This document shows, piece by piece, positions 1 through 64,000 of a DNA stretch of 64,000 nt (position 1 is the stretch's first letter; each line of letters begins with the position of its first letter). The position numbers and the translations under genes were made by a program. The notes below the pieces were generated by a model. The model was not told the DNA's origin and searched no databases. It worked only from the letters and a program-made list of their open reading frames with translations. The stretch is from Halichondria panicea (taxonomy: Eukaryota > Porifera > Demospongiae > Suberitida > Halichondriidae): NCBI RefSeq assembly GCF_963675165.1, contig NC_087389.1, positions 4,506,120 through 4,570,119 on the forward strand. The letters are read 5' to 3'.

Positions 1-650
1 AGCTAGTTCAAAAGCACCATCTGTAGTCAGCTCACAGCTTAAGAAACTGTAAGTTGATGATTATGATTATATACCACTAGAGGTTTACCGGAAAAACGGA
101 AATAAAAGTACATTACGTACATATTCGTGGTTTTACAATGTGCAATAAATGCTTGGCTGATATAATGTAGCATTTAACGTACCGAAGTGACTTGGTTGTT
201 GCGTGCGGCTGCTTGAGACCTGCTGCGATAGTCCTCATACCCTCGTCTCCAAACGGATTGGACGACAATCTGTAGAGGGTATTATCAATTACTATACATT
301 CTGAGTATGGTTATCATACACTCGTTCACTGATCTGGAATTGAAATACATAGTACTTTACATAAATTTTCTAGCTGGATGAGGCACATTATGTATAACAG
401 AGAGTCAAAATAAAGGACGGTTTGGAAACAAGCAGTCACCTTGTCTTATAGAGAAACGAGGTCCTTTACTAAGAGGCTAAAACTCTATAGTAGTTCACAT
501 GCCATTAAGACTGTCCAATAGAGAGGGTGTCCTTTGCTTGTACAATTAATACACACACAAGCTCACATGAGTGAATGCAGCTGCATCTTGCTGTCGATCA
601 TGTCCGCGAGGTGGCCAACAGACCTTGCTTGTATCCGGTTCTGAGTCAAA
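1..650 (-). CDS. NLR-A, leucine-rich-repeat exons 1-3 (gene continues past the left edge)
   Basis: These are the first three LRR exons downstream of the NLR-A NACHT exon: LRR1 at 567-650, LRR2 at 183-269 and LRR3 at 1-46 (cut). Each starts after an AG and ends at a GT donor in phase 2, so one exon encodes one ribonuclease-inhibitor-type repeat of about 28 residues. LRR1 reads LTQNRIQARSVGHLADMI..., LRR2 LSSNPFGDEGMRT.... The repeats would form the ligand-sensing solenoid of an NLR. By comparison with NLR-D, six more LRR exons and a short C-terminal exon should lie beyond position 1. No stop is visible in the three exons seen. Confidence 0.8.
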
Positions 651-927
651 CTGCACGTAAAAGGTATATACCATACCTTAAGGTATGTGACATATTTTCA
701 CAGGCAGATAATTAAGTTAGCTCATTTTGCTCCTATACTCAAGTTGTGAAATTAATGTTATTCATAGCGTTTCTAATTACTCGCAAGTGGTTATATATTC
801 ATTGGATTTTCCGAAGCTATGCTCTTTAATTGACACATGCTACATATTAAGCAGATGCAGTACGTAGACATAAAACCATTCACATCATTACACCACCACC
901 GACTGCCTAAAAAGTCTATACACTCAC

Positions 928-2746
928 TCCAATCTCTTGATGGTGAATCCGAGTACTCCATGGGTCTCAATGTGGGTCAAAAGAGACGTCTTGAATATCC
1001 TCAGTCCATCGTCCCCCATATTGCACCCCCTCAACTCGACCTGCCACTCCCCCCCAGCCGATGTGATCATGTGAGCAGCACAGAGACAGTCGGTTGTGCT
1101 GAGAAGCATGTTACCAAGGTTTAGAACATGGAACATCTTTTTCGCAGCTTTCTTGCTGATAGCAGGGTTGTCAGCTTCGTACAAGCAGTGTAGAAGAAAG
1201 ATTTGATCTCGATTGGCCTTCCCAGTTTCAGATATGATCAATTCTTTGAAATATTCGTTCTCGAGCCTTGTAATCCCCGAGAAAAATTTCCAAATGTTTT
1301 GAAACTGCTTGTCATTTCGAAACTCTCTGAGAAGTGAAACTCGTTGATCATTAACCAGATGTTGAATTCCATAGGCTGCGAGAAACTCTTGAATTGAGAG
1401 ATGATTGAACTGATAAATCTGCTCGAATCCTGCTGCAACGGCCATAACAGGTGCATTCAATAGGCCGTAGCCATCAAAGGCATTTGGTTTGAGACCAACT
1501 CTCTGCAAATCCTCTTTACTGTACACAAACTTCTTCTCTTTGAAGCCGTCCAGAGCCAAAGTACATAGAGAATTGATCACGCTTCTAACTTCGACCGGTA
1601 GTTCTTCCAAGCAAGAAATTCCAGAGAGGGACTTGAACGTTATGTGCCTCTTCAAGGTTAGGAAAAGAGTGTTACAGATGTGCTGACGATAAAGCTCTGT
1701 GAGGGTATGCGGCAAAGCTGAATCTTTTCGAGCCACGTGGCAGATAATGGAAAGAGTGAGCGGGATGTGGGCCAACGCTTTGAGGTTCGGAAACTTGTTG
1801 AGATGGCTAAGAACCGTTTCAGACATATCCCCGCCATGAAGTTGTACGTACTGTGTGATTTCCTTAGTGCTGAAGCCCAATACCTCGATATGTCGTTCAT
1901 CCATGTATTCATAGAGGTCAGAGGTCACTGTGGGACGAGAGGTTACAAGTACAGATGCTTTCGGTAAAATATTGCCCTCGACAATGTCAAAAAAGAATGA
2001 ACCTTCTTCACGTAACGTAGGAGGCAACTCGTCCCAGCCTTCGAGAATGAACAAACTTCTTTCCCCTTGAGATCTCAATAACTCTTCGGTAGCATCATCG
2101 AGAAGAGAGCCTTGCAGGTATATGAGCAGATCACTCAAATCCACTGACGGTTTTCGCTGGTATCTTCTGAGGGTTACCAAGAGCACCATATCGTATTCAT
2201 CTAGCAGATCTTTATTGGCCCATAGTTGACACATGTGTAGGGCAAGCATTGTCTTTCCAACACCAGGAGCCCCTTCGACTAGTACGAGCTTCCTCGATCC
2301 TTTTTTACCGTAAGTGAAAATTCCTTGCAACTTAATGTCTTCCTTTTTCTTCTTGATGATGTCATCCACAGAGCCGTGTAATGTACTTTGCAGAAATTCA
2401 TCATTCTCTGCATCTGCAGCACTTATTCCTTTCTTCTTGACGAGTGCTAGATTAATAAATTTGATAGTTCCTTTGTTAATACCAGCAGATTTGTTGAAGA
2501 ACTTTTCATCTGCATAAGAGGTTCTCAAAGTTTTAATGAGCACTTGAAGAGGAGATTCATCTGTTGAATGTCCTTCTGAGCGAGTGGAACTAGAACGTAC
2601 TAAGGGTGATGAATAACGACTTTGATCATCACCTGACGGAGGTATGTATTGCCGGCCAAATTCGTGTGGGGGCTGACGAAATTGCAGGTTAGATTGAGAG
2701 GTGCTTGGTTGTTCTGGTAAGCGATCGTTTTCTTCCGTTCTAGAAC
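928..2746 (-). CDS. NLR-A exon 3: NACHT ATPase domain
   Basis: A single 1819-bp open exon encodes the nucleotide-binding switch of an NLR-family receptor, a cytosolic STAND ATPase that oligomerises on activation. In order it holds a Ser/Arg-rich lead-in, an alpha-helical NACHT-associated segment (FINLALVKKK...DIIKKKKEDI), Walker A GAPGVGKT, Walker B LFILEGWDELP, the sensor-like VTSRP, and a winged-helix/NAD-like region ending GFTIKRLE. The acceptor is the CAG|GTT junction at 2747/2746 and the donor is GA|GTGAGT at 928/927, giving phase 2, which matches LRR1. It is nearly identical to the NLR-D exon and uninterrupted. The exon could begin with an internal GTG at 2543, but the splice phase with exon 2 makes the full exon the better model. 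Confidence 0.9.
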
Positions 2747-2846
2747 CTGTATAAAGAAAGTATAATATTGAAGGTGTATAGATAATTGAAGTATATTATG
2801 CGTACATCATGAAATGAAAATGTTGATTCGTATACAATGTTTATAC

Positions 2847-2948
2847 CTGTTAGCTTGTCATGTGATCTGTCATGTCTAGGCCGGCGGAGAGGGGGTGGTT
2901 GGAGATCTGTTGGCATGGTAACGTCAGATTGAGCCCTTCTTTTAACTC
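2847..2948 (-). CDS. NLR-A exon 2: 34-codon basic/proline-rich linker
   Basis: A 102-bp exon lies between an AG acceptor and the GTATAA donor. It encodes a basic, proline-rich linker (VKRRAQSDVTMPTDLQPPP...) between the N-terminal death-fold exon and the NACHT exon. It enters in phase 1 and leaves in phase 1, joining in frame to exon 3 (ACA G|GT TCT). The same exon occurs in NLR-B (10228-10329) and NLR-D (34270-34371) but was not found in NLR-C. The ATG-initiated frame through it continues into intron on both sides, so it is not a separate gene. Confidence 0.7.
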
Positions 2949-4081
2949 CTATCGTGAGCAATAGTAAAAAGAGATTCATATAAAACATACACATAGTGTA
3001 CTAAACCTAAACGTGGAGTTAGCAGAAATGAATCAGTATTACGACCACAACTGTTGTACAAAAGTACACTTTATGGATTGTTTATCGCATCTATGTATAA
3101 TTATATTCATTGTGTTAAATGCCAGCTACCGTACTTCTTCTAAAAGAGGCGCCCTTCTAACTAGTGTTCAAGCTTGCGCTGTGCTAATGCCTCTCGCCAT
3201 GTTTTTGCTTTTGCTCAAAAGTAGTTTCTATAATGAATTTTATATTAAAGTTAGCGTATCTATATAAAGTCACTGAGAAGAAAAGACTTATTTACATGCA
3301 TCTATTGTTGTTATTTATTGTATTATGTGGCTTACCAGGACCTCAAGAAAGAAGAAAATTGATTCTTCCAGGATCTGTAGTTCAGTGTATATAATATCTA
3401 ACCTGTGTACATGCATATTGTTATCTATATTGTTATATGGTAGTGTTTTGTGGCTTACCAGGCCCTCAAGACAAAGATGATTCTGCCAGGAGGATCTGGA
3501 TCTGGATCTTGGATACTATTTTCTCACACATGGGGAATGAGCGCGCATGCGCATTACATCCACAGGAATAATTAAAGACAAAGAGATCAATTTCACAAAT
3601 GGCTACTGCTAGCTAGCTGTTTTAACAGATATTTTCTGAGTATTGTAGCTAACAAAAAGCTAGCGCTTTAGTGCAAGGCCAACTCATATGTTGAAAGATT
3701 CTGAAGACTAGAGACTGCAACAGCCTTCAATGTGAGTCAAACTAGCCATAACTCGAGAAAGAAGCTTTAGTTTGCTAATCCACGAATCAAAATCCAAGAG
3801 AACGTGGCTAGAAGCCTATAGAAGCTGTTAGCTTTCGTCGCATTGCAACTGTTGAGCAGTTACAGCTGGAACAGACACACACAGTCAGCTTTACCGTATC
3901 CCTCGTGCGGCTACGCCTCAAGGCATAATTATGCGCCAGGACTGAAAAGTAATTTTGAGTCTCCATAATTATTATAATACACAAGGCTCAGCAGAATTAT
4001 TCATGCAATGACCTATAGCCAGGCTTTGCCTAACCTCGAGACCAGTATTTTAATCGGCCTGGATTCGAGGCTAGGCTTCGC
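2949..4081. other. Intron 1 of NLR-A: degenerate repeats, no gene seen
   Basis: No convincing coding exon was found. The stretch holds two loosely similar copies of a roughly 120-bp unit (near 3320-3385 and 3440-3510, both with 'gtggcttaccagg' followed by 'ccagga..tctg'). A reversed partial copy of the dispersed element also found at 4671 lies at about 3740-3930. At 4036-4080 there is a remnant of the TAGCCTCG...CCAGGCC palindrome family. I could not find a strong donor for exon 1 in this copy. Confidence 0.4.
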
Positions 4082-4513
4082 CTAGCTAACACAATGACCT
4101 TGAATTGTGTTGTCTCTAGGTGCGGGTTGCTTCTCACTTGACGATTTGCTGGGTTGTGGAAAACGAGACATAGGTTCAGAACCAGAACTTGTACCTAACG
4201 TGTCGGTTGCAGAATTATTTATATTAAGCCAATCCTCCAATTTATCTGCCAGATCGGAATGAGGCAAGTGTTCCGCTGCATCACGAACACACTTTGTGAA
4301 TAATGAAGGAGCTCGATCTCCTTTTATGCACATGATTTTAACTAGTTCCAGTATCTTCTCTTGTCTAGTTAGACTCTTCAACATCAATTTTTCCATTTCA
4401 TTACTGGTCAGAAGCTGCTGATCGTTTAGATGTGGTAGTAGCTCTTCCAGGTTAAGATAGCTATTAAAGTCAACATGATGGACCATAAAAAATCTTTTAG
4501 TAGATCTAGCCAT
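4082..4513 (-). CDS. NLR-A exon 1: CARD-like death-fold adaptor domain
   Basis: The exon opens with ATG at 4513 and encodes a six-helix death-fold domain of about 95 residues that resembles a CARD. Features are FFMVHHVDFNSYLNL, LLTSNEMEKLM, the conserved KGDRAPSLF turn, and an HxDLADKLEDWL last helix. A Ser/Pro-rich tail follows. CARDs in NLRs recruit downstream signalling partners by homotypic contact. The exon resembles NLR-C exon 1 far more than NLR-D exon 1, although A's NACHT exon is D-like. The downstream donor is unclear: CAA G|GTCATT would keep frame with exon 2 but is a weak site, and the open frame runs to a stop at 4082. It could also be a short CARD-only protein. Confidence 0.75.
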   Translation of the reverse strand: MARSTKRFFMVHHVDFNSYLNLEELLPHLNDQQLLTSNEMEKLMLKSLTRQEKILELVKIMCIKGDRAPSLFTKCVRDAAEHLPHSDLADKLEDWLNINNSATDTLGTSSGSEPMSRFPQPSKSSSEKQPAPRDNTIQGHCVS

Positions 4514-4591
4514 AGCAAGTTTTTACTTAGCGAGTCTCATAGTAAATAGTAGTTGTATACGCCCTCTAGCTAATCGATCCACCGCAAACGA

Positions 4592-4618
4592 TTTATATAG
4601 GGGTGGGGAAAATCCCCC
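4592..4618 (-). promoter_or_regulatory. NLR-A promoter: TATA-like box next to a kappaB-like palindrome
   Basis: Read on the minus strand, a GGGGGATTTTCCCC palindrome (4605-4618) is followed 5 bp later by a TATATAAA-type box (about 4592-4600), then about 80 bp to the ATG. The same arrangement precedes NLR-C. GGG-N5-CCC with an A/T centre resembles binding sites of Rel/NF-kappaB homodimers; the GGAAAA core could also bind NFAT-like proteins. Function is inferred. Confidence 0.55.
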
Positions 4619-4670
4619 ACAATCCGCTGTGCTCAACATTAATTATTGTATAGCTGCTTGTCAGTCATTA

Positions 4671-5262
4671 TGCCTCGGTGCGCATGCGCAAGCGAGGTAT
4701 ACGGTAGTGTGTTTGTGTGTCTGTCTGTCTGTGTGCGTGTCTGTGTGTGTGTGTAGACTGCTACAGCTGCACAAGGATCAATGAAGTGCAAGTAAGAGTT
4801 TCTATAGGCTTCTAGTCATGTTTTCTTGGATTTTAATTCGTGGATTTGCAAAATAAAGCTTCGTTCTCGAGTTATGCCTAGTTTTTCTTACTTGGAATGC
4901 CATTGCAGCCTTTTCAGAAGAGTCCGTAGCAAAACTTGTTCACCGAATGTTGCTACTGTACTTAGTAGTTAGCTCTGCACTAGAACGCTAGCTCCGCAAG
5001 AGTGAGAAGAGAGCTGCAAGGCTCTGCTGACTTGTAGCCATTAGTTTTAGACTTAAACTTTTGGCATCGATCGTTTTTAACAACAATCACGGTCGATTAT
5101 TACCCACTATTTGAGTTTCCTGCGATTACATGTACAATGCAGCAAAATTAGATCATCATGATAATTATAATCAATGTGTGTATAAAAGCTAGCTAGTAGT
5201 TTTATGTTATGTAGCTTTGGCACCTCCACCGAGGCATCAGCACCCGCGGTGCTTTCATTAGA
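4671..5262. repeat. Dispersed element, copy 1 (about 590 bp)
   Basis: This stretch is closely matched by 58283-58810 inside a DENND6 intron. Both begin with a small hairpin (GCCTCG...CGAGG(C/T)ATAC), share the block around 'tctataggcttctagtcatg', and end near 'caccgaggcatcagcacc'. The equivalent interval between NLR-C and NLR-D (29440-29510) lacks it, which supports a mobile insertion. No coding capacity was seen. The class is unknown. Confidence 0.65.
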
Positions 5263-7270
5263 ATATGCACCTGATTAAGTTGTAAAATATAAAAATATGT
5301 AAAATATAAAAATATACTATACACAATGAATGGGGTGGTCTTTCACACATAGAAGAAAAGGTTACACGTGGTACATACACATAACTATCACAGATAATTG
5401 GTGGAGTTTCTCTTCTGCATCACTTGAGAGTGGTGCTTGTAGTTGAGGTCTAACTTGTTCTCTGTGTCTCTCCCAGAGTTGATGGAGTCACAGATCCTCT
5501 TGGAGCTTCTTCTTTCCTTCGTCAGTCACCTTTGTAGCCTCCATTCTGCATGAAACAATTACCTTAATTATTTCCGCAAATTTCACCAGACTATGTACTC
5601 ATGCAATATGCAAACTTTTTAAGGACCATGCACTCACTGTGACTGTACTGTAGTGTCCCCTTAAGCGTACACATGCATACGGAACTTGGCCAATAATAGC
5701 TTTGAAAAGAGCCACACAGCATTGAAAACTGGCATGCAAAGTACGTATACGTGTACTGTATACTCACAGAACTTGATTGACTGAATTGGAGCTGTTCCTT
5801 TTCAAAGCCTCTCCCACTAGTTCAGCACCCTCCGATATGATTGCACCCCAGTCTGTGAGGAACAACAACCAAATATTGATAAGGAACTCATCAATCGGCT
5901 CCGCTGGCTTCTTTGATTTCAAAGCTAGCGTGCATATATGGAAGCATAGTAGTGGACTGTTATGGTATGATTATACTATAATTATAATTGTGGCCGCTTA
6001 CTGAATTCCGACAAAAGTTTCTGTGACTGAAACAGTTCCACGAGTTTCTTGAGCCCCTTTGGTGTGACATCACATCCAAACACCCTGTACAAAGTTTTAA
6101 TAGACCAATTATGACGAGTCATCAATTCATGCAGTTACTACACTTCACAAGCCCTTAACTTACATAACTTTACTTACCCCAACTTTTTGAGAGATCGTTC
6201 AGGTTTAGCGATCAATGCTTCAAGTACTCGCACAAAATCAGCATCTCCAATCGGATTCTTTGACAAACTGCATGACACCAAAATAATGGTGGTTGCAATG
6301 ATAAATGAAACAGTCACGACTTTATCAGAATAAGACTACTGCTCTTCTCAATAATAGTAGCCACCAGATGACAGTCATCAGCTCCCAAATCATTCCGATC
6401 AAGTCTAGAGTGAAAATATAACGTGGCAAATGAACATAAATCCAAGAAAAAATATAATCGCATACTCAAAAAGTTTGAGTGACGTTACCTTAGTACTTCA
6501 AGAGTTTGGTTGACGGGAGCCATTTGGGCTAGAGCAGTAAGACCGGCTGAAGTCATATCTGTTTTCGTCAGTCTACATATAGACGAAGTAATTAAATAAC
6601 ATGAATTATAAATGTATAAATCACTTACGATAATTCAGTGAGAGTCTTGTTGTATCTGTTGTCTAGTGCCTGCGCTATCCTCGTAACACCATGGCAACCA
6701 AATTGTTCAAATCCGATGCTGTATGGACGAATTGTGTGAGTAGAAACGTACCTATAGAAGAATGCTTTCCAAATCATGATATAGTTATGGAACCTTACTA
6801 GAGTTCTTTTATTGTGATGTTTGCTCTCAAGACATCAGCTAGTTCAAAAGCACCATCTTTAGTCAGCTCACAGCTTGAGAAACTGTTAAAAACAAGTGAT
6901 AATTATATAGACTATTACCGGCTTAAAGAAAACGGATAGAAGTACACATATTCGTGGTTTTACATTGTACAACATATGTAAATTCCTGGCTGATATAAAA
7001 TTAATTAATGTAGCGTACTGGAGTGACTTGGTTGTTGCGTGCGGCTGTTTGAGACCTGCTGTGAGAGTCCTCATGCCCTCGTCTCCAAACGGATTGGACG
7101 ACAAACTGTAGAGGGTATTATCGTGACTATAATATGGTTATTAAACATTCACTGATCTGGAATAGATTTACATATACATGTAAAGTAGTAAGTATTTCAA
7201 ATTTGCTAGCTAGACGAGGCACACATGTATAGTGAAACCTCTCAATAAAGGACACTTTACACTTACTATA

Positions 7271-7709
7271 CCGTATAGCGGGTATATTTCGAGGGTATAA
7301 ATGTTCGCGGTTTTCGCGGATTGAGCCTGTACTGCGAAAATTTATACCCACGAAATGTATGAATAGTAGGCGTGTTCAGTATTATTGACCACACCTATCG
7401 ACACAAAAAGGAATCAAGAGACAAGGACGCCGGTATAGCCAGCTAGATTGCTCTATTATACGTCTACGTCCAGATTGTTTTGTACTGGTGGTATCCGCTG
7501 ACCATGGCCTGCACAGCAAACGTTCTGCTAGAGGTGGAGGACATAGTGCCTCACCGATTCTATTTTATACAGGCTAGGCCTGGATTCGAGGCTAACGGTG
7601 TGGAGGTACAGCTGCATGTTGATGTGCGCATGCGCCAAAAAGCTGGAACTCAGACCACGAAAATAAAATCCGGGAAAATGTACACCCTCGAAATATACCC
7701 GCTATACGG
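7271..7709. mobile_element. TA-flanked MITE, CCGTATAGCGGG family (439 bp)
   Basis: Terminal inverted repeats begin CCGTATAGCGGGTATATTTC and end in its complement (...CCCGCTATACGG), flanked by TA on both sides. That target preference is typical of Tc1/mariner-type elements. The homologous intron of NLR-D (31900-31960) reads straight through without it. No transposase ORF is evident, so it is non-autonomous. Confidence 0.7.
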
Positions 7710-7751
7710 TATATAGAGAGACGAGGTCCTTTATTAGCTAAAACTCTAGTA

Positions 7752-7954
7752 CTGTATAGCTGGTTATTTTCGAGGCATGAAATTTTTACCCATAAACACG
7801 AAAATTTAGTGTCGCGAAAATTGGTTTACATCGGTATTAGTGTAGGGGTGTGGTCATTTGAACCCGCTATCCTCGAAAATAAACTCCCTAAAAATGTTCT
7901 GTTTGGGCAATCTGCAGTGAAAATTTAGTGCCTCGAAAATAAACCGCTATACGG
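7752..7954. mobile_element. TA-flanked MITE, second copy in the same intron (203 bp)
   Basis: It starts CTGTATAGCTGGTTATTTTC and ends ...AATAAACCGCTATACGG between TA dinucleotides. The TIRs match the neighbouring 7271-7709 element with several substitutions. It is absent from the paralogous NLR-D intron. Confidence 0.6.
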
Positions 7955-8308
7955 TAGTTCACATGACTGTCATTAAAATAGAGAGGGTGTCGTACTACAA
8001 TTAATACACACACAAGCTCACATGAGTGAGTGCAGCTGCATCTTGCTGTTGATCATGTCCGCTAGGTGGCAAACAGACATGGCTCGTATCCGGTTCTGAG
8101 TCAAACTGTAGGTAAAAGGTAGCTATAGTAAAAGAGGATCACAGATGAATACAATGTACAGACAATGATGTACATGTAAGAGTGTCGAAGCTACATTGAC
8201 ATACTACTTTAATTGTGTCCAATTTTAAGGATTCACTTTGGGTATAGTAACATAAACCATTCACATCATTACACCACCACTGACTACCTAATAAGTCTAT
8301 ACACTCAC

Positions 8309-10127
8309 TCCAATCTCTTGATGGTGAATCCGAGTACTCCATGGGCCTCAATGTGGGTCAAAAGAGACGTCTTGAATATCCTCAGTCCATCGTCCCCCAT
8401 ATTGCACCCCCTCAACTCGACATGCCAATCCCCCCCGGCCGATGTGATCATGTGAGCAGCACAGAGACAGTCGGTTGTGCTGAGAAGCATGTTACCAAGG
8501 TTTAGAACATGGAACATCTTTTCCGCAACTTTCTTGCTGATAGCAGGGTTGTCAGCTTCGTACAAACAGTGTAGAAGAAAGATTTGATCTCGATTGGCCT
8601 TCCCAGTTTCAGATATGATCAATTCTTTGAAAAATTCGTTCTCGAGCCTTGTAATCCCTGAGAAAAATTTCCAAATGTTTTGAAACTGCTAATCATTTCG
8701 GAACTCTCTCAGAAGTGAAACTCGTTTATTATCAACCAGATTTTGAATTCCATAGGCTGCGAGAAACTCTTGAATTGAGAGATGATTGAACTGATAAATC
8801 TGCTCGAATCCTGCTGCAACGGCCATAACAGGTGCATTCAATAGGCCGTAGCCATCAAAGGCATTTGAATCGAGACCAACAGCCTGCAAATCTTCTTTGC
8901 TGTACACGAACTTCTTCTCTTTGAAGCCGTCCAGAGCCAAAGTACAAAGGGAATTGATCACGCTTCTAACTTCGACCGGTAGTTCTTCCAAGCAAGAAAC
9001 TCCAGAGAGGGACTTGAACGTTACGTGCTTCTTCAAGGTTAGGAAAAGAGTGTTGCAGATGTGCTGACGATAAAGCTCTGTGAGGGTATGCGGCAAAGCT
9101 AAATCTTTTCGAGCCACGTGGCAGATAATGGAAAGAGTGAGCGGGATGTGGGCCAACGCTTTGAGGTTCGGAAACTTGTTGAGATGGCTAAGAACAGTTT
9201 CAGACATATCCCCGCCATGAAGTTGTACGTACTGTGTGATTTCTTTAGTACTGAAGCCCAATACCTCGATATGTCGTTCATCCATGTAATCATAGAGGTC
9301 AGAGGTCACTGTGGGACGAGAGGTTACAAGTACAGATGCTTTCGGTAAAATATTGCCCTCGACAATGTCAAAAAAGAATGAACCTTCTTCACGTAACGTA
9401 GGAGGCAACTCGTCCCAGCCTTCGAGAATGAACAAACTTCTTTCCCCTTGAGATCTCAATAACTCTTCGGTAGCCTCAGCAAGGAGGGGGCCTTGCAGGT
9501 ATATGAGCAGATCACTCAACTCCACTGACGGTTTTCGCTGGTATCTTCTGAGGGTTACCAAGAGCACCATATCGTATTCATCTAGCAGATCGTTATTGGC
9601 CCATAGTTGACACATGTGTAGGGCAAGCATTGTCTTTCCAACACCAGGAGCCCCTTCGACTAGTACGAGCTTCCTCGATCCTTCTTTACCGTAAGTGAAA
9701 ATTCCTTGCAAATTAATGTCTTCCTTTTTCTTCTTGATGATGTCATCCACAGAGCCGTGTAATGTACTTTGCAGAAATTCATCATTCTCTGCGTCTGCAG
9801 CACTTATTCCTTTCTTCTTGACGAGTGCTAGATTAATAAATTTGATAGTTCCTTTGTTAATACCAGGAGATTTGTTAAAGAACTTTTCATCTGCGTAAGA
9901 GGTTCTCAAAGTTTTAATGAGCACTTGAAGAGGAGATTCATCTATTGAATGTCGTTCTGAGCGAGTGAAACTAGAACGTACTAAGGGTGATGAATAATGA
10001 CTTTGATCATCACGTGACGGAGGTATGTATTGCCGGCCAAATTCGTGTGGGGGCTGACAAAATTGCAGGTTAGATTGAGAGGTGCTTAGTTGTTCTGGTG
10101 AGCGATCGCTTTCTTCCATTCTAGAAC
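8309..10127 (-). pseudogene. NLR-B exon 3: NACHT domain with a nonsense codon
   Basis: The exon is homologous over its whole 1819 bp to NLR-A and NLR-D exon 3. It has Walker A GAPGVGKT, Walker B LFILEGWDELP, the VTSRP motif and the same splice phases. A single AAG-to-TAG change (codon at 8688-8686, the Lys of FRNDKQFQN) stops translation about 127 codons before the exon ends. The frame downstream is intact and carries the same residues as NLR-D. A truncated protein ending after the NACHT winged-helix region is conceivable, but the lesions in exon 1 make that unlikely. Confidence 0.88.
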
Positions 10128-10227
10128 CTGTGTAAAGAAAGTGTAATATTGAAGGTGCATAGATAATTGAAGTATATTATGCGTACATCGTGAAATGAAA
10201 ATGTTGATTCGTATAGAATGTTTATAC

Positions 10228-12301
10228 CTATTAGCTTGTCATGTGATCTGTCAGGTCTAGGCCGGCGGAGAGGGGGAGGTTGGAGATCTGTTGGCACAGT
10301 GACGTTAGATTGAGCCCCTCTTTTAACTCCTATTGTGAGCAATAATAAAAGAAATTCATATAAAAACACACACACAGTGTACCTGCACCCACAAATTTAC
10401 AGGGTATAATTTAGGGTTACATATTAATTATGCATCTGCCCCATGAATAACAAGCATATCTATATCTAGCCCGATTCCAGGCCCTGGAATCGAGGCTAAT
10501 CTATATTAAATACTCACCAAAAGTTGACAAAGGTCCTTCCTCTTCGTCCATCTGCTCCGTACTTGAGGAAATACTTCGATCGCAAATCATTCTCCTCTTG
10601 CTGTACACCTCCTCGATACGCACCTGGCTTCTTTCCATATACTCCAGTTTGATAGAACTCAGTGTGGGATCTGAATCGAGTCTCGTCCTAATTTCGTCTA
10701 CACCGAATACACTAAGTGACTGCTTCAGAAAGGCAGCAGGTATCTTCCATACTAAGACAATGGAGCCATGTCGGGTGGAAGCAAGACTAAAGGTGTGTCT
10801 CTGAATCGAGAGAACTCCAGCAATCATATCTTTAACCACGAACGCCTCTCCAAGAGTCATATCAGGGTTGCTATGTAATGTCAAGAGGAGATGGTGAGTT
10901 TGGGTAGATGTGGAGTTGTACTGGCAGGTTAGAGCTTGATTGCTCATGATATGATCGGCATACTCGAGAGCAAGAGAGTGCAATTCCTGTAGTCCCAATA
11001 CATGGAGAAGCCTACAGAGTAAGTCAATGTCTGATTCGTGGCACAATCCAAGCTGACGAATATGCACACACAGAGAGCCAAAATCCCTCACTTCTTCCTG
11101 CTGAATAGTAATGCCCATGTGACCATCATGTAGAATCCTGTTTAGTTCAACAATGACGCTGTCAATTGAAACATCATTTGTCGCCATATGAGAAGATATT
11201 CTCTGCACCAAGTGTGCATAATCTGGTGCAACTTGATTCAATGGGGAGGGGAGATCATCGGCAAAACTAGATGGACTGTTCTGATAAAGCAATGAGTTTG
11301 TGGTCTGCTCTTGAATTAGCACCTGTGCTTGCTGCACCAAACGTGGAGTTTCCTCTGCCATTGTTCCTAACAAAATGTTCTGTTCAAATCAAGATTCGAA
11401 GTTTGATAGATTACTCTCTATGGTATCGGTCGGATTTTGATGACTTGTACTGACAGTTACTGCATTATTCGCCTTTAAGCCATAGGGAACATTGATCACT
11501 TGAGGGAGGCTACTGGCTGATATTTGTTCATCAACTGTTACTTGCATTTGTCGCACTAAACATGGAGTTTGCTCCGCCATTGTTAGTGGCAAAAGTCCCT
11601 GTTCGAATTGAGATTCAAAGGTACTAACTGTTGATCTCTGTAATGAGTTTGGATTTGTGTTGTCCTGCTGACGAGAACTGACGGTTTCTGCAGTATTCAC
11701 CCCTAGGCCATGGGGAACGGCATCGATTACTTGAGGGAGGCTACTGACTGATATTTGTTCTTCAATCGGTACTTGTAGAGTTTGCTCGACCATTATATCA
11801 GTCGACGCAGTGTGGTTTGATACGGTATCAACTGTCGAAACATCTTGTGCATTTGTGCTGTCCTGTTCATCACTACACAGCTGGTACAGGGTTTGTCCTC
11901 ACGACTTGGGGGACATTGTAATTACTAGGTTGCGAATTGTTCGTTGCTAGTGCCTGATTCTGAGCAAATGCTGAACGAATAGGGGGCGTGTGTGCTGGAC
12001 GATCTTGAAGCCATTTCTCCATTTTATCCGCTAGTTCAGGATGGGGAAAGTGCTCCTTTGCATTTTGAACACACTCGATGAACAAGAAGGGAGCTTGATC
12101 TCCTTTTATGCATATAATTTTAACAAGGTGTTTAATTTTCTTCTTTCGGGTTGTAAGTGAGTCCAGTGTTTCCATCTCATCTATATCTAGAGTCAGTAAT
12201 TGCTTGCTTAGTAAGGGAATCACTTCATCGATGTTCAGATAATCTTCAAAATCTTTGAGATGAGCCATAAAAAACCTTTTAGTAGAGTAACCTGCAGCCA
12301 T
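10228..12301 (-). pseudogene. NLR-B exons 1-2: CARD-like domain, linker repeats and DED-like domain, broken
   Basis: Exon 1 (10518-12301) and exon 2 (10228-10329) align with NLR-D exons 1-2. Three differences stand out. A 2-bp deletion near 11872 shifts the frame after ...NPVPAV. A CGA-to-TGA change at 11388-11386 replaces the Arg of FESRFEQ, consistent with CpG decay. A 6-bp in-frame insertion adds ID in LTLDIDEMET. The encoded parts are the CARD-like domain, the about 70-residue linker repeats, a DED-like helical bundle and the HGSIVLVWKI module, all described under NLR-D. With the NACHT nonsense and the LRR shifts this copy is a pseudogene. Confidence 0.88.
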
Positions 12302-12567
12302 TGTGTAGCTGTAGAGCTAGCTAGCTGGCTTTCTCTGGCTTTTATACAGTGCAGTGTCTCGGTAGTTGGGCGGAGCCCGACCGTCCCTGACGGGAGGTCG
12401 GGGGACACGCTTATATAGGATTTGTACTTGTGTATTATGTAATACTGCTTGGAGCATCATGAATATAATCATTTTAAGTGGGTGTTAAACGCAATATGCA
12501 CCGCACTGCACCACACTGGCTGGCACTGAAAACAACATGACTTTGCTACTAAATTAAAAGAGCAAGA

Positions 12568-12813
12568 ATGGCCCAAGTGCTACAATGTTTTGGATGTGAG
12601 GATGAGCTATCAAGGCCTGGTAACAGGAGAGCTCTTGATGGTCCAGCTGGAAAGGAAGTGTTGGACCTGTGGACAATGCTACTGGAGAATGAGGAAGAAC
12701 AGATGTGTGCTGATGTCGACATTAACAGTATTGTAAATGGCAGTGATAAAAACAGATTGCCCAAAATGTGCAGGAAATGTTTCGGTAGATATAGCAGCTT
12801 TCTTGAAGCACAG
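12568..12813 (+). CDS. Short cysteine-rich (ZAD-like) first exon inside the RecQ transposon
   Basis: An ATG-initiated open exon of 82 codons ends at a CACAG|GTAATA donor. Cysteines are arranged as CFGCEDEL near the N-terminus and MCRKCFGRY near the end of the exon. This two-pair spacing resembles the N-terminal zinc-coordinating (ZAD-type) domains of many insect and cnidarian DNA-binding proteins. No following exon is evident before the element ends. It overlaps nothing on the plus strand but sits tail-to-tail with the RecQ pseudogene. It may be the 5' end of a lost transposase or a captured host exon. Assignment is by cysteine pattern only. Confidence 0.4.
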
Positions 12814-12849
12814 GTAATAATGAAAATAAAATTTGTAATTAGCTGAAAG

Positions 12850-14262
12850 AAGTAACTAAGTCTTAGGTCACATTGTCCACATAAACATGACTTAGAACAA
12901 ATATCACAGCACAAGCAATTGAAACCGAGATCAACATGTTTGTAATTGTCAATATTTCGGAAAAGACTATCCCTTCTACAATCTGTAGTGTTGAAGTTTG
13001 AAGCATATTCTTTAATCTCATTATTAACTTGATGGTAAATTCTTGCCTTTAAAAGGGTTACACGTGATGGTTTACCATCTCGACCTGCTCTACCAGTCTC
13101 TTGTACATAGCTACTGATATCGTCTGACAGGCCAACATGAATGATTTACCGAATGTTGGGACAATCAACACCCATACCAAATGCCATAGTAGCTACAACA
13201 ATGCGAAGATTGCCATCACCCTTAAATAAACGAATGATTTCAGATTTATGGGCTGGATCAGTGACACTTGTAAACATGTCCACGGGGCGAAATTCAGGAA
13301 GATCAGGTGCATCATCAGGATTTGTGAATGCAGCTCCAAGGTAATCCTTAAAGAAGAGGTACATGTCACCACACACTCCAAAAGAACGTCCATATATGAT
13401 TGTTTTGGGAAACTTGTTTCTCTCGATTACCAATTTCTGGGCCAAGTTTTGGAATGTCTCTGGTATACTTTTGAACAATCCAACAGCAAATTTGGGATTA
13501 CTGGGACTCTCGTAATGACAAATGGGTTTCTTAGGCCAACAATACGAGAAATAAATGAAATGTCACTTCGGGTAGCTGTTGCTGTTAGCGCCATCACATG
13601 AACTGATGTTGGAATGAGGCTGCGCACTTCTCTAATTCTCAACAGCATTTGCCTGAAAGTCTCACCCCTGCAATAATATTATTGGTACACATGTTAATGT
13701 TAATAAAAAACAATGAGTCAAATACATACCATTTCTTCACACAATGAGCTTCATCGATTATCAAAGCCTTGAGTCTATTAGCATACATATCTCCCCCCAG
13801 AAGTCTTCTCCAATGCTTCTTGCTGATGATCATTTCAGGTGTAAAGAATACTAGCTGATACTTTCCATGGAAGATCGCATCCATTGTAGCTGCATCAGAC
13901 ATCTCGCCCGAGACATATGTGCTAGAGATGCCTTTAGAACAATAGATGGCTACCTATATATAGAATAAAAGCATCCAGCTTAGAATGATCTAGTTACGTG
14001 TAAACAGCTCATATGCACATGTACGTATAATTATATGTATGTTCTATCTAGCCTTACATACCTGATCATGAATGATGGCCAGCAGAGGAGTGACTACTAC
14101 TACAATAGAATAACCTTTCTCCTTCTCCAATATTTTGTCAAATGCTGCAGGCAAACAAGCATAGCAAAGGCTCTTTCAAAATTCAGTAGGCAATACAGCA
14201 AGACATCTCTGCCTCTCAGAAAAGAAGTGACTACTTCCAAGTAGTCTCGAATACCCGCCTCA
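12850..14262 (-). pseudogene. RecQ-family ATP-dependent DNA helicase, decayed
   Basis: At least three exons are seen (about 14262-14062, 13953-13730, 13667-12850), separated by GTATGT-type introns. Recognisable blocks are RGRDVL, KSLCYACLPAAF, TPLLAIIHDQ, LVFFTPEMI, IIDEAHCVKKW (motif II, DEAH), MALTATAT (motif III), TIIYGRSFG, VVATMAFGMGVDCPNIR (motif V), QETGRAGRDG (motif VI) and a C-terminal cysteine cluster (CLCCDICSKSC). Breaks: the Walker A glycine before KS is TGA, a base is missing just upstream, the frame shifts near 13500, and a TAA replaces the expected Gln after CPNIR. RecQ proteins unwind DNA 3' to 5'; this copy cannot be active. Confidence 0.85.
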
Positions 14263-14297
14263 ACCTAAAATTTAGGTTGAGGCGGGTATTCGAGACT
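14243..14297. repeat. Perfect 55-bp palindrome inserted in the RecQ pseudogene
   Basis: Two perfect 27-bp arms (AGTCTCGAATACCCGCCTCA...) surround a single central base. The palindrome is flanked by ACTTCCAAG on both sides, consistent with a 9-bp target duplication. It interrupts the first visible RecQ exon, so it is a nested insertion younger than the host element. Confidence 0.75.
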
Positions 14298-14555
14298 AAC
14301 TTCCAAGCTCATTAGCAGCTTCTGTGACAGCTTGTGTAACTTTCTCCATTTTGCTCAAGGCAGCTCCGCCCAGCTGCACACCCACCTAGCTAAGTGGGTG
14401 TTAACCAACCACTTGCAATACTGCAATCTGATTGGGCTGCACTCCTCAGTGCAGCAGTACAAATCCTATACATGTATAAGCGTGTCACCCGGCCACCCGT
14501 TGGGAACGGGTGCCGGGCTCCGCCCAGCTAGTGTCTCGGTATGGGGATCTGGGGG

Positions 14556-14577
14556 GGGGAAACCCTGGTTTTTCCCC
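14556..14577 (-). promoter_or_regulatory. kappaB-like double site, displaced NLR-B promoter
   Basis: GGGGAAACCC-T-GGTTTTTCCCC is an inverted pair of GGGGAAA half-sites. It lies about 26 bp beyond the right end of the RecQ transposon. With the transposon and one 9-bp duplicate removed it would be roughly 80-100 bp upstream of the NLR-B ATG. Matching modules occur at 37361-37382 (NLR-D) and 41670-41691 (gene E). Confidence 0.5.
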
Positions 14578-14823
14578 TCTGCGCATGAAGCGCATGCACA
14601 GTGGATCAATTGTATATGGTGGGGAAATGGCCTGATGAGACTCAAACTCAGACTGCTTTGCGAGGGATGTAGAGTGGCTGAAAGATTAGGAGAGAAGCTG
14701 GGAACATGTGGTGGAACTAGACTATGTAGACTGCAAGCACTGAAAAGCCAATGTGGTATAGGTATGTATGAGCAGGTATGAGAGAAACAACCAACTAAAT
14801 AGGCGACTCTACACCGTCTCTAC

Positions 14824-15114
14824 TAGCTGGGCGTGGCTCGACCGTCTCCTGACGGGAGGTCGGGTTGCAAGCCTATCTGGGATTTGTTCTAGCACCACTA
14901 TAGTGGCGCCCTATCAGATTGCAGCATTTTTCACGTGCTTGGCTACACTTCCGTTTGCATCTAGTTGCGAAACGGCATGCAGTATGCTGTGGTTTATCCA
15001 CGTCATCATGTCGGTTAACACCCATGGCAGTGTTACATAATGCTGCAGAACAAATCCCAGATAGGCTTGCAACCCGACCTCCCGTCAGGGAGACGGTCGG
15101 GCCACGCCCAACTA
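14824..15114. mobile_element. 291-bp miniature of the RecQ-transposon family, 9-bp target duplication
   Basis: The left end starts TAGCTGGGCGTGGCTCGACC and the right end, complemented, TAGTTGGGCGTGGCCCGACC, with arms matching for about 85 bp. The direct repeat CGTCTCTAC flanks it (14815-14823 and 15115-15123). The paralogous sequence at 37690-37730 reads through without the element and has only one copy of the target (CCGTCACTAC). It has no coding capacity. Confidence 0.8.
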
Positions 15115-15313
15115 CGTCTCTACTTCGTACTATCTATGGTTGTATACAATAATAGCACGAGATGATTGAAGTGCCTACTGCAATGGAGTCTTGTAAGCAA
15201 TGGTGACAATTCCAAGCGGCTTCTGATTGAGTGTGGCTGTTTGGTTTGTGCTTTACACTGTGTTGGTATGAGTGCATGTTTCATACCATTCAATGGCTTC
15301 CTCTCTCCTACAG

Positions 15314-15644
15314 TTGATGATGAGACAAGAAGAGGCACTGAGAATGGAGGTACAGGTATGATGTGTGTTTCCCTGTAATGTATTGAAGGTGTGCAATGTA
15401 CCCCCTCCCACACACACGCACACCTTTAGGCCTACTATGCTGCTAAGAGAGGGGCCTCGCGTAAACTGGCCACTCAGACGCTAACTAACCTCAGCAGTAT
15501 GGAAAAGGGTCTGTTATCAGAGACTAAAACTTACATACAGCCCACCTCCATGCAGTCTGGTGAGCAGCCTATAAGCAGTGAGGGACAGTCTGAAGACATG
15601 GGTCCATGGACAGGGGCTACTGAGGAACCTTCATCAAGAACAAG
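15314..15644 (+). pseudogene. Fragment of an unrecognised coiled-coil gene (two exon-like blocks)
   Basis: Two blocks with good splice borders are seen: 15314-15355 (CTACAG| ... |GTATGA) and 15430-15644 (TTTAG| ... |GTACGT). Translated together they give LMMRQEEALRMEVQ followed by AYYAAKRGASRKLATQTL... and a Ser/Glu/Thr-rich tail, suggesting a coiled coil. A diverged copy with frame disruptions lies at about 37904-38270, in the same position upstream of NLR-D. I do not recognise the protein. The pair looks like a neighbouring gene, or part of one, duplicated with the NLR unit. Confidence 0.35.
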
Positions 15645-17579
15645 GTACGTGTGTATAATGTGTAGTTATGCAGTGCAATGAGTCGACTGTGTACTATTGA
15701 AAGTATAGTGCAAAGAATGAAAACATAGCATGCTTCAATGTATTTAGGTGTGTACAGGGAAACGTATGGGTCATTCCATATCAATTCAATGAAATTTAAA
15801 ACGTGACGTCTTCAGAATTCCACGAAACTTGGTACATGTGTGAGGAATGGTATGGTAACATATCAGAAAAAATTTTGGGTTTGTAAACAATATGGCTTCT
15901 GAGATTGAGTTAATTAAAAAATGCAGAAATTCTCCACTTTTAGAAAATGGCTGCTGTTAGTTAAACTGTAACTTTCTAACCATTAACATTCAAGACTAAG
16001 AATGTATATCATGTTGTTGCCTAAGAAATTCCGCATCATTTGGTATGTTGTACGGCTTCACTTAATAAATTTTAGGTATTACATCTAATTAGTATCCTTC
16101 GAACTCTGACTTCTCGAAAAGCGCTGTTTTTTTCCCTGTAATTTTTTGTGTATCATGTTCCTCATACCATTCTCTTGAAGTGTGACAAGTTTGGTTTTGG
16201 GATTCCAATGGGATCATGAGATATGTTGTGGGATGTAGTGTGATTTGGGCAATATTTGTGGTTTCAGAGAATAAACAGTCCTTCTTTGTTGTGTAATGTA
16301 CCTAAAACATGTGTGCTAACTTTCCTGAACTTATGTTATCACAAGGAAAAATTCGAACTTTCGGCCGAGTGACATTTTCAGCCGAGGAACTGTAAAACGA
16401 CTGATAGCTAAAATAAGTTTACAGCGACCATACGAGAAGCAAAATAATACTGACACCACGCCAGCTATATTGATTGAGCGGCGACAAGCATACCAGCCAT
16501 TTGAGTACTGCACTACAGAGGACTATGAGAGAGAGCAGCATCATCTTGAACAATAATTTCTTGTTTTCTCAAACGATTCTAGACACATGCAAACTACACA
16601 CATCATAAATTATTTGAACCATCTCTAGCTACTGATACAGTATAGTACTGCAGGCAGAAGATGGACACTGAGTAATCTCAGTAGAAACTGAAATGCCACC
16701 AGAGAATATTAACAATATTAGCATAGCAACATAACACTGTCCTAGTAACACAATATAAACAGAACTCTAGACACAGCTCCATCTCTTCTCTCTTCTAGAC
16801 GCCAGTATCTGCAGCGTATAAGATTGGCATGACCGACGAACGGCTTGACACAAAATTGTTGGAGTTTCAACTGAAATCTGCAAAACAGCCCCACCCCACT
16901 TCTGGTGCTGCAAAACAGCCCCGCCCCACTTACTGCTGCAAAGAAACAGCCCCACCCCACTACTCAGTGAATACATAGCTGCTGGTCTACGCTCGGCCTC
17001 ATAACCAAGCCAAGAAAGCTCGCTTCTACACTGCTGCAAAACAGCTCATGCCCCCAGCAAAAAGAGCCACTTCTAGTGCTACGGTGAAGCAGAATTGACA
17101 TGCATCACGATGTCGAGGACTAGGTCGATCTAGGAACACAGAATCTTCCACAAAATGAATCTTGGACAATTTTAAAACCTGCATGGTTGCAAGAAGAAAC
17201 TCCAGCAGTGCTGAACATTCATTCCTGCATGACTGGACATACTTTGATACTTGTTATTTCTCATGCGTATTAATTTAATTTTAATTTAATTGTCTGTCTA
17301 ATTGCCAGAGGGGCGTTTTGAGGTCAGTGCAATATGACTTTGCGGTCAGTGCAATATGACTTTCAGCAGTGCAATATGCTTCATATTGCACTTGGCAACA
17401 ACGTAGCAACGGGATATAAAGCTATTATAATTTTAGTGACTACATTTGTATAATATAATTGTAAATTAATATATCATTATAACTGCATGTCAGTCTGGTT
17501 TCATGAATTTGAGCCATGCAGCTTTGAAATAAAGAAGCCAGCCGAGATAATTGTATTAATATTGGTTGTTGCTTCACAG
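15645..17579. other. Gene-poor stretch with a GC-box-like tandem repeat
   Basis: No supportable gene was found. At 16878-16963 three imperfect copies of a 28-30-bp unit (CTGCAAAACAGCCCCACCCC...) occur in tandem, with a weaker fourth near 17031. The rest is AT-rich unique sequence with two nearly identical short direct repeats near 17325-17365 (GCAATATGACTTT). Confidence 0.4.
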
Positions 17580-18030
17580 ACTAGGGGGCAATCATCTCGG
17601 AGACGAGGGTGCTGAACTAGTGGGAGAGGCTTTGAAAAGAAACAGCTCCAAATCAGTCAACCAAGTTTTGTAAGTATAAAACCATCCATTTTGTATGATT
17701 TTATGTTACAGTGTTGCATGCATAATTATGTTGGCTATAATTTACTGAGCAAAATCCACCGTAATACCTATTATACTATAATTATATCTACTATACTTCT
17801 TTGTGTTCAATTTTATAAATTGTAAAATTTGCCGAGATAAGTGAAAACAATGTATTTCATGCAGAATGGAGGCTACAAAGGTGACTGACAAAGGAAAGAA
17901 GAAGCTCCAGGAGATCTGTGACTTCATCAACTCTGGGAGAGATACAGAGAACAAGTTAGATCTCAACTACAAGCATCACTCCGAAGTGGTGCAGAAGAGA
18001 AACTCCACCAACTATCTATACTTTCTGTAA
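17580..18030 (+). pseudogene. Orphan NLR 3' end: LRR9 exon and C-terminal exon, plus strand
   Basis: Exon 17580-17669 (CTTCACAG| ... TTTT|GTAAGT) encodes LGGNHLGDEGAELVGEALKR... and exon 17865-18030 encodes MEATKVTDKGKKKLQE...NYLYFL then TAA. Both match the last two exons of NLR-B and NLR-D closely, with correct phase and no frame disruption. They lie on the opposite strand and have no upstream NACHT or LRR1-8. Read as a duplicated, inverted fragment of an NLR gene. Confidence 0.75.
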
Positions 18031-18465
18031 AAGCAATAATTATACATATTTGCCTGTGGTTTTATGTACAATCATAATTATGTGTATAACTATATACTTT
18101 CTCTTGTGAGAGACTCCATTGTGTACATGTATAATGTTGGTAGACTAGCCATTGCATGTGTTTTGTAGCTATAATTATACAATTCAGTTTTCAGTTCATG
18201 AAATGAATTAATGAAAATCAATCTATAAATTACGTACTACTACTGATGTTCCAACTATTCACTAATAGCGGAGACACGGTTCGAGTGCGAATAGACTATA
18301 CATGTATATATACCCAAAGTCTCACAAATCTTTAGAACTCTAAATACGTACATGTTTATTTTTTCTAACTGTCCTTCCACATTATAATTTTGACTATATT
18401 CACTAATAATCATACGTTTTGGCTTTTAAGGTTAACTAATACGACGTCACTGTTCCCTTGGTCTC

Positions 18466-18850
18466 CTAAACTCGGTTGTACTTGCCTTGAGCTATCATCA
18501 CTTGAGCAACTATGAACCTGGATGATGGGGCAGCGACTTTGTTTCCTGTCGCCATGAGTGGATAATTATCAGGATCCCCGGTTTCTGTGGTAACCAGATA
18601 CTTTCCGTTGCTAGCTTTCAGATTAATCACTGCTGGACCATTGGTTAGCACAGTAAATTTACTCGTTGATTCAATCGTATCGTCTGAAACCACAATTTTG
18701 TCAGTGCTGCTCTCGTGATTAACGTACACTCCGCTGTCTGCTTTGAAGGAGTATAACTACCGTCAGAGTTTGAAACAACTGTCAACTCGCAAAATTCGTC
18801 AGCCACCATCTTGGGCTCGCCCACGTGCACTAAATTTGCACTGCTGTTTA
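18466..18850 (-). pseudogene. Fascin-like (beta-trefoil actin-bundling type) C-terminal fragment, frameshifted
   Basis: One frame gives ...DEFCELTVVSNSDGSYTPS and a second gives KADSGVYVNHESSTDKIVVS...VINLKASNGKYLVTTETG...SSRFIVAQV...GKYNRV then TAG. Joined by one frame slip near 18740 they make a plausible single beta-trefoil repeat. The LKASNGKYL signature is typical of fascin/FRG1-type actin-crosslinking domains. It is too short for a full fascin (four trefoils). It lies between orphan NLR pieces and is probably a relic. Other beta-trefoil families remain possible. Confidence 0.4.
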
Positions 18851-19031
18851 TCAATTAAGTGGGTGGATCAAGGCGTAGTTTATCCATTCGATTATCTGAG
18901 TGTCTGGATAACCGAGGTTCTACTGCAGTATAGTTGATCGCCTAAACTCTAATGTATTGATACGTAAAGTACAACAATTATGATCCAGTATTCATGCAGA
19001 ACTGTTGCATGCATAATGTCAATATACTTAC

Positions 19032-19121
19032 CACAACTTCACAAGTGAGCTTGTCGGCTTGGCAATCAGTGCATCTAAAATTTTGTGGAATCCTTGGTTT
19101 CCTATTGGAATCTTGGACAAG
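19032..19121 (-). pseudogene. Orphan LRR7-type exon (NLR-C subtype)
   Basis: A 90-bp block between a CAG acceptor and a GTAAGT donor encodes LSKIPIGNQGFHKILDALIA.... It is closest to LRR7 of NLR-C (24319-24408). No neighbouring LRR exon of the same subtype is within 3 kb on this strand. It is a second isolated NLR fragment in this interval. Confidence 0.6.
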
Positions 19122-19582
19122 CTGCGTACATATGGGGCGCCAAATGTGCTAAAATTACATTTTTGATGCTCACATCACTTTTTCAAAAATGTTTCTCTCT
19201 CCTTCTATATACAGTGTCCCCCTCTTCCTAAATCAGACATCCTATTTACTAAATCGTTGGAACCTCCATTTACTAAATCAGACTAATTTACAAACCCCCC
19301 ATTTCTGTGACCCCCGGTCTCTGGATCCATCTGAAGCCAAATAGCGAAAATTTGCACTCGCGAAAATTTCCCGCTATACGGTAGTTCATAGATTTAAGCT
19401 TAAATAGCTCACGGTTTAGAGACTGAATGAATCGTTTTACTTGCCTACTAGCTAGCCTGCTAGCTAGCTAACTAAAGCTAGGTGACGAGACTAAACGAAA
19501 TTTTACTCACCATTTCTCGAGTTGAACGAATTAAAAAAAATACCTCTGTTGATTTGAGCCAGTATGGCAGTTGTTTTAGTTA

Positions 19583-19864
19583 CCGTATGGCGGGTAATTT
19601 CCGGGGGACAAAATATTCACGGTTCAGCAATATTGAGACATTTTGTGGGTAATATTTTCGTGGTTAGAGCTTGCACTGCAAGGTAAAAAATTCGTTCAAC
19701 TCGAGAAACGGTGGTTTTCGTAAATAAAATTTTGTTTAGTCTCGTTGCCTGCACTGCATTCCTACGTTCCGGTAAGCCACGCCTACGTTAACATTTCGTA
19801 GAGGTCAGCTTGCCCACGGAAAAATAACGAATATTTTACCCCACGAAAATTACCGGCTATACGG
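19583..19864. mobile_element. TA-flanked MITE, CCGTATAGCGGG family (282 bp)
   Basis: It starts CCGTATGGCGGGTAATTTCC and ends ...AAAATTACCGGCTATACGG, with TA on each side. A half-copy (...AAATTTCCCGCTATACGG) lies just upstream at about 19330-19381. No ORF. Confidence 0.65.
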
Positions 19865-19984
19865 TAATTAACACAGACAACGCCCATTATACTGTGTGCA
19901 ATGACAAGCAACTTACACAGTACTCTTATAATTATGTATTGTAATGTTGTTGATTTTGCACCCATAATTTTGTTGTACGAGACG

Positions 19985-21000
19985 TGAGAGAATGCAGAGG
20001 AAAAGAACGACTGTAATCAGTGGACTGGACTACTGGACTGGACTTTGACCTGACTATTGCAACACCAATTACATTCCTTTTCCTCATAACAAGACCACAA
20101 TAACAAATTAATGATTGTAAAAACTTAACACATGTACATATAGCTACATTACAAAACACCTACTGTGGCAAGAACAAAAATTAATGCTTGTCTTTAGGTT
20201 TGCATGATGGAATTAGCTTTCTGTATAGGAGGACAGGTAACTGGCCTAGCTGGTTAATAGGGACCATGATGCATTCTTGCTTAATTGAACTACAATTGGA
20301 GCATCTATATAGAACTGTTGTTTTTAGGCTCAAACGTAGGTTAAATTGAAAATGGTACATTGATTGTCTGTACATTGTTGTCCGTGGAGAGTGAATATTT
20401 GCCATCTTTCATAGTGTACGAAAATCGAGTCTATGTGCATGCTCTGTGTGCATACTCCTGTCGTACTTTTCATGAAGCCGTTGCACATACACACTTATCT
20501 TTTCTAGTAAACTATAAACCACAAACAAGACGGATGAGCATACCCCCCCCTGCTATTTGTATCAGATCCGGTCGTAGTAGATACAAAGGATGTTATCCTG
20601 TACAAGGAAAATCACTTGAAAAAGGTGCTGTTTCAGGAGGGATTTGAAAAAAGGGCATGAATGTTTAGAGACACACTTGGGAACTGTTTACTCACTGTAG
20701 ATCTACCTGTAACGTTTCCCGTGTTTGTGTAATTTCCCCTACTTTGAGCCTATGTTTAACAGTTCAATTGTCGTGCAAGCAAGAATGCTGCTTATCAGTG
20801 TGTTCTTATAATAGTCATGTATAGCTAGATATCTATGTTGTGTTTTTTGTTTTTTTATGTTTACAGTCATTTGTCATTGTGGTCTTGTTATGAAAAAGGA
20901 ATGTAATTGGTGTTGCAATAGTCAGGTCAAAGTCCAGTCCATTCCAGTCCAGTCCAGTAGTCCAGTCCACTGATTACAGACAGCCGGAAGAGAACATTAA
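19985..21000. repeat. Large imperfect inverted repeat / foldback element (about 1 kb)
   Basis: The left arm (about 19985-20340) and the complement of the right arm (about 20740-21000) share the order: CTGTAATCAGTGGACTGGAC, a run of 'actggactgg' units, ACTATTGCAACACCAATTAC, 'cataacaagaccacaat', 'gcattcttgctt' and 'aggctcaaa'. Arms differ by small indels. The central 400 bp is not recognisable. It looks like a foldback or long-TIR non-autonomous transposon. Confidence 0.65.
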
Positions 21001-21223
21001 GAACTTGACACGTAACTATAATACAATTACCATTGAATCACTTTTATCAACTTATACGACATTAAATCCGATTACATGTTACAGGTATTTCACAAAGTCA
21101 TTAATTATATACCTCCATAAAACGGACACCATTGGGGACAGCCTTTTGGCCGTTATAGGGCGTTTTCATCACGTGCGCAACATTGAGCAAGCGCCATTTT
21201 GAAGTACAGCTGTGCAGGAAGGG

Positions 21224-21304
21224 TGATGATTATTATGCTGTATTATTTGTGATGATTATTATGTTGTATTATTCGTGATGATTATTATGCTGTATTATTC
21301 GCCT
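21224..21304. repeat. 28-bp tandem repeat, three copies
   Basis: Three copies of GATGATTATTATGCTGTATT plus a short spacer (ATT(C/T)GT) run head to tail with one or two substitutions. It is a minisatellite; no function is apparent. Confidence 0.8.
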
Positions 21305-21756
21305 TATGCTGAAAAACCACCAGGGGAAGCCAAGAAAAGATAGTCAGTAGTATCAGGAGTACTCCTGGTAGTTATAGACCACTTCCTATTGCAAGCTGAA
21401 ACTCACTCAGGGGAAGCATCATTTCTTCCATCAGTGGATGCTGCAGACCTAGCATCCTATTTGGTTCTCCAAACAAATTTCATCACAGCAAAACAATACA
21501 AATCACATACGTCTCTAGAAGCATACAACCAATTTGTTTGTGGATGGATAAAAGAAGTTCATGCATGGACTAGTCGAATAAGTTTTTCTCTGTATATGTT
21601 TCAGTTTGTGCTCATAACTTTAAGTAAAACATAGGAAGTCTATCATTACACTACACTTTATGTACCCTTCCAGGGATGTACATTCTGAAGCCCTCCCTCC
21701 ACCCTTTAAGGACCCTTTCTTTTAAAGAAAACTACCGTGACAAAATGTGCGGGTGG

Positions 21757-21851
21757 TACTACCAAGGGCAGTTCTTTGTATTCCCCGAGGGCGCAGAAAT
21801 CCAATACACCCCACAGCCCTCGGGGAATACATAGATCTGCCCTTGGTAGTA
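21757..21851. repeat. 95-bp hairpin with long complementary arms
   Basis: TACTACCAAGGGCAG...ATTCCCCGAGGGC pairs with GCCCTCGGGGAAT...CTGCCCTTGGTAGTA with a loop of about 20 bp. It could be a very short foldback element or a structured transcript. No gene overlaps it. Confidence 0.65.
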
Positions 21852-22458
21852 CAAATCCGATACACCCTTGATTATCGATAGTACAACTATTACTTGGACA
21901 GTGATGTAATACATTCCATTGTGCCATGACTTCACGTAACAGGACAAAGTCATGCAAGTTGGGCCAGTTAACCTGAAGTGGGTAAATAGAGGACGACTGT
22001 AACCTATACAATTAATGCAGTACAATTTATCAGTGATCATCTGATAGAAGAGCTTTGATGTGTAAGCCGTCCGCACGCACGCATGCATGCAGTTTGTACT
22101 ATAGCTCTTGTTATTGTATGTATGTATGTATTGAGCGTTGTACGCATATTCTTGAAGTCACATGACTCCCCGAGTCCCTATACACCATTGTCGAAACTAT
22201 GATGCCCCCCCGTTCTATATTCAGATGTTCCATGCTGATGACTATGAGCTACAGGCTCTCTCTAAAGGACACTGCGCATGCCTGTTCTCTGTAGAAAATC
22301 TTCAGACTCCGTGATTCTCAGTTGTTGTTATAGTGAATGTACGTATGATAGTAATGGCAATTTATCACTTTAAATTTGACAGATGTGTATAATTATTACG
22401 AACAAGTTCTTTACAAAAGGTGTATGCATGACATTAGGGGGATAAAATGTTATGTAAA

Positions 22459-24789
22459 TCAGATATGGAGTAGGTCTTCTCTCAACTTTTTTGAGAGAGA
22501 ATTGTTTGTAAATACAACGTTTACTTTCTGACTGTCATCTCGACCAGCATTGAGTGAGTCACAGATTTCTTGGAGCATTTTCTTTCCTTTGTTTGAAATA
22601 TGAGTGTTCTCAAGTCTGTACAAGTTGTGCAATAATTATTATGCATGATGATGATAATAGGTGAACATAAGTATGATTATAATACTACATTGTATACTGT
22701 ATGTTCCCGTTGGCTCTGTGACTCTATAGATCTACGGGCGTAACTATAAAATTTACGGGAAGGAGGCAACCGCACCCGCAAATTGTTTGCCCGGAACCAC
22801 ACCCACTAATTATCGCGTAGAAGCATAGATTGAAGAGTTAGAGGGATAGGAAACGGTTGGTATCTCGAGTAACATCCGCGCTACGCTGCGGTTTAATCGA
22901 GGCCATCACAACAATATTTATTTATACACTCAGTGCATAATAAACTACAAGTAACTGTTTAGTCCGTGCAACTCACTTATATTTCAAGGTCTATACCTAT
23001 TGTAGTAGTCATAACCAGCACGCTTACACGTTATATGTTCCAATAGCTCTAAAACAGCCTTGGGAACATATAACTTTATTGGAAAGTCTCTTTTTACTGG
23101 GTGTGGTCAGTCATTAGCAAGTACTACACGTGGCTCATGGACTAGGCGTGTTATAAATTGCTGAAAGAGATGATGTCTCGAGGAAACACAGCTTTGGGAG
23201 TTACCCGGCAAAAATGTGCTTAATAGCCTCATAACGCGGATAATTTTCGAGGCTCCACTGCAGATTCAATGTAAAATCATCACGTGCACCACTCCGTTTC
23301 CTATCCCTCTAACTCTTCAATCTATAGTAGAAGCGCATGCAAATGGCAGAAAACTGCTATTTACCTGTTCTCCTTCTCTTTTCTTCATCAACAAGACAGT
23401 ACGTGATAGAGCTCATTTCTGCTCATTCTATATACCTATAGTAGCTAGTTATCCAGAAGTTAGCTAGCCAGAGCTATTAAGAGCTAGTGAGGTGAGTCAC
23501 ATGAAACCTGAAGTTCAATAGTACAGGAGGCAAGGGCCTCCTCTGCCTCATTGCTAGTTACGGCCCTGATCTACTCTAGCTCCTGAGGCACTTTGCAAAA
23601 AATGAGACCACCCCCCCTCCTCTTTTGCAAAACTCTACACTTACTGCATGATTTAGATCCCACTTTTCATTGGCTAACTAGACTAGAAAAATTACATTTG
23701 TATCATCAAGCATCATTATAATTCCCTGGGAATTATGACAAAGTGGGTTAGTAACCTACCCCCCAAACGAAAGGGCATCACACAGTTTGAACACAGAAAA
23801 CTCATGCATGCAGCATACTTGCTATACACAAAATAATATGATCAAGCGCAGGATGATACACAAGATAGTGTATTGCTGGCCACAGGTCACTGATTGAGTT
23901 AGTGACATGCATGTGAGGGGAGGTTACTTAGTTGGATTTACTAGTATAGTGGTCACATCAAAGCTTGAATATGCTTGCTATATATAAAATAATGCAATTA
24001 ACTCACACTACAGTTGTTACGCTTTTGGATGTATTCTGCTGAAGAGCTTGTCCAAGCAGTTTGGCTCCTTCGTCATCTATCCGGTTGTATCCTAGTCTGC
24101 ATGTAAATTGAGCAGAAAGAATAATTATCATAACCTGATATAATTTTGTCTCTTCAACTTACTGAAGCCTATCGAGTGTCTGTGTGACACTGAAGAGAGT
24201 GACAAGCTTTTCAATTCCTTTCGGTGATGTAATCCCACAGCCATAAACTCTACGAATGTGAATCGATATAATTATGTGAAACAAATTAATGGGCTACATT
24301 ATTATTATCAATACTTACCCCAAACTTCCGAGTGAGCTTGTTGGCTTGGCGATAAGTGCATCAATAATTTTGTGGAATCCTTGGTCTCCGATTGGATTCT
24401 TAGTCAAGCTATGTTGTAATTTTTTTTGTGGGAAAAGACCGTGGCTTAATTATTAACCTGGTTAATAATTAAGTCACGTCCTATAAGTAATATGCATGTA
24501 CAGCTAGTACAATAATAGGGAAATTCAAATGTAATGGAACACCTATATATAGGTACGTATATGAACACAACACTTACTCCAGCAGTTTCAGACTGTTGTT
24601 TCTCTCAATGATGTTGGCAATTAGCTCACAATCCATAGGTTGAAGGTTGTTGCGGTCAATCCTACAATACACATATCAATTATATAATTATCAAAGGCTA
24701 CGTACCTTAAAGTCTCAAACGTTCCGTTGATTACAGCCATATTTGACAATGCGGTGAGTCCAACAGAAGTCATTCCAATATCCGCCAAT
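22459..24789 (-). CDS. NLR-C LRR5-LRR9 and C-terminal exons
   Basis: Exons: LRR5 24706-24789, LRR6 24578-24661, LRR7 24319-24408, LRR8 24163-24249, LRR9 24007-24096, C-terminal 22459-22615 (ends ...REDLLHI then TGA). Every acceptor, donor and phase-2 junction fits, and lengths (84, 84, 90, 87, 90, 157) parallel NLR-D. The last exon encodes ENTHISNKGKKMLQEICDSL..., the same C-terminal cap as other copies but more diverged. No break is seen in these exons. The gene as a whole is compromised by the frameshift in exon 3. Confidence 0.82.
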
Positions 24790-24819
24790 CTATAGAGTTT
24801 TGTGGTGTCCCATACGGTA

Positions 24820-25015
24820 CCGTATAGTGGGTAATTTTCGTGGGGTAAAATATTCGTTATTTTCGTGGGCAAGCTGACCTACACAAAAATTTCCTCCACG
24901 AAAACGTAGGCCCAAAAAACGCATGCAATGCAGTTAAACGAAATTTATACTCATGAAAATCACCGTTTTCCAGTTAAACAAATTTTTTACCCCATGAAAA
25001 TTATCCGCTATACAG
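24820..25015. mobile_element. TA-flanked MITE in NLR-C intron (196 bp)
   Basis: It starts CCGTATAGTGGGTAATTTTC and ends ...AAAATTATCCGCTATACAG between TA dinucleotides. It belongs to the same family as 7271-7709, 7752-7954 and 19583-19864. Confidence 0.65.
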
Positions 25016-25249
25016 TAATTCAATTATAGGAGAATTTAGATCCCATTTGAGTGTATTTAGCAGGGAACTATGAGCTATAGTACCGGTACTATAGATTGCT
25101 CTGGGCTACAAACTACAAGATTGTACATTGTATTGTGATTTACAAGAAGATACACATGTAATAATATAAAAATTATTGTAGCTAGATGCTTTGTCTAGTA
25201 ATATAATAACAGAACTAGAATGAAAGAGAGAAGCTCTAGTTTCTTTTTT

Positions 25250-25570
25250 TGGCTTTGTTCGAGAGTAGTATATAGGAGGCGCTCGTTTTTTGGGCAGTGT
25301 GCTGTGCTTTTTTGCTGCAAGGCTGCATGGGGGAGGAGCTGGATGTATGGAAGTGCTGGGATTCTAGCTTTGGCTTCTTCCTAAAGTTCCTTTCGTTTTG
25401 TTCAAGAGTACAGTATAGGAGCCGCTCGTTTGCTGGGCTTGTTTGCTGTAAATTATAGCTTAGGTGTCTTCCTTTCGCTTTGTGAGAGTAGTACGAGCCA
25501 CTTGTTTCTTGGGAAGTGTACTGGGCTTGTTTGCTGCAAAACTGGGGGAGGAGCTGGATGTTTCCCTTTT
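25250..25570. repeat. Degenerate tandem repeat in NLR-C intron
   Basis: Three diverged units of 100-150 bp share 'gagagtag(t)a', 'gccgctcgttt', 'gctgggcttgtttgctg' and 'gggggaggagctgg'. It occupies the large intron between the LRR4 and LRR5 exons. No coding sequence. Confidence 0.5.
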
Positions 25571-25805
25571 GTGGGTGGAGCTAGGACTATAATTTTGTCC
25601 ATCAAACCGTAAGGTCAAACTGAGGTGGAAGAACAGGGTTGACTTGAATAGAGACCACAGATTTAGTAGAGACACAGAGATGCCAACTTCAGATATTAGT
25701 TTTCAAAAGAATAATGATGCAGTTGCTAGGTTGGCTGTTTATATAGGTTGACTGTTGCTAAGCTAGTGCATTTCTAGTAGCCAATAGGTTTTGGGATCTA
25801 AATCA

Positions 25806-25920
25806 GTTAGAACATGTGCATTCGGTATCTATATGGTTATAGTGTCCCTCATCCCTCGGGCTAAAGCCCTCGAGCTTTGGGACACTATAACACATAGATA
25901 CCTCATGCCCATGTTCTAAC
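25806..25920. repeat. 115-bp hairpin in NLR-C intron
   Basis: Arms of about 55 bp, beginning GTTAGAACATG and containing GTTATAGTGTCCC, are complementary with a few mismatches. It is probably a miniature foldback element. It lies 27 bp from the LRR4 donor. Confidence 0.65.
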
Positions 25921-25946
25921 TATAACTTAACATTAATTTTCATTAC

Positions 25947-26656
25947 GTCATTTCTGTGATTGTCTCATTTTTCTCCAAAGCAAGTGCTATTCTCTCAACT
26001 CCTTCATCACCAATGTTGTCGTGTCGAAAGCTGCATGCAAATTAAAGAATACTCATAACGATACATGTGAATGTCACAGAATTGACTATACGTACTGTAT
26101 TTCTCTGATAAACTTGTTTTGACCTTCTAGAATCTTCGCTATCTTGTAAGCTCCAACGCTTGTTATTTCACACTTGTCCAACCTGTTAGAGTATTATCAT
26201 AAATCGCACAGTGTCTTAAGAAGCTTACTCTAAAATAGTAACAGTTTTGTTAGATTCAAGAGCTGTCGCTAGATTTCCAATTCCCTCATCTCCAATAGGA
26301 TTATAAGACAATCTAAGAAATATAGAGGTATATATAGCGTCATTATAATAAATTATATCAATTGTGGCCTATTTCAAACAAAAATGTGTCTCAAAACATA
26401 ATTATGTAGGTCCAGTCTCAAAGGCTTCGTTAGTAAATAGAAGCCTTAGTAAAAAAATGACAGTGTTTTCAATGTAGAAGCACGGCAGAATATATAATAA
26501 GCCAGATTAAAATTTGAGTACATGAGGGTGCAAAGTTATATATACGTACGTGAGACAGTTATATATACGTACGTGAGACCCTCCAATTGTATATTGCAAG
26601 ATATAATGTCGGCTAGATGAGAAATTGCTGAAGCTGTGATTCGATTATGCGTTAAA
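25947..26656 (-). CDS. NLR-C LRR1-LRR4 exons
   Basis: Exons: LRR1 26573-26656 (LTHNRITASAISHLADII), LRR2 26229-26312 (LSYNPIGDEGIGN), LRR3 26096-26182 and LRR4 25947-26030 (FRHDNIGDEGVER). Each ends in phase 2 at GT. LRR1 follows the NACHT exon as in NLR-D. The donor of LRR1 is duplicated as a short direct repeat (GTACGTGAGAC at about 26544-26578), which may offer an alternative splice site. Confidence 0.82.
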
Positions 26657-26722
26657 CTGCAAATAGAGATATCACATACATCATAACGTACACATGCAGT
26701 ACATTCACTCATTGAACTTAAC

Positions 26723-28483
26723 TTGAAAGACGATATCTTAAAGCCATCAACACCGTTGGTCTCAGCAAATCTAACTAGTGACATTTTTAGGATACTTAGC
26801 CCATTGTCTCCAATGTTACAGCCTCTAAAGTCCAGCGTCCACTCCCCGCCAGCCGATGTAACCATGTGAGCAGCACACAGGCAATCAGTTGTATTGAGAA
26901 ACATGTTGCTCAAATTGAGCACACGATAAAATTGTTCAGCTGCTTTCTCACTTATAGCTTGAGTGTTTGCCTCGTAAACACAGTGAAGAAGGAAGATTTG
27001 AGCTCGATTGGCCTTACCAGTTTCAGTGATCATGATCTCTTGGAAATCTTCATCAATTAACTTGGTAATTCCAGAAAAGAACTTCCAAACATTTCGAAAT
27101 TGCATGTCATCGCGAAATTCTCTGAGAAGACGAACTTGTTCCAATCGATCTAGTTTTTGAATTCCATACGCCGCAAGGAACTCTTGAATGGAGAGATGGT
27201 TGAATTGGTAGACAATATCAAAACCAGCAACGTCAGAGTTAATTGGGGTGTTTAAGAGACCGTAGCCATCAAATCGTTTCTGATTATCTGAATTTAGACC
27301 AACTCGTTGCAAATCTTCTCTGCTATACACAAATTTCTTCTGTTTAAAGCTGTCCAGCGCTAAAATACACAATAGGTTGAAGACACTTTTAATTTCGGGA
27401 GGAAGCTTGCTTAAGCTGGTAATGCCATTAATAGAATTCAGTGCTGAATTTGATTGTTTCTTACAGTTTTGGTAGAGGGTATTGCAGATGTATTGTTCGT
27501 ATAACTCGGTAAGAGTGTGTGGTAAGGCGGACTCCATACGAGCCACGTGGCAGATAATAGAAAGTGTAAGCGGGATGTGGGCCAACGCTTTGAGGTTTGG
27601 AAACTTGTTGAGATGACCGAGAATAGTTTTAGACATTTCCCCGCCATGAAGTTGTATGTATTGTGTGATTTGCTCAGTGTCAAATCCTAACACCTCGATA
27701 TGTCGTTCATCCATGTAGTCATAAAGATCAGCCGTCACTGATGGACGAGAAGTGACTAGCACTGAAACTTTTGGAAGCTTATTGCCCACGACAATATCAA
27801 AGAAAAATGAGCCTTCTTCACGTAGCTCCGGCGGTAACTCATCCCAGCCTTCAAGGATAATCAACGTCCTGTCACCTTGAGAACGAAAAGCCTGCTCAAC
27901 AGCCTTGTCACATATATCACCTTCTAAAACAATGTTTATTATGTCTTTTAGCGTGACTACAGACTTTTTTTGGAATCTTCGAAGAGTAACCAAAACCAAA
28001 ATGTCATATTCTTCATTAAGAAACTCTCCTTTGGCCCAGAGCCGACACATTTCAAGTGCTATAGCATTGTCTTTCCTACACCGGGAGCTCCTTCAACTAG
28101 TACTAACTTTCTTGGCTGATCTTCACCGTATGCAAAAACTCGATCCAGTTGAATTTGCTCTTTTTTCTTGATGATATCGTCGGCTGAATCGTGCAAAGTG
28201 CTTTTGAGAAATTTATCTTGCTCTCTGTCTATGTGATTGGCTTTCTGTTTCTTGATAAGAGCTAAACTTATATACTGCATTTTTTTGGATGCAGGTCCTG
28301 CAGCCCTCCTGAAAAATTTAGCTTGTGTGTAAGTGGTACGTAGATTGTCCGCAAAGACTTGAAGAGGGCTAGTAATGCATTGTCGGGAGAAATCCGAGCA
28401 TGACTGGGGATCTGGACTGGAGGTTCGCGTTCGCTTAGAAGGTTCGCCGGAACTTTGGTCAGAATTGTGTTGTCTTTTCAAAC
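26723..28483 (-). pseudogene. NLR-C exon 3: NACHT domain with a 2-bp frameshift just after Walker A
   Basis: It is homologous to the other NACHT exons but more diverged (LFILEGWDELP becomes LIILEGWDELP; VTSRP kept). Walker A GAPGVGKT is intact. Right after it the DNA reads ATG CTA TAG where homologues encode MLAL; removing one TA restores ML-ALEMCRLW. The frame upstream (28483-28059) and downstream (28058-26723) are each fully open, so this looks like a single dinucleotide duplication, a polymorphism or a base-calling error in an otherwise preserved gene. The donor is taken as TTCAA|GTTAAG, which matches the position and phase of the other copies. Confidence 0.82.
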
Positions 28484-28850
28484 CTGTAGAAGCAGAAATG
28501 GATCAGCATATTACCTGTGACCACAACTGTTGTACAAATTGATGCATCACAGATTCAACTGTATAATTATAGATCTAGTCTATATATAAATATAATTATC
28601 ATTATGCTATATAAAAAATTATATACCAGCTATATATATACATTTCCATAGCGTCCAGTATTTATACCCTATTATAGCTACTCTTATCCAGATTCGTAAC
28701 TTCACTATGAATAATATTCAGTGTCAATTTAATAATTAGTTATATAATTATACTGATTCACAGCAGAATGATTCATGCATAATTTTGATACAATGACCTA
28801 GCCATGCAGGCGAATTAAAACAATGACCTATAGCCAGGCTTTGCCTATAG

Positions 28851-29299
28851 CTAACACAATGGGATCTTGGATTAATTGTGTTGTCTCTAGGTACGGGTTG
28901 CTTCTCACTTGACGGTTTGCTGGGTTGTGGAGAATGAGAGGTAGGTTCAGAACCAGAACTTGTAGCTAACGTGTCGGTTATTCCGGTTGCAGACTGATTA
29001 TTTATAAGCCAATTCTCCAATTTATCTGCCAGATCAGAATGAGGCAAGTGTTCCGCTGCATCACGAACACACTTTACAAATAATGAAGGAGCTCGATCTC
29101 CTTTTATGCACATGATTTTAACTAGTTCACATGTCTTTTCTTGTCTAGTTTGACTGGGCAACATCAATTTTTCCATTTCATCACTGGTCAGAAGCTGCTG
29201 CTCGTTTAGGTGTGGTAGTAGCTCCTTGAGGTTTAGACAGCTATTAAAGTCAACATGATGGACCATAAAAAATGTTTTACATGTAGTAGATCTAGCCAT
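28851..29299 (-). CDS. NLR-C exon 1: CARD-like domain
   Basis: ATG at 29299 opens a death-fold domain (FFMVHHVDFNSCLNLKEL, LLTSDEMEKLM, KGDRAPSLF, HSDLADKLENWL) with a Ser/Pro-rich tail. It is close to NLR-A exon 1. The exon-3 acceptor needs one leftover base; a phase-1 donor T|GTGTTA near 28851 would keep frame, but it is weak and the true end is uncertain (the frame is open to 28748). Unlike NLR-B and NLR-D there is no second death-fold, no linker repeats and no exon 2, so this is a shorter receptor type. Confidence 0.72.
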
Positions 29300-29386
29300 A
29301 GCAAGTTGTTAGTTGTTTCTACTTAGTGAGTCTCATAGTAAATAGTAGTTGTATACGCCCTAAATCCACCGCAAAACCGAAAGTAG

Positions 29387-29413
29387 ATTATATAGGGGTG
29401 GGGAAAATCCCCC
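29387..29413 (-). promoter_or_regulatory. NLR-C promoter: TATA-like box and kappaB-like palindrome
   Basis: The palindrome GGGGAAAATCCCCC (29400-29413) lies immediately upstream, in minus orientation, of a TATATAAT box (29387-29394), about 90-115 bp before the ATG. It is identical in arrangement to the NLR-A promoter. Confidence 0.55.
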
Positions 29414-29614
29414 ACAATTTCCCTCACATTTCTGTCCACATTATAGTATAGAGCTGCACTTGTACTTGTCAGTACAGTAGAATATAAATTATAATATATG
29501 CACCTGATTGAGTTGTAAAATAATGGGACAAAAATATACTATTGAGAATGGGGGTGGTCTTTCACACATGTTCACAGGAGAAAAGGTTACACGTGGTACA
29601 TATACACATAACTA

Positions 29615-32600
29615 TCACAGATAATTGGTGGAGTTTCTTTTCTGCACCACTTGAGAGTGATGCTTGTAGTTGAGGTCTAACTTGTTCTCTGTGTCTCTCC
29701 CAGAGTTGATGGAGTCACAGATCTCTTGGAGCTTCTTCTTTCCTTCGTCAGTCACCTTTGTAGCCTGCATTCTGCATGAAACAATCACTTTAATTATTTC
29801 GGCAAATTTCACCAGACTACGTACTCATGCAATTTGCAAACTTTTAAAGGACCATACTCACTGTGACTGTACTGTAGTGTCCCCTTAAGCGTACACATGT
29901 ACATGGAACTTAGCCTTTGAAAAGAGCCACGCAGCAATGTAAACTATAGCTATTACTAGCATGCAAAGTAGACTGGAAACCACTCCCCTTCTCTCGGGAG
30001 AAAGGGACTGGCAAGCTGCCGTGTTGAGAGTTGTCCCAGTGCGTGAAGAATGTCACGCTGCCACAAGAATGTAAACGTCACAAATAGTCACGTGCCACCG
30101 CCCACACGCTATAACTATCACTGCACAAAATGTTATCGGCCTCAAGTATAAAGTACATCACCGGCGATCTGTCATCGAGGTTGAAATAATATCACCCACG
30201 CATTATGCATTTTGTGGTTTGTTCTAATTTGCATTCCAACGGGACAACTCTCAACATGGCAACTTGCCAGTCCCCAGAGCCCAGAGTGAAGGGAGTGGTT
30301 TCCAGTCTACATGCAAAGTACGTATACGGTACACTCACAGAACTTGCTTGACTGAATTGGAGCTGTTCCTTTTCAAAGCCTCTCCCACTAGTTCAGCACC
30401 CTCGTCTCCGAGATGATTGCACCCCAGTCTGTGAGGAAAAACAACCAAATATTGACTCCACTGGCTTCTTTGATTTCAAAGCTAGGGTGCATAATGGAAG
30501 CACAGCAGTGGACTGTTGTACAGTTTGCTACCAGTACCTTGACACCGTATGTATTAGTGTCTCTAAAATGTATAAGTTCATGGTCATCACGCAGACCTCG
30601 GTATGTGGTATGCTATAATTATTATAATTGTGGCCGCTTACTGAATTCCGACAAAAGTTTCTGTGACTGAAAACAGTTCCATGAGTTTCTTGAGCCCCTT
30701 TGGTGTGACATCACATCCAAACACCCTGTACAAAGTTTTAATTGACCAAAATAATTATGATGAGTCATCAATTCATGCAGTTTTTACACTTTATAAGCCT
30801 TTACTTATTTAACTTTACTTACCCCAACTTTTTGAGAGATCCTTTACGTTTGACGATCAGTGCTTCAAGTACTCGTACAAAACCAACATCTCCAATTGGA
30901 TTCTTTGACAAACTGCATGACACCAAAATAATGGTGGCTGCAATGATAATGAAACAGTTCACGGCTTACTCTATCAGAATAAGGCTGCTGCTCTTCTCAA
31001 TAATAGTAGCCACCAGATGACAGTCATTAGCTCCCAAATCATTCCGATCAAGTCTAGAGTGCGTGGCAAATGAACATTAATCCAAGAAAAAATATAATCA
31101 CGTACTCAGAAAGTTTGAGTGGGTGTACGTACAAATTACCTTAGTACTTCAAGAGTTTGGTTGACGGGAGCCATTTGGGCTAGAGCAGTAAGACCGACTG
31201 AAGTCATATCTGTTTTCGTCAGTCTACGTATAGACGAAGTAATTAAATAACATGAATTATACATGATAAATCACTTACGATAATTCAGTGAGAGCCTTGT
31301 TGTATCTGTTGTCTAGTGCCTGCGCTATCCTCGTAACACCATGGCAACCAAATTGTTCAAATCCGATGCTGTATAGACACAATTTGTGAGTAGACATACC
31401 TATAGAAGAATGTTTTCCAAATCATGATAGTTACGGAAACTTACTAGAGTTCTTCTATTGTGCTGTTTGCTCTCAAGACATCAGCTAGTTCAAAAGCACC
31501 ATCTTTAGTCAGCTCACAGCTTGAGAAACTGTTATAAACATACTCGATATAATTATAGACCATATTCACCGGCTTAAAGAAAACAGATAAAAGTACATGT
31601 ATAATTATACTTACATATTCACTGTGCATCATAAATGCCTGGCTGATATAAAATTATTATAACTAACTAATAGCACTTAACGTACTGAAGTGATTTGGTT
31701 GTTGCATGCGACTGCTTAAGAGCTCTTGTTAGAGTCCTCATGCCCTCGTCTCCAAACGGATTGGACGACAATCTGTAGAGGATATTATCAGTGACTATGG
31801 TTATTATTATACATTCGCTGATCTGGAATTTAAATACTTACATGTAGTATAGACATAAATTTGCTAGCTGGACGAGGCATATGTGTATAGTGAACTTCTC
31901 AATAAGGACAGTTTGCAATTGGAAACAGTCAGTTTGTCCTAATGTATAGAGACGAGGTCCTTTATTAAGAGGCTAAATCTCTATAGTAGCTGTCCAATAG
32001 AGAGGGTGTCCCTAGCTTGCTTGTAAGGTTTACTACAATTAATACACATGCACACATAAGCTCACATGAGTGAGTGTAACTGCATCTTGCTGTTGATCAT
32101 GTCCGCTAGGTGGCAAACAGACACGGCTCGTATCCGGTTCTGAGTCAAACTGCATGCACGTAAAAGGTAAATTTAAAAAGGATCACAGTTGAATACAATG
32201 CATTGTCTTGATAAAGTACACGAGTGTCGCAGCTACATTTATTGCCATACTACTAAATTGTGTCAGGATACAATTTTGAGTAGCAAACATAAACCATTCA
32301 CATCATTACACTACGGACTACGGACTGGCTAATAATTATCCACTCACTCCAATCTCTTGATGGTGAATCCGAGTACTCCATGGGCCTCAATGTGGGTCAA
32401 AAGAGACGTCTTGAATATCCTCAGTCCATCGTCCCCCATATTGCACCCCCTCAACTCGACCTGCCAATCCCCCCCGGCCGATGTGATCATGTGAGCAGCA
32501 CAGAGACAGTCGGTTGTGTTGAGAAGCATATTACCGAGGTTTAGAACATAGAACATCTTTTCTGCAGCTTTCTTGCTGATAGCAGGGTTGTCGGCTTCGT

Positions 32601-35600
32601 ACAAACAGTGTAAAAGAAAGATTTGATCTCGATTGGCCTTCCCAGTTCCAGATATGATTAATTCTTTGAAATATTCATTCTCGAGTCTTGTAATCCCCGA
32701 GAAAAATTTCCAAATGTTTTGAAACTGCTTGTCATTTCGGAACTCTCTGAGAAGGGAAACTCGTTGATCATTAACCAGATGTTGAATTCCATAGGCTGCG
32801 AGAAACTCTTGAATTGAGAGATGATTGAACTGATAAATCTGCTCGAATCCTGCTGCAACAGTCATAACAGGTGCATTCAATAGGCCGTAGCCGTCAAAGG
32901 CATTTGGTTTGAGACCAACTCTCTGCAAATCTTCTTTGGTGTACACAAACTTCTTTTCTTTGAAGCCGTCCAGAGCCAAAGTACAGAGGGAATTGATCAC
33001 GCTTCTAACTTCGACCGGTAGTTCTTCCAAGCAAGAAACTCCAGAGAGGGACTTGAACGTTATGTGCCTCTTTAAGGTTAGGAAAAGAGTGTTGCAGATG
33101 TGCTGACGATAAAGCTCTGTGAGGGTATGCGGCAAAGCTGAATCTTTTCGAGCCACGTGGCAGATAATGGAAAGAGTGAGCGGGATGTGGGCCAACGCTT
33201 TGAGGTTCGGAAACTTGTTGAGATGGCTAAGAACAGTTTCAGACATATCCCCGCCATGAAGTTGTACGTACTGTGTGATTTCCTTAGTGCTGAAGCCCAA
33301 TACCTCGATATGTCGTTCATCCATGTATTCATAGAGGTCAGAGGTCACTGTGGGACGAGAGGTTACAAGTACAGATGCTTTCGGTAAAATATTGCCCTCG
33401 ACAATGTCAAAAAAGAATGAACCTTCTTCACGTAACGTAGGAGGCAACTCGTCCCAGCCTTCGAGAATGAACAAAGTTCTTTCCCCTTGAGATCTCAATA
33501 ACTCTTCGGTAGCCTCATCAAGAAGAGAGCCTTGCAGGTATATGAGCAGATCACTCAACTTCACTAACGGTTTTCGCTGGAATCTTCTGAGGGTTACCAA
33601 GAGCACCATATCGTATTCATCTAGCAGATCTTTATTGGCCCATAGCTGACATATGTGTAGGGCAAGCATTGTCTTTCCAACACCAGGAGCCCCTTCGACT
33701 AGTACGAGCTTCCTCGATCCTTCTTTACCGTAAGTGAAAATTCCTTGCAACTTAATGTCTTCCTTTTTCTTTTTGATGATGTCATCCACAGAGCCGTGTA
33801 ATGTACTTTGCAGAAATTCATCATTCTCTGCGTCTGCAGCACTTATTCCTTTCTTCTTGACGAGTGCTAGATTAATAAATTTGATAGTTCCTTTGTTAAT
33901 ACCAGCAGATTTGTTGAAGAACTTTTCATCTGCGTAAGAGGTTCTCAAAGTTTTAATGAGCACTTGAAGAGGAGATTCATCTGTTGAATGTCGTTCTGAG
34001 CGAGTGGAACTAGAACGTACTAAGGGTGATGAATAACGACTTTGATCATCACCTGACGGAGGTATGTATTGCCGGCCAAATTCGTGTGGGGGCTGACGAA
34101 ATTGTAGGTTAGATTGAGAGGTGGTGCTTGGTTGTTCTGGTAAGCGATCGCTTTCTTCCGTTCTAGAACCTGTGCAAAGAAAGTGTAATATTGAAGGTGT
34201 ATAGATAATTGAAGTATATTATGCGTACATCATGAAATGAAAATGTTGATTCGTATAGAATGTTTATACCTATTAGCATGTCATGTGATCTGTCAGGTCT
34301 AGGCCGGCGGAGAGGGGGAGGTTGAAGATCTGTTGGCATGGTGACGTCAGATTGAGCCCCTCTTTTAACTCCTATTGTGAGCAATAATAAAAGAGATTCA
34401 TATAAAAACATACACGCAGTGTACCTATAGTCATGCACCCACAAATTTACAGGGTATAATTTAGGGTTACATATTAATTATGCATCTGCCCCATGAATAA
34501 CTATATCTAGCCCGATTCCAGGCCTGGAATCGAGGCTAATCTATATTAAATACTCACCAAAAGTTGACGAAGGTCCTTCCTCTTCGTCCATCTGCTCCGT
34601 ACTTGAGGAAATACTTCGATCGCAAATCATTCTCCTCTTGCTGTACACCTCCTCGATACGCACCTGGCTTCCTTCCATATACTCCAGTTTGATAGAACTC
34701 AGTGTGGGATCTGAATCGAGTCTCGTCCTAATTTCGTCTACACCGAATACACTAAGTGACTGCTTCAGAAAGGCAGCAAGTATCTTCCATACTAAGACAA
34801 TGGAGCCATGTCGGGTGGAAGCAAGACTAAAGGTGTGTCTCTGAATCGAGAGAACTCCAGCAATCATATCTTTAACCACGAACGCCTCTCCAAGAGTCAT
34901 ATCAGGGTTGCTATGTAATGTCAAGAGGAGATGGTGAGTTTGGGTAGATGTGGAGTTGTACTGGCAGGTTAGAGCTTGATTGCTCATGATATGATCGGCA
35001 TACTCGAGAGCAAGAGAGTGCAATTCCTGTAGTCCCAATACATGGAGAAGCCTACAGAGTAAGTCAATGTCTGATTCGTGGCACAATCCAAGCTGACGAA
35101 TATGCACACACAGAGAGCCAAAATCCCTCACTTCTTCCTGCTGAATAGTAATGCCCATGTGACCATCATGAAGAATCCTGTTTAGTTCAACAATGACGCT
35201 GTCAATTGAAACATCATTTCTCGCCATATAAGAAGATATTCTCTGCACCAAGTGTGCATAATCTGGTGCAACTTGATTCAATGGGGAGGGGAGATCATCG
35301 GCAAAACTAGATGGACTGTTCTGATAAAGCAATGAGTTTGTGGTCTGCTCTTGAATTGGAACCTGTGCTTGCTGCACCAAACGTGGAGTTTCCTCTGCCA
35401 TTGTTCCTAACAAAATGTTCTGTTCAAATCGAGATTCGAAGTTTGATAGACTACTCTCTATGGTATCGGTCGGATTTTGATGACTTGTACTGACAGTTAC
35501 TGCATTATTCGCCTTTAAGCCATAGGGAACATTGATCACTTGAGGGAGGCTACTGGCTGATATTTGTTCATCAATTGTTACTTGCGTTTGTCGCACTAAA

Positions 35601-36337
35601 CATGGAGTTTGCTCCGCCATTGTTAGTGGCAAAAGTCCCTGTTCGAATTGAGATTCAAAGGTACTAACTGTTGATCCCTGTAATGAGTTTGGATTTGTGT
35701 TGTCCTGCTGACGAGAACTGACGGTTTCTGCAGTATTCACCCCTAGGCCATGGGGAACGGCATCGATTACTTGAGGGAGGCTACTGGCTGATATTTGTTC
35801 TTCAATCGGTACTTGTAGAGTTTGCTCGACCATTATATCAGTCGACGCAGTGTGGTTTGATATGGTATCAACTGTCGAAACATCTTGTGCATTTGTGCTG
35901 TCCTGTTCATCACTACTAACAGCTGGTACAGGGTTTGTCCTCACGACTTGGGGGACATTGTAATTACTAGGTTGCGAATTGTTCGTTGCTAGTGCCTGAT
36001 TCTGAGCAAATGCTGAACGAATAGGGGGCGTGTGTGCTGGACGATCTTGAAGCCATTTCTCCATTTTATCCGCTAGTTCAGGATGGGGAAAGTGCTCCTT
36101 TGCATTTCGAACACACTCGATGAACAAGAAGGGAGCTCGATCTCCTTTTATGCACATAATTTTAACAAGGTGTTTAATTTTCTTCTTTCGGGTTGAAAGT
36201 GAGTCTAGTGTTTCCATCTCATCTAGAGTCAGTAATTGCTTGCTTAGTAAGGGAATCACCTCATCAATGTTCAGATAATCTTCAAAATCTTTGAGGTGAG
36301 CCAAAAAAAACCTTTCAGTTGAGTAACCTGCAGCCAT
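29615..36337 (-). CDS. NLR-D: intact CARD-DED-NACHT-LRR receptor (13 exons, 1545 aa)
   Basis: Exons: 34558-36337, 34270-34371, 32348-34169, then LRR1-9 at 32066-32149, 31686-31772, 31445-31528, 31279-31368, 31140-31223, 30970-31053, 30823-30912, 30642-30725, 30339-30428, and the C-terminal exon 29615-29771. They total exactly 1546 codons with all phases matching. Domains: CARD-like 10-97; Ser/Thr-rich linker of three repeats (about 169-238, 240-311, 313-357); DED-like bundle about 360-452; a module with HGSIVLVWKI about 465-568; NACHT with Walker A GAPGVGKT near 787 and Walker B LFILEGWDELP; nine LRRs; a basic C-terminal cap ending NSTNYL. By family knowledge it is a cytosolic pattern-recognition or stress sensor. 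Ligand and partners are unknown. Confidence 0.9.
29968..30310. mobile_element. 343-bp TIR element in NLR-D intron, 7-bp target duplication
   Basis: It begins GTAGACTGGAAACCACTCCC and ends in its complement, with the arms continuing imperfectly to GAGAGTTGTCCC. ATGCAAA is repeated on both sides. The same intron in NLR-B (5734-5740) has one ATGCAAA and no element: a clean empty site. No ORF; the superfamily is not assignable. Confidence 0.8.
32348..34169 (-). CDS. NLR-D exon 3: NACHT ATPase domain
   Basis: This is listed separately because it is the diagnostic exon of the intact gene. It is 1822 bp, open throughout, entered in phase 1 from exon 2 and left in phase 2 toward LRR1. In order: RQYIPPS lead-in, NACHT-associated helices (FINLALVKKK, DIIKKKKEDI), GAPGVGKT, LLVTLRRFQRK, LFILEGWDELP, VTSRPTVTSD, the YQFNHLSIQEFLAAYGI winged-helix region typical of NLRs, and a pre-LRR stretch ending GFTIKRLE. 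It is one codon longer than NLR-A because of an extra GTG-type codon near 34125. ATP binding and hydrolysis residues all appear present. Confidence 0.92.
34558..36337 (-). CDS. NLR-D exon 1: two death-fold domains separated by repeated linker
   Basis: A single 1780-bp exon begins at ATG 36337. The CARD-like part has FFLAHLKDFEDYLNI, LLTLDEMETLDSL, KIMCIKGDRAPFLF and HPELADKMEKWL. The linker repeats share the pattern M(V/A)E(Q/E)T...(Q/S)V-hinge...FES(Q/R)FEQ. The second bundle (DFGSLCVHIRQLGLCHESDI, DLLCRLLHVLGLQEL) has the helix 4-6 look of a death-effector domain. A beta-rich tail module (LLLTLHSNPDMTLGEAF, HGSIVLVWKI) is not one I can name. It ends at TTTTG|GTGAGT in phase 1. Confidence 0.85.
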
Positions 36338-36403
36338 TGTGTAGAGCTAGCCTAGCTAGAGCTAGCTGGCTGGCTTTATATTGTCATAAAATAATTATAT
36401 ATA

Positions 36404-37332
36404 CCGTACCCTCGCGAAAATACGCCCACCCTTTTCTGCAAGAAGTCTAGGCTTATTAGGGGACTGGGCGTTTAATCGCGAACGGCGAGTTTTCATTCCA
36501 ATATACGCCCACCCGCGGCCTCAAATCGAGGTTTACACTTTGCTGTATGCCAATTCTTATTGTGTTTTAATACATAGTATGAACATTTTATTGACAACAA
36601 CAAACAATGTTATAAACTAATGCATGAGTATGATTAAAGCATGACAAGAGAATGATCATGAAGAAGTACGTGGACTCTGAGACTGACTCTATTCGTTGCT
36701 TGTTGATGTTAGATGTAGCAGAAACTTCTCGAAGGATGGTAGGTCATACTCCTACAGAGCAGCTATCAGGTACTTTGTTTCAGAAAGCCAAGGCAAGGTA
36801 ACCTGCAAAATTAGCCTGTGTGATAACTTTCTTAGACTTTGTGTTTCCTTTCTCAGCATATAGGACTACTTGTTCCCTGCATATACATCTTCAGGGGCAA
36901 ACAGATCCATACAGAGAAAGTTATAATGTCTGATCTTGGTCCAGCAAGGAGTATAGTCTTACTAGCTACTACCTAGCCTCTATAGTCTTACTAGCTACTA
37001 CCTAGCCTCGATTCCAGGCCGATTAAAATACGTATTTTAATGCGGCCTGGAATCGAGGCTAGCTACTACCTAAAACTTCCTTTCTTCACTAAAATTAATA
37101 GCAAACTAGCCTCGACTCCAGCCCTTGAATAGTGAATAGCCTTTGAATAGCCTTTCTCAGCGGCTTGGAATCGAGGCTAATAGCGAACATGTGGCATTCA
37201 GCTACTGCGCATGCTCAACTTCTTATTCTGGGTGGGCTTATAATCGAGTGAAAATACCCTTGTGCAAGAACTTTGAAGCAAAAGAGGGGATGGGCGTTTA
37301 TTCAAGATGGGCTTATTTTCGCGAGGGTACGG
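36404..37332. mobile_element. 929-bp TA-flanked TIR element in the NLR-D promoter, with nested palindromes
   Basis: Termini are CCGTACCCTCGCGAAAATAC and its near-complement (...TATTTTCGCGAGGGTACGG), each bordered by TA. Inside are the palindrome at 37003-37061 and relics of the same palindrome family at about 37105-37180. It separates the NLR-D start region from its kappaB-like site, just as a different transposon does in NLR-B. Confidence 0.65.
37003..37061. repeat. 59-bp palindrome, TAGCCTCGATTCCAGGCC family
   Basis: TAGCCTCGATTCCAGGCC, an AT-rich centre (ATTAAAATACGTATTTTAAT) and GGCCTGGAATCGAGGCTA. Partial or shortened relatives are at about 4036, 7573, 10470, 34510, 37105, 37433, 59870 and 63593. 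Confidence 0.75.
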
Positions 37333-37360
37333 TAAATACTGGAATGTTAGTAGTGAATCT

Positions 37361-37382
37361 GGGGAAATCCTGGTTTTTCCCC
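37361..37382 (-). promoter_or_regulatory. kappaB-like double site, displaced NLR-D promoter
   Basis: GGGGAAATCC-T-GGTTTTTCCCC lies just beyond the right end of the 36404-37332 element. With the element removed it would be about 90 bp upstream of the NLR-D ATG, in line with the other copies. Confidence 0.5.
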
Positions 37383-37903
37383 TAGCAAGGCTTCCTGTCA
37401 CATGCAATACACTGCTGAACTACAATGTAGCTAGCCTCGATCCCAGGCCGCACTTCCCACTTCACTTTTCTATGAAGCTGAAGGCCGCGCCGGTGAAGGA
37501 GGCTACAATGTAGCAGGCTAGCACAGTGGATTAGTGGACGTGGGGGAGATGGCCTGATAATCCTGATGACTCAGACTGCTTTGTAGAGTGACTGAAAGAT
37601 CAGGAGAGAAGCTGGGAGCATGTGATGGAAGTTAGACTGCATGGAGCTGACATAAACCATAGATAGCATAAACCATGTGGACTGCAGCACTGTAATTAGG
37701 TGACTCTACACCGGCACCGTCACTACTTCGTACTGGTTGTATAAACTACATCATGAGATGAGTGAGTGCCTACTGCAATGGAGTCTATGTCTTGTAAGCA
37801 ATGGTGACAATTCCGAGCTGCTTGAGTGTACGTGTGTTCGGGTTGTGCTTTACACTGTGTTGGTGTGAGTGGTGTTTTCAATGGCTTCCTCTCTCCTACA
37901 GTT

Positions 37904-38270
37904 GAGGAGACAAGAAGAAGCACTGAGAAGAGATACAGAGTACAGTAGCTGGAGTCATTCAAGGTCAGCTATTTAATATAGTGTGTCCTATTCAGCACAT
38001 GATGTGTTTCCCTGTAATGTATTTAAAGGTGTGCAATGTACGATCGCGACCCACCCACCCACACACACACATCTATAGGCCTAAGTTAAGAGAGGGGCCT
38101 CACGTAAACTGGCCACTCAGGCGCTAACAAACTTCAGCAGTATGGAAGAGGGTCTGTCATCAAAGACTAAAAACTCCCCTGACACCCAGCCCTTACATGC
38201 AGCCCACCTACCTCCAGTCTGGTGAGCAGCCTATAAGCAGTGAGGGACAGTCTCAATACATGGGTCCATG
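37904..38270 (+). pseudogene. Second copy of the unrecognised coiled-coil gene fragment
   Basis: CTACAG| then LRRQEEALRRDTEYSSWSHSR| with a GTCAGC donor, followed near 38090-38270 by a block matching KRGASRKLATQ of the 15430-15644 exon but with small indels that break the frame. It occupies the same place relative to NLR-D as the first copy does to NLR-B. Identity unknown. Confidence 0.3.
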
Positions 38271-39141
38271 GACAAGGGTTAAATACGGTACTGGTCAATT
38301 CTGGCTACCCCCAATCTAAATTTTTAATGTACGGCTGGATATATATGACGTTTTGGGTGTGGTTTGGGAGGGATTACACTTAGATAGAGAGCATAACGAT
38401 TCATTATCGAGACAAAACTGCAAAATTAGTCATTAGATTCGAGGTAGGGCCGTGGCTATTTTCTGAAATGCATGTATTTCGGCCAAACTGCACTAGACCG
38501 GATTAATTAACAAGAGTCTACTGTATACCCACCCGGTGTCTCTTAAACGCAATTAATTTTTGAAAAGATACACCAAGTGATTTAGGGGTATACAGTTCAT
38601 TCTGCAGGACTTTTACTGAAGTTCAAGGGTCAATGTGAATCTTGTAAACCTTTCAGACAGACATTGAGTTATTAGTTGGTGCAGAGAACAGTAATTAAGT
38701 ATAGCATTGCTTGTAGTATAAATTATTAATAGATGCATGTGCTTTCGTGTATATAGTATTTATTTTGTGACAAGCTTAGCGCTCACCAGTTGAGTGCACG
38801 CAATAAGCGTACTGCATGTATTCTGCTATAATTATGGTCACATAACTCACCCCTCCCCTCCTCCCCATTCTACAGATGTTCCATGCTGATGACTATAGAG
38901 CTACAGGCTCTCTCTAAACGACACTGCCCTTTCTGTAATTATAGAAACTCTTCCGACTCTATGACTATCAATTTTCTTTTGCTATTAATTTTGCAAATAG
39001 CATTATACATGTAACTGTTGAGAAAAGCAGTTGATTGTGTCTAAAAAAATATAAGAGTCTTTCACACAATAATGATTATGTTATAGCAGAGTTTTTAATT
39101 ACTGTCCATAAATATACGTACTGTTCTCAGAGAGTGCATGG
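38271..39141. other. Gene-poor interval between the NLR cluster and gene E
   Basis: No supportable gene. It contains AT-rich unique sequence, a short block at about 38877-38915 (GATGTTCCATGCTGATGACTA) that recurs at about 22225, and the 3' flank of gene E. Confidence 0.4.
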
Positions 39142-41599
39142 TCATTTCTTCCTTCTTTGTCGGATCGTTTTTGGTAGTGTGAAGATGTTTTGAGATTGAG
39201 ACTCCTCTTCTGATTTACTCTCTCTGGTAGGAGCACCTCGACTCTGTGTGGGTGTGTGTGTTAGTATCACAAAAAAATGAAACGGCTATTATAATAAATT
39301 TGGTTAACCCTTTAATATATGTTATACAATAATTATTATACAGTTGTGCATGTACATACACCACGTATCTCATTCTGCCAATGCACAATATATTAACCAC
39401 CCACACACAGATGCACTCACACTTCTCTGTTCATCAATTACGACTGTACCGTCGAGCAGTTCATTGGAGGGGGGAACATATCTCGCCAGGGCTGGGAACG
39501 AAAGGTACGCAATCTCCACCTGTATTTTGTATCTAGAGAGAGAGAGAGAGAGAGAGAACAATAGTGTACACCTAAAGAAGTAACAGTGTTTTACTGTTCA
39601 GGATTGATAGCCTGCACATGTGTAAGTGTATTATGTACATAATCAGGAGCCGTTCGTGGGCTCCAGCTACATGTACCTTCTTGACGCGTCTCGGTCGGCC
39701 ATTGCCTTTCCCTTTCACACACTTATTGTTACTCTTCTTCACAAGGTTCACAACATCCACATCCACCTTGTGAGAAATGGGAGGGTGGGTTTCCCGGCTA
39801 CCCTCGCCTACTTCCATGACCTCAGGGGACCCACGAGATTGAAGATATTCTGACCGTGCTATGCGAGCAAATTTTCCCATCCGGGGAACCTGTATGTGTG
39901 TGTTGGGGGGAGAGGGGTAAACAAAGTCATTCTTGATATAGCATGAGATGAAACTGAGTGCATGTTTTATGAAATATACAAGCAACTTACTCGCCTTCGG
40001 GACTGTGCCTGTATTATATAAAGCACAAGGAATCTTGTGCTACACGTGTGATGACTTTTACCAAAAATATGCCTCGAGGCTACATGACTGTGTAAATACT
40101 TTAAGGTGACACAGGTAGATTTGTTTGCGATCTCACGGTTTATCATTTTGCTGGCATTATAAAGTTGTGAAATTAATGTTATTCACAGCGCGATTTTATT
40201 CTCATTCGCAGAAATAGCCCTGCGAAAATATATTACCTGAAGAGACTGCTTGTAACCTTGACAACGTGATAAGACATGACACACACATACATGTACATGT
40301 ACCTTCACTGTTGGTTTGGCCCTGGACACAATGAGCCCATCTCCCGACAGCACTGGCTTGTACTTTTTGCTCTGTGGAGGGTCCTCGTACTGGGTCCCCA
40401 GCGGGTTTTCCCCTTTACTACCACCGTCACCCTAGCAGTGTCACGACGCATGAACGAATTTAGCTGGTAATATTGCGCTGTGTTACTGTGCTCATCACTA
40501 CTCGGTATTCAATGTCAGTACCTACACACATTGTGGACACACAAATACTCACCTCTTTTTTCCAGAGCACATCAGTTTCCTGCAGAGGGTTGACCTTTGA
40601 CCTCTTGCCCATGGTAGTGAAGATACTAGTCGGGGCAGACACTCTCACAGATGTTGTACCTGTCAGGGTAACGGCAAATGAAGTTGCATTCTGATCGGCA
40701 GCTTCAATAAAAGACAGTGGTGGTACAGTAGACAAATTGGATTCAGCTTCAATTTCTATCGGTTTTTGAGCACTAAGGAAAGGAGTGGTTTTGGCTATCG
40801 GGGAGACTTTGATTTTTGTTACTGGTGTTCTATAGCCTGCAGCTCTCTGTGTGGAAGGTCCTGCAGTAACGACGCTGCTATTATATCTCGTCGTATGAGA
40901 AGATATGGGAAGGTGAGCGGGGAGACCATCGGCCAAACTAGAAGGCTTCTTCCGATTAGCCAATGAGGTAGTCTTGGTTTTTTCTTGAATCGGTACTTTT
41001 ACTGTCTGCACTACACATTGCTCCTTAATGCGCTGCGACTCTAAGTCTGATGTGCTACATTCCATCAAATCATTTTCTTGTGTTGTACTAGAAGTTGTGT
41101 TGATATTTATAATACTGCATACCTCACGATCAACTCGTCGAGCTTTTTGGAGAGTAATAACATTGCCATCAATCACAGAAATGACGTTACTAGATCTAGT
41201 AGATCTATGATTTGATAGTCGTTGGTGTGATCGTGACTTTTGGGGAGCTCCATCAGAACACAATGTTTCAGAACCATTCATGGTCATTGTCCCTACAAGA
41301 TGTTCTTGAAGCCATTTTTCCATTGTATCGGCTAGTTTAGGATGGGCACGATGTTCTTTAGCATCACGGACACACTTTATGAACAAAAAGGGAGCTGGAT
41401 CCCCTTTTATGCCCATAATTGTAACTAGATATTCAATTTTCTTCTTTCGTGTTTGATGTAAGCACAGTGTTTCCATTTCATCTGGTGTCAGTAGTGCTTG
41501 CTTGTTTAGAAAGGGTATCATCTCATCAACGTTTAGAAATTTCACAAAATCTACATGATGAGCCATGAAAAATTTTGCAGAATCTACGTTTTCAGCCAT
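39142..41599 (-). CDS. Gene E: CARD-like N-terminus joined to an unrecognised C-terminal half (5 exons, 529 aa)
   Basis: Exons 40553-41599, 40303-40431, 39677-39889, 39421-39519 and 39142-39243 (TGA) are all phase 0 and sum to 530 codons. Residues 1-95 match the NLR exon-1 CARD (FFMAHHVDFVKFLNV, LLTPDEMETLC, KGDPAPFLF, HPKLADTMEKWL). About 205-240 match the third NLR-D linker repeat (VKVPIQEK, SSLADGLP). The rest (MGKRSKVNPLQETDVLWKKE, PPQSKKYKPVLSGDGLIVSR, VPRMGKFARIARSEYL, VEIAYLSFPALARYVPPSNE, SQNIFTLPKTIRQRRKK) has no NACHT or LRR, and I do not recognise it. It may be an adaptor or decoy for the NLRs, or a CARD exon captured by another gene. Exon 2 uses the acceptor CTGCTAG|GGTGAC; other frames there contain stops. 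Confidence 0.6.
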
Positions 41600-41775
41600 T
41601 GTCCAGAGCTTGGTAGCTAGCTAGCTAGGCTTGTTGACATGCATGGGAAAATCCCATATCTGGGAAAATGGGGAAAACCTTGGTTTTCCCCCTTCTTATC
41701 TTGTCTTGTCTTACTTGACATGCGCAGACAATACTTAAATAGAGCATAATAAATTTATTGTGGGCTAATTCGAAG
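41600..41775. promoter_or_regulatory. Divergent promoter between gene E and SPDL1 with kappaB-like sites
   Basis: Only 176 bp separate the two ATGs. It contains GGGAAAATCCC (41645-41655) and the inverted pair GGGGAAAACC-TT-GGTTTTCCCC (41670-41691). The same sites precede the NLR genes, so an immune-type element may also influence a mitotic gene here. Confidence 0.5.
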
Positions 41776-44700
41776 ATGAATATTTCAGAGCTAACACTAG
41801 AGTTGGAGGTGAAACAGCTACGGGCTCATCTTGAAGAGAAAGAGGAAACTCTGGATAAAGCAGCTCAATTTGGGAGACAACTTCTGGAAACCAACAAAGA
41901 ACTGGAACAGCAACTGGAGGAAAGCACTAAGACTTGCTATGAGAGGATAGAGGCAAGTACCGTACCAACTTACAAACTACAAAAATCTATGATAGAGTTG
42001 TTACGTTACTAGGGATACACTGGAGTGCAACCTCGCTATGCATATCGTATACATGTAGCTGATAATTTCCAGGGGGGGGGGGGGGCAACATGATCGTGAT
42101 TTTTGTGGTTGAAGCTCTGACTACAAATATTTTACCCACGAATGAATCGGCCTTACCTAGTACCTACCTTTACCTGCAGCTCAAGCAGCAACCACTTATC
42201 CACGCTATCCACGAAGTGACTAAATATTGCTCAACCCCAAAATACTCATAACTAGGCCACACCAAATTGATCTTATGTTTCAGGGACTTTTAATCCCCAA
42301 AAACAGACCAGGGTGGCAGGCAAAAAAAGAAAAAAATTGATGAATATCATTATAAAACCACAAACAGAGTCACAACACACCACAAAAAGTCACTTTAGCA
42401 AAACATTACAACGTTTTGCTAGATCACATGGCTATTCTGACCTCTGACCTGGACCACTAATTGGTTTTTTTTTGGCATTCTGCAAAAATATAACCCGGAA
42501 AATCTGTGAAACATAAGGTGTGGCCCTATAGGTAATCAGCTCTGTGTTGGGGTGTGCCAGAGGTAACTGGGCGGAGCCTGGACACTATAATGATTGTAGG
42601 TAATCACGAATCATCAATTTCAATTTAAGAACCATTGTCTAGCTTATGAGCAGAACGCTTGAAAAACTGCCTCTTCAGAGCTGTAGAATGGAGCTAAAGT
42701 GTCTTCAGTACAATCACTAACATGTCCTCCAACTTTGAGGTCAAACCGTTACAGTCTGCAGTAAACAGAGCCACTAGTTTGATTGTGTCTGACGTTTGTT
42801 TATTCTGCCTAAATCTCAACTAGAGCATCGCTTCGCTCGGAATTAGGTTTCATTGCACAGTCTAGTGCATGCTACTGTTACAATAACTTTTATCCAGTAA
42901 ACAGTCCTAGCTATAGAATGCTTGTCAACAATTGTACGTGTACTGTAACCTCACTCCCACCCCTTCCTATTAAAGGGGCACCCAAGTGTGGAAGTGTACG
43001 TGTAGCAATAAAGACGTTTATTAAAAGCATAAATCTAGCTAGAGTTTTTGTCTATACATGTCTGCAAAGTTCGTTAACTCTTGATGTCTGCATTGCATAT
43101 CACAACTATCTCTTTATATGTAGTTACATTGTAGCTACACTGCTCATGGTCTGCACACTATAACCTTATCCCCTCTCCTGTCCAGGGTTTGGAGCAAGAG
43201 AAGCACTCACTCACGCTCAAGACCAACTGTCAAGCAGCCAATCTGGTCTCTGTACAGCAGGAACTAGAGGGTCTACAGAGCCAGCTAGAGGATAGACACA
43301 GGGACGAGGTGCGGAGGCTGGAGGAGGTGTGTCAGAGACGGGCTCATGCAGACGCTCAGACAAACGCTAGCCTCAAGGCCGAAGTTGAGAAGCTCGAGGT
43401 ATTGTTGAGTCGTGTTTGTGTTTGTACAGATACAAATGTGTGTGGGTGTGGGTATGAGGAAGACATGTAACTAAAGGAAGACATGTAACTAAAGGAGGGG
43501 TATGTTTTACCTTGGTATGGTGTCTGTGTGCGTGTGTATAATAATGGTGTACTTACATGTACTATTTATCCGATAATATTTATACCAAAGAATGTGAACT
43601 GATAGCTTGCATACTGACAATACAGTCGGTTAACTATAACAGAAACACTAGAATATTTATATACAGTAAGTAGGATACCCTCTTGAATAACCCCTCCCCC
43701 CAGGCCCAGCTGCATACGCTGACCGAGAAGTGTCACCATGAAGAGGCGACCATTCGCCAGCTGAGAGAGGACCTGTCCACTCCGGGCAACTCCACACTGC
43801 TACAGACCGAGCTAGAGGACGTGGAACAGCTGCTACTGGAAGGTGAGTAGTGTATTGATTAAACACCAGGGTGTACGTTTCCTAACACAGGTTCTAGGCC
43901 ATGAAATTTATCTCCTATCTACAGTTATGTATTAAGGTTCAGGGCAAGGTATTTATGCGAGACCAACATTTACATCCACATTGAATTGCCAGAGTTAGAC
44001 CAGGCATTTTATTACAACCCAGCATTTAATCGAGTACAGTACTAATGTATATGACAGTCTGGAACCTTTAGCCTTCAAGTTGCATGCCCCCCCACTCTCC
44101 CAGAGCGCTCTAAGGCTGAAGACCTGGAGGTGCGTCTATTGGAGGCTGAGGGCTGCTCTGAGGTGCTAGCCGTGGAGAGGGAGGGGTTGCTCTCCAAGGT
44201 GGCAACACTAGAGGAGGAGTGTCAGGAGAGGTGCAGACTCTCCAATGAGTGGTTCGAGGGACTCAAGGTACATACAGTTAGTATAGTACACTGTAGGACT
44301 GTGTTTTAGCTTTATTAACAATTTGAACCTCCTTTTCTCTTTCGTAACCATTTAGGGTAAAGTCGTACTTGCAAATTGTTGCTTGATTTACCTTAATTCT
44401 TATGCGTAGATAGTGTAGCTTGTATACATGCAGACTTGCAATCATGTTTATTAATTTTAGTACTATTTTTGCAATGATTGTCATTCACTGGCACATACTT
44501 TTCCCCTGACAGGAAGCCAAGGATCATAATGTTGCTCTGAAGAGTGAGCTGGACTTGCTCAAGCTGGACCAGGAGGCGGGTTATCACGGCAATAAGGGGA
44601 ATTCCCTCTTTGGGGAGGTGGAGGACAAGAGAGTGGAGGCTGAACGCAAATTCATCTCACTCCAGGTCCGACACGAGAGTCTGGAGAAGAACCACTCAAT

Positions 44701-46754
44701 CACTAAACAGCGTTACGCCAGGCTCAAGGTGAGCGTGCATGTACAAACATTTGTAGGTCAATGGAGGTCAAATTGTGTACGTAATAATAGTAGACCCTCT
44801 ATTTTCTATCTTTTGTTGTTAGAAAACTTTTTTGTAAAAATTGGAAGACTCTTATTTACAGTGTACATATGCAGTATTTACTTGAAACTTATAATTACAT
44901 CCCCCCCCCCACACACACACACACACACACAGGCTGAGATGTCGGCTCTATTCTGTCGTTACAGTTCCACCTCTGCTGATTCTAACCATCTCCAACGGCT
45001 ACAAAGGGCACTCTCTCAAAGCCAGAGCGAAAATGAGGGACTACGCAACAAAATGCGCAAACTAGAGACTCAACTTTCAGACAGTACCTCTCTACAGGAC
45101 CAGCGGAAACTTGTGTCTGCATTCGTGGACTTTGGGGACAAGGCTGAGTACATCCAGTTCCTGGAGCACGAGATCGACCAGGCAAAGTGAGTGAGAATGT
45201 GCCGTATAGCGAGTAGTTTTCGTTGCTGAAAATACTCACCCAATTAAATATTTTGTCATCTAAATATTTGGACAGCGCAGAATAGTGACTTAGAGTCTAT
45301 TGCGTAGAATAATTTTGTAGTTTTAATGTTCTAAATAGAAAATTTCCGCCATACAAAAACTATACTACATGTACATGTAGGATGATACAGTAACTGTATC
45401 GTGAGAGATCAGTAAATGTCTCGTTGATCATTTACTGACTAGGTATCCTAATAGTGACCCTTTTAGCTTATACATATACATGTAGGCTACATGTACCTAT
45501 TGTTGGAGCAGAATCTCTATGCATGTGTACATTGCTTTTCCTGTAGCTAAACAAACTTCATTGTAGCCGTAATGGCTACAAATGTAGTTGTGATGTCTTG
45601 CAATAATTATTAGTGTTAGGTGTACGTGCAGGCAATGTTTTCTACATGTGTGTTTTGATTTCCAAGCTGTACTGTACAGTATCCCACACCTCCAGGTCCC
45701 AGCAGAGTGCAGTACTGAAGGAGTTGGATGTGAAGAGGACACAGTTGGTCTGGGAGAGCAACAAACTGACTGAGGCTGAGTCCAAACTATACCACAGTGA
45801 GCAGCAGAACGCTCGCAGGAAAGAGGAGCTCACCAAGATAAGGATAAGACTGCAAGAGAGCACAGAGAAAATGAACCAAAGTGAGTGGAGTTGCCTGTAC
45901 ATGTCAGGGAATATTGCCACCCCTGTACTGTTCACCTCCAGGGTCATTAATGTATACCTACATCAGGGTTTTCAAACAGGATTTTTAGCTGGGAGGGGGT
46001 TCCGGTTCCCCGAACAAAAATGCAATAATTGTATCTGATGTGCAATTTGGGTTTTTTGTGCGTTCAAAACTTCTTTTAATAGAGATTGTGGACATTTTTA
46101 ATCATCAATTTTTCAGATTTCTAGGGGAGATTCCAGGGCCCCCCCCCCTCTCTACTAGACTATGAGTACATACATGTACATGAAAGGCATACATCCAATT
46201 AATTGCTGAATAATTATGTAGCCAAGACTGTTTTGTAGCTGTTATAATAGTGTTCATAACTGCTTTCTCCTTCATCCACAGCCGGCACCAAGATTGCCCA
46301 GTTGGAAGCCGACAAGACGTTTCTTGAGGGGGAGCTAAAATCTCGACGTGGTCGCAAAACATTTGCCCCAAACCCCCCCATGAACTATTTGAACACTGGT
46401 GACCGATCCCTGAACAACCAAAGCTCTTCAAGTAGCAGTCTCAGAAATTGTGACCCCCTAAGCAAACCAAGTGATATTATTTCAAAGGACAAAAGCGTCT
46501 CTTTGGCCAATCATCAAGAAACTATTGAGCGAAGAAGCGAATCGAACGGAGAGCTCAAAAGATATAACTCGAGTGAGAAATTAGAGCAGCCACAGAGAGT
46601 TATAAACTTGCTAGAGGAGTTAGAGACAGAGTTTAGCCGACAGAAGAGTAGTGATGTTGTGTCAGCTAGTAAAGGAGATACTGAGAACAGTGTGCCCAGC
46701 TCCAAGGTGGTCTATGTCAGTAACAAGAAAGCAGATCAATGCGCTCAACAGTGA
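41776..46754 (+). CDS. SPDL1: Spindly orthologue, dynein-dynactin adaptor at kinetochores (8 exons, about 606 aa)
   Basis: Exons 41776-41952, 43186-43398, 43704-43842, 44104-44267, 44513-44728, 44933-45186, 45696-45880 and 46282-46754; all phases join. The protein is nearly all coiled coil. Family-specific motifs are the CC1-box-like AAQFGRQLLE at residues 30-39, the Spindly motif GNSLFGEVEDKR (exon 5), a low-complexity tail, and a C-terminal CAQQ CaaX box preceded by VVYVSNKK. The vertebrate protein has the same ending with CPQQ, which is farnesylated for kinetochore targeting through the RZZ complex. Length equals the vertebrate protein. Intron 1 uses a GC donor (GAG|GCAAGT), otherwise GT-AG. 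The ATG at 41776 is the first Met in frame with the motif. Confidence 0.93.
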
Positions 46755-46997
46755 ACTCTCTTACAGCATCCTTGTTTGTTTGTGTGTATGAATGTACTCC
46801 ACACATGTACTGTACTGTTTGATAAATATTAACGCAAACGTCCCAATCAGTTTTTTATAACGACGATCTTTCCCTATTATGAGAATGCTGATAGTTTTGG
46901 TGGCTTTTAATCGAGGTTAGTGTTTTGCAAAAAAAGGTGGGTGGGGCTAATAGCCACATCATACTAAAAACCACATAACAGTATAAAAGAAAGCAGC

Positions 46998-48014
46998 ATG
47001 GAAGTTCTGGATGTCAAGGAAATACCAACTCATGTCTTCCAACTGAAGCACAGACATGACACTGCCAGCAAATCCCTGGCTCTAGTGATACCGGGCAGCC
47101 CTGGGATGGGCCATTTCTACATTCCCTTTGCAACTCGACTGTTCCAGCTGGGAGGAGGTAGCTACGACATCGCAATAGTCTCCCATGCTGGACACTCACC
47201 TGGATTCCTAAGACCAACTACAGTTGAGCACCACAGACAAGCCGGAGATTTTTCCGGGAAGTCGGTAGAGAAACCTGAAGCAACAAATATGCCGAATACT
47301 CACGATGATGGTGGCTCCAGCCTTGACGCTACTCAACACAGTGCTACTATTTCTGAGGACAGGGACTGGTATTGCCTTGAAGAGCAGATAGCACACAAAC
47401 TGGCTTTCATAGAACAGTACGCTTCCCACGTAGACACTGTCTATCTCATCGGCCACTCAATCGGGTCCTGGATCGTGCTGCAAATGATGAAAGTCATCGA
47501 ACCTTCAAAAGTTAAAAAAATAGTTTTACTATTCCCCACAATCGAGCTAATGGGAGAAACTCCCAAAGGAATTCTATTAGCTCCACTGTTTTCATCGCTA
47601 CGGTTGCCATTCACTTTCGGAGTTTGGTGTCTATCGTGGATTCCTGATGCCGCAAAGCGTTTTTTACTCAAGCACCATTTTTATACAACCCCTGACGATC
47701 AAGTACGACACATGACACAAGGAGCCATTAACATTGACAGCAAAGCTATACACAATGTCCTGTGTATGGCCAAGCAAGAAATGGCTGAAGTTACACTCCC
47801 TCCCCTCGAAGTTATTGATGCCCATATCGACAAAATTGTGTTCTATTATGGTGTCGGGGACAAATGGAACATTGACAGTTGCTATAGTAACATGTGCGAG
47901 AGGTACCCTGATCATGAAGAGGTGCACCTCTGTAAGCAGGGATATGCACATGCGTTTGTGGAGACCTCTTCTAATGAAATGGCCAAATTTGTGTTCTCTA
48001 AGATTTTGCCATGA
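46998..48014 (+). CDS. LDAH: Lipid droplet-associated hydrolase, alpha/beta fold (single exon, 338 aa)
   Basis: It encodes an alpha/beta-hydrolase of the LDAH family, a serine esterase-like protein on lipid droplets. Visible are the oxyanion-hole stretch IPGSPGMGHFY (31-41), SHAGHSP (62-68), the nucleophile elbow GHSIGS (152-157), the conserved EEQIAHKLAFIEQ helix before it, an acid in GVGDKWN, and the histidine in HAFVE near the C-terminus. Together these form a complete Ser-Asp-His triad. Residues about 72-124 form a family-atypical acidic, low-complexity insertion. The gene starts 243 bp after the SPDL1 stop, lacks introns, and is followed by an AATAAA signal about 30 bp after its stop. 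It converges with MITD1. Confidence 0.92.
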   Translation: MEVLDVKEIPTHVFQLKHRHDTASKSLALVIPGSPGMGHFYIPFATRLFQLGGGSYDIAIVSHAGHSPGFLRPTTVEHHRQAGDFSGKSVEKPEATNMPNTHDDGGSSLDATQHSATISEDRDWYCLEEQIAHKLAFIEQYASHVDTVYLIGHSIGSWIVLQMMKVIEPSKVKKIVLLFPTIELMGETPKGILLAPLFSSLRLPFTFGVWCLSWIPDAAKRFLLKHHFYTTPDDQVRHMTQGAINIDSKAIHNVLCMAKQEMAEVTLPPLEVIDAHIDKIVFYYGVGDKWNIDSCYSNMCERYPDHEEVHLCKQGYAHAFVETSSNEMAKFVFSKILP

Positions 48015-48135
48015 TAATTTATATGTATCTGCAGTGCTTTTTAATAAAATAAATGAGTGCATGAGTGTGTGTGATATTTATAAACTCATTATACATTAAC
48101 AATTGAAATTAACAAGTGATAGTATTGTTGAACAA

Positions 48136-49875
48136 TCATTGAGTTTTAACGCTCTTAACGTTCAGTTTATGATACATCTCTATGGTAGTTTCGTGGCAAG
48201 GTCGAAGGTCAAAATCGTTGAATCCAATCGTGAACGGACCCTGCATGTACATTTTAAATTTTGCACTAAAATTATGATTGACATAATAGGAGAGTACTAA
48301 ATAATGTGTACCTTAAGTTTCTGAAAATAGTCCAACCCTCTGCCTAGTTTGACGATCCAACCGTTGCTGAACCTGCATAGTGCAGTAATTCTTAGCTGTA
48401 CATACACAGCTACAATCGTGACAAGTATAGTTATAATTGTCATAGTAAAATAGTGTCACTCATGAAAGATCACCAGTGGCTGTCATCTAAAAGAGTGGAA
48501 ACATGCTATCATTATGGATATACCCTTTTCTGTATTATAGAGGGTGACCACAATAGACAGGTTCCAGTGTGCACTAGTCGTCAGTAACGTGTCATCTTGC
48601 TACACACTACATACCTTATTTCTCTGTCATGTAAGGTGGGAGAGTAAGCAACCTCCAGCTTCACCCCTCTCTCTCTTAAACTCTCCTGGAGCTCTGTCAG
48701 GGAACTGGCTTGAGAGGACTGCATGTGTACACAAGTTATAATCATTATACCTCAGGGCGTAGCCGCAGGAGGCACACGGTAATTTAAAAGCTGATTTTCA
48801 CATACATAATTATAACCATGACATCACACACACATTACCTCGGATGGTGATTCCCCACTCGTGGTGGTGAGGCTAATTTTGCTCAGTTTCTTACACTTCT
48901 TCACCAGCAGCTCACAAAACCGGACAAAGTTATAAATTTGATGCCTCACTCTAATGTAGGGGTCTTGCACGGCAACAGAATGGACGTTTCCATCGAGGCA
49001 CCTCTCAAACACAGCCTCATAGCTGTACCCAGTTGACCCAGGGGCAATGCGCAGAGAATGGACAGACTCAGCAGGCCCTATAGTATATTTCATTACATTT
49101 TATAGCTTAATGCTTAACTCAAATTATGTCTATTGCATATAAAAATTATAAGCAAATGACTCTAGCCTGTATAAAGCAGTACCACAATCTGTACGCTGCG
49201 TGACCTGTGTGGTACAAATATGGCTATTTCCTACCTATATGTTTGCTCGGGATTCTCTACTTACTTATTAAAAACTTCCAGCTTATGCTCACATGTAGTT
49301 ACTTGTGTAGTATATAATTATTAGGGGGTAAATCTAGGTTAGGACTTCATGCAAATTGTCACGAAATAAACTAAGTCAGCATTTAAAAGAGCTGTTCTGG
49401 TATAATGTTCCCCTTGTTCCTACCCTCTGAGTAGTAACCAATCTAGGTTGGAATCAAAACAATACCTGGCTCAACTGGTATATAGACTCACTCTCTTGTT
49501 CCTTGATCAGTTGTTTGAGGTGTTCTGCTCGTTCCAAGTATTGCTCTGCCCTTAATCTCAACTCTTTTCGCGCTCCCTCGCTCGGTGTATCTAATGGAAA
49601 ACTGTCAATTGTAAAATTCCCAAATCGATTCGAAGATAGGGTCCTAACATACGTACGTGATTCGTAACAAGGACTGGAACGTACAAAGCTGATTGCTACA
49701 TATGTAGAGATGACATTTTGGCTGGAATTGGGGTCATCTACCGATACGCGGTACTACCTTTCATTTGTCTGAGGAGGTTCTGCACTCCTTGCTCATAGCA
49801 TATCATAGCCTCCGAGTATTTCTGAGCAGTGTCCAGTTCAACTGCTCTCTTGAGCAGGTCCTTGGCTGCATCCAT
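48136..49875 (-). CDS. MITD1: MIT domain-containing protein 1, ESCRT-III partner in cytokinesis (6 exons, 241 aa)
   Basis: Exons 49758-49875, 49492-49590, 48839-49077, 48615-48718, 48312-48372 and 48136-48240 sum to 242 codons in frame. The first two exons make an MIT three-helix domain (AKDLLKRAVELDTAQKYSEA, AEQYLERAEHLKQL) that binds ESCRT-III tails. The rest is the phospholipase-D-like dimerisation/membrane domain ([64 protein letters not shown]). The vertebrate protein is 249 aa with the same order and functions in abscission at the midbody. The start at 49875 gives MDAAKDLL; an upstream ATG at 49880 is out of frame. Its stop is 122 bp from the LDAH stop, so the 3' ends converge. Confidence 0.93.
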
Positions 49876-50090
49876 GGCATCACCTCAACGTCAGCTGTAC
49901 TACGTACTTGTATTGTTCCTTGGTTTAATAAGGGGAAATTCCCTAAACCTTGATTGATAAAGATCATGTACAATCATAAAAATTACATACTAGTGCAACT
50001 CAAATGAAAATATAGTACAAACACAGTGAAATGATTGTTGCAGTGACAGAAAGAAGGCAGAGTGCTCATAAGACAAAAACACAGAATTGA

Positions 50091-51068
50091 TTACATTTCC
50101 ACTATTGTTCCAGTTTTAGTTTTAGTATGTACTTTCAACTTGAGAGTTCTGTCTTCTGAGTTGGAGCTGTCATCATCACTGTCGGATAAATCACTCTCGA
50201 TCTCAGAGTCTGAATGTGGGAGGGGCACCACTGCCAAGTCCTGAGGGGGGGGGGGGCAAAATATGTGTCAAGGTGATTTACTAAAATAATGTAGAACTTT
50301 TAATGCATACTAATAAGTAGTTGGGATTTTCGTGCGAACCCTAGTAACAAGAGCAAAATCTAGACTTGTACAGTGGAACCTCGATTATTCGGACACCTTG
50401 GCAGGCTGAGTAACTGAATCTCTAGGCTTGTACTCTCATGTTTGTGCTCAGGATATCAAACCACAGACATTTTACTCTTCGAAAATTACCCTCTATAATT
50501 ATGGTATCAGTGCAGCTAGCACACACCCACCATTTCTATGCAAGGCTCCCCTTCCTCCACACCCTCAATATCCAGCCCCTCCCCCTCTCCCTGCAGTCTC
50601 TCCTGCAGCTCTCTGTCTGCCTTCTCCAGTCGAGGGAGAAACGCCTTCACCTGGGACAAAACTGGAGGGAGATAAATACATTTGTATTGCACAAACCGAG
50701 TAAATGTGTAAAGCATTGAAAGATGTTTTATATGAAGCTAACCCAAAACTTACTGGAGCTTCTATCAACTTTAAATGTTTGCAGTGGCTTCTGAGACACA
50801 CCGTTTGGTAGACACAACTCTTTTCTCAGAAATGATACACCTAATACATGTAGAGGACATACTTAATACAGCAACAGCTGAACAGGTATAATATATACAG
50901 TACAGTTAATAGGTATATTTGCTGTACTGCATGTACTGAATGTATTGTAGCTAGCTAGCTACTGAAATGACAATCTCAGCTCTAACCTGGGCCATTTGGA
51001 GGCTGCAGGAGTTCTTTTGAGCGAATTTTTTTCTTCTCCTTTTTGCACTGATCAACAGCAGCAGCCAT
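50091..51068 (-). CDS. NOPCHAP1: NOP protein chaperone 1-like (box C/D snoRNP assembly), 3 exons, 120 aa
   Basis: Exons 50987-51068, 50531-50661 and 50091-50240 sum to 121 codons with the stop. The N-terminus is lysine-rich (QCKKEKKKIRSKELL). The central VLSQVKAFLPRLEKADRELQ helix, the DIEG...CIEMDLAVVPL strand-like motif and an acidic serine-rich tail (DSEIESDLSDSDDDSSNSED) follow the order of vertebrate C12orf45/NOPCHAP1. That protein hands NOP58 to the R2TP-HSP90 machinery. It is shorter than the vertebrate protein mainly in the tail. It shares a 160-bp divergent promoter with DENND6. Confidence 0.8.
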
Positions 51069-51228
51069 CACAGACCAGATCTCTGTACGCGTACGTCCAA
51101 AACAAACTTGATCACTTTCTTTCAGCCACGTGGGTGATAGATCTAGTGTGCTTGTTTTAGAATTTTAATTATTGATAAATAAATTTTTGCTAGCTTTCTA
51201 TTTTTGTTGTTGTAAATATTGCCGTGTA

Positions 51229-53541
51229 ATGGCTGAATCAGTAGAGCCCACAGAGTCTTTGGTGTCTCAGCAAATGAATGGAGACGGTTTAAAAGCTGAC
51301 GGGGCGGGACAAACATCGTGGGACAACTTCTCTCAATGGCTGTGTGCTGTGTGTGTGGTGACATTTGATCTAGAGCTGGGGCAAGCTTTAGAGGTACGTG
51401 TAATATATACTGTACAGGGAGATGGCTGTACCCTTCCCAATAGCTAATAGTATTAAGCAAGAAACCTAATAAAGCCATACAAATACACGACGCCTAAGAT
51501 ATCGTATAATTAATTATGGGCTAGCTGCACTCTTCACATCCCAAGCTTCATGTATATCACCTTTAACCGGCACACCTGAATGTATGACATGTAGGTCAAG
51601 TATAGTTTCGATATCGAATGGCATAATTATTAACGTCTATCTCATTTATACTGGTGACGTATCATCCACTCGTGTGTACTGCTCTAAATCCCCTAATTCT
51701 GCCCCCTCCCTCACAGAGCATTATTCCGAGTGACTACTCTCTCTCTGACACTGAGAAGAGCAATGTGTGTTACCTCTCATTCCCCGACTCTAACTCTGGT
51801 GAGAGCACTGTGTGTGTGTGTGGGGGGGGGGGTGTGGGTCAGAGGAGGTCCGACATGCGTGCACGACTCACTACAAGTGCTAGTGTAATTGTCCTGGACA
51901 TTATCACATGACCGCAATAACATCAATGTACTGAACTTGTAGTTATTCGTGCACGCATGTTGGACCTCCTCTAGGTGTGTGTGTGTGGTGTGGCCAAACA
52001 CACGATAGAACCTCTATGCAAAAGGGTCCTGTTTGGTGAGGTGTCCTGACTTGGGGGTTAATTGGTGAGAGCAGGAGTACATTAAGATGTACTCCTGGTG
52101 AGAGCACTCTCTGTGTGGGGTGGGGGAGTGACGGCATACAATGAAACACTTAATGTAGGCATTTTGGTATCTACTGTCCATTGTATGCAAAGTGTCGTGT
52201 GTTCTGCTTCAGTTGTTAATTTCCATTGATTTGGGACTTCGTTGAGTGCCCTCATTAAAAGTGTTTTTTGCATTTAGAGGTTCCACTGTATACCGGGGAG
52301 TTGACAGTTAAACTAAGCAACTTGTTGATAATTATAGTAGAGTCTTTGTATACTCCATTCACTCCATGAGATGTTATGATACAAACCTGACACCAGTTTA
52401 GGCTTATATTTTTAACAGGTTGAGTAGTGTACATCCTAAACACATTACTCTACTACCGTATACATATATGTTTGATCAGAGGCCGCACTCAAATAGTAGC
52501 CTCAGTGAACTTTGAGGCTATACTCTGCATATGGTAGCCTGATACTGGTATCTACGGTAGCAGCTTGTTAAAAGACTTTCTCATGGCAGAGTTTGAGTTT
52601 GTGTAAGTAAAAAGAACTTTTGATGACAATTTAAACTAAAGGTTGTTGAATTAGCTGGGCCTCTCTCGAATTGTAGCCTCCTCTGGCCAGCAAAATGTAA
52701 CACTTAGTAGCCGCGGCCTCTGATCAAGCATATACGGTACATTTAATTATACTGTACTTTAGATTAGTGTATTTATGACAAGGTGTTGAGTGCACAACAT
52801 TCTATATCAGTGGAGAACCTTAATTAAAGGGGCTCCTCTCCTCATGGTCACATGATTCTGTGCTCTCACTACAGGTTGTATGGGGGACACTCAGTTCCAT
52901 TATCGTATCCGATGCAGTGGTGAGGGGGCGGGAGGTACTAGTCTAAGCCACACCCATCATCACCAGGGTGCCCCGCTCGTACTCACGGTGAGTGTTTGCA
53001 TAGATTAGTCTTATAAATGGAGTGTATATACCGTATTACTAGAATATTTTGCGGGTGAAAAACCTTTGCGAATGAGCCAAATCAGCAGAAAATTTGACCC
53101 TTTGCGATCTAACTATTACGTTCTGGAAAGGATCGTGTGTATTTAATTTCGGTTTGCTGATTTTAATCTTGCAACCATCGCAAAGTTCGCAATGTTTGAT
53201 GCTCGCAAAATATTCTAGTAATACTGTATACAATGTATGTCACCTTCTATGTCACCTTCACACAATAAAGTTAATTGCTAGGAAAAGCTTACTGCATGTG
53301 CCTGTATAAGTAACGTAATTGTGATAGCGTCCACTAGTGAAAAAGATGCTGTTTCAGTGAGTCACTGGCTGTGCAGTTACTGCTAGTATGTCCTACAGTA
53401 CCCTAACCCCTGCCTCTCTACCCAGCCTGATCCCGGTTATTATTATGGGTTTGTGTACTTCAGACAAGTCAAGGACGCAGACATAAAGAGAGGATACTAT
53501 CAAAAGGTTCTTAATCAGTACAACTATGAATGCTGCCCTAA

Positions 53542-53616
<75 letters not shown>

Positions 53617-56600
53617 CTGTTGTCCTCCTCACAAGACTTCCTTACATCACCCTCTTCACACAAATGGTACGAGTCTCCCACTGCAGCTATGTCCTTGTCA
53701 TTATCTCTCTCTCTTATTCTCTTATTAGGTGCAGAAAATTGCTCCAGATTATTTCACCAATGGTCTCCCATCTCTAGAAGCAGGTCTGTCACTGAAAATA
53801 ACTTTAATTTGTTGCTGTGTGCACAAGTGCTTTCAATTTCCCTTTGTATTGTGGTGTACAGCATTGTTATAGTAAGCCTCTTTCTCACACCTTTTTTGAG
53901 GCTCTATTTAGCAGCCTGATGATGCTAATTTCCTATCTGTTCTCTCAATCCTCCCTCCCCCTTTTCCCTGTACATGTAGCTTGCCACAGTATCAACACGT
54001 GGCTTGCCCCCAGACCTGGGAAGGTTCTGCAGCTCCCACTCCTGGGTCAAATCATCCAGGTATACGTGTATGCTAATTGCTATAGTTTGAATGGCGACTG
54101 TATAATTATGGTAATGCTATTAATTTTCTGTGTGTTTAGTTCATACAGTAGTTTGTAATATTCCACACCTTGTGTTGTGATGAACATGTACACTGCTGTA
54201 CGTACTGTACTATTAGTGTGTGTCTGCATTCACTAGCTGTATTGCGGTGTGTACTCCATAAATTTGTATTTTTAATATTGTCTTGCTGTGTTTTGACTGT
54301 CAGGTGAGAATGCCGAGCAAGTCTGACAAGATTGGTAGTGCAAGATCACCAGATGATGTAGCTAGGAAATCAGTGAGTCTGGATGCAATGTGTTTTCTTT
54401 GCCTATAATCATCTGTGTGTGTGTGTGTGTGTCGGCTGAATGATGTCCGTACTGTGCTTGCATGTATTTAGATATTGTGTAGGAGTCTCCCCAAGCTCTA
54501 ATTTGGTCATAATACATGCAATTCATGCGAGTCATGTACATAGTTAACGTGTACGTAGTCGAAGGATGGGGGGGAGGTGTTAACCTTGTATTCTCCCCTC
54601 CCTTAGTGTAATCGAAGGATGGGGGGGAGGTGTTAACCTTGTATTCTCCCCTCCCTTAGTGTAGTCGAAGGATGGGGGGGAGGTGTTAACCTTGTATTCT
54701 CCCCTCCCTTAGATCCATTCCTGTGTATGTTTTATAGTCTGCTTGTTTTGCAATCATGACTTCCTATTTCACTCTTCTCAGGCTGCTGTAATGGTGGTTC
54801 CCTCGGTCCACGACCTAAACCTTTACCAGTGAGTGGACCCAATGAGAGCTTGTGTGTGTGTATGATATACTCTGTGTTTGTTACAGGGCCCTGCAGCCGG
54901 TGCTGAACAGTTTTGAGCTTATTTGGGAGCTGGTCATCACAAATGAGGTACATTATACATGTTCTGCATGTACATATACATGTACGTACATGTATGCCAT
55001 GGTTTTCATTTGTTAAGTGTTCTAGGCAGATTGATATTACAAACTATCTTTAGTGTGAATGTGTACAAAATAATAGTGCTCTGAAGAAAATTTGTCTTTA
55101 TGTTGTCTTTTTTGTATACATGTACATGTACATGTACAGTTAAGATCTATTCATGTAGGAGGTTTCACTATTTTATTTTTTGTATAGTGAGTCACATTGC
55201 ACACTCCCCCACACGTACACTAGGATCACCCCTCTCCACACACACACACACACACACACCTCCATAGCCCATAGCAGTAATGGCGGGCTCGCCCACACTG
55301 TGTGCCAATGCAGTACAGGCACTGGTCAGTCTGATCCACCCACTCAAGTATGCCAGTGACTATCGTCCCTTCTTTACCATCCACGACTCTGAGTTTAAGC
55401 ACTACACCACCAGGAGACAGGCTCCGTGAGTAGACAATAGTGTGTGTGTGTGGGGACGCAGTAGGGTGGGTTGGCGTGCGTGTGTGTACGGGGTGGGGTG
55501 TGGTGGGCGTGCGTGTGTGTGTGTGTGTGTGGACGGAGTAGATGGGTGGCTGTGTTACAGTATCTTAATGCTTTATTGTTCATTTATAACATGTGTCCCC
55601 CATAAAAGTGTTTCACATGCATACCACCCAGTGTAGTTCCTTTTCAATGCTTCTCACGTGTATGCCAAAAGTTCCACTGTTTATAAAAGGTGTACCAATT
55701 GTGTACAGTAATTAATGTGTTATACGTACGTAGCTATTGTAGCATTTTCTTCATTACAAGACACGTTGTATACACTTATTAACTTTTACAGACCTCAGGT
55801 CATTCTTGGGGTGACTAATCCCTTCTTTGTGAAGACTCTCGACAACTGGCCGCACTTGATACGACTAGCTGACCAATCAGATTCAGAGGAAGACTTTCCC
55901 GGGTCAAGAGGCGGAACTGGACGGTCGCTAGGCGACGGCTCGGACAAGCCAGGAGTACACACAAAGTACAAACCTTTTCTGAGTAGGGACAAAAACTTCG
56001 CCAAGATTATATCCACAAGCAAGGTACATGTATGTACATGTATGCGTGTACTAGTAGTGAGGAAGATTGCTATTGTTTGTGTCATCCCATCCTGTGCAAT
56101 AAAAGTTTCAGCTGTGTACATGTGGATAGCCTTCACACAACAAGTTATAGTGAAAGATTTTTATGTTACAGCTGTGAAGACGCTTAAACTTGTACGTTGG
56201 TTTGCATGGATAGCTAGCTACACGCGGCACTTATTTGCAGCACAGGTGATCCCATACCAGGAACAATGGAAAAGGATCACTAAAATAAAAAGCTAGAATT
56301 ATGATTATTGTTTGAGGAGTCCACTTCATCCCTGTGTAGGTTTCAAATACCTCTTATAGTACATGTACTAGCTTACACATATCTTAGTCCACAATGCATG
56401 CTTCTAAGTCTACTCAGGATGTACTCTACTTTAGTTTTATTGCTCCTGTTACTTTGTTCCAACTTCCAAGCTCAGGCATTTATTGTAGACTATAACGCTC
56501 CTCTGGTTTCTGTAATTAAACAGCCGAGGGTTTAGCACTTATTAGTGCTCTAGTTTTTCATTTTTAGTGACTACCTGTTGTCTAAGAACGTACGTACCAT

Positions 56601-59475
56601 AGCAAGCCATGTTTGTTTGCTATCTACATGTACAACACAGTGACCTCTCGTCCTCACAGAGTGCTCCTGGTAAGAGGCCTATGGAGGTGCACAACGTGAT
56701 GATCAAGAGACATGCTCTAGAACTGACTACAAGTTTCATCATACCACTGGTAGGTGACCCCTGCGCGCGCGTGTGTGTGTGTGTGTGTGTGTGTGTCTAG
56801 GGGGGATTTCATCATACCCCTGGTACGTGACCCTGCTTGTGTGTAGATATTGGCCTGTTGTTCAGAGTTTAACACACGTACATGTACAATTGTCAACATC
56901 TTCATGTATGATTATGCTAAATTCTTAGTTGTATCTATATACATGCATTGTGTGATGGAATCATGTGTGTTGATCTTGATGGTACTTCTCTTATAGGAGC
57001 GCTATCTGGCTAGTCTGATGCCACTCAAAAGAGACGTATCACCTTGGAGAGTAAGTGGTGCTATAGTGTGCAGCTAACACAGTCCAGTGTAGCATGCAGT
57101 ATAATAATCATGTGTAGTAACCATAGTAACTATGTTATTGTAGCAGTGGTTTATAAAGTGGTGGCGGCCCTACTGTCACAGGGACATGTTGTGTAGCTTT
57201 GGGTGGTCCCATTACAACTTGATTGTATTGTAACGGGTGACATCCACTTATGGAGTGTCCACAATAGATATACACTACATGTTTACTGACAATTATGCTG
57301 TAAGGGACAATGTTTGTATTACATGTACTTGTACATATTTAGATATTGTATAGCGCGAAATTTCGCTGTTTTCGTGGGTTAGCAATCCTCTATGAAAATA
57401 ATTATTGTTAGAATTATCTGCTATAACGTGCAAAGATGTGGCTTCAGTAAGCAGTCAACACACAAACATTAAGCTTTTAGAGGCAGTTCCGCGAAATATA
57501 AAATTTTTTGCTATAGGGTATACAAATTATTGGTAGCTGCAAATTCCATGTGCACACTACAATACACAATGTCATGTACCTGTAGCCACCACCTCAAGTG
57601 AAGGTGTTTGACCTGCCCACGTTCCTGGAGACAGTGGAGGGGGCGGGGCCTCAGCTCACCACCGGGATCAAGGGCAACTGGACAGGATTATATAAGTGAG
57701 TAGGGTGGTCTGCATGTACATGCATGTATATAGTGACTAGTTACACAATAACTTGTTTAAAGCTGATTTACTGTTAATTACACCCTAAATGCAATGTACA
57801 TGTACCTGTACCCCCTTCCTTTCTTCCCTCATCCCAGACGTTTCGTTTTGTCCCCTAACTTTATGTCCTGGTTTGCTCTGAGGAAGGAGGAGGCTAACCA
57901 GAAACTGAGGCTACTCCATCTTGACACCCTCTGCAAAGCCGTGAGTTAATTAACTACCATCACCCATAGCCTTCACTTCATCATCAAGTATTCTTCGAAA
58001 GTGTCCTAACTTAAGTCCAATTTAAAGCGCATTCTGTAGCTCTCTTCATTGCGCAATCATACGATGTAATCACTCTCATAACTTTTGATCAAGCCAAGTT
58101 TTACCAAAAGACCCATTTTTATTATAGCTTAATGAAATTAGATTCAAAAATGACCTCGATAGACGTACATGTACAAGTCATGTATTTAGAGCTACAGTGC
58201 GTATAATTATACAGAATGCATGTTTTTACTTTTGAAATGCTAATTAATGTTATGGCCATGCAAAGGTAGCTTGTAATTATGCCTCATTGCGCGCAAGCGA
58301 GGCATACAATAGTGTGTCTGTGTGTCTGTGTGATACAGCTGCTCAAGGATCAATGAAGTGTAAGTAAGAGTTTCTATAGGCTTCTAGTCATGTTTTCTTG
58401 GATTTTAATCCGTGGATTTGCAAAATAATGCCTGGTGTTCTCGAGTTATGCCTACTTGGAATGCCAATGCAGCCTTTTCAGAAGAGTGCGTACCAAACTT
58501 GTCCATGGAGTGTTGCTACTCTACTTAGTACTTAGCTCTGCACTAGAACGCTATAGCTATTGGTAGCTGCAAGAGTGACTCTGCTGCTACATAGTGCAGT
58601 CAGACTTGGACTTTTGGCATCGATCATTTTAACAATTCTCATTAGTCAATCATTACCCACTCCTTGAGTTTCTCTGCATGCAGCAAAATTAATGCAAAAA
58701 TGTCATCATGATAATTATAATGTGTGTATAAAAGCTAATGTATAAAGTAGCTTTATGTTATGTAACTTTGACACCTCCACCGAGGCATCAGCACCTGCGG
58801 TGCATTCATTAGTAATGCACATGACTCACTATCAAGTGTAGAATTATTGTAAGTATTGTACATGCAAACAATTGTGGATACAATGCTATGAATGTGTGTT
58901 TGTGCTGTAGGACATGATGTTCTGGATGAGAGACAAAGCTGAGGTGGAGGTGGTGGACTTCCTGTTGCAGGTCAAGGACTGTATGGTACGTGCATGAGCC
59001 TCTGGGTTCTCATGGTATAGCTGAAATTTGCCCACAATGGCGGTCAGGGCTAGCCACCTCTATGGTTTATGTTTGGCATATAGAAGTGTTGTATGTTTCA
59101 GTATTGAACACTTGGGCACATCCCTGTTATGGTATTACTGTAAAACACACAGCAAAGTCCATGCATTAAAAAGTGCTTTCAGCCTGTATATGTATATATA
59201 ATTATTGGTCACTTTGCATTATCCTTAACATTAATTGCTTTTATAAATAATAATTATAGTCATGTCAGAACTATCATGCTAGTGCATTGTGTGTACTGTG
59301 CTGTCCTCTAGACTATCACCACACCCCCTCCATGCAGGCTGCTGCCTTTAAGAGCCATCCATCAGTACCCCAGCAGACGCTGCAAGCATTGCAGAAACAG
59401 ATCAGAACTGTACTTAGTAAATTACCAGAGGACCTTCAGTCATGTCTTACAACAACTTTCACTCTTTATCTCTGA
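51229..59475 (+). CDS. DENND6: DENND6 (FAM116) Rab guanine-exchange factor, 18 exons, 587 aa
   Basis: Exons: 51229-51393, 51717-51798, 52875-52987, 53426-53506, 53616-53666, 53729-53783, 53980-54059, 54304-54372, 54782-54828, 54887-54947, 55268-55425, 55792-56023, 56660-56749, 56997-57050, 57586-57695, 57838-57940, 58911-58985, 59338-59475. They sum to 588 codons with all phases consistent. Recognisable blocks: [131 protein letters not shown] proteins activate Rabs; vertebrate DENND6A acts on Rab14 in endosomal recycling. A 53-residue-class insertion ([11 protein letters not shown]...) precedes [11 protein letters not shown]. Microsatellites crowd the introns but none enters an exon. Confidence 0.94.
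53545..53614. repeat. (AC)n microsatellite abutting a splice acceptor
   Basis: About 35 AC units run directly into the CACAG acceptor of DENND6 exon 5. The run therefore forms the polypyrimidine-like region of the intron, which is unusual. A shorter AC run does the same for SPDL1 exon 6 (44911-44932). Confidence 0.85.
54559..54712. repeat. 53-bp minisatellite, three copies, DENND6 intron 8
   Basis: Three near-identical head-to-tail units start at about GAAGGATGGGGGGGAGGTGT and end CTCCCCTCCCTTAGTGTA. Each unit contains a G-run and a C-run that could pair. There are no unique spacers, so it is not a CRISPR array. Confidence 0.85.
58283..58810. repeat. Dispersed element, copy 2 (in DENND6 intron 16)
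   Basis: It matches 4671-5262 along its length with indels, in the same orientation relative to the plus strand. It begins GCCTCATTGCGCGCAAGCGAGGCATAC (imperfect hairpin) and ends near ACCGAGGCATCAGCACCTGC. It is a non-coding mobile element of unknown class. Confidence 0.65.
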
Positions 59476-59514
59476 CCATGCACTTTCAGTTTCAATTTGT
59501 TTTGTATACATGTA

Positions 59515-59822
59515 CAGTAGAACCTCGATTATCCGGACACCTTGGTTCCAGAAGCAGGCCGGATAAGTGAATATGTCGGATAATCGAATAGATAAACCAC
59601 GCCTTGATCCACCCACTTTATTGATGAACAGCAGTGCCACATGTTGTCTGCGCATGCGCAAAAGAAAAGCAGGCATGTCTCCATGGTAACAGCTGCAACG
59701 CGCATGCGCATTTGAGGGACACGCCCATTTTCTGAATTATGTAATCTGATTAAAAAGAAAACTGCCAAGCCGGATAATCGAGGTTCCGGATAATCGAGGG
59801 CCGGATAATCGAGGTTCTACTG
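59515..59822. mobile_element. 308-bp pogo/Tigger-like MITE, TA target
   Basis: It begins CAGTAGAACCTCGATTATCC and ends GGATAATCGAGGTTCTACTG, flanked by TA on both sides. CAGTAGAACCTCGATTATCC-type ends are characteristic of pogo/Tigger Tc1-mariner elements. Partial copies are at about 18880-18920 and 50371-50400. There is no transposase ORF. Confidence 0.75.
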
Positions 59823-60117
59823 TACATGTATGTATAGTTCTACAGAGAAAAAAACTTACAGAGAAGTAGCCTCGATTCCAGGCCGCACTGAAGTTGAGGC
59901 CTAGCTTGTGAAGGAGCCTAGCCTGTAGGCTAGTAGTAGCTAGCTATAGCTATTACTAAACAATAAAAGAAGTAGCCTTTAGCTACATGTAGTCTATATG
60001 TATAAGCTTAGTCCCGCAGACCAGACCCTGAAAGAGGACCTCACTGTAATAGACTATATATTGACTGATCATATCCATATCCAATATGGCAGTGGCATGC
60101 ATCTACTTCGTGCCCAG

Positions 60118-63100
60118 AATTGTTTAAAGTCCTTATGATTGGGGATGATTATTCAGGAAAAAGTTGCTTAATGAGTAGGTTTGTGTATGGTCACTTCAGA
60201 GAATCCATCAGTACCATAGGTGAGACTACGTTAAAAATGTCAATCATTGTACTAGATAAGCCTGTATAGCTACATACAGAAGATGCATGAGATGGCTAGC
60301 TAGACTATAGCTATAGACTAGCTAGTATAGTAACGTTATAGTGTATGTATTTAACATGTCACTGTCTGTACATGTACTCAAGGCGTTGATTTTAGTATGA
60401 AAACAGTCCGCAAGAGGTGAAGCTTCAGATATGGGACACTGCTGGATCTGAGCGTTTCCATGAAATTATTATTTCGTATGTTCAAAGGGCAGTGGTGAGT
60501 AGACAGTATATCATACTTCTCATACACATAAATCTTCACCACTGTTAAGTTACCAGTGACTTGTACCCCATTTTTGTAGGGGATAATGGTTCTGTATGAC
60601 GTTACAGACATTACAACATTCGTTAACATTAGAAGAATCTGGATAGACATGATACGAAAGGTTAGTCAGTGTTATTTTACTCATTTGGAGCTATACAACT
60701 CTTTTGACAGAATGGACTGGACAATGTGGTGATAATGTTCGTAGGAACCAAATCAGATTTGGTGGATCAAAAGGTGGTTTCTGAGGACATGGGGGGAGAG
60801 GTATGGTGTAGTACAGCCAAAGCTACTTCACTAGTACCATTTAGCCAGCATGATTGTAACACTATAATATTATTTTGATTTACAGCTTGCAGAGGAGTAT
60901 GGAGCAATGTTCATGGAAGTCAGTGCCAAGACAGGGCAAAATGTGAACAATGTAAGAAACAAACATTCTAATCTGTTGAGATGCAGCATCGCCAATAATA
61001 GTTCAATTGCCTCCTTTGCCAAATTTACCCCGCTATACGATAATACATGTAGTGCATTGGTTTTTCTTCTTATAGGCATTTCTGGAGCTGGCTTCAAGAA
61101 TCAACGTTATAAGAGGAGAAGCTATCCATATGGTTGGTCATAAGGTCAGTCTTCATTCGCTGATTTCATTTTCACACGTTTACTATTAATTTTCTATCAC
61201 TAGCAGACCTGCCCTAACTGCAATGGTCTCTTCACTGATCCCAAGATGCTTCAGTGTTTCCATGTCTATTGCAAGAAATGTCTCGATCGAATGGTTGTAC
61301 ACGACACTGAAAGAAGGAGCTCTATCACCTGTCCAATGTGCCTGCACACCACGTCTCTAGCTCCTTATGGTGTCAATGGCCTTGTGACAGCCTCCCACAT
61401 ATCACGACACAACGAAATGCACGAAGCTCTCAAGAAAATGAATGAGCCTCGAAGAATTGTCTGTGAGCAATGTTTAAGAAAAAGAAATATTGCAGTATGC
61501 TTTTGTCGCCAATGCTCCAAGTTCATTTGTCCGCAGTGCAGCGATGCGCACAAAGATTGGCCTGAGCTTCAACACCATGTTATTCTGACTATCGATGAAG
61601 CTAAAAACAATACGGAACTATTGCATTTCGATGAGCCGCAGAATTGCTTGAAACATGGCAAGAAATTACAGCTCTACTGTGACACATGCGGAGAACTTAT
61701 ATGTCAGCACTGCACTGTACAGATGCACAAAGATCATAACTATGGTGTGATAGCTGATACAATTGAGAGCCATAAGAAAGAACTCATGGATTCTATAACA
61801 CCTGTACGTCTTAATCAAGTCAAACCCAATAATATTATGTGTACATTTATTCAAGCTCAAAAAAATAACACAGAAACGTTGAAAGGTGAAATACATTCTA
61901 AGTTTGAGGAATTGCGGAAATTTCTTGATGAGACTGAAGCACAACTCACTGCAGATGTGGATGTGATAATGAAACAAGAGATAGAGAGCCTTGAGACGAA
62001 AAGAGACCAAGCTGAACAATTTCGAAGCCAGTGCATTAATTGTGTTGATTTTGTACACAATACCGTACATAGTGGTAAGGAAGGAGAGGTGTTGAAAAGC
62101 AAGCACCGAATAATAGAACAAGTTCGACAGTTGAGTGGACAGTTTGATCCTGATTACTGTGTAAAACCTGAAAAAGTGAACATTGGCTTTGCCCTGTCAC
62201 AAGACAGTTACAAAGTAATCTCAGAAGCTGCTAGTTTATACCAAACAAGGGTCACTGAAAAAGCAACTCGAATTGCCGAAGTTAAAAAGCGAGCAACAGT
62301 CGCACTCGAAATTCACGATCTGAAGAAAGAACCATTTTGCTTACCCACCTCAAATATTGATGCCACATTGGCTCTTAGGTTTGAAAAAGACCAAGTACAA
62401 CAGTGCAGCATCACTGAGCTAGAGAAGGGCAAGTATGAGATAGCCTACCAACCTGATGTCGCCAAACCCCACAATCTTTTCATCAACGTTAATAGAAACC
62501 CAGTGCATGGAAGTCCATTTCTTATTAACGTTTTACAATCTTTGGATAGAGCTCCTGTTAGAAGTATAACAAATCTGAATGGCCCAAGAGGAGTAGCTGT
62601 CAATTATAAAGGTGAAATATTTGTGTCCGAATCTGATAGCAAATGTGTATCGATATTTAGTCCCACTGGAGAGAAGTTGAGTACTATAACTGGAGAGGAC
62701 TCGAAACATGGTCCACTTGGCACAGTACGTGGTGTCGCTATGATTGCAGGAAATAAGATTATTGTATTGGATAGCGATATTCGTCTTGTAAGATTGTTTT
62801 CTCGAGATGGGAAAGAATTAAAAGTTTCAGAGCCTTTGTTATTCCAGTGTCCGAATGGTGTGTGTGTGAACAAAAGGCAAGATTCGGTGTATGTGGTCGA
62901 CCATTTAGCGCATTGTATTAAGAGGTTGAATCCAGATCTCTCAATTGCTTCTACATTCGGTAGTGCTGGACAGTTGGACGGAGAATTCAATTTTCCTTTC
63001 GATATTGCCATTGATTCTAAGAATAATGTTTACGTGACTGACACGGACAATCATCGCGTCCAAGTGTTCACTCCCGGTGGTAAATATGTGAGACAGTTTG

Positions 63101-63357
63101 GATCAGAAGGAACTGGCCCTGGAGAATTAAGAGGTCCGATTGGTATTTGTATTGATTCAAATAATCTTGTCTACGTTGGCGAGCTCCATAATAAGAGAGT
63201 GTCCGTTTTCACGATTGACGGTGATTTTGTGACATCTTTTGGCACGGAAGGTAGCGAGCTAGGACAGTTTGATGGACCATTTGGTTTAGCTATCGATCGG
63301 AATGGAGTGTTGTATGTTAGTGATTTTGGTAACAAGAGAGTTCAACTGTTTAGCTAA
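60118..63357 (+). CDS. Rab-like GTPase fused to RING/B-box/filamin/NHL (TRIM-NHL-type) protein; one frameshift in the GTPase
   Basis: Exons 60118-60219, 60383-60494, 60580-60660, 60711-60800, 60886-60951, 61076-61144 and 61207-63357. The GTPase part has P-loop GDDYSGKS, STIG, WDTAGSERF, VLYDVTD, GTKSDL and SAKTGQNV: all Rab motifs, with an aberrant P-loop and TKSD. Exon 6 (FLELASRINVIRGEAIHMVGHK) joins in phase 0 to TCPNC, the first cysteine pair of a C3HC4 RING. Two B-boxes, a coiled coil, a filamin repeat (KPHNLFINVNRNPVHGSPF) and about six NHL repeats to the TAA follow. Exon 2 is 112 bp where 113 are needed (between MKTVR and EVKLQIWD). The start codon was not found; an upstream exon is likely. 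RING/NHL proteins are E3 ligases and RNA or cargo binders. Confidence 0.8.
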
Positions 63358-64000
63358 TAACCCCCTTTATATTGCTAGTTGTGCCCTTTTCTTACTCTTT
63401 GCATGTGTTGTGTGATTCCGTTTGTTTAGATTCTTGTACCTTATTAAGGTATGTGATGGGTTATGTGATGTGATATATCTCTGATGCATGTGACGATGTA
63501 CGTTAAATTACGACATAAATTGTATTCCCCGGCCAGTGCAAATACGAATCTGGAAATGGGTTCTTAGAATAAGGGTGGAGCTAAAAAAAGAATCTGGCCT
63601 GGGATCAAGGCTAGAGGAAATTAAACACAACTATACTTTCTTTTGAGCGAGTTAATAAAACTTAGTTGACATATATATACGTATATGACTGTACAAAAAA
63701 AGTAAACACAGGATCAACGTAACTCGATCAATGTTTATATAATGTACTGAAAAATGTCATGGAGTGCATGTAATATCTTTGTCGGCCACTTTTCGGTAGA
63801 GTTATATTTTGAGATTGAGACTCCTCCTCTGATCATGAGTCACTGCATGTCTCTTAATTGCTACATGTACACTCTCCAGTCACTAGTACATCATACGATT
63901 ATACTACTATTAATTGTGAAGCATAAATATTTTGCCAGTACACGTAATTAAAACAGCATTATAATTATAAGAGTATACTATAGTTTTCCTACAGTTCTGA
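63358..64000. other. 3' flank of the Rab-RING-NHL gene; fragment of a gene-E-like last exon at 63757-63832 (minus)
   Basis: On the minus strand at 63757-63832 the frame reads EEESQSQNITLPKSGRQRYYMHS, clearly related to the last exon of gene E (EEESQSQNIFTLPKTIRQRRKK). The nucleotide match continues past gene E's stop (CATGCACTC). A paralogue of gene E may begin beyond the right edge or this is a fragment. The remaining sequence holds a TAGCCTTGATCCCAGGCC palindrome relic at about 63593. Confidence 0.5.

Follow-up and report, generated by a model that had tools for sequence, protein, structure and literature searches.

Results

Organization of the locus

The window, by which we mean the whole 64,000-nt stretch of Halichondria panicea DNA that was analysed (C13:4506120-4570119 of the 131.5-Mb assembly), carries on its plus strand six short Rab exons (E1 to E6) followed by one 2154-nt TRIM-NHL exon (E7), as delimited by translation (Table 1). 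GT-AG borders are present at all six introns of this set, whose lengths from E1 to E7 are 163, 85, 50, 85, 124, and 59 nt, and the first codon of E1 is split with an upstream exon. The exons of the Rab and TRIM parts are real, and their arrangement is unusual. Further upstream, the apparent last two exons of another gene can be recognized by eye at 58911-59476; this gene, which ends near 59476, matched nothing in Pfam or the PDB at E <=0.1. Between it and the Rab exons sits a MITE-like element (59506-59831) whose 31-nt ends (ATACATGTACAGTAGAACCTCGATTATCCGG) form perfect inverted repeats separated by 264 nt; it may have disturbed the promoter or first exon. Long minus-strand open frames are found downstream of the TRIM gene.

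Table 1. Features of the Rab and TRIM-NHL exon set (positions are those of the window)
Feature	Position	Strand	Remarks
Rab exon 1 (E1)	60118..60219	+	LFKVLMIGDDYSGKSCLMSRFVYGHFRESISTI; covers the P-loop and the beginning of switch I; phase 1 at its 3' end
Rab exon 2 (E2), 112 nt	60383..60494	+	GVDFSMKTV in one frame; frame break inside
Rab exon 3 (E3)	60580..60660	+	GIMVLYDVTDITTFVNIRRIWIDMIRK; phase 0
Rab exon 4 (E4)	60711..60800	+	NGLDNVVIMFVGTKSDLVDQKVVSEDMGGE; phase 0; TKSD versus NKxD of Rab1/Sec4
Rab exon 5 (E5)	60886..60951	+	LAEEYGAMFMEVSAKTGQNVNN; phase 0
Rab exon 6 (E6)	61076..61144	+	AFLELASRINVIRGEAIHMVGHK; last Rab helix and linker; cysteines absent
Rab-TRIM intron (intron 6)	61145..61203	+	59 nt, or 62 nt if the second tandem acceptor is used
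TRIM-NHL exon (E7)	61204..63357	+	717 codons and stop
RING finger	61210..61341	+	zinc-ligand pattern complete
First B-box	61462..61578	+	
Second B-box	61645..61737	+	
Filamin repeat	62251..62520	+	
NHL repeat region	62578..63351	+	start approximate

The TRIM-NHL exon lacks a start of its own

Pfam matches over the cut-off identify a RING, a B-box (two stretches), a filamin repeat, and NHL repeats (five stretches) in E7, in the TRIM-NHL order of RING, B-boxes, filamin, and NHL, and thereby confirm a sequence-only reading of this DNA, which had assigned all of these domains to a single exon. The best solved relatives of E7 are the NHL domain of TRIM71 (the top PDB match, at 1.2e-61), Thin, and TRIM2/3. 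The zinc-ligand patterns of the RING and B-boxes, starting at residues 3, 87, and 148, are complete, and their ligand columns are invariant in an alignment of the window copy with 13 of the 20 paralogs examined. In this alignment, the 13 paralogs agree completely at 93 columns, of which the window copy keeps 67; by this measure it ranks lowest among the 14 sequences. Relative to the base agreed upon by two paralog groups, it differs at 30/151, 44/277, and 18/28 sites at codon positions 1, 2, and 3, respectively, the third-position sample being small (28 sites). Read by codon position, these differences show purifying selection on the TRIM half, and the RING/B-box/filamin/NHL half appears, by its sequence, to be functional as a ligase.

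An in-frame stop immediately precedes the open frame of E7, in which no Met occurs until residue 15, inside the RING and after Cys3 and Cys6; these two cysteines do not vary in any of the 14 sequences aligned (the window copy and 13 of the 20 paralogs). Because there is no ATG ahead of the RING, an intact RING needs phase 0 entry from an upstream exon. The family to which E7 belongs is large, with at least 70 TRIM-NHL matches from the best 62 of 303 candidates, and B-box matches in the genome number at least 150 (406 candidates). In each of the 20 paralogs examined, the open frame of the RING contains a Met 14 to 20 residues ahead of the RING (e.g., MAERPSAAQEALSKVEDQLS), as located by a script that searched this frame for the Met closest to the RING at a distance of 12 residues or more. 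Since the paralogs possess a start that the window exon lacks, the original start of the window TRIM appears to have been lost, with that of another exon used instead.

The only recognized upstream exon that can deliver phase 0 entry is E6. Its donor (AAG/GTCAGT, score 8.4) can be paired with two tandem acceptors of E7, at 61204 and 61207 (scores 5.0 and 7.6), both of which give a phase 0 join. Intron 6 has a stop in frame and lacks a polyA signal. AATAAA or ATTAAA is found at 59962 and next at 62817, with none in between. Both the phase 0 join of the sixth Rab exon to the TRIM exon and the absence of a polyA signal between the two parts had been claimed from the letters of the DNA, and both hold. 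In-frame Mets within E3 to E6 are found at 60586, 60649, 60735, 60789, 60907, 60913, and 61130. The last of these, an ATG within E6, leaves room for a TRIM-only start, which would give MVGHK followed by the RING (MVGHK-QTCPNC).

The upstream exons encode a divergent Rab

When E1 to E6 were joined with an X at a break in the reading frame of E2, the Pfam Ras profile matched at 5.6e-47 over profile positions 1-160 of 162; taken separately, the front piece matched this profile at 1.7e-9 and E3-E6 matched it at 6.2e-22. Chance origin is excluded on the profile match alone. The Rab part also matched the NCBIfam family small_GTP (4e-23), and its nearest solved chains in the PDB, again with X at the break, are Rab1, Sec4, and Rab8, so that by both Pfam and PDB it belongs to the Ras superfamily with Rab closest. 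The RabF motifs of Rab proteins are IGVDF, KLQIW, RF.., YYRGA, and LVYDIT. In the window, IGVDF, KLQIW, RF, and VLYDVT are present, YYRGA reads YVQRA, and IGVDF and KLQIW lie in different frames. SERF, which had been put forward as a Rab landmark, does not qualify as one, since Rab1 and Sec4 read QERF in the alignments.

The closest other matches to E3-E6, among the matches listed, are Rab-like genes on C10 that are 39-42% identical over these exons and are coded in a single open frame. The E5/E6 intron (NVNN/AFLE) has the same place and phase as the inferred intron (GTGAGC donor, CAG acceptor) of a gene on C9 (NVKQ/LFRR), which we take to be Rab6-like, and, on account of this shared intron place, the Rab exons look old rather than like a processed copy. 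In the homologous frames (E1, E2 from 60396 only, and E3-E6), 168 codons are free of stops (p ~1e-5, given the base composition of introns), which is evidence against long decay.

The nucleotide motifs of the Rab part are not those of the Rab1/Sec4 type (GDSGVGKS, DTAGQ, and NKxD). Its P-loop, GDDYSGKS, had been described as atypical; this is correct insofar as Asp and Tyr stand where Rab1 has Ser and Gly, but the general GxxxxGKS consensus is retained. The two sites presumably correspond to Ras positions 12 and 13. G3 reads DTAGS versus DTAGQ, with Ser in place of what we take to be the catalytic Gln (Ras 61), and G4 reads TKSD versus NKxD in Rab1 and Sec4. The first changed P-loop site is Ser in Rab1, so the Asp counts for less than the Tyr and the lost Gln. 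In the alignments, switch I is 1 residue shorter and the beta2-beta3 hairpin 3 residues shorter (X included) than in solved Rabs. E6, which ends in a splice donor, contains no prenylation cysteines, in agreement with what had been noted earlier; no Rab prenylation end was found in intron 6, and a crude plus-strand scan of the readable downstream DNA for cysteine-ending frames gave no convincing Rab tail exon. Judged by its motifs, the Rab half is degenerate, with the P-loop, the Gln, NKxD, switch I, the hairpin, and the prenylation tail all altered or absent. By analogy with the Rnd and RhoH GTPases, it is predicted to hydrolyse GTP poorly, and nucleotide binding is uncertain given the shortened switch I and hairpin.

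The Rab reading frame is broken in exon 2

Contrary to what had been supposed, the exon set as a whole does not splice in phase 0, since E1 ends in phase 1 and the frame breaks within E2. From E1, translation reads well into GVDFSMKTV of E2 and then into RKR and a stop (TGA); with the standard E1-E2 splice, this stop follows GVDFSMKTVRKR. Read in another frame from 60396, E2 gives YENSPQEVKLQIWDTAGSERFHEIIISYVQRAV, and the WDTAGSERF stretch (QEVKLQIWDTAGSERF) and every later exon lie in a frame other than that of GVDFSMKTV. There is consequently no single unbroken reading frame across the Rab, and an unbroken seven-exon frame from E1 to E7 is ruled out by translation.

The E2 acceptor is weak, at 1.4 versus 5.0-9.1 for the other accepted acceptors on a rough, home-made scale, and none of the 20 frame-compatible single GT-AG introns between E1 and E2 retains GVDFSMKTV. 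The best rescue, 60220 with 60415, scores 6.5 versus 10.6 for the frame-breaking pair and loses the beta2 stretch, and the alternatives 60239/60407, 60249/60396, and 60264/60396 (scores of -0.1 to 3.9) retain the P-loop and WDTAGSERF while replacing GVDFSMKTV with intron-coded residues. Among scored in-frame models that begin with an ATG and end at the E6 donor, 0 of the 14 best paths retain both the P-loop exon and WDTAGSERF; this gene-model search used rough, home-made splice and codon scores, and the first exons it proposed lack credibility. An upstream scan found no convincing start codon or first exon for E1, yielding either weak donors or better-scoring joins via long introns into the upstream gene. 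The E2 break may be an allelic or assembly matter, or it may be spliced around.

Comparison across the genome

A comparison of 111 GTPase matches with 98 B-box/TRIM matches, thinned by hand, found the window to be the only case, among the matches listed, in which a GTPase precedes a same-strand B-box by under 9 kb. The search with E3-E6 gave at least 49 matches at E up to 1, and, among the matches listed, none of these is on C3, which is the site of most TRIM-NHL relatives among the matches listed. At C2:991000-1000999, a divergent Rab-like gene lies ~9.6 kb upstream of a same-strand TRIM-NHL gene, as seen by tblastn only.

Discussion

A fusion of Rab and TRIM at the DNA level is likely. The in-line link between the two parts that the sequence-only reading had proposed is borne out by the splice sites, by the lack of a start in E7, and by the presence of one in all 20 paralogs examined. 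These features do not amount to an intact, normally working fusion, given the E2 break and the missing start, and a working Rab-ligase protein appears doubtful because of the frame break in E2.

The reading that we prefer, with a probability that we would place just below one-half, is that of a single chimeric gene with a functional ligase half and a non-cycling Rab docking half. For such a gene to have arisen, a coding exon of the TRIM-NHL family, the examined members of which each occupy a single open frame at other sites in the genome, would have come to sit in or behind a Rab gene and would have been spliced to the exon for the last Rab helix, replacing the hypervariable and prenylation tail, with the loss of the TRIM's own start of ~20 residues. 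The RING/B-box/filamin/NHL part would then serve as a ubiquitin ligase, with the NHL propeller binding targets, and the Rab part would be at most a non-cycling docking module that positions the ligase without a lipid anchor. Should the E2 break prove to be fixed, translation would probably begin at an in-frame Met farther downstream, with 61130 and 60586 as candidates, and the product would contain only part of the Rab. The joint transcript, the ligase activity, and the docking role of this chimeric gene are what we infer from its layout. More tentatively, the prenylated Rab tail may have been swapped for a whole TRIM-NHL ligase, leaving a Rab domain that would be frozen because its catalytic residues are lost and that could act as a lasting address label, directing ubiquitin ligase activity to Rab effectors or to membranes.

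Several features of the Rab half would also be expected if the fusion were old and the Rab were now a decaying leader, with E1-E2 broken and the ligase produced from a downstream in-frame Met or from another first exon. The frame break in E2, the lack of a convincing E1 start, the changes to the G1, G3, and G4 motifs, the shortening of switch I and the hairpin, and the seven in-frame Mets from 60586 to 61130 all point in this direction, as does the demonstration of purifying selection for the TRIM half only. However, outside the E2 break, the Rab exons are stop-free (168 codons, p ~1e-5) and have retained their GT-AG borders, so any decay would have to be recent. We regard this course of events as rather unlikely, and the same holds for its predicted product, a TRIM-NHL protein bearing either a remnant of the Rab or a new, short N-terminal piece.

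It is less probable still that the locus comprises two adjacent genes, a Rab without a tail exon and a TRIM with either its own short first exon or a promoter in intron 5. The ATG in E6 and the MVGHK-QTCPNC that it gives would suit a separate TRIM, and a transcript retaining intron 6 would yield a Rab-only protein that terminates after VSLHSLISFSHVYY; against this, a polyA signal is absent between the parts, the splice sites are in phase, and a Rab prenylation end is absent from intron 6, with none that is convincing downstream in the crude scan. As for an artefact of assembly, in which two loci were misjoined or indel errors made the join or the break, the one frame break in E2 would fit, but the join falls within a 59-nt intron with matching splice sites, and the best other matches to either half are ~40% identical, with no second copy seen among the matches listed. 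We therefore consider an artefact very improbable.

The principle of a GTPase tied to a ubiquitin ligase is known from TRIM23, RhoBTB, and Rab40, and the combination of a Rab with a TRIM-NHL protein is apparently new. To our knowledge, Rab40 has no RING of its own, RhoBTB has no RING, B-box, or NHL, and ligases of the TRIM71/LIN-41 type have no GTPase. Proteins of this last type resemble E7 in their RING, B-boxes, filamin, and NHL. The 20 TRIM-NHL paralogs examined differ from the window copy in having their own short N-terminus, a piece that it lacks. Rab40 carries a SOCS box at its end, and no SOCS box is found among the families matched by E7 or the Rab part.

TRIM23 (ARD1), as described in the available portion of one account, has an N-terminal RING, two B-boxes, and a coiled coil, followed by an Arf domain in one chain; that account also describes Arf-family domains together with BTB or F-box domains and mentions recurrent recruitment into ubiquitin-dependent circuits (PMC8358228). 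TRIM23 is therefore like the window in placing a small GTPase and a RING/B-box ligase in one chain. As had been anticipated, the order differs: in TRIM23, the Arf domain lies last, behind the TRIM block, and NHL goes unmentioned in that portion of the account, whereas in the window, the GTPase exons come first, are Rab-like, and are followed by a part with filamin and NHL (PMC8358228). Excerpts of other accounts indicate that Rab40b takes part in a Cul5 ligase (PMC13236570) and that Rab40 is tied to ubiquitin ligase work via Cul5 (PMC4812663, PMC4359733). By these excerpts, Rab40 works via the Cul5 complex, whereas the Rab exons of the window run directly into a RING. RhoBTB, described in an excerpt as an atypical GTPase that can join a Cul3 ligase complex (PMC13236570), is a Rho, whereas the GTPase of the window is a Rab. 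The same source, in its available portion, describes Rnd and RhoH as constitutively active because of a change at the Gly12 position and, for RhoH, also at G3/switch II (PMC13236570); these are Rho family members, and the changed Gly12 position is their likeness to the Rab of the window. A Rab before a RING/B-box/filamin/NHL block is not mentioned in the available portions of the accounts of TRIM23, Rab40, and RhoBTB (PMC8358228, PMC13236570, PMC4812663), and a Rab-TRIM fusion is not named in any title listed by searches of the open-access literature for such a fusion, for GTPase-ligases, and for sponge TRIM-NHL.

Small GTPases have repeatedly been coupled to ubiquitin ligases, and a Rab that precedes a TRIM-NHL would add another independent example, in which the domain order differs. 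The genome offers a natural comparison between many TRIM-NHL paralogs with their own starts and one that has lost its start and depends on an upstream exon, and it could illustrate either a ligase gaining an N-terminus by exon capture or the decay of such a capture. Elsewhere in the genome, large tandem TRIM/B-box arrays are located on C3, C11, C5, C13, and C17, with many open frames of >700 codons. A cluster of Rab-like genes, each in one open frame, lies on C10 at ~2574600-2622600, where DTAGQERF is altered to DTAGHERF, DTAGRERF, and DTFGQERF.
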